Of a DNA stretch of 64,000 nt, positions 1 through 64,000 are shown piece by piece (the stretch's first letter is position 1; each line of letters begins with the position of its first letter). The DNA comes from Acidobacteriota bacterium (GTDB lineage Bacteria > Acidobacteriota > Thermoanaerobaculia > Multivoradales > J023). The notes under the pieces are model-generated. The model was not told the origin of the DNA, did not search any database, and saw only the letters and a program-made list of their open reading frames with translations. The stretch lies in contig JAJCXR010000057.1 in assembly GCA_029263315.1 (NCBI GenBank), positions 124,001-188,000 on the forward strand, read 5' to 3'. A program made the translations under genes and the position numbers.

Positions 1-288
1 ATGGCGGGTCAGCCAATCCAGACCGTCGGAGCGCCGCTGCCGCCACGCCGGGGAGGCCAGATCCGGTCGCTGTGTTAGGACGCAGTGGATGGCGAAGGTC
101 GCCGTCGCCGTCGATAGGGCGCTGGCAGAGAGCTCCCCCCGCCAGTGCCCGGCGTCGTTCATCTCATCCCGTAGCAGGTCGCATACCCGGTGCCAGGCAC
201 CTCGGAGGGGTCCTGAATCACCTCGACCGGTGCCAGGCACTTCTTTGGAAGCATCGGGCAACGGCATTTCTTTCAGTGTCGGGCTCAT
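1..288 (-). CDS. Squalene/hopene-cyclase-like alpha-toroid protein, N-terminal part (runs off left edge)
   Basis: The reverse strand is open from an ATG at 288 to the window edge, about 96 codons, with no stop. The translation contains HWRGELSASALSTATAFAI at about residues 49-67, which resembles the repeat of squalene-hopene cyclase and prenyltransferase alpha-alpha toroids. The ATG overlaps the TGA of the upstream gene as ATGA, which supports this start and makes it the ninth gene of the operon. An alternative in-frame ATG lies at 297. Residues about 16-36 are encoded by two GTGCCTGGCACC repeats and look like an insertion before the conserved fold. The substrate is unknown. Class II cyclase activity would need a DxDD motif that would lie beyond the edge. 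Confidence 0.72.
   Translation of the reverse strand, partial: MSPTLKEMPLPDASKEVPGTGRGDSGPLRGAWHRVCDLLRDEMNDAGHWRGELSASALSTATATFAIHCVLTQRPDLASPAWRQRRSDGLDWLTRH
189..242. repeat. Two copies of the GTGCCAGGCAC repeat inside the left-edge gene
   Basis: GGTGCCAGGCACCT lies at 189-202 and GGTGCCAGGCACTT at 229-242. The same near-palindromic word recurs at about 45.4 and 53.9 kb. Here the two copies are translated as part of the N-terminal extension of the left-edge gene. Confidence 0.8.
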
Positions 289-1178
289 CGTTGCCATACG
301 CTCAGGTGACCGAGGGCGAGCAAGCCGTAGTAAGTGTATTCGCAGTCGACTTCGTCGTCGGCCCAGTGACCGTGGAAGGCTCCGCGGTTGGTCCACAGGC
401 TGTCAACAAAATCGAGGCTGGGGTCGAGCAGCTGGTCGAAGGGGTACTGGACCCCGGCCAGGGCGTGGATGGCGGTGGCGGTGGACAGTAAATCGGGCAT
501 CGGGGCTTGCGGTGCGGCCAAGAATCCACCCTCCGCATGCTGCCTTGCCGCCAGCCAGGCGATGGCCTCATCGGGTACGGTCTCGCCCCAATGCCGTTGC
601 AGAATGATCGCGCCGGCCGTCACCGGCGTGGTGCCGACATCGAGCCACCGGGAGTTGGCGTAGCCGCCGTCCGCGGTTTGCATGCGCCGCACCAAGGCCA
701 GCAAGGCGTCGGTGTGGTGGAAGTCGATGGCCAGATCCTGGTAGGCGCCATAGACGATGAAGCTGGCGTAGACGTCTTCCTCGGCGTGCTTGGGATCGTC
801 GCTATAGGTGCCACCGACGGTGCGGAAGGCTTCGAGACCTTGGGCGATACCGAGGCGTCTCTCTTCACCGACGGCAGATCCGTCGAGACAGGACCAGCAG
901 CGGGCGAGGCACGACAGGTGCACCAGGTCGAGCCCTTCCCCCGAGCCGAAGGACTCCAGGTAGGACGCCACCCGTCGGCTCGGAATCGGCACCTCCAAGG
1001 CCTGCATGGCCGCCAGGCCGAAGACGGTGTAGTAGAGGTCGGGCTGTCCTTCGCGGTCTTGGAAGCCGCCCTCATCGCTCAGACAGTCGGCGATGAAATC
1101 CCGGACCAGGTCGGTGGAATCACCCAGCAACTGCGGTGCGAGTCTCGCCACCTGCAGCATTTCGAGTCTCAAACTCAT
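285..1178 (-). CDS. Prenyltransferase/squalene-oxidase-repeat protein
   Basis: 297 residues from an ATG at 1178. The start lies 59 bp inside the upstream polyprenyl synthetase gene; a second ATG at 1160 is possible. The protein is built from toroid repeats of the prenyltransferase-beta/squalene-oxidase type: PDLYYTVFGLAAMQAL, then QTADGGYANSR, then QHAEGGFLAAP, then EYTYYGLLALGHL. Family members bind or cyclise isoprenoid chains or transfer prenyl groups. I do not see a convincing protein-prenyltransferase zinc triad, only D-x-x-x-D-C before the last repeat. Its place directly after a polyprenyl diphosphate synthase suggests it acts on that product, which is inference. It is cytoplasmic, with no signal peptide or membrane segment. 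Confidence 0.75.
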   Translation of the reverse strand: MSLRLEMLQVARLAPQLLGDSTDLVRDFIADCLSDEGGFQDREGQPDLYYTVFGLAAMQALEVPIPSRRVASYLESFGSGEGLDLVHLSCLARCWSCLDGSAVGEERRLGIAQGLEAFRTVGGTYSDDPKHAEEDVYASFIVYGAYQDLAIDFHHTDALLALVRRMQTADGGYANSRWLDVGTTPVTAGAIILQRHWGETVPDEAIAWLAARQHAEGGFLAAPQAPMPDLLSTATAIHALAGVQYPFDQLLDPSLDFVDSLWTNRGAFHGHWADDEVDCEYTYYGLLALGHLSVWQR

Positions 1179-2868
1179 TGCACCAACCCTTGATTTCGAG
1201 ATCTTCGAAGATCTTTCCCAGGGTCCGACGCAGCAACCCCTTGACGTTGACATTGTCCAAGAGGCGCAGCGAACGGATCGCTTCTTCCTTGTAGGCGGCC
1301 AGCAAATCGGCCCCTTCCTGCTCCACACCGAGGTCGGCGAAGAGCTTGTAGACGGCGTCGATCTCGGCCGCTTCGCCACCGTCGCCTCCCTTGTCGGCCG
1401 TGGCGCCATTGCACCACGCTTCTGCGACGGTGACCTTGGCCGCTTTCTTGGCCCGTTGGTGGGCCAGGGCCCAGAGGATCGTCGGACGACCTTCCGGCAT
1501 CAGACCGGCCACCACGTGTTGTCCCAAGTCCTCCAGGTCGTCGCGGATTTGGTAGGCCACGCCGATGGCATTGCTATAGGCCTCCAGGGTGGCGTGCAGC
1601 GCGGGCTCGGCGCCGCCGTAGATGGCCCCGAGGCGCAAGGCGATCTCGAAGGCCGGAGCGGTCTTTTGACGGAAAATGCCCACCACCTCGGCCGGGGTCA
1701 GGGGTTTGGGGTGGAGCTGCCAGCTGAGCTCCGTACCCTGGCCCAGGCAGAGGTTGCGATGGCCCAGGCTGGCGACCCGCACCATGTCCCGCACCACCTG
1801 TGGCGAGGTCTCACATTCGGTGAGCAGGCGGTAGCCCTCACCGAGCAGAAAATCGCCCACATTGAGGGCCACCGGCACCCCCAGCTCGGCGTGCAGGGTG
1901 GGCTCGTCATAGCGCCGGTCGTCGCCGTCTTCGATGTCGTCGTGAATCAACGACGCCTTGTGAAAACACTCGACGGCGACGGCGATGCGCTGCAGGTCGG
2001 TGCTCAGCTCAAGGCCCGGTGTTTGCTGCAGGCTCTGGTAGATGGCGGCGCTGAGGAAGGGGCGCCACCGCTTGCCGGCCCGTGCCAGCCATGCCTGGCC
2101 CAGGCGCTCGGTTTCGCTCTCCGGTGTCCCCATGAGCGACGCCAGGGCCTCGGAGGAGAAGCAGGCGTCGACGGCGTGCCGCAGGGCGGTGAGATCGAGC
2201 CTTCGGGTCTTGTCGTCGCTGGTCAGGTGGACCGAGTCCCACACCCAATCGATGTCGACGTTGGTATCGATGCAGTCGTCCTGCAACAGGGGGATGGCGA
2301 TACCGGGCACCGCCGCCGCTTCCATGTAGCTATAGACCTTGCGCAACACGTTGAGACAGCTGACACCGACGATGGCGTCGATCTTGCCGGTCTCGATGAT
2401 CGCCATGACGATGGGGGAACCCTCCGCCACCAGCACCGCATAGCCGAGACGTTCCGCCTCCTCTTGTAGATCCTCGATGGAGCACAGGCCGCATTTCTTG
2501 CACAGCAGGCCGAACTCGTCGAAGGGTGCCGGGCACTTGTCTTCCACCCGCAGGCATTTTGGCAGCAGCAACAGGCGGCGCTCGAAGGGGATGGCCGCCA
2601 GTTGGTCGCGCCACAGCTCGTTGTTGAGAATCAAGGCGGTGAATTCGAGGAAACGCTCTTCGATGCCGTGGCGCTCGGCGATCACCCGCGCCTGGTGATG
2701 CAAATCCTCCATCGACAGGGGGGGCACCAGGTCCGCCGTCGCCAGATGGTCCTGGATCTGACCGAGAATGGCGTCACGGTACGCCTTGGTTTCGGGAATG
2801 TCCGTCTGGGTGGCGCGCTCCAACTGCTTGGGGACGGGGGGCGGGAGGGTGATGACGTTCAGTGGCAA
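1120..2868 (-). CDS. DUF116-polyprenyl diphosphate synthase fusion
   Basis: 582 residues from a TTG at 2868, with AGGAG seven bases upstream. Residues about 80-235 form a cysteine-rich DUF116-type domain with C105, C112, C123, C126 and C129 (KCLR, then LLCKKCGLC), suggesting metal or Fe-S binding. Residues about 255-560 are a class I trans-prenyl synthase with both aspartate-rich motifs, DDIED (310-314) and DDLED (443-447). The synthase should condense isopentenyl diphosphate onto an allylic diphosphate. The residues four and five positions before the first motif are small (Ser, Ala) rather than aromatic, which usually permits longer chains; product length is inference. The gene is 15 bp after the ferredoxin-like gene and overlaps the toroid gene by 59 bp. 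The fusion ties the Fe-S part of the operon to isoprenoid chemistry. Confidence 0.85.
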   Translation of the reverse strand: MPLNVITLPPPVPKQLERATQTDIPETKAYRDAILGQIQDHLATADLVPPLSMEDLHHQARVIAERHGIEERFLEFTALILNNELWRDQLAAIPFERRLLLLPKCLRVEDKCPAPFDEFGLLCKKCGLCSIEDLQEEAERLGYAVLVAEGSPIVMAIIETGKIDAIVGVSCLNVLRKVYSYMEAAAVPGIAIPLLQDDCIDTNVDIDWVWDSVHLTSDDKTRRLDLTALRHAVDACFSSEALASLMGTPESETERLGQAWLARAGKRWRPFLSAAIYQSLQQTPGLELSTDLQRIAVAVECFHKASLIHDDIEDGDDRRYDEPTLHAELGVPVALNVGDFLLGEGYRLLTECETSPQVVRDMVRVASLGHRNLCLGQGTELSWQLHPKPLTPAEVVGIFRQKTAPAFEIALRLGAIYGGAEPALHATLEAYSNAIGVAYQIRDDLEDLGQHVVAGLMPEGRPTILWALAHQRAKKAAKVTVAEAWCNGATADKGGDGGEAAEIDAVYKLFADLGVEQEGADLLAAYKEEAIRSLRLLDNVNVKGLLRRTLGKIFEDLEIKGWCNEFETRNAAGGETRTAVAG

Positions 2869-2883
2869 GGTCGGTCTCCTGGT

Positions 2884-3843
2884 TCAGTGGGCGGGGCCAT
2901 CGGGGTTCGGGTCTCGGGACGTCCGGTCTTGGGAGGTCAGATCTTGGGATGCCAGGTCTTGGGATGCCAGGTCTTGGGAAGATGCGGCGCGGCTGCCCTC
3001 ACCACCGAGGCGCGACGAGAGCTTGGCTTGAATGTCCTCGGCGCTCGGCAGCTCGGCCAGCACCTCGTCGGGAATGTCGAATTCAGCCTGTAACTTGGCC
3101 AGACAGCGCTTGCGTTCCTTCAAGGCCCGTTCCTCGTCCCGTTCCTTGGAGAAGCGAGAGTTGGCCCGTTGATGACGCTGCCGTAACAGGGAATAGATAT
3201 CCCCCCCGAGGAGCGACGAGATATCCGTTTTCATCTTTTCCCGTTGCACGTCCTGGGCTTGCACCTCGGCGCCGTTGATGGGGCCGTTCTTGTACTTGGG
3301 AAAGAGGATGGCCACTTCCGGGCAAACGCGGGAACAGGCGGGGCAGTTGGTCTTGCACTTCTGCGGATTGGCGACATCGATTTGCTTGTCGTCATCGACG
3401 TCGTAGACCCCAAACAGGCAAAAGCTCAGACACTGCATGCAATTGGTGCAACGGTCGTAGTCGATGACCGGGAACCACGGTTGCCAGGCCTTGTCCTCTG
3501 CCTGTCCCAGGGCCACTTGACGCTCGGCCTCCACCAAGACCAACACTTGCGCGGTGTCGTTGCCTTGGATGCCGCGAAAACGCACCGCCATGTCCCCCTG
3601 GCTGGCGACGGTGTCGCGGTTCTCCTGCCCTGGGCCGTCCCGCAATACCAGCAGGTCGCTGTCGTCGAGGGGTGCCGTGGCGCCCTCACCGTTGAGGGTG
3701 ACGGGAACTCCGGATTGCAGCAGAGAGCGCAGGATGTCGACTTTGCGCTCGCCTTGCAGGGCGCCGGCCCCCTGTTGATCGAGCACCACCCGCAGGGGGC
3801 TCCCGGTGCCTTGTCGTGGCGTCGTCTGGCCTCCTAGGGTCAT
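2884..3843 (-). CDS. Two-cluster 4Fe-4S ferredoxin-like protein
   Basis: 319 residues from an ATG at 3843 that overlaps the upstream stop as ATGA; GGAG precedes it. The first 120 residues are unassigned. Then comes a classic CTNCMQCLSFC (C132, C135, C138, C142) and a second set C163-x3-C167-x2-C170-x3-C174 followed by PEVAIL, as in 2[4Fe-4S] ferredoxins. It is likely an electron donor or scaffold for the radical SAM or DUF116 partners in the same operon (inference). A charged, helical segment follows (about 195-280). The tail is a low-complexity repeat of SQDLA units encoded by a 15-bp tandem repeat, probably dispensable. Confidence 0.8.
   Translation of the reverse strand: MTLGGQTTPRQGTGSPLRVVLDQQGAGALQGERKVDILRSLLQSGVPVTLNGEGATAPLDDSDLLVLRDGPGQENRDTVASQGDMAVRFRGIQGNDTAQVLVLVEAERQVALGQAEDKAWQPWFPVIDYDRCTNCMQCLSFCLFGVYDVDDDKQIDVANPQKCKTNCPACSRVCPEVAILFPKYKNGPINGAEVQAQDVQREKMKTDISSLLGGDIYSLLRQRHQRANSRFSKERDEERALKERKRCLAKLQAEFDIPDEVLAELPSAEDIQAKLSSRLGGEGSRAASSQDLASQDLASQDLTSQDRTSRDPNPDGPAH
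2911..2981. repeat. 15-bp tandem repeat in the tail of the ferredoxin-like gene
   Basis: About 4.7 units of GTCTTGGGATGCCAG-like sequence start at 2911, 2926, 2941, 2956 and 2971. They are translated on the minus strand as repeated SQDLA, and the reading frame is preserved. Confidence 0.85.
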
Positions 3844-4253
3844 CGGCTCTCCTCGAGATGGCCGGTGGGGGCGGCGGCCTCCACCGGCAGGTTGGGGGCG
3901 GGGGCGAAGACATCGTTCAGGGTCGTTGCAGCATCCTGGGTACGCATGTTGTGGATGCGCACGCCATCCTCCGGCAAGGGTGCGTCGGCGGCATGGAATA
4001 GCCAGCGGACGGCGCGCGGATAGCAGGCGACGATCTCCAGGGGGCTGTCGCCGTTGGCCAAACGCAGCAGGCTGGGGTCCTTGTGGGCGGCCAGGGCGCA
4101 GAGATCCGGCACCGCCTCGAAGGCGACGTTGCTCTCGGCCAATCCCTGCAGGACCCCGTTCTTGACCTCCTGCGGCACGACGCGGGCGAAGGCGCAGTGG
4201 CAATACAGAAGCCGACGGGGTGTTGCGTCCTGCGGCTTTTCTTCTGTAGTCAT
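3840..4253 (-). CDS. Small conserved-looking cysteine protein, function unknown
   Basis: 137 residues from an ATG at 4253, with ATGA overlaps at both ends (3840-3843 and 4250-4253). The N-terminus LLYCHCAFARVVP has C18 and C20; further cysteines occur in PDLCALAA and VACYPRAVRWL. The order (CHC, then a short alpha/beta-like region, then ACYPRAVRWLFHAA) resembles a small domain I associate loosely with heterodisulfide-reductase or hydrogenase-linked Fe-S proteins, but I cannot name the family. The tight translational coupling between the GTPase and the ferredoxin-like gene suggests it works with them, perhaps in metal or cluster handling. The last 25 residues are low complexity. Confidence 0.7.
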   Translation of the reverse strand: MTTEEKPQDATPRRLLYCHCAFARVVPQEVKNGVLQGLAESNVAFEAVPDLCALAAHKDPSLLRLANGDSPLEIVACYPRAVRWLFHAADAPLPEDGVRIHNMRTQDAATTLNDVFAPAPNLPVEAAAPTGHLEESR

Positions 4254-5416
4254 GAGAGTCCCTCCCTCGATGTTGCCCTGTGGGGCGGCGTCGCGTCGCG
4301 ATGCACCGGCGTCGGTTGTCCGGGGCGAAAGCTCTCGACGTGCTCCAGAGTCAATTGCACCCCTCCCTGCCCCGAGGACGATGGGGCAGCGCCTTCGGCG
4401 GTGGCCTCGACCGCCTCCTGCAAACATTGACGCAGCACCTCCGGCGCCGCCTCGGCCCTCAAATTGACCACCAGCTGGCCTCGACGCAAGGGGGCTTGCA
4501 AGCGCTCGCCCACCTCGGGGACAAAATCCAGGTTGACCAAATTGACCAGGGCCAGGTCTTTCATCGCACCGGAGGGGGCCAGGGTCATCTTGAGATGCGC
4601 CACCTCGGCGCCGAGGGCCATCAGCCGTTCTTGGAAACGGGCCGCCAGATCGTGCAACCAAGCGTTGCCGTCGAGCTCCCGCTGGCTCTCGAGGCGCAGG
4701 GTGGCGTTGAGCCACCCGAGCAGGGCCTCCCCCTCGCCGTAGAGCTGATAGTCGATGTCCATGGTCGCTTCGTCGGGGGCCTCCTCCGCCAGCAGGGCCT
4801 CGAACCAAGGTTCCAGCCCCTCGTTCTCACGGGCCGAGACCTCGAAGATCCGGCGGCCCGGATACTGAGTCTCCAGGGCCTGGCGCAGATCCTGTGCTTC
4901 GTCATCGGACAATAAATCCCGCTTGTTGATAACCAGGATTTGCGCCTCCTCCAACTGTTTGCGATACACGTAGGTGACCTTGTTGGAGAATTTGCGTCCG
5001 GGCCGCAGCTCCAAGACCCGGCCGGCCCGCACGGGGTCGAGGACGACGCTCAAGGGGGCGATGGAGTAGCGATCACCGTAGAGGCGGCGTAGCGGATAGC
5101 TCACCGTCGCCACCAAGTCCGTGCAGCTACCCACCGGCTCCGCCAAGAAGACATCCGGGCGACTGGCGCTGTCGAGCTTGGCGGCGGCGTCTTTCAACGA
5201 ATCGAAGCGACAGCAAAAACAGCCGCCGGCGATCTCTTCGACGGCGAACCCCTGGTGCCTGAGGGACCGTGTATCCACCAGGCCGGAGCCCTGGTCATTG
5301 GTGATCAAACCCACCGACTTGCCTCGGTCGGTTACAAAGCGGGCCAGGCGGCCGACGGTGGTCGACTTACCCGCCCCCAAAAAGCCGCCGATCATGATGT
5401 AGGCAGCACGGTTCAT
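4250..5416 (-). CDS. CobW/G3E-family GTPase
   Basis: 388 residues from an ATG at 5416 that overlaps the GcvH-like stop as ATGA. The P-loop is GGFLGAGKST (residues 10-19), the CobW-type metal motif is GGCFCC (64-69), and NKRD provides guanine specificity. Family members (CobW, HypB, UreG, YeiR, Nha3) are GTP-driven metallochaperones or insertases. There is no cobalamin, urease, hydrogenase or nitrile hydratase gene nearby, so the client is probably a protein of this operon (inference). The central region is divergent from typical CobW C-terminal domains, and the last 40 residues are disordered-looking. Confidence 0.88.
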   Translation of the reverse strand: MNRAAYIMIGGFLGAGKSTTVGRLARFVTDRGKSVGLITNDQGSGLVDTRSLRHQGFAVEEIAGGCFCCRFDSLKDAAAKLDSASRPDVFLAEPVGSCTDLVATVSYPLRRLYGDRYSIAPLSVVLDPVRAGRVLELRPGRKFSNKVTYVYRKQLEEAQILVINKRDLLSDDEAQDLRQALETQYPGRRIFEVSARENEGLEPWFEALLAEEAPDEATMDIDYQLYGEGEALLGWLNATLRLESQRELDGNAWLHDLAARFQERLMALGAEVAHLKMTLAPSGAMKDLALVNLVNLDFVPEVGERLQAPLRRGQLVVNLRAEAAPEVLRQCLQEAVEATAEGAAPSSSGQGGVQLTLEHVESFRPGQPTPVHRDATPPHRATSREGLS

Positions 5417-5895
5417 GTGGTTCCCATCTCCTGGCCCTGCCAGGGTTTCTCTTCCATGGTGTCGATGGTCTCGCCGAGTAATTGCAGATAGCCCTCGATG
5501 GAGGTGGCTTGGGGGTCCGGGGTACCGCGGACGGCGTAGAGCCAACCGCTTCGGAAGGGGTCGTTGCAGACTTTTTCCACCTCCTCCAGGGCTTCCGGGT
5601 TGGCTCCCACCAGTTGGCCGTCGACGACGCAGAAGAGATCTGAGGTGGCTTTGAAACCTTCGATCCAGCCCACCACTTGTCCCGTCGTCACCGCCGCGCC
5701 GGTGGCCACCTCGAGATCAAATTCGACGATCTCCCCCAGCATGCGGGTGGCGAAGGTTGTCAAGCCCACCTGCCACAATCCCGGCTCCACCTCGTGCAAC
5801 CAGAAATGGGCAGGGCTGTAGAGATAATCCTTGGGCAGATGGGCGATGAAGCGGCTGCGCTTGAATTTGACGGTTTCGAGCTTCGGGGCTGCCAT
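5413..5895 (-). CDS. GcvH-like carrier protein with conserved lipoyl-lysine site
   Basis: 160 residues from an ATG at 5895, joined to the NifS stop as TGATG. The fold signature of glycine-cleavage H protein is present: HFWLHE, then GEIVEFDLEVATGAAVTTGQ, then WIEGFKATSDL with K82 at the lipoylation position, then GQLVGANPEAL. Normal GcvH has ESVKA where this has EGFKA. No GcvT, GcvP or lipoate ligase is nearby. It is therefore probably not the glycine-cleavage subunit but a dedicated carrier, as in other systems where H-like proteins carry sulfur or intermediates on a lipoyl arm. Whether K82 is modified is unknown. Confidence 0.83.
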   Translation of the reverse strand: MAAPKLETVKFKRSRFIAHLPKDYLYSPAHFWLHEVEPGLWQVGLTTFATRMLGEIVEFDLEVATGAAVTTGQVVGWIEGFKATSDLFCVVDGQLVGANPEALEEVEKVCNDPFRSGWLYAVRGTPDPQATSIEGYLQLLGETIDTMEEKPWQGQEMGTT

Positions 5896-7151
5896 CAGCA
5901 GGGCGCTCCGCAGGCGGCGGCTGCCGGGGCGGGGTGTCGGCGGCAATGCGCGACGGCGGCGAGGATCTGGTCGCTGGCCAGCTCGATCTCTCGGTGGGTG
6001 GAGAAGCGGCCGACGCCGCAGCGCAGGGCACCGTCCACCGCCTCTGGCGGGGCCGCCAGGGCTTTCAGCACATAGGAACCGTCATGGCTGGGGCTGCTGC
6101 AGGCGGCGCCGGAGGACACCGCCAAGTGGGGTAGATGGCGCAGCAATTGCTGGCCGTCGACGCCGGGGAAGGAGACGTTGAGGTTGTTGGGCAAGCGATG
6201 CTCCAAGCTGCCATGGACCCGCAGGTCGGGGACGCCTTGGCGCAGACGCTGCAACAGCAGGTCGCGCAGGTCGGCGCAGTGGATGGCGTCCCGCGGGCCT
6301 TGCTCGGCCACCAGGGCGCAGGCCGCGCCGAAGCCGACGATGCCCGGCACGTTGAGGGTGCCGGAGCGCCGCCCCCGTTCCTGGCCACCACCCTCGATAC
6401 GGGGCGTCAGCCGCACCCGGGGACGGCGACGCACATAGAGGGCGCCGATGCCCTTGGGGCCGTACGCTTTGTGGGCTGATATCGAGAGTAGGTCGACATC
6501 CAGGGTTGCGATGCGGCAGTCCACATGGGCCAGGGCCTGAGCAGCATCGCAGTGCATCAGCACACCCCGTCGACGGCACAGGGCGGCGATCTCTGGGATC
6601 GGATGCAGCACGCCGATTTCATTGTTGGCCAACATCAAGCTGAGCATCAAGGTGTCGGGACGCAGGGCCCGCCGTAGCCGTTCCAGCGATAGGCGGCCGT
6701 CCGCTTGCACCGGCAAATAGGTGACCTCGTAGCCCCGGCCCTCGAGCCGGGCCATGACATCGAGCACCGCCTTGTGCTCGGTGACGGCGGTGATCAAATG
6801 ACGACGCTGCTGCGGATCCGCTTCGGCCGCCCCTTTGATGGCCAGATTGTTGGCCTCCGAGGCGCCGGAGGTGAAAACGATCTCCGAAGGCTCACAGGCC
6901 AACAAGTCGGCCACTTGTTGTCGGGCCCGCTGCACCAGCTCGTCGGCCCGCCGGCCGGCGGCGTGGGGGCTGGCGGGATTGGCAAAAACACCCTGGAAGC
7001 AAGGCAGCATGGCCTCCACCACCCGCGGATCGCAGGGCGTCGTGGCGTGGTGGTCCAGGTACACGATGCCGTCGACGGCTGGCGCCGTAGGACCTGCACC
7101 GCCCCCCAAGGCTTCGGGAACCGCAAACTCGACGGCGGAGCCAGCCGTCAT
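5895..7151 (-). CDS. Cysteine desulfurase, NifS/IscS type
   Basis: 418 residues from an ATG at 7151 that overlaps the radical SAM stop as ATGA. Family features are YLDHHATTP near residue 31, TSGASEANNLA, the PLP lysine K228 in SAHKAYGPKG, and the catalytic cysteine C351 in SSGAACSS. The enzyme should remove sulfur from cysteine as a persulfide. Its position next to a GcvH-like carrier and several Fe-S proteins suggests dedicated sulfur supply for cluster or thio-group assembly. No IscU or SUF scaffold is in the window. The N-terminal 27 residues before the fold are low complexity. Confidence 0.93.
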   Translation of the reverse strand: MTAGSAVEFAVPEALGGGAGPTAPAVDGIVYLDHHATTPCDPRVVEAMLPCFQGVFANPASPHAAGRRADELVQRARQQVADLLACEPSEIVFTSGASEANNLAIKGAAEADPQQRRHLITAVTEHKAVLDVMARLEGRGYEVTYLPVQADGRLSLERLRRALRPDTLMLSLMLANNEIGVLHPIPEIAALCRRRGVLMHCDAAQALAHVDCRIATLDVDLLSISAHKAYGPKGIGALYVRRRPRVRLTPRIEGGGQERGRRSGTLNVPGIVGFGAACALVAEQGPRDAIHCADLRDLLLQRLRQGVPDLRVHGSLEHRLPNNLNVSFPGVDGQQLLRHLPHLAVSSGAACSSPSHDGSYVLKALAAPPEAVDGALRCGVGRFSTHREIELASDQILAAVAHCRRHPAPAAAACGAPC

Positions 7152-8434
7152 CCCAAGGCTCCCATGCCGAAGAAGACGTTTTTCTTCAGCAGGCGATAGA
7201 GCCAGAAATCTTCGGGGATCTCTTCGCCGGGCAAATGGTGGCTGTGGCGCGGAGTGATGGCGTTGAGCTCGTCGAAGGCGGCGTCGCGGCCGCTGAAGTC
7301 CTGCGCTCCGACATCACGGATGTAGTCGTGCAGCTCTTGCGGATGCTCGAGGATGACACAGCCCTTGGTGCGCTCTTTGACGAAGCTCTGGAAACCGCGC
7401 AGGAAGCGACTGTCGTTGAAGGTGTCGTAGAGATCGCCGTCGGCGTCCTGCACCGTATCGGTAGCGAAGGAGAGGGCCGGGCAGATCTCGATGGAGCCGC
7501 GGGGACCGATGTGGTATCCCATGCCCATGGCGGCGGGGCAGAAAGCTTCCCCCTCCGCCGTCCAATAGGTGTCGATTACCAGGATGGGCTGGGTGCGGCG
7601 CAGCTCCAAGAGCCGCTTGCGCATCCAGATCAGCTGCTCTTTGCTGACGCAGTACTCGGTGTGGGGTTCTTCCCCCATCGGCCGGTACACGTAGTACCAG
7701 AGGTACATGGCACCGCGGTCGATGAAGTGTTGGACGTATTCGTCCGACATCACCTCGTGCATGTTGAGGCCGGTGGCGGTGGTGGCGATGCCATAGAGGA
7801 TCTTTGCTTCCTTGAGCCGATCGAGCCCTTCCAAGGCCGCCTTCCACACCCCTTCGCCCCGTCGCAGGTCGTTCTGCTCCTGCCAGCCGTCGAGGCTGAT
7901 CAATGGCGTCACGTTGCCCAGCTGCTTGAGCCGTCGCACGTTCTCCTCGGTGAACAGCATGCCGTTGGTGATGGTCTGGAAATAGCAATCGGAGTGGCGT
8001 TCGAAGATGTCCCAAATGCCCTTGAAGAGATAGGGCTCGCCGCCCAGCAGGGTGTAGTAGTAGGCGTTTTGCTTCTTGCCGCTCTCGATGATCTTGTCGA
8101 GGTCCTCTTCCCCCATGAAATAGCCTTGTCCTTCCTTTTCCACCCAACACCCATGGCAGCGCAGGTTGCAGGTATTGGTCAAGGCAATGAACATGAAGGG
8201 CGGATAGAGCTCGCCCTTGCCCAGACGACGTTTGTAGGACCAAATCGCCTTGGCGCCCTTGAAGGCGTAGAGGTAAGCTGCCTTCCAGGCAACTTTGGGC
8301 GACAGGCTGGTGGCGGCCCGCCAAGCCATGGAGGCGAGCATGGTTTGCTCCCTCATGAAGGAGCGGCTGGGCGGCTGGGATGCGCCGACGGTGGGGGAGG
8401 GAGAAGGCTCGGCGACAGTGGTTTCCAGCATCAT
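7148..8434 (-). CDS. Radical SAM protein with twitch/SPASM-like C-terminus, first gene of the operon
   Basis: 428 residues from an ATG at 8434 (an alternative ATG is the next codon), with AGGAG ten bases upstream. The radical SAM motif CNLRCHGC gives C89, C93 and C96. A glycine-rich GGEP follows, as in SAM-binding radical SAM domains. In the C-terminal part, C-x13-G-x4-C (ending EICPALS) and a later KGC resemble the start of a SPASM/twitch auxiliary cluster. It lacks the extra lipoyl-synthase cysteines and is unlike HpnH as I remember it. Substrate unknown; the operon suggests an isoprenoid or a carrier-bound intermediate. The first 30 residues are low complexity. Confidence 0.85.
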   Translation of the reverse strand: MMLETTVAEPSPSPTVGASQPPSRSFMREQTMLASMAWRAATSLSPKVAWKAAYLYAFKGAKAIWSYKRRLGKGELYPPFMFIALTNTCNLRCHGCWVEKEGQGYFMGEEDLDKIIESGKKQNAYYYTLLGGEPYLFKGIWDIFERHSDCYFQTITNGMLFTEENVRRLKQLGNVTPLISLDGWQEQNDLRRGEGVWKAALEGLDRLKEAKILYGIATTATGLNMHEVMSDEYVQHFIDRGAMYLWYYVYRPMGEEPHTEYCVSKEQLIWMRKRLLELRRTQPILVIDTYWTAEGEAFCPAAMGMGYHIGPRGSIEICPALSFATDTVQDADGDLYDTFNDSRFLRGFQSFVKERTKGCVILEHPQELHDYIRDVGAQDFSGRDAAFDELNAITPRHSHHLPGEEIPEDFWLYRLLKKNVFFGMGALG

Positions 8435-8850
8435 CGAAAGAAAGCTCCTGGCTCGTTGTGTGCAGTCTCGGGCGGAGGCGTTGGGCAGGCGGCTTGACGT
8501 CGGCACCGTCTTCGAGTGTCTCTGTCTTCCAGTGTTTCGGTCTTTCCGGAGTCTCGGTCTTTCCGACGTTTCGATCTTCCCGGTGTATCAGACGTCTCGG
8601 TGCTCTCTCGGTCTTCGATCCCGTCGGCGTGCTAGACCGCTGTTCAGGAAACTTACGGCCATCCTAGATCAGGGTTGCGGCATGCTGACGGTTAGGTTGT
8701 CAATGGAATGTAAAAGCTATCCCGTCGGGTGTCGGCTGGGCTTCGATAGGGGACGACTTGGATGCCCCGCTCGCCAGCCTTGCAGATCGCAGCGTTTGGC
8801 CAACGATAGGTGCCCGTGCTTGCGAAAACATGAACTAAGATTGGCCCGCC
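8435..8850. other. Divergent intergenic region of 416 bp
   Basis: It lies between the minus-strand radical SAM operon and the plus-strand channel gene, so it should hold both promoters. It contains a degenerate 17-bp tandem repeat (8508-8590). A minus-strand TTGACA (8698-8703) has no acceptable -10 at normal spacing. I see no gene here. Confidence 0.6.
8508..8590. repeat. Degenerate 16-17 bp intergenic tandem repeat
   Basis: Five consecutive units start at about 8508, 8524, 8540, 8557 and 8574. Their consensus is near GTCTTTCCGGAGTCTCG. The units are diverged and non-coding, and lie in the leader or promoter side of the radical SAM operon. Confidence 0.75.
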
Positions 8851-11538
8851 ATGCAGATCCCAAGAGCCCCGGAGCGCTCGGCGACGATCTCCCAGAAGAC
8901 GACCTCTCTGAAGGCGACCTCTCTGAAGGCGACCTCCCAGAAGACGACGCCGCGTCCCATCGGTCGCCGCTTGAGCTGGCGAAGCCGCTGGTTGACGCGT
9001 CTCGAAGGCTGGTTGGACTCCTTCGAGGTCCGCACACTGCTGTCGATCTTGATCCTCATGTCGGTCTTGCCGAGCGCCACCTTGGAGGCGATTTTGCCCG
9101 TCCCCCTGTGGCCCTATCGGCGCTGGCTATTCTTGGCGATCTTCGTGCCGGAGTTTCTTTTTCGCCTGGTCCTGTTTGACCGCCGCCGCCGTCAGCAACG
9201 GGTTGGCAAAGGGGAGTTGGTGCTCCTCCTCTTGGATTTTTTGGCCATCCTGTCGTTCTTGCCGCTGGTCACCGACGCCGCCTACCTGCGTTTCTTTCGC
9301 CTCACCCGTCTGCTCCTGTTGCTCGGCTATTGGCGCCACTTGACCCATCAGCTGTGGGTGCTCATGGTGCAGCGGGAACGCCGTTTCCAGGTGGTGCTGG
9401 TGCTCATCCTCGGGATCCTGCTGTCGTTGGCCAGCACGGTGTTGCTGGTGGAGGTGCGGGTGGAGCACGACTTCAACAACGACGGCACGGCGGACGAGCG
9501 CGATCAGAGCTTTCTCGACATCCTGTGGTGGAGCTTCCGGCAGGTCCAGGACCCGGGCAACCTGGTACCGGAGGTGCGGGACGGATTTTTGGTGCTGGTC
9601 TCGCTATTCTTGACCTTCACCGGCCTGTTGCTGTTCTCGTTCCTCATCGGCATCGGCACGACGGTGGTGGGCGAGTTGGTGGAGCGTTCCCGCAGCCAGC
9701 GGGTGGGCATGCACGACCACACCGTGATCCTGGGCTTACCGCCCTATAGCTCGATTCTGCTCAACGAGCTGACCCAGATCTACCGCAAGAACCTGCGTTC
9801 CTTTCACGCCGCCGTCCTGGCGCCGGATCTGCCGGACGACATCCGCTCACAGATTGGTCTGCGGGGTTTTCGCTATCGCAATGGCTCGCCGTCCGACACC
9901 TCCGACCTCGACCGCGTCGATGTGCGCCATGCCAAGCGCATCATCATCCTCGGCGACGAGTCGGCGGATCCAGACGCCAGCGTCGTTTCCGCCGTGCTGG
10001 CGGTGCGCGAACGGACCGCCGTGGCGCAGCTCTATCCGGACATCGAGCACGAGCGCAACTTTCCGGCCATCCGCACGGCGGGGGGCGGGGCCATCGACCT
10101 CATCGGGTCGGGGCCGTTCCTGGGCTATTACCTGGCGCAGAATGTCGCCTACCCGGGTATCTATCGACTGTATAGGCATTTGCTGACCTCGGTGGGTTGC
10201 GAGATCTACACTTACTTCTTCAGCGCGGCCGAACGCCGCAAGATGCGGCAGAGATTTTCCGGCGAGGGCATCAGCCTCCTCGGGCTACACCGCGAGGCGC
10301 AGGATCAGGGCATCACCCTGCTGGGCCTGTTCACTGCCCCGGATACGGAAGCCCACTACGGGCCGGAGGAAATGGATCTGTTGATCCACCCGTTGCGCCG
10401 TGTGCAGCGCGGCCAAGGCCACTATGCCTTCGGCGAGGACCGTCGCCTGCTGAGCGAGCATGTGCGCGGCATTGCCGGAATTGCCCTGCGCTTCTCCGAC
10501 TTGGTGCGATTGGCCCATCGTTTGGCGAGCCGCGGTGTCACCTTCCACGGCCCGGACATCGAGCAGCCGCCGCCACCGCGCTGGGTCCCCGGGTTGAGGC
10601 TGGCGCCGGCCCGGCGACCGATCCGTCGGGTCCTGATCTTGGGGGCCGGGCCCCGGGCGCCGAGGGTGATCCGCGAGTTGGTGGGTTCCTCCCGCAACCT
10701 GGAGATCACCGTCCTGGCCCGCAACCGCGAGCCCATGGCCACCTTCGCCCACGACGCCCAGACGATGCTCGCCGAATCCTTCGGTGAGACCTCTGAGACG
10801 CCGGAGATCGATGGCGATGTCATCCGGTTGCAGCTCGAGACGGAGGCGGTGTCGGCCAAGGTCACCTTCATGGCGGCGGACTGGACCCATCGCCACATCC
10901 TGGAGGACGAAGGGGCGGTGACCCTGGCCCAGGCCGACGCCATCCTACTGCTGCTGGGCAGTGATCGCAGCCTCGACCGCGACGGCTCCATCGCCCTCGA
11001 CTGTCTCCACCTGGCCGATATGGAGCGCACCGCCGCCGTCCGCCTCAAACCCGGCGTCCACATCCTGGCCATGGTGCGGGATCCTGACAAGGGAAGGCTC
11101 TTGGAGAGCCGGTTGGAAGGCATGAAAGGTGAAGGAAGCACCTCCCGCTATACGGTTATCTCCCGGGCCGAAGCACGCCACCGCTTCATCATGCAATGCG
11201 TCTTCGTGCCGGGCATCAACGGTCTGTATCTCGAGCTCCTGAGCTCCCGTGGGCAGTACTTGAGCCGGCTACTGGCCACCGATTTGGCTGGCGAGGCGCT
11301 TGCCGGGAGCTTTGATCCCCTCGCCCTGGCCGACGAGCTGCTCTTCGAATTGGGGCTGATCTTCATCGGCCTGGAGCACCTCGAGCCCGACGACGAAGGC
11401 GAGCTGGTGGTGGTCGATCCCAAGCGATGGCAACCGCTGCACGATGTGCCCTGGCATTCGGTGGCCGCCGTCTACGTGCTCGGCGACCGCGCCGACCTGG
11501 CGGCGGTGCAAGGGCCACCCGTCGTCGACAGCCGATGA
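8851..11538 (+). CDS. CASTOR/POLLUX-like ion channel with two RCK-type domains
   Basis: 895 residues from an ATG at 8851, without a clear Shine-Dalgarno site. Residues about 60-285 hold several hydrophobic segments. VVGELVERSRSQRVGMHDHTVI leads into a cytosolic region. Two Rossmann-like nucleotide/ligand-binding blocks follow, one at about 290-440 (DHTVILGLPPYS) and one from about 590 (RRVLILGAGPRAPRVIREL), as in the CASTOR/POLLUX-related family of plant nuclear channels and their bacterial relatives. The predicted extracytoplasmic loop before the pore-like segment carries D207-x-N-x-D-G-x5-D218, a dockerin/EF-hand-type calcium loop. The extreme N-terminus is a KATSL repeat. Confidence 0.82.
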   Translation: MQIPRAPERSATISQKTTSLKATSLKATSQKTTPRPIGRRLSWRSRWLTRLEGWLDSFEVRTLLSILILMSVLPSATLEAILPVPLWPYRRWLFLAIFVPEFLFRLVLFDRRRRQQRVGKGELVLLLLDFLAILSFLPLVTDAAYLRFFRLTRLLLLLGYWRHLTHQLWVLMVQRERRFQVVLVLILGILLSLASTVLLVEVRVEHDFNNDGTADERDQSFLDILWWSFRQVQDPGNLVPEVRDGFLVLVSLFLTFTGLLLFSFLIGIGTTVVGELVERSRSQRVGMHDHTVILGLPPYSSILLNELTQIYRKNLRSFHAAVLAPDLPDDIRSQIGLRGFRYRNGSPSDTSDLDRVDVRHAKRIIILGDESADPDASVVSAVLAVRERTAVAQLYPDIEHERNFPAIRTAGGGAIDLIGSGPFLGYYLAQNVAYPGIYRLYRHLLTSVGCEIYTYFFSAAERRKMRQRFSGEGISLLGLHREAQDQGITLLGLFTAPDTEAHYGPEEMDLLIHPLRRVQRGQGHYAFGEDRRLLSEHVRGIAGIALRFSDLVRLAHRLASRGVTFHGPDIEQPPPPRWVPGLRLAPARRPIRRVLILGAGPRAPRVIRELVGSSRNLEITVLARNREPMATFAHDAQTMLAESFGETSETPEIDGDVIRLQLETEAVSAKVTFMAADWTHRHILEDEGAVTLAQADAILLLLGSDRSLDRDGSIALDCLHLADMERTAAVRLKPGVHILAMVRDPDKGRLLESRLEGMKGEGSTSRYTVISRAEARHRFIMQCVFVPGINGLYLELLSSRGQYLSRLLATDLAGEALAGSFDPLALADELLFELGLIFIGLEHLEPDDEGELVVVDPKRWQPLHDVPWHSVAAVYVLGDRADLAAVQGPPVVDSR
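8896..8949 (+). repeat. 15-bp tandem repeat in the channel N-terminus
   Basis: Units start at 8896, 8911, 8926 and (partial) 8941. The consensus AAGGCGACCTCTCTG is translated in frame as KATSL/KTTSL. Confidence 0.85.
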
Positions 11539-11550
11539 GAAGTCAACCGC

Positions 11551-13074
11551 TCAGAAATCCAGCATCCGTTCTGTGACCTTGGTGGCCGTCACCTCGACTT
11601 CGATCTCCTGCACCGGAGCCCCCGGCAGCTTGATGGCCTTCATCACCACCCGGTAGAGCCCTTCAGCCACTTCGAAAACCTTAGGGTTGGAGGTGTCGGC
11701 GGTATAGGTGCGTCCTTGGGCAACGGACTTGCCCGAGGCCGAGTCATAGAGGTTTACCGTCGCGTCCACCAAGGTGTCGCCCTGCCGGGCACCCAGACGC
11801 AGGGTGCCGCTCGGGAAGTCATGGTGCAGCTCCGCTTCGCCTTGCGCCGTCAGCTCCACTTGCCCCAGAGGGAGCCACTGACTTCCCTTGATCTCAATTG
11901 GCTTCACTTCGACGTCGTAGCGACCGGTGGTGAGTCGCAGCACCGCCGGGTTGGACTTGGCGTGGGCGTAGGTGCGTCCGGACGCTGTCTCTTCGCGGCT
12001 GTCGGCCACCAAGACCCTGTAGATGGCATCGGACAGCTGGCCGTTGCGCCGCACGCCGATGGACAGCTGGGCGGTGCTGAAATCCACCTGATGCTGCACC
12101 GTCGAGCCGTCTCGGATCTCTATCTCCAACTGGCGGATGGTGTCGCCCTCGAGGCCGACGGCCTGAATCTTCACCCTGTACTTGCCGTCCGCCAGGGGGA
12201 TGGCAGTGGGGTTGGTCTCGGCGGTGTTATAGGTGCGGGCACTTCCCATGTCGGCATCGTCCTCCGCCCTGCGCACCACCACCGCCACGTCCTGGAGCTT
12301 GCCGTCGGCGACGGCATGCACCGCCAGTCGCCCCGCCGCCACGTCCACCGGCAGGGCCATGGCGGCGTCCAAGGCGGCGGCCAGCTCGTCGCCGTGATCG
12401 GCGGTTAGGAAGAGGCCGTTGCCCGCTTGGGCCATGCACTGCAACTGGGAGAGGTCCTCGCCGGAGACGTCAAAACCCACCACATGCAGCACCAGCTCGG
12501 CACCCTTCTCCAAGGCCGCACGCACGGCGCCGCAGGGATCTCCGCCGCAGGTTTCCAGGCCGTCGCTGAGCAGCACTACCGTGGCCCTGGTCTTGGCCGT
12601 CTCCAGGATGTCCAGGGCGTGCTGCAAGGAACCGGTGATCGGGGTCTTGCCCTTGGGATTCAAACCTTCGATGGCCTGGGTGACCGCTTGGCTGTCGAGG
12701 GGGCCCAGCGGGATGAGCGTCTCGATGTCCTGGCAATCCCCCTCCCGCCGATGCCCGTAGGCCACCACACCGACCGTCGAAGCCGCCGGCAGCTCGGCCA
12801 CCATGTCGGCCAACACCCGGCGGGCGATGACGATCTTGTTCTCACCGTCCACCTGACCCCACATCGACCCGGAGGCGTCGAGGATGAGCAGCAAGGGCGC
12901 CGGCTGCTCCGCCGCTGCGTCGTCGGCAGCCGACACTCCGACCCCTACAGACAGGGACCACAGTGCGATGAAAAAGCAACCGAGGCAGCGGAGCCACAGC
13001 CGACTGGCAACTTCGCAGAGTTGGGGCAGGCGAGGCAGCTGGGGGCTTGGAAAAGAAACATCATTGCACAGCAT
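11551..13074 (-). CDS. Secreted VWA-domain protein
   Basis: 507 residues from an ATG at 13074, with GGAGG upstream. A signal peptide ends near residue 50 (VGVSAAD). The von Willebrand A domain begins with the MIDAS motif DASGS (66-70) and continues to about residue 235, with LSDGLETCGGDPC typical of the Ca-activated-channel-like VWA family. Three repeats follow, each with RTY, then NP, then L-x-x-G-x-Y-x-V, at about 265-500. They look like beta-sandwich modules. Probably a periplasmic or surface protein that binds a partner through the metal site. The gene converges on the channel gene with only 12 bp between the stops. Confidence 0.85.
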   Translation of the reverse strand: MLCNDVSFPSPQLPRLPQLCEVASRLWLRCLGCFFIALWSLSVGVGVSAADDAAAEQPAPLLLILDASGSMWGQVDGENKIVIARRVLADMVAELPAASTVGVVAYGHRREGDCQDIETLIPLGPLDSQAVTQAIEGLNPKGKTPITGSLQHALDILETAKTRATVVLLSDGLETCGGDPCGAVRAALEKGAELVLHVVGFDVSGEDLSQLQCMAQAGNGLFLTADHGDELAAALDAAMALPVDVAAGRLAVHAVADGKLQDVAVVVRRAEDDADMGSARTYNTAETNPTAIPLADGKYRVKIQAVGLEGDTIRQLEIEIRDGSTVQHQVDFSTAQLSIGVRRNGQLSDAIYRVLVADSREETASGRTYAHAKSNPAVLRLTTGRYDVEVKPIEIKGSQWLPLGQVELTAQGEAELHHDFPSGTLRLGARQGDTLVDATVNLYDSASGKSVAQGRTYTADTSNPKVFEVAEGLYRVVMKAIKLPGAPVQEIEVEVTATKVTERMLDF

Positions 13075-13316
13075 GGAGGGTCCTCCGGGTCAATGAATGC
13101 CCGGTCTCGACCTCGATATCCGTCGTCGAGGTCGATGCCAGGGCAGGTGCTGGATCAAGACTCTGTTGTTGGGATCATACCCGGTGAGGCCGCAAATTCT
13201 CCTGATCCTTTTTCCTTCCCGTTGGGACGTTATAGATACACCTCGATACGAAGCCGTCGGGCACGATCTCCCGTGTCCAGCCGCCCGTGTGTTTGTTTAG
13301 AAAGGAAGGATCGTTC

Positions 13317-16300
13317 ATGTCGAGACCTGCCATGTCCAGACCTGCGTTGCTCCGAGACTTTTTGCTACCCAAGTTTTGTTCGATCTTCGGTCTCTTGATT
13401 GTGCCCGCGTTGTTGGCCACCTCCGTAGTCGCCCAGACTTGGGAGACGGCCGCCAATAATCCCAGCGACCCGAAGTTTGTGCAAATGCCCTATGAGGTGG
13501 TTTTTGTCTCCAGCCCGATCATCGAGACCGGTACCTGCAATTGGAGCGACGATATCACTGGCGCCGAATATACGGAGCCGAGGGGTGTTTACAGCATCGG
13601 CACCGACGTGCTGGCGGCGACCAACCCCAGCAAGGGAAATCAGCTGTGGGTGGTGACCCGCAATGGGGCGGTCAAGTTGCTCTTTCCCTTGCCGGTACAC
13701 CAGACCCAGACCGCCGTCCACCCCGATACGGGGCTGCCGGTGCCGCTGATCGACACCCCCAACGGCATGTTGGAAGTGGGCTCGGTGGTAGAGCCGAACG
13801 TCAGTGAGGACGGTGAGCGCATCATCTTCGGTTACTTTCACGACACCACCTTCAGCACCACTTCAGGGCAAGGTTCACTTGCCAAACAGGGGGCGGATCT
13901 CTACGCCTTGGACATCAGTGCCATGGTGCAGGCGGCGAATCCGGATCTGGTCGATCCCGCCACCTTGCCGGTGCGGCGCTTGACCTTCAAGGACTACGAC
14001 ACCAGCGGTGCGCAGAGTGACGCCGACAAGCACAAGGACGCCCAGAATCCGACGGTGACCATGGCCCCCGCCGGCAACGGCAAGAACGGTTGGGGCAATG
14101 TGCACATTCACGGCACCGAGATGCGCACCCAGCATGGCTTGAAGATGGTCTACGTCAGCGGCGAGCGTCGCAACATGAATTCCAATCAGGCCATGTCCGA
14201 CGCCAACTACAACCTCAATCTGGTGCTGGCGGACATCGAAGCGGACGGCTCTTTGGGGGCCCATCGTCAGTTCCATTACTACACCACCACCTCCGCCCTG
14301 TCGCCGACCCCGCTGCGCAACGGCATTGCTTTTTCTTACCAGGCGACGACGGAGGACGGCCGCAACTGGCATATCCAGCACAGCGATTCGGAGGGGCGCT
14401 GGGGGCCGTTGATCGGCTACGGCACCAACCCCGACCTGTTTCACTTGGGAGCCTTCTGTGTCGATACCCAAGGGGATGCGCAAGGCAATGGCCCCGGTGA
14501 TTATTTTGTCGCCACCAAGTACTACAACCTCAACAACAACGGTTTTGGCGCCCTTTGGAAGATCGATATGGATCAACTGGGGCTCAATACCAACGACAAT
14601 TGGTCTTCTTGGGGCGACAAGCCGGCCCAGGTGAGCTCCCGCAAGATCAGCCTCAACGTGGAGGATCGAGACTTCCCCTCCGGCAAAGACGCCAATGGGC
14701 AGTACTACGGCAAGCTCTCCACCCCCCGGTGCGGGCGTCCCGACGAGCTGTTCTTCGCCTATACCCCCACCAGCGCCAACAGCAAGTCGGCCACTTGTGA
14801 GCCGAATGAAGGCAATGGCATCTACCGTTCCTATATTGGGTACCGGCCCAACCTGGGGGATTTCGACCCCATCACCGAGATCTTCACCTTGGTGGACGAC
14901 AGCTCCGATGCCCTGACCCTCACCTGGGTGGTACCGGTGCTGAATCACCTGGAACGCACCGGCGACGTGCAGCAGCAAGTCGGCAATTCGATCATCGGTC
15001 GCCGCAGTGTGGTGACCCCCGGTGAGCCCTTTGCGCAAGTCGGCACCTCTGCGATCTACAACACCGATCGCAAACCCTACGATTGTTGGTTGGGCCCGCT
15101 GAACGGAGGCGGTTGTAGCGTCCAACAGGGGGGGCAGACCTACCATCTCTACAACCCCAACAAGCTCAAAAACAACCAGAAGGAGCAGATTTGGTCCAAC
15201 TTTGATGCTCTGACCCTGGTGCAAGATCCGAACGATTTCTGCAAAGACTTGACCGGTGAAGGGGTGCTAGGTATCGCCATCAACGTCACCAGCAACCGAG
15301 TGGATCACAGCAACACTCTCGGTTACCAGACGGACGGCGGCGGCAAGAAAGAAACGGTGCGGTTGCTCGGGGTCTATGATGTACGGCAGCAGAGCGACCA
15401 ATCCTTCCAAGCCATGATCCCCTCCCACACGCCGTTTGAATTTCATTTGCTGGAGAACAAATACGGCTTGCGGGTGGTGGATGTGCGTTCTTGGCACAGC
15501 CTGCAACCGCGGGAGGTGCGCACCGACTGCGGTGGTTGCCACGGACACGAGGTGGGCCAGGGCCTGCCCTTCCAAGGGACCATCGCAGCGACGCAGCCGC
15601 CCCTCGACATGGTCAGCCAAACCCAGTCGGTGACCTACGATGCCCAATGTCGGGTACGCCTGGCGGTGGACCCGACCCAGGCGACGGAAGTCATGCCGGA
15701 GTGGAAGGCGGATATTTATCCGCAGCTCGACCAATACTGCGGACCTTGCCATAACAGCACCGTGTCGAGCGATGGGCTGGCGCTGGGCGTGCTGTCCTAC
15801 AGCAACGAGCTGGGGGCCTACAATGAGCTGAAGAGCAAGCACTTCGCCAATTCGAAGAGCGGCGCCTTGGGTAGCCCGGCCTTTTGGGCGGCCCGCGGCG
15901 AGCGTACCGACGGTCGTGACAACAGCCTCTACCAGCCGGGAGGTACGTGCGTCAGCGCGCCCACCTATGCCCACAGCTCCCTCCATGCCACCAACCCCAA
16001 TCTTTGTGGTCAGAACAATCTGGCCATGGCGCAATGGGTGCACCGCCTGGGGCAGTGGATCGACAATCACATGCCTAGGGATACCGGTAGCATCTACGAC
16101 TCCAAGTTCGATCGCTACCATCCGGCCATGGACCTCGCCGCCATCGACGGCCTGTGCAAGGCGTCGAAAGTGCGAGTCGGTTATTGGGACGACAGCGGTT
16201 CCCTTGCCAAGGTGGAGGTTCTGCTCAACGGCCTACCTTTGGCGGCGCCGGTGCTCAACGTGGCCAACGGCTCCCACACCATCAATGGCCTCAGTCTGAC

Positions 16301-16439
16301 CAATGGCGATCGCCTCAAGGTGATCGGAGAAGACGCAGCCGGCAACCGTCAGATGTATGAGAAAAAAGTGAAGGAGCTCAAGGACGACTGCCAGCCGAAC
16401 GTCGTGGTGGTACCGGGACCGGCGCATCCCGTTCCTTGA
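13317..16439 (+). CDS. Secreted HzsA-related dihaem cytochrome
   Basis: 1040 residues from an ATG at 13317, with AGGAAGGA upstream; an earlier in-frame ATG at 13287 lacks this. The signal peptide ends near residue 40 (SVVAQT). The long middle region looks like a beta-propeller of the hydrazine-synthase-alpha-related family. Two c-type haem sites follow, CGGCH (738-742) and CGPCH (808-812). A small Ig-like module closes the protein (about 955-1030). Anammox HzsA makes hydrazine with partners HzsB and HzsC; no such partners occur here, so the name indicates fold only. Probably a periplasmic redox or structural protein. The start has a MSRPAMSRPA duplication. Confidence 0.8.
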   Translation: MSRPAMSRPALLRDFLLPKFCSIFGLLIVPALLATSVVAQTWETAANNPSDPKFVQMPYEVVFVSSPIIETGTCNWSDDITGAEYTEPRGVYSIGTDVLAATNPSKGNQLWVVTRNGAVKLLFPLPVHQTQTAVHPDTGLPVPLIDTPNGMLEVGSVVEPNVSEDGERIIFGYFHDTTFSTTSGQGSLAKQGADLYALDISAMVQAANPDLVDPATLPVRRLTFKDYDTSGAQSDADKHKDAQNPTVTMAPAGNGKNGWGNVHIHGTEMRTQHGLKMVYVSGERRNMNSNQAMSDANYNLNLVLADIEADGSLGAHRQFHYYTTTSALSPTPLRNGIAFSYQATTEDGRNWHIQHSDSEGRWGPLIGYGTNPDLFHLGAFCVDTQGDAQGNGPGDYFVATKYYNLNNNGFGALWKIDMDQLGLNTNDNWSSWGDKPAQVSSRKISLNVEDRDFPSGKDANGQYYGKLSTPRCGRPDELFFAYTPTSANSKSATCEPNEGNGIYRSYIGYRPNLGDFDPITEIFTLVDDSSDALTLTWVVPVLNHLERTGDVQQQVGNSIIGRRSVVTPGEPFAQVGTSAIYNTDRKPYDCWLGPLNGGGCSVQQGGQTYHLYNPNKLKNNQKEQIWSNFDALTLVQDPNDFCKDLTGEGVLGIAINVTSNRVDHSNTLGYQTDGGGKKETVRLLGVYDVRQQSDQSFQAMIPSHTPFEFHLLENKYGLRVVDVRSWHSLQPREVRTDCGGCHGHEVGQGLPFQGTIAATQPPLDMVSQTQSVTYDAQCRVRLAVDPTQATEVMPEWKADIYPQLDQYCGPCHNSTVSSDGLALGVLSYSNELGAYNELKSKHFANSKSGALGSPAFWAARGERTDGRDNSLYQPGGTCVSAPTYAHSSLHATNPNLCGQNNLAMAQWVHRLGQWIDNHMPRDTGSIYDSKFDRYHPAMDLAAIDGLCKASKVRVGYWDDSGSLAKVEVLLNGLPLAAPVLNVANGSHTINGLSLTNGDRLKVIGEDAAGNRQMYEKKVKELKDDCQPNVVVVPGPAHPVP

Positions 16440-16457
16440 TCGGACTCGACGCTCTGG

Positions 16458-16477
16458 GCCGCCGGTCTGTCGGCGGC
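16458..16477. terminator. Possible hairpin between convergent genes
   Basis: A perfect 7-bp stem, GCCGCCG and CGGCGGC, surrounds a 6-base loop in the 117-bp gap between two convergent genes. There is no T-tract, so intrinsic termination is uncertain. Confidence 0.35.
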
Positions 16478-16556
16478 TTGGCTCGCCAAGGCTCGAGCTC
16501 AAGATCGGACCCAGGCTCGAGTCGGACCGGCTCCCCTCGAAGGTGAGGTCGCCGGG

Positions 16557-17960
16557 CTACTGAGCGGTGGGTTCACCCACCACACTGCTCCAAGCCTGGG
16601 CGTTGCCCGACTCGAAGTCATCGCCAAAGATCCCGGCGCGAATCCCCATGAAGACCCGGTTGCCGGTGCAGGCGGCGACCCACAGGTCGAGGATGCCGTC
16701 GTCGTCGATGTGCATGGCCTCGACATCGAAGACACCACTCGGGGTCCAGGGGCGAGATGAGCCGCCCAGGGGATCGGTGTAAGAGATGTTGGGCGCCGTG
16801 CCTTGCCCCTGCAGGAGCACCATGCGCCTACTACAACCGCTGATGTCGGTGTCGACATCGGCCACCAGGACATCCAGAATGTTGTCGCCGTCCAGATGGG
16901 CGAATTTGACGTTGCCGCCAAAGAACGAGGTCATCGGGCTGTTGCTCACCATGTGGGTGGAGAACTGGGCATGGCCGTCCCCGTCGTTGCCCGTGTTGAT
17001 CAGGTAGCGGTCTTGGCCATCGTCGACGATGAAGAGGTCGATGAGACCGTCCATGGTGAAATCCGCGGGCTCGATCATGTAGGGCGAGATGGTGTAGATC
17101 TCATCGAGAAAATCGAAATTGCCGGTGCCGTCGTTGTAGAGCACCGCCGTATGGGGATCGAAACCGGGGGGTGGGATGCTACCGCTGGCGTTGTTCTTGA
17201 TGATGTCGTTGAAGGTGTCACCGTTGACATCGACGATATGGGCATCGGTTCCGAAAGTGGAGTCCGCCATGCCGGGCTGTAGCCGTGTATTGGTTTCGTC
17301 GGTGAAAAAGCCGAAACCGTCGTTGATCAGCAGCCGATCCTCCGTCGTGTTGTCGTAGTCGGTGAAGTAGAGGTCGGGACGGTCATTGCCGGTGACATCG
17401 CCGAAACCGACGGCGCAGAAATGGGGGCCCGGGCTGATGGTCGGCAGTCGCGTCTCGTCATAGGCAAAACCTTGCCAGCCACCCTCGATGGTATTGCCCA
17501 GATTCATCAAGATTCGCGGTTGCTCTCCAAAGGTGCCGACGGTGACCAAGTCGAGCCAACCGTCGCCGTCCACGTCGGCCAACACAACGTCGCGATCGTC
17601 GGTGTCGGCGAGGAAATCGGGGGCCAGGAGAGCGGTGCGATCGGTCATCGTTCCGTCTTCATTGATGAACAGCACGTTAGGGCGCCCCCCCTGAACGGAG
17701 AAGGGTACTTTGCGCACAATGATGAGGTCGAAATCACCGTCTCGATCGATATCGCCGGAGATCAAGTCCTTCTCCTCAGGATCGGAGATGCCGACCCCTG
17801 CCTCGGCGACGATGCGGTCCGCAGACTGGTCAACGTACTCGACCCAATCGCCGAGACCGGCATCGGCAGGCAGCGGCATCAGGAATAGGATGAGGGTGGC
17901 GCCTAGGTAGAGCCTGAAAAGTCGGTCGAAAACGAGGTAGGAGCTTGGATTGAACTTCAC
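16557..17960 (-). CDS. Secreted VCBS/FG-GAP repeat protein with FESG C-terminal tail
   Basis: 467 residues if translation begins at the GTG at 17960, which has GGGAG eight bases upstream and leads straight into a signal sequence (LGATLILFLMPLPADAG). An upstream in-frame ATG at 18080 would add 40 residues unlike a signal peptide. At least seven Asp-rich blade motifs are visible, such as DIDRDGDFDL, DVDGDGWLDL and HLDGDNILDV, which bind calcium in integrin-alpha-like propellers. The C-terminus, DDFESGNAQAWS, matches the tail of the neighbouring peroxidase. Probably exported and possibly surface-attached; the ligand is unknown. Confidence 0.83.
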   Translation of the reverse strand: MKFNPSSYLVFDRLFRLYLGATLILFLMPLPADAGLGDWVEYVDQSADRIVAEAGVGISDPEEKDLISGDIDRDGDFDLIIVRKVPFSVQGGRPNVLFINEDGTMTDRTALLAPDFLADTDDRDVVLADVDGDGWLDLVTVGTFGEQPRILMNLGNTIEGGWQGFAYDETRLPTISPGPHFCAVGFGDVTGNDRPDLYFTDYDNTTEDRLLINDGFGFFTDETNTRLQPGMADSTFGTDAHIVDVNGDTFNDIIKNNASGSIPPPGFDPHTAVLYNDGTGNFDFLDEIYTISPYMIEPADFTMDGLIDLFIVDDGQDRYLINTGNDGDGHAQFSTHMVSNSPMTSFFGGNVKFAHLDGDNILDVLVADVDTDISGCSRRMVLLQGQGTAPNISYTDPLGGSSRPWTPSGVFDVEAMHIDDDGILDLWVAACTGNRVFMGIRAGIFGDDFESGNAQAWSSVVGEPTAQ

Positions 17961-18086
17961 GATGGAGTCTCCCTTCGTTGGCGGGTCGACGTTAGAGCGG
18001 AAATGGGACGACGGAACCTGTGCTCTGAGCGCTCCGTATGGCGGCCTGATGATCTGGCGGCCGGCCGTTTCCTCGTCCAACGCCTA

Positions 18087-18113
18087 GCTTGTTGTCAATG
18101 TCGGGGGAGTATA
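18087..18113 (+). promoter_or_regulatory. Possible promoter of the peroxidase gene
   Basis: TATACT at 18108-18113 is a good -10. The best upstream element, TTGTTG at 18087-18092, gives a short 15-bp spacer. This lies about 75 bp before the ATG. Confidence 0.4.
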
Positions 18114-18186
18114 CTCTGGATATTGCCACAACAGCCTGACAAGGGCCTACACACCAGGAATGAGCTGCATCAGAGGAGCCCACACG

Positions 18187-19899
18187 ATGACTTCTGTCTC
18201 GACGTTTTTCCCCAAGCTGTGGTTGTCGATTGTTGTTTTGATAACGGCCCTGGCGCTGGCTCCGGCCGTTGCCTCGGCCCAGTTGCTCCCACCCGTCGCC
18301 CCAGCTGGTAATCCCGTGACCGAGAGCAAGGTAAGACTCGGCAAAGTGCTGTTCTGGGACGAGCAGGTGTCGTCCACCCGGACGGTTTCCTGCGGCACTT
18401 GCCATATCCCGACGACTGGGGGCGATGATCCACGCTCCGCCGACAACCCGGCGGCGGTGCATCCGGGACCGGACGAAATCTTTGCCAGTGGGGACGACAT
18501 CCTCGGTTCGCCGGGTGTACCGGCGAGCGACGATAGCGGGCTCTATTTGCTCAGCACCCACTTCGGATTGCGTGATCAAGTGACGGCTCGGCGCACCGTG
18601 TCGACGATCAATGCCGGCTATTCTCCGACCCTGTTCTGGGACGGAAGGGCAGGTGAGCAGTTCCTCGACCCAGTCACTTTGGAGGTGGTTTTGAACAGCG
18701 GAGCCGCTCTTGAAAGTCAGGCGGTTGGGCCCATCGTCAACGATGTCGAGATGGGGCACCTGGATCGTTCATGGAGTGATGTGATCAGCCGCTTGGAGAT
18801 GTCGACGCCCTTGGCGGTGGCGGCGGACGCTCCCACCGCTTTGCTCAACTGGATCGCCGGTCGTACCTATGGCGATCTCTTCGAAGAGGCCTTCGGTACG
18901 CCGGAAATTTCCCCGGCGCGCATCGGCATGGCGATAGCCACCTATGAGCGCCTGTTGTTCACCAACCAAGCCCCCTTTGACGAATTCCTCCTCGGCGCCG
19001 ATGTCCTGACACCGGAAGAGCTGGCCGGCCGCGGCGTCTTCACCGCCTCCAGCTGCGACCGTTGCCATAGTTTGGCGATCATGACGGATCACCTGTTCCA
19101 CTACACCGGTGTCCGTCCGCCGACGGATGATGTGGGGCGCTTCGAGGTCACCGGTGATGCGGACGACATGGGGCGCATGCGCACCCCGAGCCTGCGCAAT
19201 TTGGAGTTGCGCGCACCCTACATGCACAACGGCCAGCTCGCCTCCATCGAAGAAGTCGTGGATTTCTATAACCGGGGCGGCGATTTCGACGCTCCGAACA
19301 AGGATTCGCGGGTGCGGGAGTTGTTCTTGACCATGGAAGAACGGTCCAACCTGATCGCCTTCCTCGGTCGTCCCCTCACCGATCCGCGTTTGGCCGCGGG
19401 TCAGCCGCCGTTCGACCGTCCGACCCTCTACACCGAGTCGGCCAGGGTGCCGACGGTCGAGGGCAGCGGTGTCGCCGGGTCGGGCGGCCTGGTGCCCGAG
19501 GTCGTCGCCGTGGAGCCGCCGCTGCTCGGCAATCCCAGCTTTACCGTCGCCGTGGGAGGGGCCCTCGGCGGTGCCAACGCCTTGTTGGTGATCGACGGCA
19601 CCGACCCGGGTCTGGTGACCCCGTCCGACGGGGAGTTGGCCTTCGAGAGCGTCGTCTTGCAGGGTGTCGGGGTGGGCCAAGGATTCGGCTCGGTCAGCCT
19701 GGCCTTGCCTACCGATGCCTCGTTCATCGGTCGCCAGTGGTTCGGACGCTGGTACGTCGAAGATGCCGGCAACGGCGGCACCACGGCGGTCTCGAAGCTC
19801 CTGCGCTTCGGTATGTTCGCCTCCTTGAGCCAAAACCTGTTGATGGTCGATGGATTTGAGTCGGGCGATACGTCGGAGTGGTCTGCCTCGGTGCCTTGA
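18187..19899 (+). CDS. MauG/CcpA-family dihaem cytochrome c peroxidase with FESG tail
   Basis: 570 residues from an ATG at 18187, with AGAGGAG nine bases upstream. A signal peptide ends near residue 31 (VASAQ). Two haem motifs, CGTCH (69-73) and CDRCH (290-294), and the sequence TPSLRN-L-x-x-x-APYMHNG are diagnostic of the bacterial dihaem peroxidase/MauG family, periplasmic enzymes that reduce peroxide or oxidise protein substrates. After the catalytic region (ending about 405) a beta-rich module and a terminal DGFESGDTSEWS follow. The extension is not part of the standard family and may serve for sorting or anchoring. Confidence 0.88.
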   Translation: MTSVSTFFPKLWLSIVVLITALALAPAVASAQLLPPVAPAGNPVTESKVRLGKVLFWDEQVSSTRTVSCGTCHIPTTGGDDPRSADNPAAVHPGPDEIFASGDDILGSPGVPASDDSGLYLLSTHFGLRDQVTARRTVSTINAGYSPTLFWDGRAGEQFLDPVTLEVVLNSGAALESQAVGPIVNDVEMGHLDRSWSDVISRLEMSTPLAVAADAPTALLNWIAGRTYGDLFEEAFGTPEISPARIGMAIATYERLLFTNQAPFDEFLLGADVLTPEELAGRGVFTASSCDRCHSLAIMTDHLFHYTGVRPPTDDVGRFEVTGDADDMGRMRTPSLRNLELRAPYMHNGQLASIEEVVDFYNRGGDFDAPNKDSRVRELFLTMEERSNLIAFLGRPLTDPRLAAGQPPFDRPTLYTESARVPTVEGSGVAGSGGLVPEVVAVEPPLLGNPSFTVAVGGALGGANALLVIDGTDPGLVTPSDGELAFESVVLQGVGVGQGFGSVSLALPTDASFIGRQWFGRWYVEDAGNGGTTAVSKLLRFGMFASLSQNLLMVDGFESGDTSEWSASVP

Positions 19900-19922
19900 G
19901 GACGTCTGTTAGGAGTGAGATA

Positions 19923-20408
19923 GTGGAGAACGGGCCGGTTGCCACCCTCTTTCAGTTGGAGCAAAGTCAGAGCCTAGAGGATCTGCGCCGTGGCGTTCGA
20001 AGGCTCCTCGAGATCCTCTCTTCATCTTCGGCGCAGCATTTGCGCGAAGCATTCGCCGCCTGGTTGACGACCGTCCTAATTCCAGTAGTTGCTCCTGGTG
20101 CATACGTTCCAGAAGCCAGAGATCTTTCGGAGGTGGATTCCATGCTACAACAGAGTGTTTTGGAATGGCGCGATGGTTGGCGGGAAGAAGGCCGTCAAGA
20201 AGGCCGTCAAGAAGGCCGCCAAGAAGGCCGCCAAGAGGGCCGTCGGGAAGGGGAGCGCGCCCTGCTCTTACGACTGTTGGAAGGCAAATTTGGCTCGCTG
20301 CCCGAAAGCGTTGCTGGCCGCATTGAGGAGGCTTCCTCTGAGCAGATTTTGCAATGGGTCGACAGCGTCTTGACAGCCCAATCCCTCGATGACCCTTTCG
20401 TCAGCTGA
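19923..20408 (+). pseudogene. C-terminal remnant of an Rpn/DUF4351-type PD-(D/E)XK nuclease
   Basis: About 161 codons from a GTG at 19923 that has AGGAG upstream. The reading frame is also open upstream, overlapping the peroxidase tail. The sequence matches only the 3' half of transposase-like Rpn/DUF4351 proteins: VATLFQLEQSQSLEDL, then WREEG followed by RQEG repeats, then LLLRLLEGKFGSLPESV and the closing helix. The N-terminal nuclease domain with its catalytic D, E and K is absent, so the product should not cleave DNA. It ends tail to tail with the permease gene in an 8-bp palindrome, TCAGCTGA, that supplies both stop codons. Confidence 0.7.
20187..20246 (+). repeat. 12-bp tandem repeat in the Rpn remnant
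   Basis: Five units of GAAGGCCGTCAA or close variants start at 20187, 20199, 20211, 20223 and 20235. They encode the EGRQ coiled-coil repeat typical of this family. Confidence 0.9.
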
Positions 20409-21534
20409 CGGTGACGCTGCTTCCGTCCTCAGGACCGTGCCGCAAGGGGCCCTGCCCCGAATGCTCTAGAGCATTGGCGCCGTCCGGTGTCAAGCTCAGG
20501 CCAGCCTCCGATTGCTCGACCCAGCCCCTGGCCCGCAGCCGCTCGACGGTTTTGGCCAGGCGACGCTGACTCCATGAGAAGCGGCGGCTGACCTCCGCCA
20601 GGGGGAGACCGCCGTCCCCGTGGTCCAAGTGCAACAGCAACAACTGTTCATGCATGTCGCGGCGCAACTGGCCTTGACGCAGCAGCCGGCTGAGCAGGCT
20701 GTGTCGGGGCGAGGCGAGGAACGCCGCGACGAAGAGCAGGCCGGAGACTACGCCCATGGCTCCGGCAATGGAGGCGTCGAGCCAGCGGGCCAGCCCGTAC
20801 CCTCCAATCGTCGACAGTACGCCACAGAGTACGCTCAGCCCCAACATGTGGGACAGCCGGTCGGTCAAGAGGTAGGCCGTGGCCGGCGGGACCACCAGCA
20901 TGGCGACCACCAGAATGGCCCCCACCGACTCGAAGGCCCCTACCACGGTGACGGACACCAGAGACATCAGCAGGTAGTGTACTGCCGTCGGAGCGAACCC
21001 CAGAGCCGCCGCCAGGCTGGCGTCGAAGGTGGTGATCTTGAGCTCCTTGTAAAACAGGCCGACGATCAGCAGATCCAAGAGTAGAACGCCTCCCCCCACC
21101 CAGAGCGCCTTGGGGCCGATGGATTGGCCTTGCCAGTAGAGAAGATCCCAGGGAGTGTAGGCGATCTCTCCGTAGAGAACACAATCCAGATCCAAGTCCA
21201 CCTGCCCGGCATAGCGGCTCACCAGGATGACGCCGATGGCAAAGAGGGCAGGAAATACCACACCGATGGAGGCGTCTTCCTTGAGGCGTCCGGTGCGATG
21301 GGAGAGCTCCACCAGAAAGACCGTCAAGACGCCGAGCGCTCCAGCGCCCAACAACATGGGTAAGGTGCTGCGTTCGTTGCTGATCAGGAAAGCGAGGACG
21401 ATTCCCGGCAGCACGGCATGGCTGATCGCATCCCCCAACAGGGCCATTTGACGCAATACCAGGAAGGTGCCCACCAAAGCGCAGGCAGCGGCTATGGTGC
21501 AACCGACGAGCAGGATCACTAAAGTGGGGCTCAT
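20401..21534 (-). CDS. Metal ABC transporter permease with C-terminal winged-helix tail
   Basis: 377 residues from an ATG at 21534 that overlaps the upstream permease stop as ATGA. Residues 1-285 are an ABC-3 (TroC/MntB/ZnuB) permease with about eight membrane segments and conserved GDAISHAVLPGI near residue 35. Residues about 298-370 are not permease: LPLAEVSRRFSWSQRRLAKT and LRARGWVEQSEAGLSLTPDG read as a winged helix-turn-helix. Unlike its neighbour it lacks a metal-binding dimerisation domain. Last gene of the importer operon. Confidence 0.87.
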   Translation of the reverse strand: MSPTLVILLVGCTIAAACALVGTFLVLRQMALLGDAISHAVLPGIVLAFLISNERSTLPMLLGAGALGVLTVFLVELSHRTGRLKEDASIGVVFPALFAIGVILVSRYAGQVDLDLDCVLYGEIAYTPWDLLYWQGQSIGPKALWVGGGVLLLDLLIVGLFYKELKITTFDASLAAALGFAPTAVHYLLMSLVSVTVVGAFESVGAILVVAMLVVPPATAYLLTDRLSHMLGLSVLCGVLSTIGGYGLARWLDASIAGAMGVVSGLLFVAAFLASPRHSLLSRLLRQGQLRRDMHEQLLLLHLDHGDGGLPLAEVSRRFSWSQRRLAKTVERLRARGWVEQSEAGLSLTPDGANALEHSGQGPLRHGPEDGSSVTVS

Positions 21535-22808
21535 CTCTGGCTCCCGGCGGGAATCGGTTGACCGTGGGGATCGACGGTGGGGAAGCCGAGGAGCTCGTCG
21601 AGCTGGGCCAGGGCTTCGTCGCTCAAGGTATGTTCCATGGCATCGGCGTCCCGATGGACGTGATCGCTGGACAGCTCGAGGCGACGGGTCAGGTAGAGCT
21701 CCCACAAGCGGTGCTTGCGTACGATGTGGCTGGCCGCTGCCAGTCCTTTTGCCGTCAAGTGGCCGCCGCGGCTGGAGCGCGACAGCATGCCCTGGCCCTC
21801 CAGGCGTCGGGCCAGGCGATGGAGCTGGCTTCCGCTTTGGCCGCGGATGCCCATGAGGAGATTCCAAGGTACCAGGCTGCTCCAGTCACCACCCCGGCGT
21901 TCGCCCCAGCGGTAGAGATCTTTGAGCAGATTTTCCTCCTGGATACGCCGCACCATGACGCGATGCCGCGTCCAGGCCCAGATGAGGCCACGCTGGGGGG
22001 CGACGAGCAACGACAGAACGAGCACGGCGCTCGAGCACAGGACGATGACCGGTCCGGTGGGCAGCCGTGGGATGGTGGCGCTGAGCAGCGCCCCGGCGGT
22101 GCCGGAGCCACCGCCGATGACCGCCGCCAGCAGCAGCATCACCCACAGTCTCTCGGTCCATTGTCGGGCGGCGGCGGCGGGGGTCACCAGGGTGGCGACC
22201 ATCAGGACCACGCCGACGGTCTGGAGCCCCACCACCACCACCGTCACCAGCAGCAGAGTGAGCAGGATCTCCAGCCGACGCATGGGAAAACCAAGGCTGG
22301 CCCCGAACTCGCGATCGAAGATCAGCATGTGGAGCTCTTTATAAAACAGCACCACGGTGCATAGCACCATGGCTCCGAGGATGGCCATCCAGAAGACGTC
22401 GCGGGGCATCAGGGTCGCCGCCTGCCCGAAGAGGTACTTGTCGAGGCCGCTCTGGTTGCCGTAGGGAAGCTTCTGGATGTGGGTCAACAATACGATACCC
22501 ACCGCAAAGAAGGTCGAAAGCACGATGCCGATGGCCGAGTCTTCTTTGATCCGGCTGAAACGACTGATGGCGAGAATCGACAGGGCGCCCAACAAACCGG
22601 CCACCAGGGCCCCCAGAAAAAGCGGCCCGGGATTCTTGCTCAAGGTCAGCATGTAGGCCAGGCAGACACCGGGCAAGGCGGCATGGGCCAGGGCATCCCC
22701 CAACAAACTTTGCCGCCGCAGCAAAGCGAAACAGCCCAAGACGCCCCCGACGATGCCGAGGATGCTGGCCCCGAGGATGACCGTGCGGGCGGTGAACGAG
22801 AGGTCCAT
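21531..22808 (-). CDS. Metal ABC transporter permease fused to a DtxR/MntR-like module
   Basis: 425 residues from an ATG at 22808, coupled to the ATPase stop as TGATG. Residues 1-275 are an ABC-3 permease (GDALAHAALPGVCLAY). Residues about 290-425 resemble a DtxR/MntR regulator: a helix-turn-helix (SQLHRLARRLEGQGMLS, then LTAKG) and then the metal-sensing dimerisation helix, RKHRLWELYL (H366) and DADAMEH (E392, H393), equivalent to the MntR ligands H77, E102 and H103. The N-terminal ligands of MntR appear changed. A DNA-binding or metal-sensing domain on a membrane permease is unusual; it could gate transport or repress its own operon. Confidence 0.88.
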   Translation of the reverse strand: MDLSFTARTVILGASILGIVGGVLGCFALLRRQSLLGDALAHAALPGVCLAYMLTLSKNPGPLFLGALVAGLLGALSILAISRFSRIKEDSAIGIVLSTFFAVGIVLLTHIQKLPYGNQSGLDKYLFGQAATLMPRDVFWMAILGAMVLCTVVLFYKELHMLIFDREFGASLGFPMRRLEILLTLLLVTVVVVGLQTVGVVLMVATLVTPAAAARQWTERLWVMLLLAAVIGGGSGTAGALLSATIPRLPTGPVIVLCSSAVLVLSLLVAPQRGLIWAWTRHRVMVRRIQEENLLKDLYRWGERRGGDWSSLVPWNLLMGIRGQSGSQLHRLARRLEGQGMLSRSSRGGHLTAKGLAAASHIVRKHRLWELYLTRRLELSSDHVHRDADAMEHTLSDEALAQLDELLGFPTVDPHGQPIPAGSQR

Positions 22809-23737
22809 CAGCCCGGCCCGCCCCGCTGTAGCTTCGGTGCCTCCGCCCTGGCTTTGAGCAGGGCTTCTGCGGCTTGGGTCAAGACGGTGAGACGGCCGCC
22901 ATAGGTGCGTTGTAGGTTTTCCGTGTTGAAGGTCGTTTCGACGGGGCCCGCCGCCACCAGGCGCATGTTCAGCAACACCACATGATCGAAATATTCGGCC
23001 ACGGTCTGCAAGTCATGGTGCACGGCGATCACCGTCCGTCCCGTCGAGCGCAAGTCCTGGAGCAACGAGAGAATGGCCCGCTCGGTGGTCGCATCGACGC
23101 CGGCAAAGGGTTCGTCCATGAGGTAGAGCCGGGCCTCTTGGGCCAAGGCCCGGGCCAGGAAGACACGCTGCTGCTGACCGCCGGAGAGTTGGCTGATCTG
23201 ACGATCGGCGAGCTCGGCGATGCCGACGCGGTCGAGGCATTCCAGGGCCTTGTGGCGATGGGCCTTGCCGGGACGACGCAGCCAACCGAGACTGCCGTAC
23301 AGACCCATCATCACCACGTCGAGGGCGTTGGTGGGGAAGTCCCAGTCGACACTCTCCCGTTGCGGCACGTAGCCAACCCACGAACGGCGTCGCCGGTAAG
23401 GTGCACCAAAGACCTTGACCCAGCCGGTGATCGGTTGAATGAGGCCGAGAATCGTTTTCAACAGAGTGCTCTTGCCGGCCCCGTTGGGACCGACGATGGC
23501 GATCAACTTGCCTTCCGGCAGACAGAGATCGACATCCCAGAGCACCGGTTGCGTCTGGTAGGCGACGGTCAGGTCATGCACTTCGATGGCCGGCTCCCGA
23601 TGCCGATCCGTCAGCGCGTCGTGTTGTAAAGGGTTTGGATGGGTGGAGGGCTGACCGCTGGCGAGCGGCCCATGGTGGTCGTCGGCGGGGGTTGGCGTCC
23701 TATCGTCGGCTTCGGTTGTCGGGCTCGACAGGCTCAT
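22808..23737 (-). CDS. Metal ABC transporter ATPase
   Basis: 309 residues from an ATG at 23737 that overlaps the binding-protein stop as ATGA. It has Walker A GPNGAGKST, the Q-loop region GYVPQRESVDWDFP typical of the Mn/Zn/Fe TroB-MntA group, signature LSGGQQQR, Walker B LYLMDEP and the H-loop VHHDL. It powers the importer formed by the two following permeases. The first 50 residues are a hydrophilic, His/Asp-rich extension absent from typical members (ADDHHGPL), which might bind metal or be an over-long start. Confidence 0.93.
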   Translation of the reverse strand: MSLSSPTTEADDRTPTPADDHHGPLASGQPSTHPNPLQHDALTDRHREPAIEVHDLTVAYQTQPVLWDVDLCLPEGKLIAIVGPNGAGKSTLLKTILGLIQPITGWVKVFGAPYRRRRSWVGYVPQRESVDWDFPTNALDVVMMGLYGSLGWLRRPGKAHRHKALECLDRVGIAELADRQISQLSGGQQQRVFLARALAQEARLYLMDEPFAGVDATTERAILSLLQDLRSTGRTVIAVHHDLQTVAEYFDHVVLLNMRLVAAGPVETTFNTENLQRTYGGRLTVLTQAAEALLKARAEAPKLQRGGPG

Positions 23738-24714
23738 CGCAGGGCCTCCACCAAGGTGGTGACATTGTGCCGCACCATGCCTTGGTAGTCCCCCTCCGGG
23801 GTGCCTTGCTCGCCCATGGCGTCGCTGAACAGCTCGCCGCCGATGGCCACCTCATGACCCCGTTGGGCGCAGGCCGCTTGGACCGCTTCGATGGACCGGC
23901 GGGGCACGCTGGATTCGACAAAAATGGCTGGGATCCGGCGCTCCGTCACCAGGGAGACGACCCGGTCCACGTCCTGCAATCCCGCTTCGGTCAGGGTGCT
24001 GATGCCTTGCAGCCCGATGACTTCGATGTCGTAGCGCTGGCCAAAATACCCGAACGCATCATGGGCGGTCACCATGACCCGATGTTGCCGCGGAATGGAA
24101 GCGATCTGCTCCGTCACCCAGGCATCGAGCCCCTCGAGCTCTTGGCGCAGGGATTCCCGGCGGGCCTCCAACTCGTCGCGATGCTCCGGCGCCAGCTCGA
24201 CGAGGGCGGCGGTGATCGGCTCAAGGGTGTAGATCCACAGGCTGACGTCGAACCAGATGTGGGGGTCATAGTTGCCTGCCATCTCGGGGGGCTCTCGCCG
24301 CAAGCTCTCGGGGATGGCGTCGCTCACCGCCACCACCGGGCGCTGACGCGCCAGCTTGACGAGAATGTCTCCCATCTTGCCTTCCAAATGGAGACCGTTA
24401 TAGAGGATCAAATCCGCTTCCGCCAACTTGCGGACATCGCCTTCGCTGGCCTTGAAGAGATGTGGGTCCACACCGGGGCCCATCAGTCCTTCGACCACCG
24501 CCAAGTCACCGGCCAGACGCTGCGCCGTATCGGCGATCATCCCCGTGGTGGCGACGATCTTCAAGGGCAGCTCGGGTTGCGTCTCGGACGCTCCGGGGGG
24601 AGGTGCCTCGCCGCAGGCCCCGAGAGAAACCAGCAGCCAAGCGCCGCAGCAGCGCATCAGCCGGCCGGTGATCGATAGACGGGAGCGGTAGGTTGGTATG
24701 GATCGATGGCTCAT
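23734..24714 (-). CDS. Metal ABC transporter substrate-binding lipoprotein (ZnuA/TroA/MntC type)
   Basis: 326 residues from an ATG at 24714. The lipobox LGAC places the lipid-anchored cysteine at about residue 34. Cluster A-I features are VATTGMIADTA, then G-VDPHLF with a metal-ligand histidine, ADLILYNGLHLEG, NYDPHIWFDV with the second histidine, and VTAHDAFGYFG with the third. The final ligand region is IFVESSV. The ligand set His/His/Glu or Asp suits Mn or Zn; the metal cannot be decided from sequence. No His-rich loop is present, which slightly favours Mn or Fe over Zn. First gene of the operon. Confidence 0.92.
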   Translation of the reverse strand: MSHRSIPTYRSRLSITGRLMRCCGAWLLVSLGACGEAPPPGASETQPELPLKIVATTGMIADTAQRLAGDLAVVEGLMGPGVDPHLFKASEGDVRKLAEADLILYNGLHLEGKMGDILVKLARQRPVVAVSDAIPESLRREPPEMAGNYDPHIWFDVSLWIYTLEPITAALVELAPEHRDELEARRESLRQELEGLDAWVTEQIASIPRQHRVMVTAHDAFGYFGQRYDIEVIGLQGISTLTEAGLQDVDRVVSLVTERRIPAIFVESSVPRRSIEAVQAACAQRGHEVAIGGELFSDAMGEQGTPEGDYQGMVRHNVTTLVEALR

Positions 24715-24729
24715 TGTAGCGTCCTCTTA

Positions 24730-24774
24730 ATTTCGATGAATCAAAATCCTAGTCTTGTGGGAGCAAAAAGTCAA
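24730..24774 (-). promoter_or_regulatory. Sigma70-type promoter with overlapping inverted-repeat operator
   Basis: On the minus strand TTGACT (24769-24774) and TAGGAT (24746-24751) are separated by 17 bp and precede the binding-protein gene. An 18-bp imperfect inverted repeat, ATTTCGATGAATCAAAAT (24730-24747), overlaps the -10 and the expected start site, the usual place for a metalloregulator of the DtxR/MntR type. The regulator identity is inferred. Confidence 0.7.
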
Positions 24775-24933
24775 TCCTGAGGCGGTCTTCGAAGCAAGGT
24801 CCAGGGTTTCTGTGGAATATCCGATGGCTGAGATGGGGTGACCCATGGGTAGGTTACTCTGCGACGTGGCATACTTCCGCGGCGGGTTCGAGATCTGGTT
24901 CATCTTCGAGACTTTGTTAGGGGTCAGGCTGCG

Positions 24934-27900
24934 ATGCGGAAACCCGGAAAATCGAAAAGGCCGAGGTCAGGACGGAGGCGACGGGCCTGGGCAATGAGCC
25001 TCTTCCTGGTCCTTGCTGCGGCTGGGATCTCGGGTCCCGTGGCCGCCTTGGAGCCCGATGAAGCCTTGGAGCCCGAAGACGTTTTGGAGCCTAGCGGCGA
25101 GCTGCCGCCGAAGGGTTTACCCCAGCTCGATGAGCTGGAGCATCTGGGTTCCAATGATGGGTTGTCGCACGATACGGTTTGGTCGATATTCCAGGACTCG
25201 AAGGGGTTCATGTGGTTTCTCACCTCCGAGGGGGTGAACCGCTACGACGGCTATCGCTTCACAACCCTTCGCCACGAACGGGGCAATGCGGATTCGTTGG
25301 TGAGGAATCAGGCGACGGCGATGGCCGAGGACGCCGCCGGTAACCTCTGGATCAGCACCTCGGTTGGGCTCGATCGCTACGACAGAGCACAACGCCGATT
25401 TACCCATTACCGATCCGACTCGACGCAGCCCGGCAGCCTCCCAGATCCTCAGGTCTACAGCTTAGGAGTGGACGGCAGGGACCGCCTCTGGGTTGGGACT
25501 GCCGCGGGACTGGCCCGTTTCGTTCCGGCCAGCGACACCTTTGAGGTGGTGGAGATCTTCGCTCAGGAGGAGCAACCCGCCGCGCCCCATGAGGTGTCGG
25601 CGATCCTGGCCTCGCCGGACGGCAGTCTTTGGCTAGGGGTCAATGCCTCCCTCTGTCGAGGGCGAGACGATGCTTCCGGGATGGCCTTCGAATGTTGGAG
25701 TCTCGATCCTACGGAGGGTTCCGGGGAGACCTCGGGCGCTGTCCGTGAGCTGGCCGTCGACGGCCGGGGCCGCGTTTGGGCCACCACCTGGGGAGCCGGG
25801 CTCCGGCAACTCGATCCACAACGTGGCGAAGTACGCCATTTTCGTCACCGGGCGAATGGCGAGGATGGCCTGGGGAGCGACGATACCACCGCCGTCGTGG
25901 TGGACAAACACGGTGCCGTTTGGGTGGGTACCGACTCGTCGGGTCTCTTCCGGTGGGACCCGGAAGGCCAGGCTTTCGATCGCTACCAGCGGGATCCCCA
26001 TCGCCTCGCTGGCTTGAGCGACAACGGCGTGCTGAGTCTCTTCCTCGACCGTCAAGGTCTGCTATGGATCGGAAGTTACCTCGGCGTCGATCGATACGAC
26101 CCGAGTCGTGAGGCCTTTCGTACCCTTCGCCAGCATCCCGAAGACCTGACCCAGTTGGTGGGGCTTGGCGTCTGGGCCCTGCACCAAGCCCCCGACGGCG
26201 AGCTCTGGGTCGGAACCTACACCGAGGGCCTAGAGCGCTTTTCGGCCGAGGGGCGACGGTTGCGACACTTTAGCCCGGAGGATGGCGCTGGGTCGCTGCG
26301 CAACGGGGTTGTCAGTGCCATCGTGGAGGATGGCGTAGGTGGGCTCTGGGTCGGCACGTGGGGTGGCCTGCACCGCTTTGACCGCCGACGGGAGACGTTC
26401 TCGGTGGCCTACCATCGAGCCGACGATGACAGCAGCTTGGCCAGTGATCGGGTGTATCACCTGCTCCGAGATTCCCGCGGCGAGCTGTGGATCTCTTTGC
26501 TCAGCGGCGGCGTCGATCGCCTGCTCTCGGAGCCCCAGGAGCGGCGCCTGCAATTCAAGCACCACCGGCCTGAGGAAGACAATCCCGATTCCCTGGCCGG
26601 CTCCTCCGTCTATCAGACCTTGGAGGATCACCGGGGGGATCTGTGGTTCGCCACCAATCAGGGACTAGACCGTTTGCCCGCCGACCAGAGGGCCGACGAA
26701 ACCTTGGTCTTCGAGCATTATGTTTTTGACCCCGCGGACCCCCGGAGCTTGAGCGGAAACGAGGTGGGCTCTCTCTTCGAAGATTCTGAGAATCGTCTTT
26801 GGGTAGGCACCGACGGTCACGGGGTCAGCGTCCTCGACGCAGAACGGCACAGTTTTCGGCGCTTCGATCGCAGGGATGGTTTGCCCAGTGACATGATCAA
26901 CGGCATTCTCGGCGACGACATGGGAGGCATTTGGCTGTCGACCGGCAATGGCTTGGCCCGCTTCGATATGCAGAGCGAGACCTTTCGCACCTTTGGTGTC
27001 GAAGATGGTTTGCAGGGCCGGGTCTACTCCGTGGGTTCGATGCTGCGCTCGTCCGCCGGCGAGCTCTTCTTCGGAGGGACGGCGGGTTTAGACCGCTTTT
27101 GGCCCTCGGAAATCCGAATCGACACCACCGAGGCTCAACCCGTGCTCACCGACTTCTTGTTGTTCAATCGCTCGGCGCCCCTGCGCCGTTTGGATCCTTC
27201 GTCCCCCCTGACCGCCGATATCGGACAGCTGAGCCAGGTGACCCTCGACCATCGGCAATATGTCTTCGGCTTCGAGCTCGCGGCCCTACATTTCGCCAGC
27301 CCGCGCAACAACCTCTTCGAGTACCAGCTCGAGGGCTTTGATCCCGATTGGATTCGCACCGGTCCGGACAAACGGTTTGCCCAATACTCCAATTTGCCCT
27401 CCGGGGAGTATGTCTTTCGCCTCAGGTCGGCCAACGAAGATGGCCTCTGGAGCTCCGCGGTCAACCAGCTGAGGGTGGTCATCCTTCCCGCTCCCTGGCG
27501 CACTTGGTGGGCTTATACGTTCTACATGCTGGCACTTCTGGGTGGGCTGGCCTTCTACATTCGGGGACATCGTCGCAAATTGGCCTACGAGCAGTCGGTG
27601 AACGATCGCTTGCGGGAAGTGAATCGGATGAAAGACGAGTTCCTGGCCAATACCTCCCATGAGCTGCGGACCCCGCTCTACGGCATCATCGGTATTACCG
27701 AGTCGTTGATCGATGGAGTGACCGGTCGATTGCCCGTAGGCACTCGACAGAATCTATCGCTGATCGCTGGCAGTGCCAGGCGCTTGAGCGCCTTGGTCAA
27801 TGACATTCTCGATTTCTCCAAGCTCTCCGCCCGTCACTTGGAGTTGCAGAGGTCCGCCGTCGATCTGCGCAGCCTTTGCGATGTGGTGCTGACCCTTTCG

Positions 27901-29085
27901 GCGCCTCTAATCGGCAGCAAGGAGCTCAAGCTGCGCAACCTGATCGATCCGTCGTTGCCCGCCGCCGACGCCGACGAGGCCCGATTGCAGCAGATTCTGC
28001 TCAACTTGCTGGGCAACGCCATCAAATTTACCGAGTCCGGGAGGGTCGAGGTTTCAGCCCGCGTCGAAGGGGAACGCATCGAGGTTTCGGTCACCGACAC
28101 GGGCATCGGTGTGCCCGAGGAACAGAGGGAATCGATTTTTGGGGCTTTCGAGCAGGGGGATGCATCGACGGAGCGCCAATTCGGTGGCACCGGGTTGGGA
28201 TTGGCGGTGACCCGCAAGTTGGTCAATTTGCATGGTGGCACCATCGGTGTGCGTGCCGCCGCCGGTCACCCAGGGGCCGAATTCTATTTCACCCTGCCCA
28301 TCCATCAAGGGGATGCTCCGGTGACCCCAGGGGTCGAAACGGGCGGCGCAGTGGGGTTGGAGGTGCCGGAAGTCACTTGGTCCTCGCCGCAGCCCGTCTC
28401 GCAGCTGGCGCTGCCGACGACGCCCTTGGAAACGGTTCCAGCGGTGGCATCGGCTCTCGAGTTGCCGCCGGGAGAGCTCAAGATCTTGATCGTCGACGAC
28501 GAACCGGTCAATCGTCAGGTTCTGCTCAACCACTTGGCTTTGGAGCAATTTGTCGTCGAGTCGGCGTCCAGTGGCGCCGAGGCCCTGCGACAGATCGAGG
28601 CAGGTTGGATCCCCGATCTGGTGCTGTTGGATGTGATGATGCCCAAGATGTCCGGTTACGAGGTGTGCCGGGCCTTGCGGCAGCGTTTTCGGTTGACCGA
28701 ATTACCGGTGATTTTTCTCACCGCTAAGAATCAACCGGAGGATCAAGTGACCGGTCTGGCACAAGGAGCCAATGACTACTTGACCAAACCGGTCACCCGG
28801 GCGGAGCTCCTGTCGCGGGTGCGCCTGCACCTGGAGCTGCTCTGGGTGCATCGCCATCTCGAGGAGGTGGTGCAGGAGCGCACGGCGCAAGTCAAGACCC
28901 TCGGCGGCTTGTTGCCGGTCTGTGGCCTATGCAAGAGCGTGCGCGACGACTCCGGCTACTGGAGTCAGCTCGAGGAATACCTGTGCCATCACTCCGAGGC
29001 ACAGGTGACCCACGGAATTTGCCCGAGCTGCCTCGAGCAGCACTATGGGACTCTGCTCGGCGCTGCGGAGAAGAATGCCGAGTGA
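24934..29085 (+). CDS. Propeller-type hybrid histidine kinase with receiver and cysteine-rich C-terminal domain
   Basis: 1383 residues from an ATG at 24934. A signal/anchor (about 15-38) precedes a periplasmic sensor of two-component-regulator propeller repeats (G-x-L-W-(I/V)-G-T, about 60-735) and a Y_Y_Y domain (about 760-850). A membrane segment lies near 855-875. HisKA follows with H909 in NTSHELRTP, then HATPase_c (NLLGNAIKF; GGTGLGLAV), then a receiver (ILIVDDEP; phosphoacceptor D1233 in VLLDVMMPKMSG). The last 60 residues carry VCGLCKSVRDDSGYW and GICPSCLEQHYG, a cysteine/histidine domain found at the end of some kinases and regulators. No DNA-binding output, so it must signal to another protein. 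BvgS/BT-type sensors of this kind often sense polysaccharide breakdown products. Confidence 0.93.
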   Translation: MRKPGKSKRPRSGRRRRAWAMSLFLVLAAAGISGPVAALEPDEALEPEDVLEPSGELPPKGLPQLDELEHLGSNDGLSHDTVWSIFQDSKGFMWFLTSEGVNRYDGYRFTTLRHERGNADSLVRNQATAMAEDAAGNLWISTSVGLDRYDRAQRRFTHYRSDSTQPGSLPDPQVYSLGVDGRDRLWVGTAAGLARFVPASDTFEVVEIFAQEEQPAAPHEVSAILASPDGSLWLGVNASLCRGRDDASGMAFECWSLDPTEGSGETSGAVRELAVDGRGRVWATTWGAGLRQLDPQRGEVRHFRHRANGEDGLGSDDTTAVVVDKHGAVWVGTDSSGLFRWDPEGQAFDRYQRDPHRLAGLSDNGVLSLFLDRQGLLWIGSYLGVDRYDPSREAFRTLRQHPEDLTQLVGLGVWALHQAPDGELWVGTYTEGLERFSAEGRRLRHFSPEDGAGSLRNGVVSAIVEDGVGGLWVGTWGGLHRFDRRRETFSVAYHRADDDSSLASDRVYHLLRDSRGELWISLLSGGVDRLLSEPQERRLQFKHHRPEEDNPDSLAGSSVYQTLEDHRGDLWFATNQGLDRLPADQRADETLVFEHYVFDPADPRSLSGNEVGSLFEDSENRLWVGTDGHGVSVLDAERHSFRRFDRRDGLPSDMINGILGDDMGGIWLSTGNGLARFDMQSETFRTFGVEDGLQGRVYSVGSMLRSSAGELFFGGTAGLDRFWPSEIRIDTTEAQPVLTDFLLFNRSAPLRRLDPSSPLTADIGQLSQVTLDHRQYVFGFELAALHFASPRNNLFEYQLEGFDPDWIRTGPDKRFAQYSNLPSGEYVFRLRSANEDGLWSSAVNQLRVVILPAPWRTWWAYTFYMLALLGGLAFYIRGHRRKLAYEQSVNDRLREVNRMKDEFLANTSHELRTPLYGIIGITESLIDGVTGRLPVGTRQNLSLIAGSARRLSALVNDILDFSKLSARHLELQRSAVDLRSLCDVVLTLSAPLIGSKELKLRNLIDPSLPAADADEARLQQILLNLLGNAIKFTESGRVEVSARVEGERIEVSVTDTGIGVPEEQRESIFGAFEQGDASTERQFGGTGLGLAVTRKLVNLHGGTIGVRAAAGHPGAEFYFTLPIHQGDAPVTPGVETGGAVGLEVPEVTWSSPQPVSQLALPTTPLETVPAVASALELPPGELKILIVDDEPVNRQVLLNHLALEQFVVESASSGAEALRQIEAGWIPDLVLLDVMMPKMSGYEVCRALRQRFRLTELPVIFLTAKNQPEDQVTGLAQGANDYLTKPVTRAELLSRVRLHLELLWVHRHLEEVVQERTAQVKTLGGLLPVCGLCKSVRDDSGYWSQLEEYLCHHSEAQVTHGICPSCLEQHYGTLLGAAEKNAE

Positions 29086-29174
29086 GGCGGTGGGCTCAGA
29101 AGCTCTGACCCACGGGACGGTCTCGCAGGCTAGAGGGGGCCATGGAAGGCGCTTTTTTCCTCAACTGCATCGCT

Positions 29175-29223
29175 TCTCGCCGTCACCGCGGACCTCGCCG
29201 TCACCGCGGACCTCGCCGTCCGC
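29175..29223. repeat. 18-bp tandem repeat after the hybrid kinase gene
   Basis: About 2.7 units of CCTCGCCGTCACCGCGGA start at 29175, 29193 and 29211. They abut the stop codon of the CoaBC-like gene, in a gap between convergent genes. Confidence 0.85.
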
Positions 29224-30483
29224 TTAGGGCGGCGCCAGACAGTTCTCCAAATAGTCCGCCAGGTGCCGGGCGATTTCGGGTTTGCCTTCGAGGCGTTGCG
29301 GCTCCCCCTGGCGTTCCAGGAACCAGGCGACCTGGGGGCCGCCAGCGGCGGTCTCCTCGCCGCGATTGGCCACCACCGCCTGGTAATCCCGAAGCCGTTG
29401 GCGGGCGATGTCCATCAACTGTTGATGGCTCACCTGCTCCTGGTACTTGAAGGTGATCATGTGAAGATCAGGGTGTGCTTGTCGCACCTCGGCGATGACC
29501 TTGGGCGTCGGCACCAGCTCCAGCTGCAGATGCTCGCCGCTGGGAATTTTGCCCGACGCCACTGCGGTGGGGCGATAGTCGGCCACGGCGGCGCTGAAGA
29601 TGCCGGCCAGCCAATCCCCCTCGGCCAAAGTATCGAGGACCCAACGTCGGTAGTCGTCGAAGCTGCGGGCCACCCGGAAGGGCAAGAAGGACGGCGGATG
29701 ACGGGCGCCGTCGCCGTGGATCAGCAGGGGCTCCGCACCCCGCAGGTAGAGGTCTCGGGTGATCTCGATGCCTAGTCTGCCGCGGAAGCGGGGCACGATG
29801 CGCCGCACGTTGTCGATGGCAACCGGCGTCGGGCCCCCGGTCACCAAGATGCGTCGGCCGCGCAGGGGCGAGCGGCTGGCGGCCCGGCAGACTTCCGCCA
29901 CCAAGACTTCGTCCGCCGGGATGTTGTGCTTGCCGTAACCGGGGCGGGGTGGCACCAGTCGGACTCCCATCTTCTGCAACTTTTGCAGAGAGCCGGTGAG
30001 GATGCTGTTGTGCATCGTGCCGTGCATGGTAGCGGCCACCAGGACGGCGCTGAGACCTCGTTCCATGCGCCCGAGGGCCGATGCCAGGGTGGAGGTCAAG
30101 ACGCCGTCGGCGATGCCCTGGGCCATCTTGTTGATGGTGTTGTAGGTGGCTTGGGGCAGCAGGTAGACATCGAAAGGCGCCGCATCGGAGAGGTGCTCGG
30201 CCTGGGCCGAGAGACGTTTGACGACGGGACGGGCGGTGCTCCATGCGAGGGCGTCTTCGGCCACGTAGCGCGATGCCTCCTGCGACATGAAGGCGGTCAC
30301 CTCGGCCCCTTGGCGGCGCAGAGCGCGGGCCAGCAGTGGGGTCTTCATGGCGGCGATACCGCCGGCGATCATCAAGGCGACGCGGCGACCTTCGAGGTGC
30401 TTGCCATCTTGGGGTACCTCGCGATCCCCGAGCTCAGAGGGTAAGGGCGGTGACAGGTCCCAAGCGGAATCTTCGACGCTCAC
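29224..30483 (-). CDS. Divergent CoaBC (Dfp)-like flavoprotein
   Basis: 419 residues from a GTG at 30483, with GAGGAG seven bases upstream; the frame is open further but without a better start. The layout matches bifunctional phosphopantothenoylcysteine decarboxylase/synthase: an N-terminal flavoprotein (about 35-210, VALMIAGGIAAMKTP, then LPQATYNTINKMAQGIAD) and a CoaB half (about 215-415, ILVTGGPTPVAIDNVRRI). Key CoaBC positions differ: the PAMN motif is ATMHGTMHN, the Cys-containing flap is replaced by RPGYGKHN, and the CoaB KIKK is KIPS. It may be a non-canonical enzyme acting on another cysteine-type substrate, or a very diverged CoaBC. Confidence 0.75.
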   Translation of the reverse strand: MSVEDSAWDLSPPLPSELGDREVPQDGKHLEGRRVALMIAGGIAAMKTPLLARALRRQGAEVTAFMSQEASRYVAEDALAWSTARPVVKRLSAQAEHLSDAAPFDVYLLPQATYNTINKMAQGIADGVLTSTLASALGRMERGLSAVLVAATMHGTMHNSILTGSLQKLQKMGVRLVPPRPGYGKHNIPADEVLVAEVCRAASRSPLRGRRILVTGGPTPVAIDNVRRIVPRFRGRLGIEITRDLYLRGAEPLLIHGDGARHPPSFLPFRVARSFDDYRRWVLDTLAEGDWLAGIFSAAVADYRPTAVASGKIPSGEHLQLELVPTPKVIAEVRQAHPDLHMITFKYQEQVSHQQLMDIARQRLRDYQAVVANRGEETAAGGPQVAWFLERQGEPQRLEGKPEIARHLADYLENCLAPP

Positions 30484-30708
30484 GTGGCTCTCCTCGATGG
30501 GGGCAAGCTGCGACGGGGACCCCCCACGGTGTGACGGATCGGGGGCTTCGTCGGCAATGCGGGATGAGTTGCCTATTGTGCCATGGTCCGGGGCGCTGGG
30601 CCCAGGCCGGAGGCGGTACTTTTCATTTCTTGAGGCTTGTTCTATTCTGGCAAGACCGGATGCAGGTTTCTGTCGTTCCGTAGTTTTTATCCGTGATAGG
30701 CATTTTCT

Positions 30709-33663
30709 TTGCTTCTTGCCCTGAACCAAGAGTCAGCGAGCTCAACCACGAGATCCGATCTTCCCCGTGGTCGCTTCGGCTTGGCGGTTGTGCACTCGGT
30801 GTTGATTGCCCACTTGGCGCTGGTCTTGGGTTGGTGGACCGGAGGCCTATGGGCGCAAGAAGTTGTCGCTGAACCGGCGGCGAGGTCGCAGGAGGCGCCC
30901 AGTGGCCTCAAATGGTTCGAGCTCAGCAGTCTGCGCGGGGCCTGGCGATTTCACGCCGGTGATTTGACGGGAGGAGCTGCGCCGGGCCTAGCGGACGGTG
31001 ACTGGCCATCGGTAGTGCTACCCACCGGTTTTACCCGTCGCGACGTTCAAGCCGAGATCGTCTGGTACCGCAAGACAGTCGTCTTCGAGGGGGCCCACCC
31101 CGAGCACCGGGGAATCCGCTTGGGTGTGACCCTGGGCAAGGCCAACAGCGCCTACGAAGTTTACGCCGGGGGTGAGCTCCTGGGGGGTGTCGGCTCTATG
31201 CCACCGACGCCCAGGATCGACTATGACCGCTCGGCGACCTTGCCCATTCCGAGCCGCGCCATCGACGAGGATGGCCGCTTGGTGCTGGCCCTCAAGGTGT
31301 GGAAGTCGGCGCAAACCCGCGGCAGCGTCGGCGTGGTGTACGAAGGGCCGATGCTCGTCGGGCCCTTGGAGGAGCTGATCCGCCGGGACTTGACCTCAGA
31401 GCTGCCGCTGCTCTTCTTGGCTTTCTTTTTTCTCTTGGTGGGGGCCTTCCATCTCGAGCTCTATCGGCGACGACCGAGCTTACAAAGTTATCTTTGGTTC
31501 AGCCTGGCCTCGTGGGGTTTTGGCCTCTACGGACTGTTCAGGAGTCAGTGGAAGTATTACCTTCTGGGGGATCATTTCCTGCTCTTCAAAGAGATCGAGC
31601 ACCTTTCGATCTACCTCAACGCGGCTTGTTTTGTGCAACTTCTATGGGTCCTTTTCGGAGCTCCGATACCCCGCTGGCTACGCTGGTATCAATGGCTCAA
31701 TATATTGGTGGGTTTGACGGTGGCGTTGACCCCTGGCCTGAGGCTCAATACCTTGGCGCTACCCTTCTGGCAGTTTGGAATTCTGGTGGTTATCGTCGCC
31801 GGAATTTTCGAGTTGGTGAGGGCCCTGCGGGCCCGTCGACCGGAGATCGAGGTGATCGCCGTCGGTTCGCTGGCGGCGGGTTTGCTCTTTGCCTTCGATA
31901 TCGGAGTCGATCGGGGTTTTTGGCAGGGTCCTCGCCTCAGCCTGATCGGTTTTGGCATCTTCCTGCTGTGCCTGGCCGCCGGTATGGCACAGCGCTTCTT
32001 GCGCACCCACCGGGAGCTGGAGGAGCTCAAGCAGGAGCTCGAGCAGCGGGTCGAAGAACGGACTCGACAACTGATCGAGGCGAGCCAGGCCAAGAGCCGC
32101 TTTCTCACCACCATGAGCCATGAAATCCGGACACCCTTGAACGGCATCCTCGGCATGACGCAGCTTCTCCTGTCGACGCCCCTCGACAGTGAGCAGGCCG
32201 AGTACGTCCAAGTGGTGCGCAAGAGCGGCGACGTCTTGTTGAGCTCGATCGACGATATCCTCGATTTCTCCAATGCCGAGCTCGGCAAGATCGAGCTCCA
32301 GGAAGAACCGTTTTCATTGCGCGCTTGTGTCGAGGAGGTGTTGGACATGATGGCCCCCCGGGCGGCTGAGAAAGAGCTCGACCTGGCATATTCGGCCGAT
32401 CCCCAACTGCCGGATCGATGGCTGGGTGATGGCCCCCGGCTACGCCAAATCCTCGTTCACCTGGTGGGCAATGCCGTCAAGTTTACGCAACAAGGATGGG
32501 TACGGGTCCACCTGCGGGCCCCCGCCGAGACCGAGAAAGAAGGGGCGGGTCGTCGGCACTGGCTGAGCATCACCATCGCCGATTCCGGCATCGGGATCGC
32601 CGCCGACCAGTTGGAGGTACTCTTTGAGGGTTTCCACCAGATCGATGGCTCCCTCAGCAGGCGCCACGAGGGAACGGGGCTGGGATTGGCTATCAGCCAG
32701 CAGCTTTCCACCCTGATGGGAGGCAGTATCGGGGTGCGCAGTCAACCGGGGTCGGGCAGTGTCTTCGAGTTGCGCCTCCCTCTGCCGTCCTTGCCCAGCG
32801 AGACACCGGAGCCCGACTCCGGCATGGACGATCTCCTCGACATCCTGGCGACAAAACCGGTGCTTCTGCGGGTCGATAGCGTCATGACCTTGGAAGTCCT
32901 GCAGGAGGTGCTGGCCGGATGGGGTTTGGCCTGGCGAGTTGCCGTCGATAGCTCCCAAGGCATGGCCTGGATCGAGGCGGGGGAGCGCTTCGGGGCGGCG
33001 CTCATCGAGCTGTCCAGCGACGGCGATGGCGGGGTCTTGGCCCGGCAGTTGCAGCTTCAGGACTCGCCTCTACCGCGTATTTTGTTACGTCACGGGCTCT
33101 TGGCGGAACCCTTCTCGCCGCCGAGCCAGAGCGGTGAGGCGGCCCGATTGGCCCTACCGCTGAAGCCTCGGGAGCTGCGTCGGGCGTTGCTCAGCGTGGT
33201 CGGGCAGAGGCCGGAAGACGCTGCGTCGGCCGCAGAGGACGAGCCTCGGAACCTTCTCAGCATGGGTGATCTGATCCCGCTGGACATCCTCCTGGTGGAG
33301 CCCCGTGAAGTCGACCAGATCGTCATCGCCAGGATGCTGGAAAGCCTGGGCTACGCCCTCGATGTGGTAGCGGATCGGCGGCGGGCGGCCAAACGTCTGC
33401 TCAAGCGGCGCTACGATGTCGTGATGCTCAGCTTACAGATGCCCAAGCGGCAGAGCGCTGCGTTGATGGAAGACCTCGCCGAGGCCGGCCGGCAGGGGGC
33501 ACCCAAACCTTGGTGCATCGCCCTCTCCGACACCGAGTCTGCGGTGCATCCCCCGGGAATCGATGACCATCTCAGCAAGCCTGTGCAGGGGGCGGACCTG
33601 ATGGTGGCGTTACGCCGGGGAAGCTCCACCATCCTCGAGCATGCGGCAGATGGCCAAGCGTGA
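30709..33663 (+). CDS. 7TMR-DISM hybrid histidine kinase with pseudo-receivers
   Basis: 984 residues from a TTG at 30709; the start is uncertain and a few downstream GTG/TTG codons would also keep the signal sequence. A periplasmic beta-sandwich domain (about 65-220) is followed by seven membrane segments (about 230-445) of the 7TMR-DISM type. A coiled coil then leads to HisKA with H471 in MSHEIRTPLNG and HATPase_c (HLVGNAVKF; GTGLGLAISQQ). Two C-terminal receiver-like domains follow (about 720-840 and 860-975). The second has S908 in VVMLSLQMP where phosphoacceptor Asp is expected, and LVEP instead of VDDN. Its 3' end overlaps the opposing PAS gene by 54 bp. Confidence 0.9.
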   Translation: MLLALNQESASSTTRSDLPRGRFGLAVVHSVLIAHLALVLGWWTGGLWAQEVVAEPAARSQEAPSGLKWFELSSLRGAWRFHAGDLTGGAAPGLADGDWPSVVLPTGFTRRDVQAEIVWYRKTVVFEGAHPEHRGIRLGVTLGKANSAYEVYAGGELLGGVGSMPPTPRIDYDRSATLPIPSRAIDEDGRLVLALKVWKSAQTRGSVGVVYEGPMLVGPLEELIRRDLTSELPLLFLAFFFLLVGAFHLELYRRRPSLQSYLWFSLASWGFGLYGLFRSQWKYYLLGDHFLLFKEIEHLSIYLNAACFVQLLWVLFGAPIPRWLRWYQWLNILVGLTVALTPGLRLNTLALPFWQFGILVVIVAGIFELVRALRARRPEIEVIAVGSLAAGLLFAFDIGVDRGFWQGPRLSLIGFGIFLLCLAAGMAQRFLRTHRELEELKQELEQRVEERTRQLIEASQAKSRFLTTMSHEIRTPLNGILGMTQLLLSTPLDSEQAEYVQVVRKSGDVLLSSIDDILDFSNAELGKIELQEEPFSLRACVEEVLDMMAPRAAEKELDLAYSADPQLPDRWLGDGPRLRQILVHLVGNAVKFTQQGWVRVHLRAPAETEKEGAGRRHWLSITIADSGIGIAADQLEVLFEGFHQIDGSLSRRHEGTGLGLAISQQLSTLMGGSIGVRSQPGSGSVFELRLPLPSLPSETPEPDSGMDDLLDILATKPVLLRVDSVMTLEVLQEVLAGWGLAWRVAVDSSQGMAWIEAGERFGAALIELSSDGDGGVLARQLQLQDSPLPRILLRHGLLAEPFSPPSQSGEAARLALPLKPRELRRALLSVVGQRPEDAASAAEDEPRNLLSMGDLIPLDILLVEPREVDQIVIARMLESLGYALDVVADRRRAAKRLLKRRYDVVMLSLQMPKRQSAALMEDLAEAGRQGAPKPWCIALSDTESAVHPPGIDDHLSKPVQGADLMVALRRGSSTILEHAADGQA

Positions 33664-35484
33664 GGGGGCCGGCGAGTCCGGAACCTTCAAACGCAAGTAG
33701 CGGCATTGCAGGGTCAAAGATCTTTTGTCCGACCCTCGGACCACCTGCAGGCTTCCGCTCCAATGCCCATGGGAGTCGACCTCGGCCAAGGTCAGGTGGT
33801 GATCGTCGATGCCCAGGAGCTCGCTGATGGGTTGCCCGAGGGCCTGTTGCTCCGACCAGCCGAGGAGGCCTTCCGACGCCTGATTCCAGTAGGTGACATG
33901 GCCCTCGTCGTCCACGACCCAGGTGCCGTCGACGGCCTCCGCCAACCAATCTCGCACCACCGTCTTGGCGGGCGCCTTGTCCACCGGTTCAGACCCCTGA
34001 GGGGAGGTGACGATCAACATACTTGCCTGGCCTGCAATCTCGACCCGTTTGGCGGACATCACGGCTTCGAACGGCTGGCCGTGACGATCTCGACACTCCA
34101 CCCGGTGATCACGCACGGCGTCTTGGCGTTGCAACTTCGATTGCAGGGGCTCCAGGTCCTGGTCCACCGCCAGCAACCCTAGATCGCTCGGCGTTCGACC
34201 CATCATCTCCCGGCGGGGGAATCCGAAGAGGGCAGCAAAGGCATCGTTGACCTCGAGGATTTCGCTGTCCGCCAGGCTGCAAATGGCGATGGCGTCGGGA
34301 TTGCGCTGGAAGATCTCGACAAAATTGCGCTCGAAGGTGCTGAGGGTTTCCGCCGCCTGTTTTTGCTCCACCATCAGGCGAAGATCCTGCTCCCTCTCCA
34401 GCAAGTCTTCTTCGAAGCGAGCGCGTTCACGGCGCAGGCCGTCCATCGTTTGCCGTAAACGCTGATACTGAAAGTAGGCCAGCGCCCCCAGAACCATCGA
34501 GGTGGTGAGCAGCAGCATTTCTTGATGGGCGTCTGGGACGGAGACCACAAGATCTTTCTCCACCAGCCCTTGGTAAGAGAAGTGGAGCATCGGCAAGGCC
34601 AAGACGAAGACCAAACCTTGCCCCGCCGGGCTCGAAATACCGGCGTCGGCCCGCTCCTCCTCGAGCCTTGCGTCGGCCGGGAAACGCCGGTGTCGCAGAC
34701 GTGCGGCCAGCAGCAGGAGCAGCGACGGTAAAGCATGGCTCAGGCGCAGGCCGGTCGGCGTAGGATCGACCCATTCCAACTCGGCGGCGATCCGCCAGGC
34801 GTCGTCGAAGATCGCCGCCACCATGGCCAGGCAGAGGACGGTGTAGAGATTCTGCCAGCGCCACGAGCTGGCCTTGGTGGCCGCCAACGCCAGGCGGATG
34901 GCCAAGTAGCCGTCGAGTAGGCAGGCCAACCAATACGACGCCATGCGCGGCTGATAGGCCTTGAAATAGACGGGCTGGATGACCAAATAGATCAGCAGGC
35001 AAGCGACAAAAACCAACAGGGCCGGCCACGATAGATTGCGATCCAGGCTGCTGGGTCGCCAAGGATGATGGCGGTGGGGTCGGCGTTCCAAGGCCAAGAC
35101 GAAGACGACGAAGAAGGCGATGTAGAAGAGATCAGAGACCACCGCCATATACGGCAGCTCACCCCCCAGTCGAAGAATGGCCATTGCCAGCAAGGCACCG
35201 GAGGCGGTGGCAAGATCTTGCCAGAAGAGTCGCTCCTCCCGCTGTCGGAGGGTACCCAGTCGATGCCAGAAGGCGCTGAAAACGACTCCGCCTAGAAAAA
35301 CTTGGGGCAGCGCCTGCGACCACATCGCCAGCAAGCCGGGTCGGAGGGAGTTGTCCAACAGCTGGCCGATGAGGGTCAGCACGAGGAAGAGAACGGTGGT
35401 CCACAGCAGCCACCTATCGCGGGTCAGGGAGCGCAGATGGTGCGACAGGCGAGCTTCCGCTGCATCGAGTAGAGGAGCCTTCAT
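33610..35484 (-). CDS. Membrane PAS sensor without transmitter (paralogue 2)
   Basis: 624 residues from an ATG at 35484, with AAGGGG upstream and an ATGA overlap with the previous gene. Residues about 25-350 form eight or so membrane helices. Two PAS domains follow, one at about 385-500 (AICSLADSEILEVNDAFAAL) and one at about 510-620 (GTWVVDDEGHVTYWNQASEGL). There is no kinase, cyclase, GGDEF or DNA-binding domain. It is a paralogue of the gene before it. The pair lies opposite a 7TMR hybrid kinase and may be its sensing partner, which is inference. Confidence 0.82.
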   Translation of the reverse strand: MKAPLLDAAEARLSHHLRSLTRDRWLLWTTVLFLVLTLIGQLLDNSLRPGLLAMWSQALPQVFLGGVVFSAFWHRLGTLRQREERLFWQDLATASGALLAMAILRLGGELPYMAVVSDLFYIAFFVVFVLALERRPHRHHPWRPSSLDRNLSWPALLVFVACLLIYLVIQPVYFKAYQPRMASYWLACLLDGYLAIRLALAATKASSWRWQNLYTVLCLAMVAAIFDDAWRIAAELEWVDPTPTGLRLSHALPSLLLLLAARLRHRRFPADARLEEERADAGISSPAGQGLVFVLALPMLHFSYQGLVEKDLVVSVPDAHQEMLLLTTSMVLGALAYFQYQRLRQTMDGLRRERARFEEDLLEREQDLRLMVEQKQAAETLSTFERNFVEIFQRNPDAIAICSLADSEILEVNDAFAALFGFPRREMMGRTPSDLGLLAVDQDLEPLQSKLQRQDAVRDHRVECRDRHGQPFEAVMSAKRVEIAGQASMLIVTSPQGSEPVDKAPAKTVVRDWLAEAVDGTWVVDDEGHVTYWNQASEGLLGWSEQQALGQPISELLGIDDHHLTLAEVDSHGHWSGSLQVVRGSDKRSLTLQCRYLRLKVPDSPAPSRLAICRMLEDGGASPA

Positions 35485-37313
35485 CGGTTCCCCTTGCCGT
35501 CGCCATCGGCGTCCTCGGCCCTTGAGTCGCTGACGACGCCGATGACCAGACGCCCCTCGGAGGTCGGATCCTGGGGCAGGGAACGCAGCTCGGTGACGCT
35601 GGCGCGGACGGCGAGGCGACGCCCCGTTTGGGTACGCCAACGTTGGTTGAGTACCAGGGAGCTGCCGGCGGTGTCGCCCCGAGGAGCGAGGATCTCGTTG
35701 CTGTAGCAGTGCCGTGCCTGCTCCTCTTGCCAGCCCAGAAGCCCTTGTGCTCCTGCATTCCAGGCCAGGATGCGATCCCTGGCATCGACGGTGTAGATGG
35801 CGGCATCGGCGAAGTTGAGGTTCGGCGGCTGCGCCGTCGCGGCTCCGTCGTGGCCTTCCCTGGCGACGATCAACAGGCAGGGCTCGGAGCTCAAGTCGAG
35901 GATCTCGGCGCTCAGACAGACATCGAGCCGTTCTCCCTGGGAGCTGCGCAGGTAGGTGGGGAAGGCTTCGAGCCGGTTTTGCACGCGTATGCGCCGTCGC
36001 AGCAGCACCGCATGCCGAAAATCCCACCAGAGGTCCAGGTCGATGGGAGTGCGATCGATCAGCAAGTGTTTTCGGTAGCCCACCAGATGGGCAAAGGCGG
36101 CATTGACCTCACGGAATCTGCCCAGGGTGAGCGACAGGATGGCCGACGGGGTCGGGCTCGAGTGAAAGGCGATGTCGAAGCGCTCGACCGAGCTTTGCAG
36201 GGACTTCTTGGATCGCAGGCGCTCACTGACCACCCGCGCCTTCTGCTCACTGCGGCGCAGTGCTTTGTCGGCCCTCGCCCAATCGAACCACAGGTGGCGG
36301 GCCCGATCCAGCAACAACCAGTGTTGTAGCAGGGCAAAGGTCCCCAGGAGCAGCACCCCGATGGCGATCACCCATTGTCTCAGGGCCAAGGTCGCGGGGT
36401 CCAAGATGCCGCTGCGGTAGCCGGCAAAATGGATGATCGGCAAGGCCACGGCGGAGATCATCGTGTGCAACGCCGGGGCCGCCAAGGAAGCTGCGGCCGG
36501 GTCCTCGTCCTCGTCGACGGGCAAGGGATGGCGCCGTAGGCACGCGGCGATCATCAAGGTCAGCCAATGGGCGCTGTAGAAGGGGCGTTGACCCCTCGAC
36601 CATTCTGGGTCGGACAGGGCGAGGAGCTCGAGACCATCGGCCGCCAGCAGGCTGACCGCGGTGAGGGTGAGAAAGAAATAGATCGCCTTCCAATGGCGGG
36701 AGCGGGTGATCTGAATCAAGTGCGCCAGGCGTAGGCAGACATAGAGGTCGAGGGTGAGGTACAGGACCATCGAGGACTTGAAGAGCAAGTACTCCGAGCG
36801 ATGGGTTGCCATCGGCACGAGCACAAAGTACGTCAGCAGGGTGATCACGAAGAGGATGGCGGCGGGCCATGCCAAGGCCCGTTCGAGCACCTTGGGACGC
36901 AGGCGCTGACGGCGATGGGGCTGCCGTTCCAGAACCAGCAGCCAGGCGACATAGCCACCGGCCAACAGCAGCTCGGTCGTCAAGTAGAAGCGCATCGTGT
37001 GGGGAATATCGATGGCGTAAAGGACGGCGTGTGCGAGCCAGGCGAGATAGACGCCCGTCAAATCGTTCCAAAAAGGTCTTTCCCGGGGGTCGACATGGGC
37101 TAGGCGGAATCTCAGGGCGAAGAGGGCAAGAATCAGCAGCAAATAGGAGCTACCGGTGCTCAACCTGTCGAGGGCTCCTCCCGCCGGGGCGGCCAGCAGG
37201 CTCAGCCCGAGGCTCACCGCAAACAGCACCAGTCCGGCCTGCGCTATCGGTTCGCCAACGATCACTTGGCGCATCTGAGCGTAGATGGGACTGGAGAGAA
37301 TGCGTTGCCTCAC
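35481..37313 (-). CDS. Membrane PAS sensor without transmitter (paralogue 1)
   Basis: 610 residues from a GTG at 37313 (GAGGAAAG lies somewhat far upstream, so the start is tentative). It has the same layout as the next gene: about eight membrane helices (20-390), a helical linker (ADKALRRSEQKARVVSERL), and two PAS-like domains, ILSLTLGRFREVNAAFAHLV (about 420-540) and AIYTVDARDRILAWNAGAQG (about 545-595). No output domain is visible. The two proteins share motifs such as LAxPMLHF/LPIIHF in the last membrane segments, consistent with tandem duplication. Confidence 0.8.
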   Translation of the reverse strand: MRQRILSSPIYAQMRQVIVGEPIAQAGLVLFAVSLGLSLLAAPAGGALDRLSTGSSYLLLILALFALRFRLAHVDPRERPFWNDLTGVYLAWLAHAVLYAIDIPHTMRFYLTTELLLAGGYVAWLLVLERQPHRRQRLRPKVLERALAWPAAILFVITLLTYFVLVPMATHRSEYLLFKSSMVLYLTLDLYVCLRLAHLIQITRSRHWKAIYFFLTLTAVSLLAADGLELLALSDPEWSRGQRPFYSAHWLTLMIAACLRRHPLPVDEDEDPAAASLAAPALHTMISAVALPIIHFAGYRSGILDPATLALRQWVIAIGVLLLGTFALLQHWLLLDRARHLWFDWARADKALRRSEQKARVVSERLRSKKSLQSSVERFDIAFHSSPTPSAILSLTLGRFREVNAAFAHLVGYRKHLLIDRTPIDLDLWWDFRHAVLLRRRIRVQNRLEAFPTYLRSSQGERLDVCLSAEILDLSSEPCLLIVAREGHDGAATAQPPNLNFADAAIYTVDARDRILAWNAGAQGLLGWQEEQARHCYSNEILAPRGDTAGSSLVLNQRWRTQTGRRLAVRASVTELRSLPQDPTSEGRLVIGVVSDSRAEDADGDGKGNR

Positions 37314-37594
37314 AGCTGTAGCTTTCCTCGGTAACGTTGTGACGTGATGCCAACCCCGACGGGCTCTTGAAGAGGCGGCATCCGGCTCAGGTCTCCGGTT
37401 CTCTAGCGTCCCAGTCTTCCGGCAGACTGACGGTGGAGCCTGGAGATGCAGGATCGGATGTGTCGAGAGTCGCATCTTATCGGATCGCGCTTCTGGGGTC
37501 ATGGCTCAGCCGCTTTCGCAGTATGCTTGGCGCTTCACGGCAAAGCACGGCGCTGAAGACAGAGATTGTTCGATTCGGATTTCTGGAGAACGGG

Positions 37595-38842
37595 ATGGGG
37601 TCGAGCGCCTCGCCACAACCACCGCAAGAGGATGTTCACGTGATCAGCACATTCCGCGGCCTCGAATGCTCGATCTGTGGCCTTGCCCACCCTATGGACG
37701 AAGTGCAGACCTTCTGCCGAGGGTGTGGACGGGCACTTCTGGCCCGCTACGATCTGCAGGCGGCTCGCAAGGGCTTCCAGCAAGGTCTCTATCGACGTCG
37801 TCGTAACGACATGTGGCGCTATTTGGAGGTCATGCCGGTGACCGATCCAGCGGCCATCGTCACCTTGGGGGAAGGTTGGACGCCCCTATTGCAAGTGCCG
37901 AGATTGCAAGGCCAGCTGGGGTTGGCCGGGCTCTGGGTCAAAGACGAAGGGGGGAATCCCACCGGCTCGTTCAAGGCCCGGGGCATCTCCGCGGCGATCA
38001 CTCGGGCCCGCCAACTGGGGATTGCGGAGATCGGCATACCCACCGCCGGCAATGCCGGTGCTGCCTCGGCCGCCTATGCCGCCCGCGCCGGCATGACGGC
38101 CCACGTGGCCATGCCGGCGGACGCACCTCGACCGATGATCGACGAGGTGCGGGCCTATGACGCCGACCTGACCCTGGTGGACGGCTTGATCAGCGATGCC
38201 GGCAAGTGGATTCGTCAGGGGGTGGCGGATCATGGTTGGTTCGACATGTCGACGATGAAAGAGCCTTTCCGCCTCGAAGGCAAGAAGACCATGGGCTACG
38301 AGCTCTGGGAGCAGCTCGACGGTCATTTGCCGGACGTCATCCTCTATCCCACCGGCGGCGGCACGGGTCTGATCGGTATGTGGAAGGCCTTCGAAGAGCT
38401 GGCGCAGATGGGGCTGCACGACGGGCCCCGGCCGCGTATGGTGGTGGTGCAGTCCACCGGCTGCGCTCCCATGGTGCGGGCCTTCGAGGCCGGTGCCGAA
38501 CGAGCCGAGCCTTGGCAAGGGGCCGCCAGCCTGGCGCCGGGGATTCGCGTTCCCGGGGCGTTCGCCGACGATTTGATCCTACGCGCCGTCAGACAGAGCG
38601 GCGGCGTGGCGGTGGCGGTGGAGGAGGAGGCGATCCTCGAAGCCACCTACCGTCTAGGGCGCCTGGAGGGCATCGACGCGGCGCCGGAAGGTGGGGCCAC
38701 CTTGGCGGCCTTGGACAAGCTCTTGGCTTCGGGATGGGTGCGACCCGACGAACGGGTCGTGCTGTTCAACACCGGAAGCGGCTTGAAGCATCCGGAGCTG
38801 CGCTCCACGAAACCTCTGCCCGAGCCGGTGACCGTTCCCTGA
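37595..38842 (+). CDS. thrC: Threonine synthase
   Basis: 415 residues from an ATG at 37595, with GGAG six bases upstream. An N-terminal zinc-ribbon-like segment (C25, C28, C41, C44) precedes the PLP fold-type II domain with K127 in NPTGSFKARG, GNAGAASAAYAARAG and the phosphate-binding GGGTGLIGMWKA. This fits the archaeal/plant-like ThrC class that keeps an N-terminal zinc ribbon. It should convert O-phosphohomoserine to threonine. No homoserine kinase or dehydrogenase is adjacent. The 281 bp upstream hold no gene I can see and should contain its promoter. Confidence 0.9.
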   Translation: MGSSASPQPPQEDVHVISTFRGLECSICGLAHPMDEVQTFCRGCGRALLARYDLQAARKGFQQGLYRRRRNDMWRYLEVMPVTDPAAIVTLGEGWTPLLQVPRLQGQLGLAGLWVKDEGGNPTGSFKARGISAAITRARQLGIAEIGIPTAGNAGAASAAYAARAGMTAHVAMPADAPRPMIDEVRAYDADLTLVDGLISDAGKWIRQGVADHGWFDMSTMKEPFRLEGKKTMGYELWEQLDGHLPDVILYPTGGGTGLIGMWKAFEELAQMGLHDGPRPRMVVVQSTGCAPMVRAFEAGAERAEPWQGAASLAPGIRVPGAFADDLILRAVRQSGGVAVAVEEEAILEATYRLGRLEGIDAAPEGGATLAALDKLLASGWVRPDERVVLFNTGSGLKHPELRSTKPLPEPVTVP

Positions 38843-38997
38843 AGGGTGCCACGAGGATCGATCGTTCTCTGTCTTCAAAAGTCGCAGTCCGGCGCGAGTG
38901 TCATGCTACTATGAGCCGCTATGCATGGCCTTGACTGGAGATTTCAGTGCCGTTCTCGGACCCCCACAATCCATTGTTTCGAGGAAGCTTCTGATCG

Positions 38998-41900
38998 ATG
39001 CGAATACTCCTCGCGTCACCCACCGACGTTGTCAACTATCGCGAAGCCGCCATTCGAGTCGCTGAACGGCTCAATCAGGAGAACCAGGCCAAGTTAGGGA
39101 CGGCTCAATTTCTCGAGGTCGTCGATTGGAATCGGCAGATCGCCGAGTTGCAAGGGCTGCCCGAAAGCGCCATTCTGGAAGAGATCTCGGTGCGCGAAGA
39201 CGACGTCTTCCTGGGCGTCGCCTGGTTGGCCTTCGACCGCCAAATCGGTGACGACAACAACGGCTATCACTACAGCACGGAGCGCAACTTCGAGCTCGCC
39301 TTCGCCTATTGGAAAGCCCAGCGTCCCGAGCACTGCTTTCTGTGCCGGTGTATGCGACTGCCGGAAAAGCTGACGGACATCAATGGCCGTGCCCTCGATC
39401 GCGTGCACCAGTTCTTCTCCCGTTTCAGTATCGACGGTGGCAATCCGGTAGCCTATTACGAGTTCGATTCCGCCACCGATCTCGAGGAGTATTTGGCGAC
39501 CCGCCTGGGGCGGCTGTTCCAGGGGCTGGGGGCGCCGCCTCGGCCCGGTACCGGCGGCGAGGCACCGACGGTGGTCGCCGGGCCCCAGGGCAGGCCGTCT
39601 TCTCCGCCGTCCTCGCCGCCACCGTCTTCTCCTCCACCGTCCTCGCCGCCGGTCGCCGGGCCCCAGGGCACGCCGTCCCCGTCCCCGACGCCGCAATCTC
39701 CGGCAGCTGGCGTGACCGTAGATCGAGACACCAAAGCCCCCGGTGCTCGAGCCGTCCCGACGCCGGTGGCCGAAACAGTGCCCCCGTCGGCCTCCCCAGC
39801 GTCGGTCTCTGCGCCCCCCACGGGTCCTGAGTTCGAGCGCAAGATGCAGCCGGGAAAGGCCTACGAGGTGTCGTTCCTGAGTATCGAGATCGTGCTCGAA
39901 GAGCCCTTGCAGCAGGCGGCCAAGTCGCGGCCGGCGGAGGTCGCCGCCCTCTTCAAGTCGTTTCGCGAGCTGGTTTCCGGAATTGCCGCCAACTACGGCG
40001 GTGAGGTGTTCCGCTGGCAGGACAACGGCGGCATGATGATCTTTTGGAGCAGCCGTTCCTTCGACCACGCCATCATGACCGGCCTCAAAGTGCTGCACAA
40101 TCTGCCGGTGTTCAATTTGGACCCGGAGCAGAATCCTTTTGCCCTCAGTATCAAAACGCGGGCTGCGGCCCACGATGCGGTGATCATCTTCCAGCTGCCG
40201 TCGAGGGATATCACTTCCAGCGATATCGATTTTGTGATCAACCTGCAACAGCAGCACACCGACGCCACCGAGCTGAGCATTACGCGGCGTCTGTTGGAAC
40301 GCATCGACGAGCGCCTGAAACCGCATTTTCGTTTCAAGTCTCGGTACGACAACGAGCCGGTCTACGCCTGCCGCTTGCCATCGACGGACCAGGGACCGAG
40401 CTCCGAGAGCCTGCGCGACTTCACCGATCGATTGAGCCAGCAGACGACGGTGGTACGGGCCGTCCTGGCCACCCCATCGGCCCAATTGGACGAGGGGGCC
40501 TTGGATGGCATGAGCACCGCCGTCGACGAGGTCTACACCATCCTCAACAAGTTCTGCACCTCGCACAGCAATATCGACAATACGTGGGCCGCCGAGCTGT
40601 TCCAGGAGCTCGGCGATGCCGCCACCACCTTGACGCAAGAAGAAGCGGCGATCTGGCAAGACTTGCGCAAGAGCTACGTCGGCGGCACCTACTCGGCGTC
40701 CAAAGCCCGCAAGCTCGAAGCCATCGTCAAGGCGGCCTCGCGGCGTCGGGCTCGGCCGGTGGTCATCCTCGACAAGCTGATCCAGCGCTGCACCCTGCTG
40801 GCCGGTGGGGAAGAAGAGGTCCAACCTTCAACCGAGGCCGCCGATGGTGATTTGATCAAGAAGCTGGAAGCTTTCATCAAGGCCGATGTGCTCGATGTCG
40901 AGACCGCTCTCACCGAGCTGCTGCTGCACCACAAACCCTTGATGCTCGAGTTTTTGCAACGTCCGCGGCCCGACGACGATCTGCATCGGCGCCTGCTCGA
41001 CAAGCTATGGGAGACCGCGGACTTGACCCTGCTGGACGATCTCTTCTCGATCCGTGGGCGACAGCGGGCGGGCGAGGAGAAGGTCTTCGAAGTGCTCGAG
41101 AGCAAGGTCAAGGATCGCCGCTTCAGCGTCATTCGCAGCTTGCTGAACAGCGACGAGCAACCCTCCCAAGAGCGGCTGCAGAAGTATTTTGCTCAGGCCG
41201 GCCTGAGCCCTGAAGCGGCGGATCTACAGGTGGTTTGGCGCTCCCTGGTGCTCGGCCACCGCAACGCCGAGGTGCGCAAGTACTCGGCCTTTCGACTGTC
41301 CCCCCATTCCATGTGGCAGGCCATCTCCCACCCCAGCATTCCAATCCTCAGCATCCTGGCGATCGGCGAGCGGATCAACCGGGCCGAAGGGGACGACGCC
41401 AAGAAAATTTTCTTCGATTGCACCCGGTCTCGCTTGGAAACTGCCATCGACGGCGCCCGCAGCCATGAGGAGTTTTCGATCATCAGCAAGCTGGTGCTGC
41501 TGCTGATCGATTTTCCCTTCTTGGTGGAAACCGGCTACTTCGAGCGTTTCGACGATCTGCTGCAAAAACTCCTGGAGCAATGCCAGAAGGTGGGCTTTCA
41601 GGTGGAGTACTTCGAAAACCTGCGGCGTACCCTGGAAGAAGCGCGACGCAGCAGCGGCGAGACCGGCCCCAGCAAGCCACCGGCGGGTATCCAGAAGCTT
41701 CCCCTCACCATCCAACGCCGTTTGGCGGGGGAGGCGCGCTACGTCTATTGGTTCGTCAGCCATCCGGATCCCCGCATCGCCGGCGAAACGCTGCGCCACG
41801 TAGGACTGATGAACATCGAGCGGGTGCTGCGTCTGCGGGAGGTCAACTCGGCGGTGATGCAAGCCATCCTGCGCAAGCCAGAGCTTTTCACCCGCAGCCA

Positions 41901-42096
41901 AGCTTTGATCGCCGCCCTGAACCATCCCAAATGTACCCAAGACTTCGCCAATCGCCACCTGCCCCATCTAGGCCGTTCCCGGCAAGGGTCGGTGGCTTTG
42001 CAGAAAGTGGTCAACAATCCGTCGGCCAATCCCGTAGTTCGCGCTGCCGCAAAACGTGCCCTCGTGGGTTCGCCGCCGCGGCGGGCCGCTCGCTAA
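38998..42096 (+). CDS. DUF4062-like / cyclase-homology-like / HEAT-like multidomain protein
   Basis: 1032 residues from an ATG at 38998. Residues 1-175 resemble DUF4062 (MRILLASPTDVVNYREAA, then EISVREDDVFLGVAW), a TIR-related domain common in STAND and conflict proteins. A Pro/Ser-rich linker (about 179-278) is flanked by VAGPQG duplications. Residues about 281-460 look like a class III nucleotide-cyclase fold (FKSFRELVSGIAANYGGEVF, then QDNGGMMIFW), but the first metal Asp is replaced (SFLSIEIV), so activity is doubtful. The rest is helical, with HEAT-like repeats from about 750 (HPSIPILSILAIGERI; HPDPRIAGETLRHVG). No membrane segment. Function unknown; the architecture suggests a signalling or defence sensor. 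Confidence 0.7.
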   Translation: MRILLASPTDVVNYREAAIRVAERLNQENQAKLGTAQFLEVVDWNRQIAELQGLPESAILEEISVREDDVFLGVAWLAFDRQIGDDNNGYHYSTERNFELAFAYWKAQRPEHCFLCRCMRLPEKLTDINGRALDRVHQFFSRFSIDGGNPVAYYEFDSATDLEEYLATRLGRLFQGLGAPPRPGTGGEAPTVVAGPQGRPSSPPSSPPPSSPPPSSPPVAGPQGTPSPSPTPQSPAAGVTVDRDTKAPGARAVPTPVAETVPPSASPASVSAPPTGPEFERKMQPGKAYEVSFLSIEIVLEEPLQQAAKSRPAEVAALFKSFRELVSGIAANYGGEVFRWQDNGGMMIFWSSRSFDHAIMTGLKVLHNLPVFNLDPEQNPFALSIKTRAAAHDAVIIFQLPSRDITSSDIDFVINLQQQHTDATELSITRRLLERIDERLKPHFRFKSRYDNEPVYACRLPSTDQGPSSESLRDFTDRLSQQTTVVRAVLATPSAQLDEGALDGMSTAVDEVYTILNKFCTSHSNIDNTWAAELFQELGDAATTLTQEEAAIWQDLRKSYVGGTYSASKARKLEAIVKAASRRRARPVVILDKLIQRCTLLAGGEEEVQPSTEAADGDLIKKLEAFIKADVLDVETALTELLLHHKPLMLEFLQRPRPDDDLHRRLLDKLWETADLTLLDDLFSIRGRQRAGEEKVFEVLESKVKDRRFSVIRSLLNSDEQPSQERLQKYFAQAGLSPEAADLQVVWRSLVLGHRNAEVRKYSAFRLSPHSMWQAISHPSIPILSILAIGERINRAEGDDAKKIFFDCTRSRLETAIDGARSHEEFSIISKLVLLLIDFPFLVETGYFERFDDLLQKLLEQCQKVGFQVEYFENLRRTLEEARRSSGETGPSKPPAGIQKLPLTIQRRLAGEARYVYWFVSHPDPRIAGETLRHVGLMNIERVLRLREVNSAVMQAILRKPELFTRSQALIAALNHPKCTQDFANRHLPHLGRSRQGSVALQKVVNNPSANPVVRAAAKRALVGSPPRRAAR

Positions 42097-42134
42097 ACGT
42101 TTCGACTTTTCGACATCCAGACGAAAGCTGACTC

Positions 42135-43115
42135 ATGATCTACGACAACATCCTACAAGTGATCGGCCGGACGCCGGTCGTCAGACTGAACCGCATCGGC
42201 GCTGACCTAGACACCGAGCTCTACGGCAAGTGCGAGTTTCTCAATCCGGGGGGCTCGATCAAGGATCGCATCGGTGTGCGCATGATCGAGCAACTGGAGG
42301 CGGAGGGGCGCATTGCACCGGGCAAAACCACCCTGATCGAACCCACCAGTGGCAATACCGGCACCGGGTTGTCGATGACCGCCGCGGTCAAGGGCTACTG
42401 CCAGATCATCACCATGCCGGAGAAGATGAGCCGAGAGAAGCAGGTGGTGATGGAGGCCCTGGGCTCCAAGATCATCCGCACCCCCACCGAGGCAGCCCAT
42501 GATGATCCGGAAAGCCTGCTGGGGGTGGCCAAGCGCCTCAATGAGGAGATCGAGAATTCGCTCATCCCCGATCAGTACAACAATCCGAGCAACCCGGATG
42601 CGCACTATGAAACGACCGGCCCCGAGATCTGGGAGGATTTTGGCAAGGAGCTGGACATGGTGGTGGTGGCTTCCGGCACCGGCGGCACCATCACCGGCAT
42701 CGCCCGCTACTTGAAAGAGAAGAATCCTGACATCCTGGTCATCGGGGTCGATCCGGAGGGCTCGATCCTCGGTGGCAAGAGCTGCGTCAAGTCCTATCAA
42801 GTGGAGGGCATCGGCTACGACTTCGTGCCCGGTGTGCTCGATCAGAGCCTGGTGGACGATTGGATTTACATCGACGACAAGCAGTCCTTCCACTACGCCC
42901 GACGCTTGATCCGCGAAGAGGGCTTGCTGGTCGGCGGAAGCTCGGGCTCGGCGGTGTGGGGCATGCTGTTGGCGGTGGAGAAGTATCCGCAGGTCAAGAA
43001 AGCATTGACCATCTTGCCGGATTCCATCCGCAACTACATGTCCAAATTCGTCAATGACGATTGGATGCAACAGCACGGATTTCTCGATGCCGTCGCCGAG
43101 ACGCCGTCGAGCTGA
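42135..43115 (+). CDS. Cysteine synthase / cystathionine beta-synthase-like PLP enzyme
   Basis: 326 residues from an ATG at 42135, 38 bp after the preceding gene and possibly co-transcribed with it. PLP lysine K43 lies in NPGGSIKDR, with SGNTG and GTGGTITGIARYLKE for cofactor binding. The stretch MPEKMSREKQVVMEALGSK and DQYNNPSNPDAHYETT is closer to eukaryotic-like cystathionine beta-synthase than to CysK. No C-terminal CBS domains are present. It should make cysteine or cystathionine from an activated serine. No CGL or MetB partner is adjacent. Confidence 0.9.
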   Translation: MIYDNILQVIGRTPVVRLNRIGADLDTELYGKCEFLNPGGSIKDRIGVRMIEQLEAEGRIAPGKTTLIEPTSGNTGTGLSMTAAVKGYCQIITMPEKMSREKQVVMEALGSKIIRTPTEAAHDDPESLLGVAKRLNEEIENSLIPDQYNNPSNPDAHYETTGPEIWEDFGKELDMVVVASGTGGTITGIARYLKEKNPDILVIGVDPEGSILGGKSCVKSYQVEGIGYDFVPGVLDQSLVDDWIYIDDKQSFHYARRLIREEGLLVGGSSGSAVWGMLLAVEKYPQVKKALTILPDSIRNYMSKFVNDDWMQQHGFLDAVAETPSS

Positions 43116-43159
43116 TGTCGGTGTGCTGATCTTGCCGTGTCGATAGGGGGACCCATGGG

Positions 43160-45322
43160 ATGGTGATGCCCCGTCGTCACAGGGCTGGGCGTCGCAGCGC
43201 GACGTGGCGCCGCCTGGGGTCCGCGACGGTGCTCTGTGGCGGCCTGGCCATGGCGTGGGGTTGTGGTGGTCCGACCGATGGCCCGTCCAACCCCGCGGCG
43301 TCGACGCCGTCCGGCTCGGGGCAGGAGACCACCTCGGATCCTGCCACCTCGCAACCTGTTGCGGCAACGCCATCCGGTGCCGCGGAACCGTCCTCCTTTG
43401 CCCTGGGTTCTGAACAGGCGGCGACGCCGGACACCGCACCGTCGATGAGCCAAACCCACCGTGCGTTGCTCCAGGGGTCTGACCCTCGGCGAGTTGGCGT
43501 ACCGGCCAGCATGAAAGCCTGCCGCAGCTGCCATCAGGAGGTGGTCGATACCTATCTGGCGGACCATGCCATGGCGTTGAGCATCGGTCCGTTGGACGAG
43601 GTCATGAAGCCCCCCGTCGGCGTGGTGGAGCGACCGTTCGCCGACCGGCGCTACGAGATCACCGACGATGCGTCGATCATCGCCCACGGCGCCGATGGCG
43701 GGCAGCGCCGCCAGCGGCTGGTCGGCTGGATCGGGGCCGGTATCTTCGACATCTCGTGGGTCGGTGAGGAAGTGGACGTGCTCGATGGCGAAACCACCGG
43801 GCGCCTGTTCTTCGCCCCGGTGGAAACCCTTCGGGACCACGGCAATCAGCTGTCGCCCTTCGATGTTTCGGAGCGGGGCGCCGGTCTGGATCTGGCCTTG
43901 ACCCAAGGCTGCCTCACCTGCCACACCCTGACCCCCTTGGTGAGCCTGCCCAGCGCCGCCGTCGCCGAGGGCAGCACATCCCTCGATCACCTGTTTCCCA
44001 ACAATCGGTTGGGTGGCGACGCCATGGCGGTGCTGGAGCCCTTGGGGTGCGAAGCCTGTCACGGCTCGGCGGACGAGCACCTGCGACGGGTCACCGCCGT
44101 CGATGAGGATTTCGGCGACGATTTGGGGCTGGCCAACCTCGGCCGTCTGCCCGCCCCTGTCCAGCGAGATATCTGCGCCCGCTGCCATTTACAAGGCGAT
44201 GCCCGCTTGGACTTGGTGGACGCCGACATCGACCCGGACAAACCCTTGGCGGCGCAGATTCCGGTGTTGCTACCGGAACGCCAGGGCGTCGACTTCCGTT
44301 TTGTCGGCCAGTTGGAGCGGCTGGTGGAGTCGGCCTGCTTTCGCGGCGCCGAGGCGATGACTTGTACCACCTGCCATGCTCCCCACCGCGGCGTCGCGGC
44401 GCAGGGGCTCGAAGCCTTTGAAACGGCTTGCCAATCCTGCCACGGCGGCGACGCCGGGTGCTCCCGGCCCGCCGAGCTGACGGTGCAAGAGGCCAGCGGA
44501 CGTATAGCCCGTGGCCAAGGGTGTGTCGACTGTCACCTGCGGCGCAGCCAGCCCTTCGATCTTCCCCACGTGGCCAGTGTCGACCATTGGATTCGCCGTC
44601 GCATTCCACCGCCCCAAGACGACGTGCCCCACCGGCAATTCGCCGACGCCGACGGCCCCTTGCAGGTCTACGACGACGGTCGTTTGGCGACGACCTTCAA
44701 GAGCCCCGGTGGCCAACGCTGGCAAGCCGGTATCGAGGCCATCGGGCTGCTCACCCTGGGGCGCCTCGACGACGCCGTCGAGCGGTTTGATCGTTTCCCG
44801 GCCCCGGGCAGCGCCGCGGCGCGACAACCCTCGGCGCCGTCACCCCTGGTGCCATTGGAAACGGAAGTCGCCTTTCATCAGTCCAGAGGGTTGGCTTTGA
44901 TGTCGACGGGTCGTTTTGAGGAAGCGCTGGCCGCCTTCGACGATGCCTTGGCCCTCGATCCCAAGCAGGCCAGCGTCCTGCTGACCCGAGCCCAGTTACG
45001 CTTCGATCTCGGGCAGGTGGGGCCCGCCCTGCAAGATACCCAGACGGTCATCGATCTCTACCCCCGTGCCGAGCAGCCCTGGGACATGCGGGCCCGCATG
45101 GCCGAGCGCCTAGGCCGGGTCGATCTGGCGCAGGCGGCCTTCGAAGCCTCCGAACAACGCTGGCCGTCCAATGCCACGCAACTCTTCAAGCTCGGTCTGT
45201 TGCAGCGGCAAGTGGGCCTTGAAGAGGAAGCGCAGGAAGCCCTTCAGAAAGCTTACCTGTTGGATCCAGATCTCGAGATCGGCGGGGCCGGGCGGTTGGT
45301 GGACCATCTCGGAGGCCAGTAG
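43160..45322 (+). CDS. Seven-haem c-type cytochrome with C-terminal TPR repeats
   Basis: 720 residues from an ATG at 43160 (AGGGGG upstream). The N-terminus has a basic and hydrophobic leader ending near WGCGG, possibly a lipoprotein, followed by a Thr/Pro/Ser-rich linker. Seven CxxCH motifs begin at residues 121, 251, 297, 339, 402, 424 and 455. Residues about 570-710 are TPR repeats (TGRFEEALAAFDDALALDP). Such cytochrome-TPR proteins are periplasmic electron carriers with protein-interaction modules. Partner proteins are not adjacent. Confidence 0.88.
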   Translation: MVMPRRHRAGRRSATWRRLGSATVLCGGLAMAWGCGGPTDGPSNPAASTPSGSGQETTSDPATSQPVAATPSGAAEPSSFALGSEQAATPDTAPSMSQTHRALLQGSDPRRVGVPASMKACRSCHQEVVDTYLADHAMALSIGPLDEVMKPPVGVVERPFADRRYEITDDASIIAHGADGGQRRQRLVGWIGAGIFDISWVGEEVDVLDGETTGRLFFAPVETLRDHGNQLSPFDVSERGAGLDLALTQGCLTCHTLTPLVSLPSAAVAEGSTSLDHLFPNNRLGGDAMAVLEPLGCEACHGSADEHLRRVTAVDEDFGDDLGLANLGRLPAPVQRDICARCHLQGDARLDLVDADIDPDKPLAAQIPVLLPERQGVDFRFVGQLERLVESACFRGAEAMTCTTCHAPHRGVAAQGLEAFETACQSCHGGDAGCSRPAELTVQEASGRIARGQGCVDCHLRRSQPFDLPHVASVDHWIRRRIPPPQDDVPHRQFADADGPLQVYDDGRLATTFKSPGGQRWQAGIEAIGLLTLGRLDDAVERFDRFPAPGSAAARQPSAPSPLVPLETEVAFHQSRGLALMSTGRFEEALAAFDDALALDPKQASVLLTRAQLRFDLGQVGPALQDTQTVIDLYPRAEQPWDMRARMAERLGRVDLAQAAFEASEQRWPSNATQLFKLGLLQRQVGLEEEAQEALQKAYLLDPDLEIGGAGRLVDHLGGQ

Positions 45323-45365
45323 CTTCGGGGGGCACCCGATCCCAAAAATGTGGTGTTGAGGATGT

Positions 45366-45406
45366 GGTGCCAGGCACCTGCCGCAAGGATTTAGTGCCAA
45401 GCACTT
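45366..45406. repeat. GTGCCAGGCAC repeats downstream of jetD
   Basis: GGTGCCAGGCACCT (45366-45379) and AGTGCCAAGCACTT (45393-45406) lie in the 104-bp gap between the convergent cytochrome and jetD genes. The flanking CTGCCGC and TTGCGGG agree with the copies upstream of jetA. Confidence 0.85.
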
Positions 45407-45426
45407 GCGGGATGGCGGGAAGCATT

Positions 45427-46812
45427 TCAAGCGAGCTTTCGCAGATCTTCCAGCAAGGGCTCGATAACCGCCTCTTCTTCGACGACGCGACCCATCTCTT
45501 GCATGGCCGTCGCCAGGTTGGGGTCCCATTCGGCGGCGACGGGTTTGCCGCTCAGCCGGGGTAGGTCGTCGGAATTGGCGAGTTGACGGGCGAGTTGGCG
45601 ATAGTCGTCGGCGGTGAAGCGCCATGGGGTGAACGGCAGGCTTCGCCAGAGGGTATTGCCGATGTTGAGGCCGCCCCAATCGAAATCGCCGTGGTAGCGC
45701 AGCTCGGCGCCGTGTTGCCGCAGGCGGGTGAGCAGAAGATGGGCGGCGGTATTGGGCTGGCCGGCGAGGCACACCATGGGCGGGCAGCGGTTGCCCAGGT
45801 CATCGACGGCCATGGCGACGACGGCGGGGTTCTCGCAGACCCAGACGATGCCGCCGGGCAGGGACCCGATGGCCGGCGAGGCGGCCAATTGCCGCAAGGT
45901 CAAGCGCAAGGGTTCGCCGACCTCGGCGTGTTGCCGCAGGGTCCTGGCCAGGAGGGCATCGCCCCCAGGACGCAAGCCGGCAACCAGCACGTCACAGCTG
46001 AGATCGTCGCAGATGACGCCGTGCCGGGCCCACAGGGCGCGGCGGCGGGCGGCGGTATTGGGCATCGGCCAGCCTTCGCGGTGGGCCAATGCCCGGAGGA
46101 CCAAGGCGGCGACACGGTGCTGAGGATCGAGGGCGTGGCTGTCGCCGAGGGTTTGGCTGGCCAGCACCGCCAGGCGGACGGTGGCGGTGCCGGGCTGGTC
46201 ATCGCTGGGCTGATCGTCGCTGGGCTGGTCGTCGCTGGCTGCCGTCGTGGGAATGGCCGAGAGCACTTGTAAAGCACGCTCCAGCAGCGCATCCGGTGAT
46301 TCGTCGCGGCGCTTGGCCAAACGACGGTAGAGGCCGGTGGTTGCTAGGTCATCGAGCCACTCCCGGCTCGCCGGTAGCTTGGGGAGCTGGGGGTGCCGTC
46401 GAGCGCGTCGCCAGAAGGCTTGCCAGAAGTCTTGCTCAGCTTGTCGCTCCGCCGGCCGATCCCGCAAGCGACCGCCCCGTGCCCGCAGCGCTGCTTCGAG
46501 GCCGATGGCGAAACGGCTGGCACGCAGGGTGGCGTCGAGGCGCTTCAAGTCGAGGACGAAGGGACGCTCGGTCGATGGCAGGCGCCGCAGCCCGAGGAGG
46601 TCGGCAATGGCTTGGCGTTCGTCGTTGTCGAGCTCGTCGAGGCGCAACCGCCCGCGGACGCCCCCCAGGGTTTCGATTCTCTGGCGGGCGGCGCCCCACA
46701 GCCGTTGCAGTCCCGGTTTGGCCAGTAGCTGGGCCAGAGCGGGGGCGATGGCGCCGTCCCGCGCTGCCGTTGTCCCCCGTTCCGAGTCCGACGGTCGGCG
46801 CTCAGGGGACAT
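45427..46812 (-). CDS. jetD: Wadjet nuclease subunit JetD
   Basis: 461 residues from an ATG at 46812 with a strong GGAGGAAG Shine-Dalgarno; an ATG at 46836 is less likely. It belongs to the TIGR02679 (DUF3323/DUF2399) family. The Toprim-like nuclease centre is visible as WVCENP (E327) and YHGDFDWGG (D376, D378). In Wadjet, JetD cuts circular DNA held by the JetABC SMC motor. A variable linker (about residues 192-206) holds three SDDQP repeats from a 15-bp tandem repeat. The start overlaps jetC by 11 bp. Last gene of the operon. Confidence 0.9.
   Translation of the reverse strand: MSPERRPSDSERGTTAARDGAIAPALAQLLAKPGLQRLWGAARQRIETLGGVRGRLRLDELDNDERQAIADLLGLRRLPSTERPFVLDLKRLDATLRASRFAIGLEAALRARGGRLRDRPAERQAEQDFWQAFWRRARRHPQLPKLPASREWLDDLATTGLYRRLAKRRDESPDALLERALQVLSAIPTTAASDDQPSDDQPSDDQPGTATVRLAVLASQTLGDSHALDPQHRVAALVLRALAHREGWPMPNTAARRRALWARHGVICDDLSCDVLVAGLRPGGDALLARTLRQHAEVGEPLRLTLRQLAASPAIGSLPGGIVWVCENPAVVAMAVDDLGNRCPPMVCLAGQPNTAAHLLLTRLRQHGAELRYHGDFDWGGLNIGNTLWRSLPFTPWRFTADDYRQLARQLANSDDLPRLSGKPVAAEWDPNLATAMQEMGRVVEEEAVIEPLLEDLRKLA
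46195..46238. repeat. 15-bp tandem repeat inside jetD
   Basis: Three units of CTGGTCGTCGCTGGG type start at 46195, 46210 and 46225. They are translated on the minus strand as SDDQP repeats. Confidence 0.85.
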
Positions 46813-49800
46813 GGTCTTCCTCCAACCCTCGACCATCCCACAGGAAGCGGATCGCTTCGACGCCCCCTAACCGCGGGTCGCGATATAGCTGGTAGGTGGC
46901 GACACCGGGGAGCTCTTGATAACAGCCCCACTCGTCGTAGCTGGTCATCATGAAGTCGAGGTCGAACTGCACCAGCAGCCCCATGCAGCGGCCGCGCATG
47001 CCGGCGTCGATGCCGGCGAAGGCTTCGTCCAACATGATGAGATGGGGCGCTTCCGGCCGGGCGGAGTCGTAGTGGGCCTTGGCGGCGGCGAACAGGGGCA
47101 GATGCAGGGCCACCGCTTTTTCGCCGCCGGAGCTGGCGGCGTGGTCCCGCTGGCTGAGCTCGTTCCAGGACTCTCCGGGCATCCGACGCAGGATGCTGAA
47201 GCGGTGCCACCGACGGTAATCCAGGGCCTCCAGCAGCTGTTCCCGCCACGGCACGACGGAGTGCTCCTGGCGGGCTGCGTCGATGCGCTGACGGAAGAAG
47301 TCCTCCAAGGCCTGCCGATCGGTGTCGCCCAGCATGTCCGGATCCTGTCGTAACCAACCGATGATTTGACGGATTTGCCCGTCCTGGCTGCTATCGGGCT
47401 TCCAGGCCAATCGCAAGGTCATGCCGGAGGCGGTGCGGCAGGCGGCCAACAGCTCGTTGATGCGGTCGACCAGAGCTGCCGCTTGGCGTAATCGACCGCG
47501 CAGATGGTCCCCCACCTCGCCGAGCAGGAAGCCGCGCAGCAACTGGCGTTCGTCCTCGGCCAGCAGCCTCTGGCGTTCGGCCGTTTCGCGCCACAGCAGG
47601 GTCAACAGACCGTGACCGTCATAGCTGTGTTGGCGGTGTGCGACCCGCAGGACTTGCAAGTCCCCCTCCGGGTCCAGGCTCGGGAGAAAGTCTCCACCGA
47701 GCTCGGCGGGTAGCTCTTGGAAGCGCTGGTTCATGCGTCGGCTGCGGCGATTCATCGCTTCGTCGGAGAGGTCGAGATCGCCCAATTGGCGCTGTAGCTG
47801 GCGGGCCACCGTCAAAGCGTGGCTCAAGGTCCAGGCCCGGTCGTCCGCTTCCGTAGATTCGGGTGCGGCATCGTCGTCGGTTGCGGCGAGGGGTGACTCA
47901 GCGTCGATCGGAGCGGCGGGATCGAGCAGGGCGAGGACGCCACGGATCTCCAGCCGTTGCAGGTCCGCCACGGCCGCTTGACGTTGCTTTTGCAAGGACT
48001 CCAAGTCCTCCCCGAGGAAGCGATGGCGCTCCTTCAGCACGGCGTGCTGCATCTGCCGTTGATGGCGGGATTCCCGCAGCTTCTCCTGCAGGGCTGTGCC
48101 GTCCTGTAAGCTCTGCTGCACCGCAGCATAGCGCTCGACGATGTCCTGGGCTGCAACGCCGACGGTGGCGCGCAGGGTCGCCAACTCGGCGTCGGCACGG
48201 CGCGCCAGGCTTTGGCTGGCGGTGGCCCGCTGCTCGGCATTCTGGCGTCGCTCGTCGGCCAGTTGCCAGCGCTGCGACGCTTTGGTCAAGGCGTCTTGGC
48301 TGGATCGCAGTCGCAGGTGGTGACGCAGCAAGGCGTCCCAGGCCAGCCCGTAGGTGCGCAGGTGGTCCTCGTAAGCGTCCAGGCGATCGATCCAAGGGCT
48401 CAGTCCGGTGGCCTTGCCGCGCTCCACCAAGTCCCGCTGCGCCGAGTCTTGCTCTCGGCGGGCGGCAGCGACGGCCCCCTCCGCTTGGCCGAGCTCTTCG
48501 CGCCGTCGGGCCAAATCGTCAGCACAGGCCGCCGCCCGATGACGCAGGGCGTCCAAGGTGTCGCTGGAGGGCAGCTCCCGGGCCTGCCGCTCGAGGCCCG
48601 CCAGTCGGTCGCTATGGCCTTGGATCGCCGTCTCGAGCTCGAGCCGTTGGCGTTCCAACCGGGTCAGTTGGTCGTCGAGCCGCGCCACGTGTCGACGGCG
48701 GTTGGCCCGTCGGGCTGCTGCGCCGACGAACTCGGGCTCGCTTTTGAGAAAGCGGCCGCGGAGCGGTCCGAGGGCATAGAGGCCGCGGACATCGACGATG
48801 GGCGCCGCATCGCTGGGTTCGGCGTTGCCTTCCGGGGCGGCGCCGTCATGGAGGGCGATGGAGCGCAGCAGGGCTTCGACCACCGGCTTGGTAACTTCGC
48901 TCGAGTCGTCCGTTTCGACCACCAGGAGATCGGCCAGGGTGGCTCGTCCGGCGGCCAAGGGGCGAGGAACGAGGGCCGCATCCTGGGTCGTGGCGTCCAG
49001 AACCTGACCGTCGGGCAGGACCCAGGCATCGAGCAGGCCCGCCCCCTGAAGCGCTGCTTCGAGGCCGGCCCGCTGTGCGGTGTCCAAGGAGTCATCAAAA
49101 TCCACCAGGCGATAGAAGGGGGCTCCGGGCCGATGGAGGCGGGGGCTCGGGCGGCCGGGGGACGGGTCGGGCTCCACGTCCTCGGCATCGAGCAGCCGTC
49201 GCCGCGCTTCCTCGATCTCCTGCTGCTCCGCGAGACGGGTTTGGAGCTCGCCGGTGAGGCGGGTTCGCTCGGTGATGGAGATCTCACGGCGGGGCAGGAG
49301 CAGGCCCTGAAGGGCCTCTGAGAGAGCCCCCCGTTCGCCGTCCAAGGCGGCGTGGAGAAGATCCCGCTCCGACATTTCCAGCTCGAAGTGATGGGCGCCA
49401 TCGGCCCACCCTTCGACGGCCTCGGTCAGCCTTTGGCGCTCCGAGTCGACGGCTGCTGCGGCCAATTGGTGGCGCTCGGCGGCCGACCCCACCTGTTCAT
49501 CGGCCCGCTGGCGGCGATCGTCCTGCCGTTGGAAGTTTTCCTTTGCCAGCTCGAGGGCGGTGGTCAGTCGACGCAACCCGTCCACCGCGCGCTGGCCCTG
49601 GGCGATGGCGGCGCTGACCGCCCCTTGCACGCTCTGTCGATGCGCCGTCGCATCCTCTTCCAGCTTCTCCTCAGCTGCCCCGTGGACCGCTTCGAGGCCA
49701 CTGCGCAGGGCCGCCTCGGAGGCCCGGTGTTGCAGCTCCGAGAGGGCGTCCTGTTGCCGCTGGAGTGCGGCCTCGGTCTCCTCGAGCTCCGATCGGAGAC

Positions 49801-50986
49801 TGGCCGCTTCGTCTGCGAAGGCGGCGAGGTCGTCGGTGTCTTGGGTGGCCCGTTGTTCGAGACGGCGGACTTCCGTCTCCCGCTGCTGCAGGGTCTCGGC
49901 GGCGCGCATCGCTTCCGATTGCTCGAGGGCCCGGGCTTCTCCCCGCCAGCGGTCGAGATCCGCCACCGCCGTCATGAGCTGGGTCGCCAGGCGGTTCAGG
50001 TCTTCGTCGGCCTGCAGGATCTCTTGCTCCACCTCCCGTACTTCGGCCGCCTTCCTGTGGTAGCGGCTCTCGCTCCCCGTCATCTCACCCACCCGCCGGC
50101 TGGTGATGCCACGGCAGTAGTCACGGTAGACCTCGAGGAACCCTTCGACGGCTCCGGCGGCCCGTTGCAGGCGGTCGATCTCCCGGACTTCGAGATCCAG
50201 TCTCTCGTAGGTCTTCGACAACCGACCGATCAAGTCTTCATCGATGGGGGGCAAGCTCTCCCCCAGCAGGGAGGACAGGCGCAGGGGATCGAGCTTTTCG
50301 GAAAGTTGTGGACGGCGCAGTTGGAGGAGCAAATGAACGAGGGCGCCGTAGCGTTCGTCGCCGAGCCCGAAAAGGTTTTGGTCGACCTGTTGGCGGTACT
50401 CGGAGGCGCGTTGGAAGACCCTGCCGCCTGCCGAGTCTTCCAACTCACGACGTAACTGTTCTCGGCTCAGGGGAGCACGACCAGGGGTCAGCAGGCTGAA
50501 ATCCCCGGGGCGCCGTCGGCTGATGAAATACCAAGATTTGACGTCGTCGTGGCGCTTGGAGGCTTGCAGACCACAGCCCAGGGTAATGTATTCGGCGGTG
50601 GTTTCCGAAGGAATCGGGGTGTCGACGAGGCGGCCCAGCTCGAGCCAGACATAGCCCAAGCGCTGGTCGTGGACGCCGTCCTCGAGCAGGTTCCAGCGCA
50701 TACTGCGGCCGCTGCCCTGAAACGGGTCGAGGCGGCGGGGCGACAAATTGGCATCGAGCAGAAAGGGCAAGAGGATTTCCAGGGCCTTGGACTTGCCGGT
50801 GCCGTTTTCGCCCCGCAAGATGAGTCGTCCCTGGTGGAAGTGAAATTCCTGCTCGTCGTACTGCCAAATATTGAGGATGCCGGCCCGTAGGGGCTGAAAG
50901 CGGCTGCCGCTGGGTTGTGGCAAGGGCCGTGACGGCGACCGCGCCCCGTCGGCGGCCAGCAGCGACATTTGTGAGTCTTGGCTCAA
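46802..50986 (-). CDS. jetC: Wadjet SMC-like ATPase JetC
   Basis: 1394 residues if started at the TTG at 50986, which overlaps the jetB stop; an ATG at 50968 would remove six residues. It is of the TIGR02680 family. Walker A is GENGTGKS (59-66), the signature is SSGGEKA and Walker B is IMLDEAFAGID (D1320, E1321). Long coiled coils (about 290-570, 750-900, 900-1100) and a central hinge-like region (about 600-740) are typical of condensin-like proteins. With JetA and JetB it forms the DNA-loop-extruding motor that recognises small circular DNA. Confidence 0.92.
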   Translation of the reverse strand: MSQDSQMSLLAADGARSPSRPLPQPSGSRFQPLRAGILNIWQYDEQEFHFHQGRLILRGENGTGKSKALEILLPFLLDANLSPRRLDPFQGSGRSMRWNLLEDGVHDQRLGYVWLELGRLVDTPIPSETTAEYITLGCGLQASKRHDDVKSWYFISRRRPGDFSLLTPGRAPLSREQLRRELEDSAGGRVFQRASEYRQQVDQNLFGLGDERYGALVHLLLQLRRPQLSEKLDPLRLSSLLGESLPPIDEDLIGRLSKTYERLDLEVREIDRLQRAAGAVEGFLEVYRDYCRGITSRRVGEMTGSESRYHRKAAEVREVEQEILQADEDLNRLATQLMTAVADLDRWRGEARALEQSEAMRAAETLQQRETEVRRLEQRATQDTDDLAAFADEAASLRSELEETEAALQRQQDALSELQHRASEAALRSGLEAVHGAAEEKLEEDATAHRQSVQGAVSAAIAQGQRAVDGLRRLTTALELAKENFQRQDDRRQRADEQVGSAAERHQLAAAAVDSERQRLTEAVEGWADGAHHFELEMSERDLLHAALDGERGALSEALQGLLLPRREISITERTRLTGELQTRLAEQQEIEEARRRLLDAEDVEPDPSPGRPSPRLHRPGAPFYRLVDFDDSLDTAQRAGLEAALQGAGLLDAWVLPDGQVLDATTQDAALVPRPLAAGRATLADLLVVETDDSSEVTKPVVEALLRSIALHDGAAPEGNAEPSDAAPIVDVRGLYALGPLRGRFLKSEPEFVGAAARRANRRRHVARLDDQLTRLERQRLELETAIQGHSDRLAGLERQARELPSSDTLDALRHRAAACADDLARRREELGQAEGAVAAARREQDSAQRDLVERGKATGLSPWIDRLDAYEDHLRTYGLAWDALLRHHLRLRSSQDALTKASQRWQLADERRQNAEQRATASQSLARRADAELATLRATVGVAAQDIVERYAAVQQSLQDGTALQEKLRESRHQRQMQHAVLKERHRFLGEDLESLQKQRQAAVADLQRLEIRGVLALLDPAAPIDAESPLAATDDDAAPESTEADDRAWTLSHALTVARQLQRQLGDLDLSDEAMNRRSRRMNQRFQELPAELGGDFLPSLDPEGDLQVLRVAHRQHSYDGHGLLTLLWRETAERQRLLAEDERQLLRGFLLGEVGDHLRGRLRQAAALVDRINELLAACRTASGMTLRLAWKPDSSQDGQIRQIIGWLRQDPDMLGDTDRQALEDFFRQRIDAARQEHSVVPWREQLLEALDYRRWHRFSILRRMPGESWNELSQRDHAASSGGEKAVALHLPLFAAAKAHYDSARPEAPHLIMLDEAFAGIDAGMRGRCMGLLVQFDLDFMMTSYDEWGCYQELPGVATYQLYRDPRLGGVEAIRFLWDGRGLEEDHVP

Positions 50987-52203
50987 AGGTTCGCCTCGGT
51001 GCTGGGCTCGACGTAACGAAAGCGGAAGAGGGCCGGCAAGGGCTCGACCCCCTCCGAGTGACGCCGCACCAGTCCGAGATCGGCGAGCACCGAAAGGGCG
51101 TCGTCGAGCAAGGTGGCGCCGCTCGCATCGTCGCGGTAGGCGGCGCGCCAGCTGTGGGTTTGCAGCAACCTGACGGCGGCCTGCAGGAGGTCGGCCCGGG
51201 CCACGATGAGGCGCTCAGCGGGGGCTGTCGCCGAGGGCTTGCCACAGCGTCGGGCCAAGGCGTCGGCGATCAACAGGGCGGCGTGGTCGACATGCCGCTG
51301 GCCGGGGAAGCGGAGGTCGCTACAGCGGCCGCTGTCGTCGATGGTCACCACCCCTTCCCGTCGCACCTCGACGGTGAGCGGCGTCCAGGTCTCGATCTGG
51401 TCGATGAGCCGTGGGCGGACGGCATTGAAGTAGCCGCGCTCGTCCTCATCCAGGCTGTCGAAGTAGAGCACCGGCTGTTCCACCATGTGTCGCATCAAGC
51501 GATGGCGCAGGCGGTCGTTTTTGCCATCGGGGGTAGGGGCGTAGGACTCTTCCGCCAAATCCCGTGGATGCTCGGCCAGGGAGGGGGGCATCGGTGAGGC
51601 GAGCATTTGGGTCAAGCGTCGGCTGTCGATGTCGTAGAGGGCGTCGCCCTTGCCTTGCCGCACGTAGCCGCCTTCGTTGCCGTCGGTGCGCGCCAGAATG
51701 CCGTAATCCACCAATAGCAGGAGGGCGTCGACGAAACGGCGGCGCTCCCCCGGTTGCTCGAGGTCGAGGGGCGTCACGCCCTCAGTGTCGGTGGCCAGGT
51801 CCCGCACCGCCACCGCCAGCTCTGAGAGGATAGTTTGGTCTGTCTCGACTTTTTCCAGGGCCGCCAGCACCAAGCAGAGGATGGCGTAGCGTCGGCGATC
51901 GAAGGGCCGCTGGGCGGCGCCCCAAGACGCCCCCCTCGGGCGGTCTTCCCAACGGCCTTCGGCGGACGGTGGTGACCGCTTGTACAGGCGGGCGAATTCG
52001 TGGTCCACCACCAAGCGGTATCCGAGGTGATGGCGAAACCACTCCCTGAGGGCGTCCGCATGGCGACGCACCAGGGCGAAGGCGGCGACCTCGGGGCCGT
52101 CGTCGGTGACGAAGGGCGAGGCCAGTAGCAGGCCGACGGCTTGCCGCCGTTCGTCGCGCCGCTGCAACTCGCGGTCCCCCAGGTTTTCGAAGATGTCCCC
52201 CAT
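50983..52203 (-). CDS. jetB: Wadjet subunit JetB
   Basis: 406 residues from an ATG at 52203 that shares one base with the jetA stop (TGATG). It belongs to the TIGR02678 (DUF2398) family, a winged-helix, KITE/MukE-like partner of the SMC protein: ERRQAVGLLLASPFVT at the N-terminus and DYGILARTDGNEGGYV in the winged-helix region. No catalytic motif is expected. Its 3' end overlaps jetC by four bases. Confidence 0.88.
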   Translation of the reverse strand: MGDIFENLGDRELQRRDERRQAVGLLLASPFVTDDGPEVAAFALVRRHADALREWFRHHLGYRLVVDHEFARLYKRSPPSAEGRWEDRPRGASWGAAQRPFDRRRYAILCLVLAALEKVETDQTILSELAVAVRDLATDTEGVTPLDLEQPGERRRFVDALLLLVDYGILARTDGNEGGYVRQGKGDALYDIDSRRLTQMLASPMPPSLAEHPRDLAEESYAPTPDGKNDRLRHRLMRHMVEQPVLYFDSLDEDERGYFNAVRPRLIDQIETWTPLTVEVRREGVVTIDDSGRCSDLRFPGQRHVDHAALLIADALARRCGKPSATAPAERLIVARADLLQAAVRLLQTHSWRAAYRDDASGATLLDDALSVLADLGLVRRHSEGVEPLPALFRFRYVEPSTEANL

Positions 52204-53816
52204 CAAGCGGCCCCAGCGCCGGATCGGCGTTGCCCCAGACCCCGCTCGACGGTCAGGATGAAGTCGGGAAGGGTCAGACGACCCCACTGGCTGCGCACTT
52301 CCACCCAAGGGCCTTCAAGGACCTCCGAATCGCCCGTCGCGACGTCCGCCGTCTGTAACACCAGGCGGAGCTGGCCATCGCGACTGCGAGCTTGTCGTCG
52401 ACCGTCGCTGTCGGCCGGCGAAGCCAGCAGGCGTCCGAGCAGGGACAGCAGAAGTTGCAGCTCGGCGGCGTCCAGGGTGGGAAGCTCGGCCAGCCGTAGG
52501 GGACCGCGGTCGATGAATCGTGCCAAGGCTTCGCCGTCGCGGCGTCGTTCCGTTTCGTGGCGTTGTCGCAACTGGCGTTTGGCGGCTCGATAGTCGCTGA
52601 TGCGCGGCGGTCGTCCCGGAGCACTGGGGGCGTTGGGCAGACGCACGGTGGGGGAGAGCTCCACCGGCGGCGTCTGGCGCCAAGAGCTCTTGGGTTGCAC
52701 GCGATCGATGTCCTCGGGCAAGGTCGACAGGTGACGGGCCGGAAAGAGCCCGAAGGCGTCTTGGAACAAGCGGTGCGGATCGTCGACCAGGGTCGGATCT
52801 TCAAACCAAGTGGCCAGGCGCAGCAGGTCGGCGGTGCGATTGGCGCGACGGAACCGCTTCTCGTGCAGGCGTGACAATACCCGCAGGATGCGTTCGACGG
52901 CGTGCAGGGCCGCTTCCCGCAAGAGCTTGAGGGTGGCCGGCTGGGTTGCGTCGCCGATGAACCAGGTGACGATGCCTTGCCATTGCCGGATCAGTTGGGG
53001 CGTGGAGTCCCGTTGGCCGTCGAGGGTTGGCGTCGGGTCCGCCTGGGCTGCAAGTCGCATCATCTCTTCCACGCCGGTGGTGGCGAGGTTTTCCAAGGCA
53101 CCGACAATGCGCGGCGAGATGCCTTGCAACTGACGCACGAAGTCGTCGAGGTAGGTGATCACCGCTTCTTTGTAGGCGATGAAGGCGTCGAGGCGCACCT
53201 CGCTGGCGTCGATGGCCTCGTGCAGGCGTGCCAAGAAGATACCGGCGTTTTCGGTCAGTGCCTTGAATTGCTCGTTGACGTTGAACAAACCTTCGTAGAG
53301 GCGGTCGGGGCGCGGACCGTCGTCGGTTCGTGCCATCTCTTCCACCAACGATCCCAGGTTGCGCAGAATGGCGCCGAGCATGACGGTTTGCAGAGCACCG
53401 CTCTCCGCCAGCGCCGCCACCACGGCACCCACGGCCCGTTCCGCCGCCTCCCCGGCGGTGGTGATTTGGTAGAGAAAATGGCGGCGCCGGAAGTCCTCCA
53501 AGGTGGCGACTCGCCCGGTGTCATGGCTACGCCGCAGGTTGCCCCAGTCGCAGAGCTGATTCAGGGCGCGCTCGAGGGTGTCGTCGTCCACTTCCAGGCC
53601 GACCCCGCGCCGGGCCAGCCCGGCCGCCACTTGGTCGGGTCGGAAATGGATTTGATAGCGGGTTTTACCGTCCGCCAACAGACGCATGATGGCCCGGTAG
53701 AGGGGCGCTAGAGATTCAACGGTGTAGTGAAAGACCCGCAGCCGGGAGAGATCGTCCTCGATGGCTAGGTTCCCATCGGGCAAAGAATTCTCTTCTGTGG
53801 TGGATTCGGTGCTCAC
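52203..53816 (-). CDS. jetA: Wadjet subunit JetA
   Basis: 537 residues from a GTG at 53816 with a weak Shine-Dalgarno. It is of the TIGR02677 (DUF2397) family, the MukF/kleisin-like subunit: LRVFHYTVESLAPLYRAIMR at the N-terminus, winged helix near LCDWGNLRRSHDTGRV, a helical middle, and a C-terminal kleisin-like domain. First gene of the four-gene Wadjet operon. The upstream 174 bp are filled with GTGCCAGGCAC repeats, so the promoter must lie within or beside them. Confidence 0.88.
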   Translation of the reverse strand: MSTESTTEENSLPDGNLAIEDDLSRLRVFHYTVESLAPLYRAIMRLLADGKTRYQIHFRPDQVAAGLARRGVGLEVDDDTLERALNQLCDWGNLRRSHDTGRVATLEDFRRRHFLYQITTAGEAAERAVGAVVAALAESGALQTVMLGAILRNLGSLVEEMARTDDGPRPDRLYEGLFNVNEQFKALTENAGIFLARLHEAIDASEVRLDAFIAYKEAVITYLDDFVRQLQGISPRIVGALENLATTGVEEMMRLAAQADPTPTLDGQRDSTPQLIRQWQGIVTWFIGDATQPATLKLLREAALHAVERILRVLSRLHEKRFRRANRTADLLRLATWFEDPTLVDDPHRLFQDAFGLFPARHLSTLPEDIDRVQPKSSWRQTPPVELSPTVRLPNAPSAPGRPPRISDYRAAKRQLRQRHETERRRDGEALARFIDRGPLRLAELPTLDAAELQLLLSLLGRLLASPADSDGRRQARSRDGQLRLVLQTADVATGDSEVLEGPWVEVRSQWGRLTLPDFILTVERGLGQRRSGAGAA

Positions 53817-53858
53817 TTTCTAAGTCTATCCGGCTTCGTATGGCGGTGCATCCCTGGT

Positions 53859-53971
53859 GGTGCCAGGCTCCTACGGACGCCTGCGAAAACCGGTGCCAGG
53901 CACCTGCGGGACATGGCGGGACATGGCGAAATCCGGTGCCAGGCACCCGCGGACGTCAGTGCCAGGCACCT
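53859..53971. repeat. Four GTGCCAGGCAC repeats upstream of jetA
   Basis: Copies are at 53859-53872, 53892-53905, 53935-53948 and 53958-53971. Most are followed by a CTGCGGG or CCGCGG box and some by ACATGGCGGG. The unit is nearly palindromic and fills most of the gap between jetA and the dehydrogenase gene. Confidence 0.88.
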
Positions 53972-53990
53972 GCGGGCATCAGCGGATGTT

Positions 53991-54692
53991 TCAGAAGGGG
54001 TTGGTGGCGAACACCGAAAACTCCGGGATGAAGCCCCGGTCGTCGATCTTCAAGGCACCGACGATGGCGTCGGCGATCTCTTGACCGCGTAGCTTATTGT
54101 CGGTGGCTTGCTGTTGGCGGCCGGCCCGTTGCGCGAAGTCGGTGAGCACTTCGCTGGGGTTGACCAGCATGACGCGCACGTTGTGACGCCGCAGCTCGTC
54201 GCGCCAGCAGTCGGTCATGCCGCGCAGGGCAAATTTGGACGACGAGTAGGCGGTGGAGCCTTTGCCACCCTTGAGACCGGAGGTGGAGGAGATGTTGATC
54301 AGATTGCCGGAGCCCTGCTCGACGAAGTGCCGGGCCGCTTCGCGGGCCATCAGGAAGGCGCCGAAGACGTTGGTGCGATAGACCGCTTCGAGCTTGTCGA
54401 ATTCCATGTCTACCAAGGGGGCGAAGTGGCCGAAGCCGGCGTTGTTGACCAAGATGTCGATGCGACCGTGCTGGTCGACGAATTGGCGTACCGTGGCGAC
54501 GGCGTCGGCTTCTTTGCCGACATCCCCGACCAAATAACCGGCGCCGATGTCCTTGGCCACTTCTGCCAGATGTTCTTCCCGACGTCCGGTGATGACGACG
54601 TCACAGCCTTCGGCCAAGAGGGCGACGGCGATGGCCTTGCCGATGCCGTCGCTGCCGCCGGTGATGAGTGCTTTTTTGCCTTGTAGATCCAT
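53991..54692 (-). CDS. Short-chain dehydrogenase/reductase
   Basis: 233 residues from an ATG at 54692, with AGGAG upstream. Classical SDR: cofactor loop TGGSDGIG (12-19), NNAG, catalytic serine in NISSTSG and YSSSK. Arginine in TGRREEH after the second strand favours NADPH. It resembles 3-ketoacyl reductase/FabG-type family members; the substrate is unknown. It stands alone between the repeat cluster and the efflux operon. Confidence 0.9.
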   Translation of the reverse strand: MDLQGKKALITGGSDGIGKAIAVALLAEGCDVVITGRREEHLAEVAKDIGAGYLVGDVGKEADAVATVRQFVDQHGRIDILVNNAGFGHFAPLVDMEFDKLEAVYRTNVFGAFLMAREAARHFVEQGSGNLINISSTSGLKGGKGSTAYSSSKFALRGMTDCWRDELRRHNVRVMLVNPSEVLTDFAQRAGRQQQATDNKLRGQEIADAIVGALKIDDRGFIPEFSVFATNPF

Positions 54693-54904
54693 GGATAGCT
54701 CCTGGACGGCTACGGCTGGGGCCGCGCCATCGAATGGTGGGTATGGTGGTTTTTTGCCGTATTCCCAGAGCGACCGACGGTAGGTCAGGGAGTCTAGCCG
54801 TCGGCTACCAGGGGTACGTCCATGGCAACGGGATCGGTTAGGCCAATATTCCGTGAGCTAGGCGATCCTGGAGGTGGCGACCGCTTCGAGTTGCGTCGCT
54901 TGGC

Positions 54905-56152
54905 TTACTCGTAGCGCAGGGCTTCGATGGGATCGAGGTTCGCCGCTTGGAAAGCCGGATAGAGGCCTGAAATCAACCCCACCGCCAGGGCCACACCGGT
55001 GGACAGCAGGACGGCCCAAGCTTGCACCATGGTGGGCCAACCGGCGGCGGCGGCGACGCCCTTGGCGATCAACAAGCCCATCAGCACACCGATGGCGCCG
55101 CCGATGGCGGCCAAGGCGAAGCTCTCGCAGAGGAATTGCGCCATGATGTGACCCCGGGTGGCCCCGACGGCCCGCCGCATGCCGATTTCCCGGGTCCGCT
55201 CGAGGACGCTGGCCAACATGATGTTCATGATGCCGATGCCCCCCACCAGCAAGGAAATCCCGGCGATACAACCCATCACCAGGTTGAAGACCTGCTGGGT
55301 GCGCCGGCTTTCCGCCAGCAGAGCCTCCGGCACGATGACCTCGTAGTCATCGGCGTTGGCGTGCAGATGGCTCAACAGACTGTCGATGGCCGCCGCCGCC
55401 CGCCGTCCGGAAGCGCCCTCTTCGAGGTGCACGACGATCTCCGACAGGGGAGCGTCGAGGGGACGGCGCTCGAGCTTGCGCAAGACTGCGGTGATGGGCA
55501 AATAGATGGCGTCGCGGGTCGAGGCCAGCTGCACCCCTTGGAAGGAGTCGGTGCCTCCCCCTTGATGGCCGCCACCATCCAAGACGCCCACCACTTCGAG
55601 CCACAGGTCATCGACTTTGAAGTGTTGACCGATGGCGGCACCGTAGCCGAAGAGATCGCGGCGCACGGCGTCGCCGATCACCGCCACCTGTTGATGGTGG
55701 CGGACGTCCCAGGCATCGAGCCAACGCCCCTCCACCAAGCGCAGCTCCACCAAGTGGGCATACTGCTCGCCGACGCCGTACACCTTGGCGTCGTAGGTGC
55801 CTTGGGAAGAACGCACCGTGTAGGGCTCGACGCGGGCTTGGGGTGAGACGATGCTCGCCCCGGGCACCGCATCGGTGATGGCTTCGGCGTCCCGCAGGCT
55901 CAGACCCAGGGATTTGCTACGCAGCTCCTCCAGGGCCTCGTCCCGCAGGTCGTCCTTGGCCCGCACCACGACATTGTGCAGACCGAGGCGGGAAATGGTC
56001 TCCAGGGCTTGATTCTCCGCCCCGGCGCCGATGGAGAGCATGGCGATCACCGCCCCGACGCCAAAGACGATGCCGAGCATGGTCAACGCCGAGCGCACCT
56101 TGTGGGCGCCGATGTTCTGCACCGCGATGTAAATCGTCTCCGTCCATTCCAT
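54905..56152 (-). CDS. MacB/FtsX-family ABC permease
   Basis: 415 residues from an ATG at 56152, one base after the stop of the preceding adaptor. Four membrane segments flank a large periplasmic domain (about 45-285): SALTMLGIVFGVGAVIAML at the start and SLLVGGIGIMNIMLASVLER, REIGMRRAVGATRGHI near the C-terminus, as in MacB-type mechanotransmission permeases. The fused ATPase of MacB is absent and no separate ATPase gene follows, so the nucleotide-binding partner must be encoded elsewhere. Confidence 0.9.
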   Translation of the reverse strand: MEWTETIYIAVQNIGAHKVRSALTMLGIVFGVGAVIAMLSIGAGAENQALETISRLGLHNVVVRAKDDLRDEALEELRSKSLGLSLRDAEAITDAVPGASIVSPQARVEPYTVRSSQGTYDAKVYGVGEQYAHLVELRLVEGRWLDAWDVRHHQQVAVIGDAVRRDLFGYGAAIGQHFKVDDLWLEVVGVLDGGGHQGGGTDSFQGVQLASTRDAIYLPITAVLRKLERRPLDAPLSEIVVHLEEGASGRRAAAAIDSLLSHLHANADDYEVIVPEALLAESRRTQQVFNLVMGCIAGISLLVGGIGIMNIMLASVLERTREIGMRRAVGATRGHIMAQFLCESFALAAIGGAIGVLMGLLIAKGVAAAAGWPTMVQAWAVLLSTGVALAVGLISGLYPAFQAANLDPIEALRYE

Positions 56153-56153
56153 A

Positions 56154-57539
56154 TCAGGGCCCGCCGGTGGAGGAATTGGCGGTGTCGGCCGCCGCTGCGT
56201 CTTGAGGGGGCTCGCCGCCGCCGACCTTCGTTTGACGCTGTTCGAGGGCGGGCTCGGCCAAGGCGACGACCTCGCCGGCGGTGACGCCGGAGGTCACCAC
56301 GGCCCATCCCAGAGAGGTCGGGCCCAGCTCGACGGCGCGGGGGGTGAAGCCACCGCCATCGCGCACATAGACCTGCGAGCCCCCGTCCTGCTGATGGACG
56401 GCCTGGCGAGGCACCACCAAGGCATCGTCCAAGGATTCCAGCAGCAGCGTGGCGCGCACCCGACTGCCCGGTTTCATGATGTCGGCGTCCAGGGCCTCCA
56501 AATCCTCGGGGTCGAATCCCAGCACGACTCCGAAATACTGCACCGGGGAGCCCGGAAAGCGGGGTTTGGCCAGGGCTTCGACGCTGCGGATGGTGGCCCG
56601 GAAGGTGGTTTGGGGATGGGCCTCGATGACCACCTCGGCGGCCTTGCCTTCGGCCAGGCCCCCGGCATCGGCCTCGAGAACATAGACGCGGGCCTGAAGC
56701 GTCGACAGGTCAGGAATCTTACCGATGCTCTGGCCGCGCCACATTTCCGCTCCCACCCGCGGTGGCTCGCCCCGCCAGTCACGGCTCAGCTGCAAGATGC
56801 CGGCATGGGGAGCGCGGATTTCCAGGCCGGCCAAGGCCTCCTCGGACTGATCGATTTCCAGTTGGGCCTGGCGTTGCTGGATGGCCAGTAGATCGAGCTC
56901 GGTTTGGGCCAAGGCTTGCTGCGTCCCCGCCGCCTCGGCGGAGTGCTCCTTGCGCGCTTGGGCGAGCTCGCCGTCGATGGCGTCCTGCAGAATGTCGCGC
57001 CGTGCATAGACGGTGTGGTCCAATTTTTGGAAGTTGCGGGCGTGCTCGAGCTCGAGGTCGGCGATCTGCAGCTCGGTGCCGAGACGCGAGACCTCGATGT
57101 CGCTTTCGATGCGGGTGCGCTCGATTTCGAGGGACGCCTTGCGATGGTCCCCTTGGCCGTCTTCCAGCTGGCGCTGCATCTCAAGGGCGTCGAAGCGGGC
57201 CACCAATTGGCCGCTTTCCACCCTCTTGCCCTCATCCTCCAACCAGGCGAGCCGGATGCGTCGGGGTACCTGCAACGACACCGAGAGCTGGGTGCTGATC
57301 TCGGCCTCCAGCTGCCCTTCAACGGTGACCCGCTGTACAAAATCCCGACGTTCGACAACCTGGGTGGGGGTCAGGTCGTTGCTATCGGAGCCGCAGGCCG
57401 TGAGCAGCCCACCGAGCAAGAGCGAACCCGAGACACTGAGCAGAAGCGAGCCCAAGACACCGAGCCGGGGCGAGCCGAGGGCACCGAGCAGCGGCGAGCC
57501 CAAGCTGTGGAGGCTGGGTCGCCCTGACCGCGGCGTCAT
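56154..57539 (-). CDS. HlyD/MacA-like periplasmic adaptor lipoprotein (third in operon)
   Basis: 461 residues from an ATG at 57539, ATGA overlap with the previous adaptor. The lipobox LLTAC anchors the protein near residue 49. The leader before it contains 8-residue GSPLLGAL-type repeats from a 24-bp tandem repeat. Then come the split lipoyl/barrel-sandwich domain and a helical hairpin (about 100-230), with IRAPHAGIL closing the lipoyl half, and a beta-barrel plus membrane-proximal domain. The C-terminus is low complexity. Confidence 0.87.
   Translation of the reverse strand: MTPRSGRPSLHSLGSPLLGALGSPRLGVLGSLLLSVSGSLLLGGLLTACGSDSNDLTPTQVVERRDFVQRVTVEGQLEAEISTQLSVSLQVPRRIRLAWLEDEGKRVESGQLVARFDALEMQRQLEDGQGDHRKASLEIERTRIESDIEVSRLGTELQIADLELEHARNFQKLDHTVYARRDILQDAIDGELAQARKEHSAEAAGTQQALAQTELDLLAIQQRQAQLEIDQSEEALAGLEIRAPHAGILQLSRDWRGEPPRVGAEMWRGQSIGKIPDLSTLQARVYVLEADAGGLAEGKAAEVVIEAHPQTTFRATIRSVEALAKPRFPGSPVQYFGVVLGFDPEDLEALDADIMKPGSRVRATLLLESLDDALVVPRQAVHQQDGGSQVYVRDGGGFTPRAVELGPTSLGWAVVTSGVTAGEVVALAEPALEQRQTKVGGGEPPQDAAAADTANSSTGGP
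57421..57492. repeat. 24-bp tandem repeat in an adaptor signal region
   Basis: Units start at 57421, 57445 and 57469, each like GGCGAGCCCAAGACACCGAG. They encode GSPLLGAL-like repeats on the minus strand. Confidence 0.8.
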
Positions 57540-58765
57540 GGCGTCACCTCAGCGTCTTCCGGCGCCGCTCGACCGAGCACTCTGTCTCCCGGCTCGAGCC
57601 CATCGAGCACTTGGAAATGGTGGCCGTTACGAATCCCCAGGGTGGGTTGACGGCGGTCCTTGCCGAGCAGCGTCCGGGTCCACACCCAGACCCCCTGCGG
57701 CCCGCTGAAGACGGCGTCATTGGGGATAGCGACGACATCCTCCAAGCGCTCGACTTCGAGGGTGCCGCGCAACCGCATGCCGGGACGCATGCGCTGGGTA
57801 TCGGTGGTATCGAGATCGATGGTCACCTTGACCACCTTCTCGGCGGGTCGCGATGCCTTGGCCTGCACCGCCCGGCGGACCTGCACCAGGCGTCCGTGGT
57901 ACTCGCGATCGGGGTAGGCGTCGAGAAAGAAGCTGGCGTTTTGGCCCACCTGCAGGCGCCCCGCATCGGCCTCGGCGACCTCCGCGTCGACCCGCATCTT
58001 CGACAGATCGGGGATCTCAAGGACCCTGGCGGCGCGCCAGATCTGGTCGCCCACCTTGGTCTTTTGCTGGCGCCAATCGGTGATCAGGATGACGGTACCG
58101 GCCCGCGGTGCCTTGATGGTCATCGCTTGGATGCCCTGCTGCAAGGTCTCGACCTGGGCGGCGGCGCGGTCGCGCCGTTGGCGGAGATTCGACAGCTCAC
58201 TTTGCCGCCGCCCGGCCATCGACTCGAGGTTTCGGCTCAGGTGATCGATCTCGAGCTGAGCCAGACGTTGGTCGATCTTGGCCTCTTCGATCTGGCGCCT
58301 CGAGACCACGTCCGGCGGCACATCGACGGCAAATTGGGTTTTGCGCCAGCGGGCCTTGGCTTCCGCCAGGCGGAGCTCCAGCTGACGCTGCTCCACCTGC
58401 AAATCCTGCTCTTTCTTCTGGAGCTTCTTCTCGGCCGATTCCCGTTCCGCCATCTCCTGTTGCAAGCGCCGCTGCAACTCGGTGGTATCGAGACGCAGCA
58501 CCGGCTGTCCGGCGGTCACTTCTTTGCCCTCCTCGGCCAGAAACGAGACTTTGAAATTCCACACCCCTTCCACCTGCGGCGGACCGATTTCCAGGGAATC
58601 CACCGCCCGCAGGTCGCCTTCGAAGGGGATGCCAATGACCAGATCACGGCGCTGCACCTCGAGCCAAGGCCCCTCGCCGCCCAGTTGCACCGCCCAGGCG
58701 CCCAAGGCGAGCAGCAACAGAGCCGGAGCGAGCCAGAGTACCTGGCGGAGGGGTTTGCCGGCCAT
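57536..58765 (-). CDS. HlyD/MacA-like periplasmic adaptor (second in operon)
   Basis: 409 residues from an ATG at 58765 that shares its first base with the upstream stop (TGATG). A single N-terminal membrane anchor (VLWLAPALLLLALGAWAV) precedes the adaptor fold: lipoyl half GKEVTAGQPVLRLD, coiled-coil hairpin (about 95-215), second lipoyl half IKAPRAGTVILI, then beta-barrel ADAGRLQVGQNASFFLDAYP. Membrane fusion proteins of this type bridge the permease and an outer-membrane channel; no TolC gene is seen here. Confidence 0.88.
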   Translation of the reverse strand: MAGKPLRQVLWLAPALLLLALGAWAVQLGGEGPWLEVQRRDLVIGIPFEGDLRAVDSLEIGPPQVEGVWNFKVSFLAEEGKEVTAGQPVLRLDTTELQRRLQQEMAERESAEKKLQKKEQDLQVEQRQLELRLAEAKARWRKTQFAVDVPPDVVSRRQIEEAKIDQRLAQLEIDHLSRNLESMAGRRQSELSNLRQRRDRAAAQVETLQQGIQAMTIKAPRAGTVILITDWRQQKTKVGDQIWRAARVLEIPDLSKMRVDAEVAEADAGRLQVGQNASFFLDAYPDREYHGRLVQVRRAVQAKASRPAEKVVKVTIDLDTTDTQRMRPGMRLRGTLEVERLEDVVAIPNDAVFSGPQGVWVWTRTLLGKDRRQPTLGIRNGHHFQVLDGLEPGDRVLGRAAPEDAEVTP

Positions 58766-59976
58766 CAGCCCAGGTCCCTGGCCCGGCCGAGGGCGGTACC
58801 GGCCGCCGGGCCCTCTTCGAGAACACACTGACGGGGATTGCAGGGGCCGAGGCGGATGGGCACCCGGCGACCTGCCGCCAGTTGGGCTTCGGGGGCGCCG
58901 TCGGGGCTCCAGGCGATGGCGGGACGGGGGATCAGCAAAGCGTCATAGGGTTCGAGATCGAGAACGACGCGAACGGACATGCCCGGTCGCATGCGGTCGG
59001 CATCGATGCCGTCGACATCGACCCGGACTTTGAAGAATCGTCGGGTGCTGTCGGCCGCCGGCTGATCGGCAAAATCGGTGATCTCGCGAAGGGTCCCTCG
59101 GAGGATTTCGTCCGGGAAAGCGTCGAGGATGACTTGTACCCGTTGCCCGGTGGCGATCTTGCCGTCGTCGACGTCAAAGAGCTTGGCCTCCACCATCAAG
59201 GTCTGGAGGTCGGGCATGCTGGCCACCGGGACACCGGGGATGGCGCTGTCGCCGGTCTGGTATGTACGGCCCAGACGACCGGTGGCCACCAGCACCAAGC
59301 CGTCCCGGGGGGCCGTCAGCCGTAGTTTTTCCAGATCTTCTTGCAAACGCTCGACGGCCCGGCGCGCCTTGTCGACCGTCTCGGTCTGCACCGCCAAGGC
59401 TTTCTCACCGGCCAGGGACCGGGTGCGCAAGGCCTGACGCGCCTGCTCCAAATCGAGCTCTGCCTTGGCCAACTCCAGGCGACCTTGCTCGAAATCTTGT
59501 CGCGAGCTGAGCTCGGCGGGCACGTCGGCCGCCATGCGAGCCTTTTCGAAGGCTCCCTGGCTCTGCTCGAGGTCGTAGTGGGCTTGCGCCAGGCTCTCCC
59601 TCACCCTCGAACGTTCGAGTAGAAGCTCGTTCTGGGCCTCCGTCCACCGGGCGGTCAGTTGCTCCAGATTGCTGACCAACTGGCTGTTGTCGAATTCCGC
59701 CACGGTCTCGCCCTCGGCCACCTCTTGACCATCGTCGGCCAACCAGCGGATGGTCACCGGCCATTGGTTGGTATTGGGCGTCAGCAGGTAGTCCGCCGTT
59801 TCGGCCACCAATTCGCCGCTGAGCAGATGGTGCTCACGGAATGGACCGACCTCGATGGATAGCGACTGTGGGCGCTCCGTCGCCGCGGGGGCGGTGGTCG
59901 AGCCACAGCCGGCCAGGGACAGCCCGAGGCACACCTGGACGAGCAGCACACCCGCTCTGCCGTCTGACCAGCTCAT
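58765..59976 (-). CDS. HlyD/MacA-like periplasmic adaptor lipoprotein (first in operon)
   Basis: 403 residues from an ATG at 59976, with AGGGGAG upstream; the longer frame to 60108 has no signal peptide at its start. Lipobox LAGC gives a lipid anchor near residue 24. The layout matches its two neighbours: DDGQEVAEGETVAEFD, helical hairpin (about 85-210), LTAPRDGLVLVA and a beta-barrel. The three adaptors are clearly diverged paralogues. The C-terminus has two extra cysteines (GPCNPRQC). Confidence 0.87.
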   Translation of the reverse strand: MSWSDGRAGVLLVQVCLGLSLAGCGSTTAPAATERPQSLSIEVGPFREHHLLSGELVAETADYLLTPNTNQWPVTIRWLADDGQEVAEGETVAEFDNSQLVSNLEQLTARWTEAQNELLLERSRVRESLAQAHYDLEQSQGAFEKARMAADVPAELSSRQDFEQGRLELAKAELDLEQARQALRTRSLAGEKALAVQTETVDKARRAVERLQEDLEKLRLTAPRDGLVLVATGRLGRTYQTGDSAIPGVPVASMPDLQTLMVEAKLFDVDDGKIATGQRVQVILDAFPDEILRGTLREITDFADQPAADSTRRFFKVRVDVDGIDADRMRPGMSVRVVLDLEPYDALLIPRPAIAWSPDGAPEAQLAAGRRVPIRLGPCNPRQCVLEEGPAAGTALGRARDLG

Positions 59977-60245
59977 TTCAGTGAATCTCCCCTCGCCAAG
60001 CTCGACCGAACAAATCCAAGATTCCATCGTGGCACGAAATCTTCCATGGTTCATACGGAAAAAGACTCCGCAGGGTCTAGATGAATTGTGCCCCCCGTCT
60101 CGACACAACGGCGGACGGAATCTTTACCGTTCAGGCGAGTCTTGATAGGTTGCGTCATTGCTCCCTGCAGATCATGCCCCAGCCTGGCAAACCAGAGGCC
60201 CGATCCCTGGCATCCCGACGGATGCCGATACCTTAGGAGAATAAG

Positions 60246-61835
60246 ATGATTGCACGTTCCCTCGTACCCTGGCTCCTCGCATTGATGGCGCTCGTTCTGT
60301 TGGCTCCGGCGGTGGGCGCTCAGACCGAGCTCACCGGCCAAACCTCAGGGGGGGCATTTTACAAGATCGTCGTTCCCGACGGCTGGACGCCGGCCGCCGG
60401 GCTGGTGATCTGGAACCACGGCTTCGATCTCAGCCCTATCGCACCGGAACCGGACCTCGGCCCGCTGGCGGCGGTGCAACTGGCGGAAGGTTATGCCGTG
60501 GCCGCCTCCAGCTATAGCCTCACCGGCTGGGCGGTGTTCGAAACCCACCTCGACAACGAGCAGATGGTGCAGGCGTTCGAGGACAACTTCGGACGGCCGG
60601 ACCAGGTGATCGTCTACGGCGCCTCCCTCGGCGGCATCGTCACGGCCCGTGATTTGGAAGAGGGACGCATTCCCAACGTCGTCGGCGCCATGCCGATTTG
60701 CGGCGCCGTGGCCGGCAGCCGCGTGTGGGACGGTGCCCTCGATCTGCGGCTGGTCTATGACCTCATCTGCTCCGACGTTCCCGGTGCGGCCATTCCCGGT
60801 GGCGCCAACGGCCTGCCGTTTCCTCCCGATCCGAATTTTGACAACAACGCCCTCGGCCTGGCCCTCAATGCCTGTTTTGGTCTCCCTTTCCAACCCAACG
60901 CCGAACAGGCGGCCCGTCTCGGACAATTGTTGGAGCTCACCGGCTTGCCGGTGGAATTTGTCGGCACGGACATGGGTTTCGCCACCTTCGGTTTGGCTGA
61001 TTTGGTCTATGACCCGCGCAAGCTCGGCGGAGCCCCAGCCCTGGACAATTCATCGGTGGACTACGGTGACGCCGCCGCCAACGCTGGCATCGAGCGGGTG
61101 ATGGCCGATGCCACAGCGCGGCGCCTCTTGCTCGACAACTACACACCCAGTGGCCGGGTCGGCGATATCAAGATCGTCTCCCTGCACACCGACAAGGACG
61201 GCCTGGTGATCATCGAGAACGAAAGCGCCTATGCCGAGGCCGTACCGGCCGGCAACTTGACCGTCGCCACGGTGGTGGAAGATACCCCCACCCACTGTGA
61301 CTTCACCGAAGCCGAAGTGCTGGCCAGCTGGGAGTCCCTGCGCGGCTGGTTGGCCGGCTTGCCGCAGCCGACGGCGGAGAATATCCAGACCACCTGCAAC
61401 GGCCTCGTCATCGGTGGTTTGGCTGAGGGCCCGTGCCGCATCGATCCGGATTTCGAGATCCCCGATCTGAGCCTGCGGGTGCGTCCCCGAGACACCTGTG
61501 TGCCCAACGGTGAGACCCTCTGCTTAGGCAATGGCGGACGTTTCCGGGTGCAAGTGCAGTGGGAAGATTTCGACGGCAATACCGGTCCCGGACGGGCCGG
61601 TTTGGTGACCACTGAAGATACCGGGTCGTTCTGGTTCTTCGGCCCATCGAACGTCGAGTTGGTGGTGAAGTCCATCGACGGCCGTCAAAACAACGGCAAC
61701 TTCTGGATCTTTTTCGGCTCCTTGACCAACGTCACCTTCGACATGACGGTCACCGATACGCAGTCGAACCTCAGCAAGGTCTACACCAACCCGGCGGGTA
61801 ACTTCGCCAGCGTCGGCGATACGGAAGCCTTCTGA
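60246..61835 (+). CDS. Secreted alpha/beta-hydrolase-like protein with C-terminal beta domain
   Basis: 529 residues from an ATG at 60246, with TAGGAG eight bases upstream. A signal peptide ends near residue 26 (AVGAQ). The hydrolase fold shows VIWNHGFD (oxyanion side) and the nucleophile S127 in YGASLGG; DKDGLV and the later THCDF may supply Asp and His. Residues about 415-529 form a separate domain (GRFRVQVQWEDFDGNTG, then DTGSFWFF, ending DTEAF) that I recall as frequent at the C-terminus of exported acidobacterial proteins. Substrate unknown. Confidence 0.85.
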   Translation: MIARSLVPWLLALMALVLLAPAVGAQTELTGQTSGGAFYKIVVPDGWTPAAGLVIWNHGFDLSPIAPEPDLGPLAAVQLAEGYAVAASSYSLTGWAVFETHLDNEQMVQAFEDNFGRPDQVIVYGASLGGIVTARDLEEGRIPNVVGAMPICGAVAGSRVWDGALDLRLVYDLICSDVPGAAIPGGANGLPFPPDPNFDNNALGLALNACFGLPFQPNAEQAARLGQLLELTGLPVEFVGTDMGFATFGLADLVYDPRKLGGAPALDNSSVDYGDAAANAGIERVMADATARRLLLDNYTPSGRVGDIKIVSLHTDKDGLVIIENESAYAEAVPAGNLTVATVVEDTPTHCDFTEAEVLASWESLRGWLAGLPQPTAENIQTTCNGLVIGGLAEGPCRIDPDFEIPDLSLRVRPRDTCVPNGETLCLGNGGRFRVQVQWEDFDGNTGPGRAGLVTTEDTGSFWFFGPSNVELVVKSIDGRQNNGNFWIFFGSLTNVTFDMTVTDTQSNLSKVYTNPAGNFASVGDTEAF

Positions 61836-61843
61836 AGCCCCGG

Positions 61844-61892
61844 GGGGTACCCCTCCTCGAAACTGCTATTGGCTGGTAACTACTTAGTTACC
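61844..61892. terminator. Two palindromes between convergent genes, possible bidirectional terminator
   Basis: GGGGTACCCC (61844-61853) and a perfect 8-bp inverted repeat GGTAACTA-CT-TAGTTACC (61875-61892) lie in the 48-bp gap. The second includes the stop codon of the propeller gene. Neither has a T-tract, so termination is a guess. Confidence 0.4.
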
Positions 61893-63221
61893 GGACGCGG
61901 CGCCTTCTTCGGAAGGCGCCGCCTTGCCATTGGCCGCAGGCACCGCTTCGTGGTTGGCGGCGGGTGCCACGAAGGCCAACCTGGCCAAGTGCTCGTCGTC
62001 CTTGACCACCAGGCCGTCCGCGAGCCAGGCGGCATGGGCCCATACGGGGCTGTCGGCGATGCTATAGGTTTTGAGCGCTTGCAAACCCTCGTCGCCGGTG
62101 GCATAGACGGTCAGCTCGGCATCGGTGTCGATGGACAACAGGACATCGTCCACCAGGGTGAAGACGATGTGCGGACCGGCTCGCCCTGCACCCCGCCACA
62201 GCACCTTGCCAGTGGCCGGATCGAGGGTGAAGAGCTGGCCCTTGTTGAGGTTGGAATGGCCGTAGAGCAGCCTGCCGTCGCTGACCGGCGACGACATGCG
62301 CTGCGTCAGCTCCTTGTTGTGCCATTGATCCACCACCTTCCAGCCATCTTCGGTTCTCTCGGGCCACACGGAAAGGGTCCCGTTTTGGTGATCGGAGATG
62401 ATCAAGTGGTGGCCGATGACAATCGGCGTGACAATATTCTCCCGCCACTTGTCCGGGTAAGGACGCTCCCACAGAACGTTACCGGTAGCGGGATCAAAAC
62501 CCAGTAGGTGGGTGGTGGCGAGGGTGACCAGGGTTTGTTGGCCGTCGAAGGTGAGCATCAACGGTGAGGCGTAGCCCGGGCCTTGACCTTCCCATCCCCA
62601 ATGCTCTTCACCGCTGCGCAGGTCGGCGGCGAAGAGGCGACCGCCACGGTCGTCTCCCAAATGGGCGTAGATCACACCGTCGACCACCAGGGGCGACATG
62701 GAGCTGCCGCAGAAGCTTTCCACCTCCGACGTGCGTTCTGAGAAGTCCCGCGTCCACAGCAAGGTGCCGTCCGTGGCCCGGTGGCAGGTCAAACGGGCGT
62801 CGATGCCCAAGAAGCAAACGACGCCGTCGGCCACCACCGGGGTCGCCTTCGGCCCCTGGCCATATTTGATCGCCGCTTGGTGCATCTTGTAGGGGGTGGG
62901 GAAGCGCCGGCTCCACAGCACTTTGCCATCCCTCAAGCTGAGGGCCATGGCTACCTCGTCGTCCCCTTGGCGGGTCAGGAGATAAATCCGGTCCCCCACC
63001 ACCACGGGGGAGGTATACCCTTCGCCGACGGGCACTTTCCACAGCTGCTTGGGAGCCTCAGGCCAGGTGTCCGGTACGTTGAACATGGGGGCGTGACCGT
63101 CCCGTCCGGGGCCTCGCCATTGCGGCCAGTCGGCGGCGCTGAGGGCCGTGGCGGACAGGCTTCCGAAACCGAGAAATAGGGCGGCGACGATGGCGACCTG
63201 ACGAGCTCGGCCTGACATCAT
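61884..63221 (-). CDS. Exported PQQ-like beta-propeller protein
   Basis: 445 residues from an ATG at 63221 (the next codon is also ATG), with GAGGAG six bases upstream. A signal peptide ends near residue 30 (LSAAD). WPQWRGPGRDG opens the mature protein, and repeated blades such as GKVLWSRRF, GTLLWTRDF, GNVLWERPY and GKVLWRGAG mark a seven- or eight-bladed PQQ/BamB-type propeller. This large family in soil and planctomycete/acidobacterial genomes usually lacks a known enzyme activity. Confidence 0.87.
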   Translation of the reverse strand: MMSGRARQVAIVAALFLGFGSLSATALSAADWPQWRGPGRDGHAPMFNVPDTWPEAPKQLWKVPVGEGYTSPVVVGDRIYLLTRQGDDEVAMALSLRDGKVLWSRRFPTPYKMHQAAIKYGQGPKATPVVADGVVCFLGIDARLTCHRATDGTLLWTRDFSERTSEVESFCGSSMSPLVVDGVIYAHLGDDRGGRLFAADLRSGEEHWGWEGQGPGYASPLMLTFDGQQTLVTLATTHLLGFDPATGNVLWERPYPDKWRENIVTPIVIGHHLIISDHQNGTLSVWPERTEDGWKVVDQWHNKELTQRMSSPVSDGRLLYGHSNLNKGQLFTLDPATGKVLWRGAGRAGPHIVFTLVDDVLLSIDTDAELTVYATGDEGLQALKTYSIADSPVWAHAAWLADGLVVKDDEHLARLAFVAPAANHEAVPAANGKAAPSEEGAASGN

Positions 63222-63270
63222 GATGATCTCCTCAAGGTGCGTTTTAGGATTTCAAATCATTCTTAGTTTA

Positions 63271-63300
63271 TGTTTACTATTGTCTACTATGTTTGTTCAA
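63271..63300. promoter_or_regulatory. AT-rich 10-bp direct repeats in the divergent promoter region
   Basis: TGTTTACTAT (63271-63280) and TGTCTACTAT (63281-63290) are adjacent 10-bp direct repeats, followed by a weaker GTTTGTTCAA. They sit in an unusually AT-rich stretch between the propeller gene and the amine oxidase gene. Helical-turn spacing suits a dimeric or tandem-binding regulator. Confidence 0.4.
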
Positions 63301-63392
63301 TGTGTGGTTTCGTCGGTCATCGGCTTGAGATGCATTCGGTTATTTTCCTGATGTTGACGCTAATCCCGAGCTGATCGGCGGAGAACGGCCCG

Positions 63393-64000
63393 GTGATCGA
63401 GCTGAAGAGGAGCGGTAGATTGCAAGCTGAAACACCCGAAGATGCCCATAAAAATGCCCATTTGGACACGGAGACGCTGATCGTGGGCGGTGGCCTTTGC
63501 GGTTTGCATACCTCTTTCGAGCTCGGAAAGCGGGGGCGGTCACACATGATTGTGGAGGCCCGACGCCGACTGGGTGGACGCATTCTATCGCGACGTCTGT
63601 CGTCCCCCTCGGGACAGGAGGTGGGATTCGATCTCGGACCCGCTTGGTTCTGGCCCGGACAGCGGCGCATGGAGCGGCTGATCGTCGAGCTCGGGTTGGA
63701 GGCTGACGTGGTGAAGCAGTTTGGCGACGGCGACGCCCTGTTCGAAGATGCGGCGGGCCAGGTACGCCGCGGCCTGTTCGGCATCGCCATGTTGGGGTCC
63801 TACCGGCTGCGGGGTGGCATGGCCCAACTGATCGAGGCCTTGGCGCAAACCTTGCCATCGTCGTCGATACGCCTCGGCTGGACGGCGGAGTCCATCACCT
63901 GGCAAGGGGAAATGCAGAGCGAGGCGCCCTTGCAGGTCACCCTCCAGAGCGAGGACGGTCCACGCATCGTCACCTGCCATCAATTGGTGCTGGCCCTGCC
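63393..64000 (+). CDS. Flavin-containing amine oxidase, N-terminal part (cut by right edge)
   Basis: Open to the window edge without a stop, about 202 codons. The start is either the GTG at 63393 or the TTG at 63420; both have GGAG upstream. The FAD-binding motif LIVGGGLCGLHTSFEL and ARRRLGGRI follow the flavin monoamine oxidase/phytoene-desaturase pattern, and FDLGPAWFWPGQ matches the substrate-side segment of amine oxidases. It would oxidise an amine with release of hydrogen peroxide, or another reduced substrate. The substrate cannot be told from this fragment. Confidence 0.8.
   Translation, partial: MIELKRSGRLQAETPEDAHKNAHLDTETLIVGGGLCGLHTSFELGKRGRSHMIVEARRRLGGRILSRRLSSPSGQEVGFDLGPAWFWPGQRRMERLIVELGLEADVVKQFGDGDALFEDAAGQVRRGLFGIAMLGSYRLRGGMAQLIEALAQTLPSSSIRLGWTAESITWQGEMQSEAPLQVTLQSEDGPRIVTCHQLVLAL

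What the first reader, a model, noticed from the sequence alone, without database searches (positions are those of the whole stretch)
38998..42096. DUF4062 / degenerate cyclase / HEAT-like protein, possible new sensor or defence protein
Seen: an unusual three-part architecture with a Pro-rich hinge and loss of the first catalytic Asp in the cyclase-like part. Known: DUF4062 is TIR-related and common in STAND/conflict proteins. Inference: the pseudo-cyclase may bind a cyclic nucleotide or nucleotide ligand and control a TIR-like effector. A Wadjet locus lies 3 kb away.
Basis: partly seen in the sequence, partly recalled or inferred. Interest (0 to 1): 0.66.

Follow-up and report, generated by a model that had tools for sequence, protein, structure and literature searches.

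The report
Conserved double pseudoenzyme scaffold in Acidobacteriota
This gene encodes a large protein built from an immune-type NAD-cutting domain and a cyclase domain that both seem to have lost their catalytic residues, joined to a helical scaffold, and it is kept beside a sulfur amino-acid enzyme gene in most known members of one bacterial family, so it looks like an inherited signalling or regulatory protein and not a phage-defence gene.

Summary
In detail: 38998-42096 (+) encodes a 1032-aa protein with a DUF4062 (TIR-like) domain (aa 1-175), a Pro-rich linker, a class III cyclase-like domain (aa 285-460) and a 560-aa all-helical C-terminus. The defence-effector reading is not supported. 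Orthologues (47-56% identity) occur in 6 of 7 genomes of the same family (the window's own included) and in none of the other 65 genomes searched in the order. A cystathionine beta-synthase-type gene follows immediately in 5 of those 6. Wadjet II adjoins the block only in this genome; no clear defence system lies beside the orthologues checked.

The Glu invariant in DUF4062 NADases is Asn here (N97) and N/N/E/D/A in orthologues. Both metal-binding Asp of the cyclase are lost. Yet the DUF4062 domain is under the same purifying selection as the rest (dN/dS about 0.04). Likeliest: a regulatory scaffold of two pseudoenzymes, possibly binding a nucleotide and controlling its operon partner. The C-terminal module also occurs on Ser/Thr kinases and a SIR2 protein. 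DUF4062 as TIR-like NADase is published (Swarozyc, PMC13174449); this protein fails the catalytic-Glu test. New variant of a known kind; moderate interest.

The parts
37631..38842 (+). Threonine synthase (longest ORF starts at 37367); upstream neighbour, also upstream in L002 and L003
   Evidence: NF006050 E=9.5e-166; 63% identical to L002/L003 neighbour
38998..42096 (+). Target protein, 1032 aa: DUF4062 - Pro-rich linker - pseudo-cyclase - helical solenoid
   Evidence: orthologues
38998..39522 (+). DUF4062 (TIR-like) domain, aa 1-175
   Evidence: PDC-S60 E=1.3e-4; hhalign 98.6%, 8e-16; alpha/beta model, pLDDT about 80-90 in most of the domain
39286..39288 (+). Codon of N97, at the position of the catalytic Glu of DUF4062 NADases
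   Evidence: alignment with 18 DUF4062 domains, Glu in 17
39532..39843 (+). Pro/Ser-rich linker, aa 179-282, much longer than in orthologues, predicted disordered
   Evidence: pLDDT < 50
39844..40383 (+). Class III cyclase-like domain, aa 283-462, both metal Asp lost (E297, and column near N343)
   Evidence: Foldseek E=4e-9 to Cya2, CyaC, Ma1120; profile matches to adenylyl cyclases and PycC
40408..42093 (+). All-helical C-terminal module, aa 471-1032; distal part shared with Ser/Thr kinases and a SIR2 protein
   Evidence: AF2 pLDDT 80; HMM matches in L051, L061, L062
42135..43115 (+). Cystathionine beta-synthase-type PLP enzyme without regulatory CBS domains, 38 bp downstream; conserved neighbour
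   Evidence: TIGR01137 E=6.6e-144, bits slightly under cut-off; conserved in L003, L054, L048, L049
43160..45322 (+). Multihaem cytochrome c + TPR protein; same neighbour in L003 (start of it also in L054)
   Evidence: Pfam; 55% identity

Best explanation
A chromosomal, vertically inherited regulatory scaffold. Its TIR-like (DUF4062) domain and class III cyclase-like domain are both pseudoenzymes kept for their fold, for binding a nucleotide or for assembly. They are tethered to a long alpha-helical solenoid that docks partners. The most likely role is intracellular signalling or regulation connected with the sulfur amino-acid (cystathionine beta-synthase) operon, not phage defence. Shown here: architecture, loss of catalytic residues, conservation, synteny, purifying selection. 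Inferred: absence of activity, ligand binding, the regulatory role and the partner.
For: Catalytic Glu replaced: window N97, L003/L002 N, L048 D, L050 A, only L049 E, against Glu in 17 of 18 DUF4062 of the phylum (the exception a truncated hit) and in the genome's own canonical DUF4062 protein (SITKKEYRAA). Both cyclase metal Asp non-conserved. DUF4062 dN/dS 0.044, equal to the cyclase (0.041) and C-terminal parts (0.042-0.044). Orthologues in 6 of 7 family genomes, none full-length in 65 others of the order. CBS-type gene adjacent in 5 of 6, 38 and 43 bp gaps in window and L003. No clear defence genes beside orthologues. C-terminal module also on Ser/Thr kinases.
Against: One orthologue (L049) keeps the catalytic Glu, and E95 two residues upstream is invariant in all orthologues, so residual activity cannot be excluded. 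The same C-terminal module is fused to a SIR2 domain resembling ThsA/Dsr2, a defence-type partner. The DUF4062 domain diverges faster than the rest between genera (36-39% against 57-62% identity). Synteny with CBS is missing in G200. Regulation of the neighbouring enzyme is guilt by association only. Only seven genomes of the family are held.
Confidence: 0.5

Rival explanations
1. An abortive-infection effector of the Swarozyc type: the helical C-terminus senses a phage component, releases the DUF4062 domain, and NAD+ is hydrolysed.
For: DUF4062 proteins are TIR-like NADases in defence (PMC13174449); PDC-S60 match; L049 keeps the catalytic Glu; same C-terminal module on a SIR2 protein; Wadjet 3.3 kb away.
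Against: Catalytic Glu absent in the window protein and in 4 of its 5 relatives; family-core gene with housekeeping neighbours; no clear defence system beside orthologues.
Confidence: 0.15
2. A receptor in which the cyclase-like domain binds a nucleotide and controls assembly of the TIR-like domain: a one-protein analogue of Pycsar (cyclase + TIR receptor), now working without catalysis.
For: Cyclase fold confirmed; PycC profile matches (E=4e-3 window, 4.7e-5 in L003); TIR-like partner in the same chain; strong conservation of non-catalytic cyclase residues (R388, H392, D393, D375, N379).
Against: PycC is itself a class III cyclase, so the match need not mean Pycsar kinship; no second gene; metal sites lost; ligand binding untested.
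Confidence: 0.2
3. A NADase still active through another Glu (E95 or E99), with a moved active site.
For: E95 invariant in all orthologues; E99 also in L049 and L048.
Against: The family Glu column is fixed two residues away from each; E99 is Gly in L003 and L002; the Glu at the E95 position varies freely in other DUF4062.
Confidence: 0.12

Closest known systems
DUF4062 TIR-like NADases / Swarozyc (KpSwz) (PMC13174449)
   Same: Homologous N-terminal alpha/beta domain, followed by auxiliary domains
   Different: Catalytic Glu is Asn; auxiliary part is pseudo-cyclase plus helical solenoid instead of an HTH/winged portal-binding domain; family-core gene instead of patchy defence-island gene
PADLOC candidate PDC-S60
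   Same: N-terminal domain of about 170 aa
   Different: The match covers only about 160 of 906 profile positions; the rest is unrelated at this sensitivity
Class III nucleotidyl cyclases (CyaC, Cya2, Ma1120, PycC)
   Same: Fold and strand order
   Different: Both metal-binding Asp lost; no sign of catalysis
Pycsar (PycC + PycTIR)
   Same: Combination of a cyclase fold and a TIR-like fold
   Different: One chain, both predicted inactive, no effector gene beside it
SIR2-helical protein L051 and kinase-helical proteins L061, L062
   Same: Distal helical C-terminal module (about 250-390 aligned positions)
   Different: N-terminal SIR2 or Ser/Thr kinase domain in place of DUF4062-cyclase

Membership tests
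DUF4062 domain family | Profile-level homology over the domain | tested here: met
   hhalign 98.6%, E 8e-16, aa 1-174; PDC-S60. Pfam PF13271 itself does not reach threshold
DUF4062 TIR-like NADases | Catalytic Glu in SxTxxE(F/Y/V)xxA | tested here: not met
   N97; orthologues N, N, E, D, A
DUF4062 TIR-like NADases | TIR-like fold | tested here: inconclusive
   AF2 gives an alternating beta-alpha domain; the 50 Foldseek rows shown were all cyclases, so a TIR match was not seen
Swarozyc defence system | HTH/winged portal-binding auxiliary domain | tested here: not met
   C-terminus is pseudo-cyclase plus helical solenoid
Swarozyc defence system | NAD+ depletion and phage protection | not testable with these tools
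   needs bench work
Anti-phage defence island gene | Patchy distribution beside other defence genes | tested here: not met
   6 of 7 family genomes, conserved CBS-type neighbour, no clear defence hits at orthologues apart from generic kinase, TPR, methyltransferase, radical-SAM and transporter matches
Class III nucleotidyl cyclase | Cyclase fold | tested here: met
   Foldseek E 4e-9, TM-score by target up to 0.80
Class III nucleotidyl cyclase | Two metal-binding Asp | tested here: not met
   E297 and column near N343; E/A and N/K/P/G in orthologues
Pycsar | Active pyrimidine cyclase plus separate TIR or TM receptor gene | tested here: not met
   Cyclase residues lost; neighbours are threonine synthase and CBS-type enzyme

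The most novel reading that the evidence does not exclude
A former TIR-like NADase/cyclase immune receptor that one bacterial family turned into a non-catalytic nucleotide sensor controlling sulfur amino-acid metabolism, supplying in trans the regulation that the CBS-type enzyme in its operon lacks.
Probability: 0.12. Interest if true: 0.7.

Novelty: new variant of a known kind. Interest (0 to 1): 0.42.

Why it matters
DUF4062 was only just shown to be a family of TIR-like NADases used in phage defence and in the vault particle. This is a lineage in which the domain has lost its catalytic Glu (to Asn, Asp or Ala) yet is held by purifying selection as part of a family-core gene. If confirmed, it shows an immune-type domain domesticated into a pseudoenzyme with a housekeeping role, and warns against calling every DUF4062 gene near a defence system a defence gene.

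Tried and rejected
Full-protein scans of genome contigs, viral contigs and plasmids found no relatives; the N-terminal domain alone did. Several genome-search requests failed. Direct PDB sequence search with the whole protein gave only a chance match. hhalign of the pseudo-cyclase against three cyclases of the same genome was not significant; the fold match carries that claim. The C-terminal fold search was unspecific. Rejected: Wadjet accessory gene (Wadjet absent at the orthologous loci examined); decaying pseudogene (dN/dS about 0.04); active cyclase (both Asp lost).

Full report
Observation. The ORF at 38998-42096 (+) is a real gene of 1032 codons. Pfam and NCBIfam give nothing of weight, but PADLOC matches PDC-S60 at aa 1-170 and PycC at aa 311-365. 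PDC-S60 recurs in the same place in all four full-length orthologues (best 1.5e-13), and PycC in L003 (4.7e-5). The Wadjet II operon (JetA2-B2-C2-D2) at 45427-53816 is also confirmed.

Relatives. A scan with the N-terminal domain found two Acidobacteriota MAG loci, L002 (partial) and L003 (967 aa, 56% identical over the whole length). Whole-genome searches found orthologues in 6 of the 7 held genomes of the window's family, the window's own included (in one genome the gene is split over two contigs; the genome without it is 81% complete), and full-length ones in none of the other 65 genomes of the order. In a sample of 396 genomes of the phylum, outside the family only the distal C-terminal module was found, in two Ser/Thr kinases; the order search added one SIR2_2 protein.

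Neighbourhood. Threonine synthase lies upstream in the window, L002 and L003. A cystathionine beta-synthase-type enzyme lies directly downstream in the window, L003, L054, L048 and L049 but not in L050 (names). Downstream of it, a cytochrome c/TPR gene is shared with L003, and its start with L054. Wadjet follows this block only in the window genome; in L003 a molybdenum-hydroxylase-type gene cluster follows. PADLOC scans of 20 genes around L003, L048, L049 and L050 found no clear defence system, only generic kinase, TPR, methyltransferase, radical-SAM and transporter matches. This is the pattern of a vertically inherited gene.

DUF4062 domain. Profile comparison with 18 DUF4062 domains of the phylum gives 98.6% probability, E 8e-16 over aa 1-174. 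A preprint reports that DUF4062 is a family of TIR-like NADases with a catalytic Glu (E97 in KpSwz), acting in a phage-defence system called Swarozyc and in human TEP1 (PMC13174449). In our alignment the fixed Glu is the one in SxTxxE(F/Y/V)xxA, present in 17 of 18 members, the exception being a truncated hit. The window protein has Asn there (N97); orthologues L003, L002, L049, L048 and L050 have N, N, E, D and A. The genome's own canonical DUF4062 protein keeps the Glu (SITKKEYRAA). An invariant Glu remains at E95, so some activity cannot be excluded.

Cyclase-like domain. AlphaFold on six orthologues gives a confident class III cyclase topology at 288-459, and Foldseek's best PDB matches are cyclases, E 4e-9, TM-score by target up to 0.80. 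Sequence profiles point the same way but weakly. The first metal Asp is Glu or Ala, and the second lies in a non-conserved column. Other residues are strictly conserved, so the domain is constrained for something other than canonical catalysis.

C-terminus. Aa 471-1032 is all-helical (pLDDT 80), resembling HEAT/ARM-type solenoids only loosely. Its distal part (aa 621-1020) is among the most conserved between genera (57-64%). The shared use of that part by kinases and by a SIR2 protein with ThsA/Dsr2-like matches marks it as a reusable signalling or sensing module.

Selection. Between L003 and L002/L054, dN/dS is about 0.04 in the DUF4062, cyclase and helical parts alike and 0.12 in the linker (synonymous sites are near saturation, so the values are rough). 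The domain without its catalytic Glu is not decaying.

Interpretation. The best-supported reading is a non-catalytic scaffold or sensor with two pseudoenzyme domains, inherited in this family and probably co-transcribed with a CBS-type enzyme. A defence role like Swarozyc is possible for ancestors or for L049, but is not favoured for the window protein. A nucleotide-receptor role is open and testable.

Noticed in passing
window 45427-53816 (-): Apparently complete Wadjet type II operon JetA2-JetB2-JetC2-JetD2, placed next to the conserved block only in this genome.
   Followed up: partly
L051:2694-5168 (+): SIR2_2 domain with ThsA/Dsr2-like matches fused to the same helical C-terminal module, in another family of the order: a candidate defence NADase with this sensor module.
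   Followed up: partly
L061:5445-7967 (+) and L062:3650-6349 (-): Ser/Thr kinases carrying the same helical C-terminal module.
   Followed up: partly
L063:5841-6833 (+) (G000 contig C47): Canonical DUF4062 protein of the same genome with the catalytic Glu intact (SITKKEYRAA), between a large ORF and ABC-transporter genes.
   Followed up: no
window 24934-29085 (+): 1383-aa ORF with weak PADLOC matches (SduA, PDC-M43B); not identified.
   Followed up: no
L066 (G000 contig C24): Another cyclase-like domain in this genome with the first Asp lost (CGIQNF), in an 859-aa frame.
   Followed up: no
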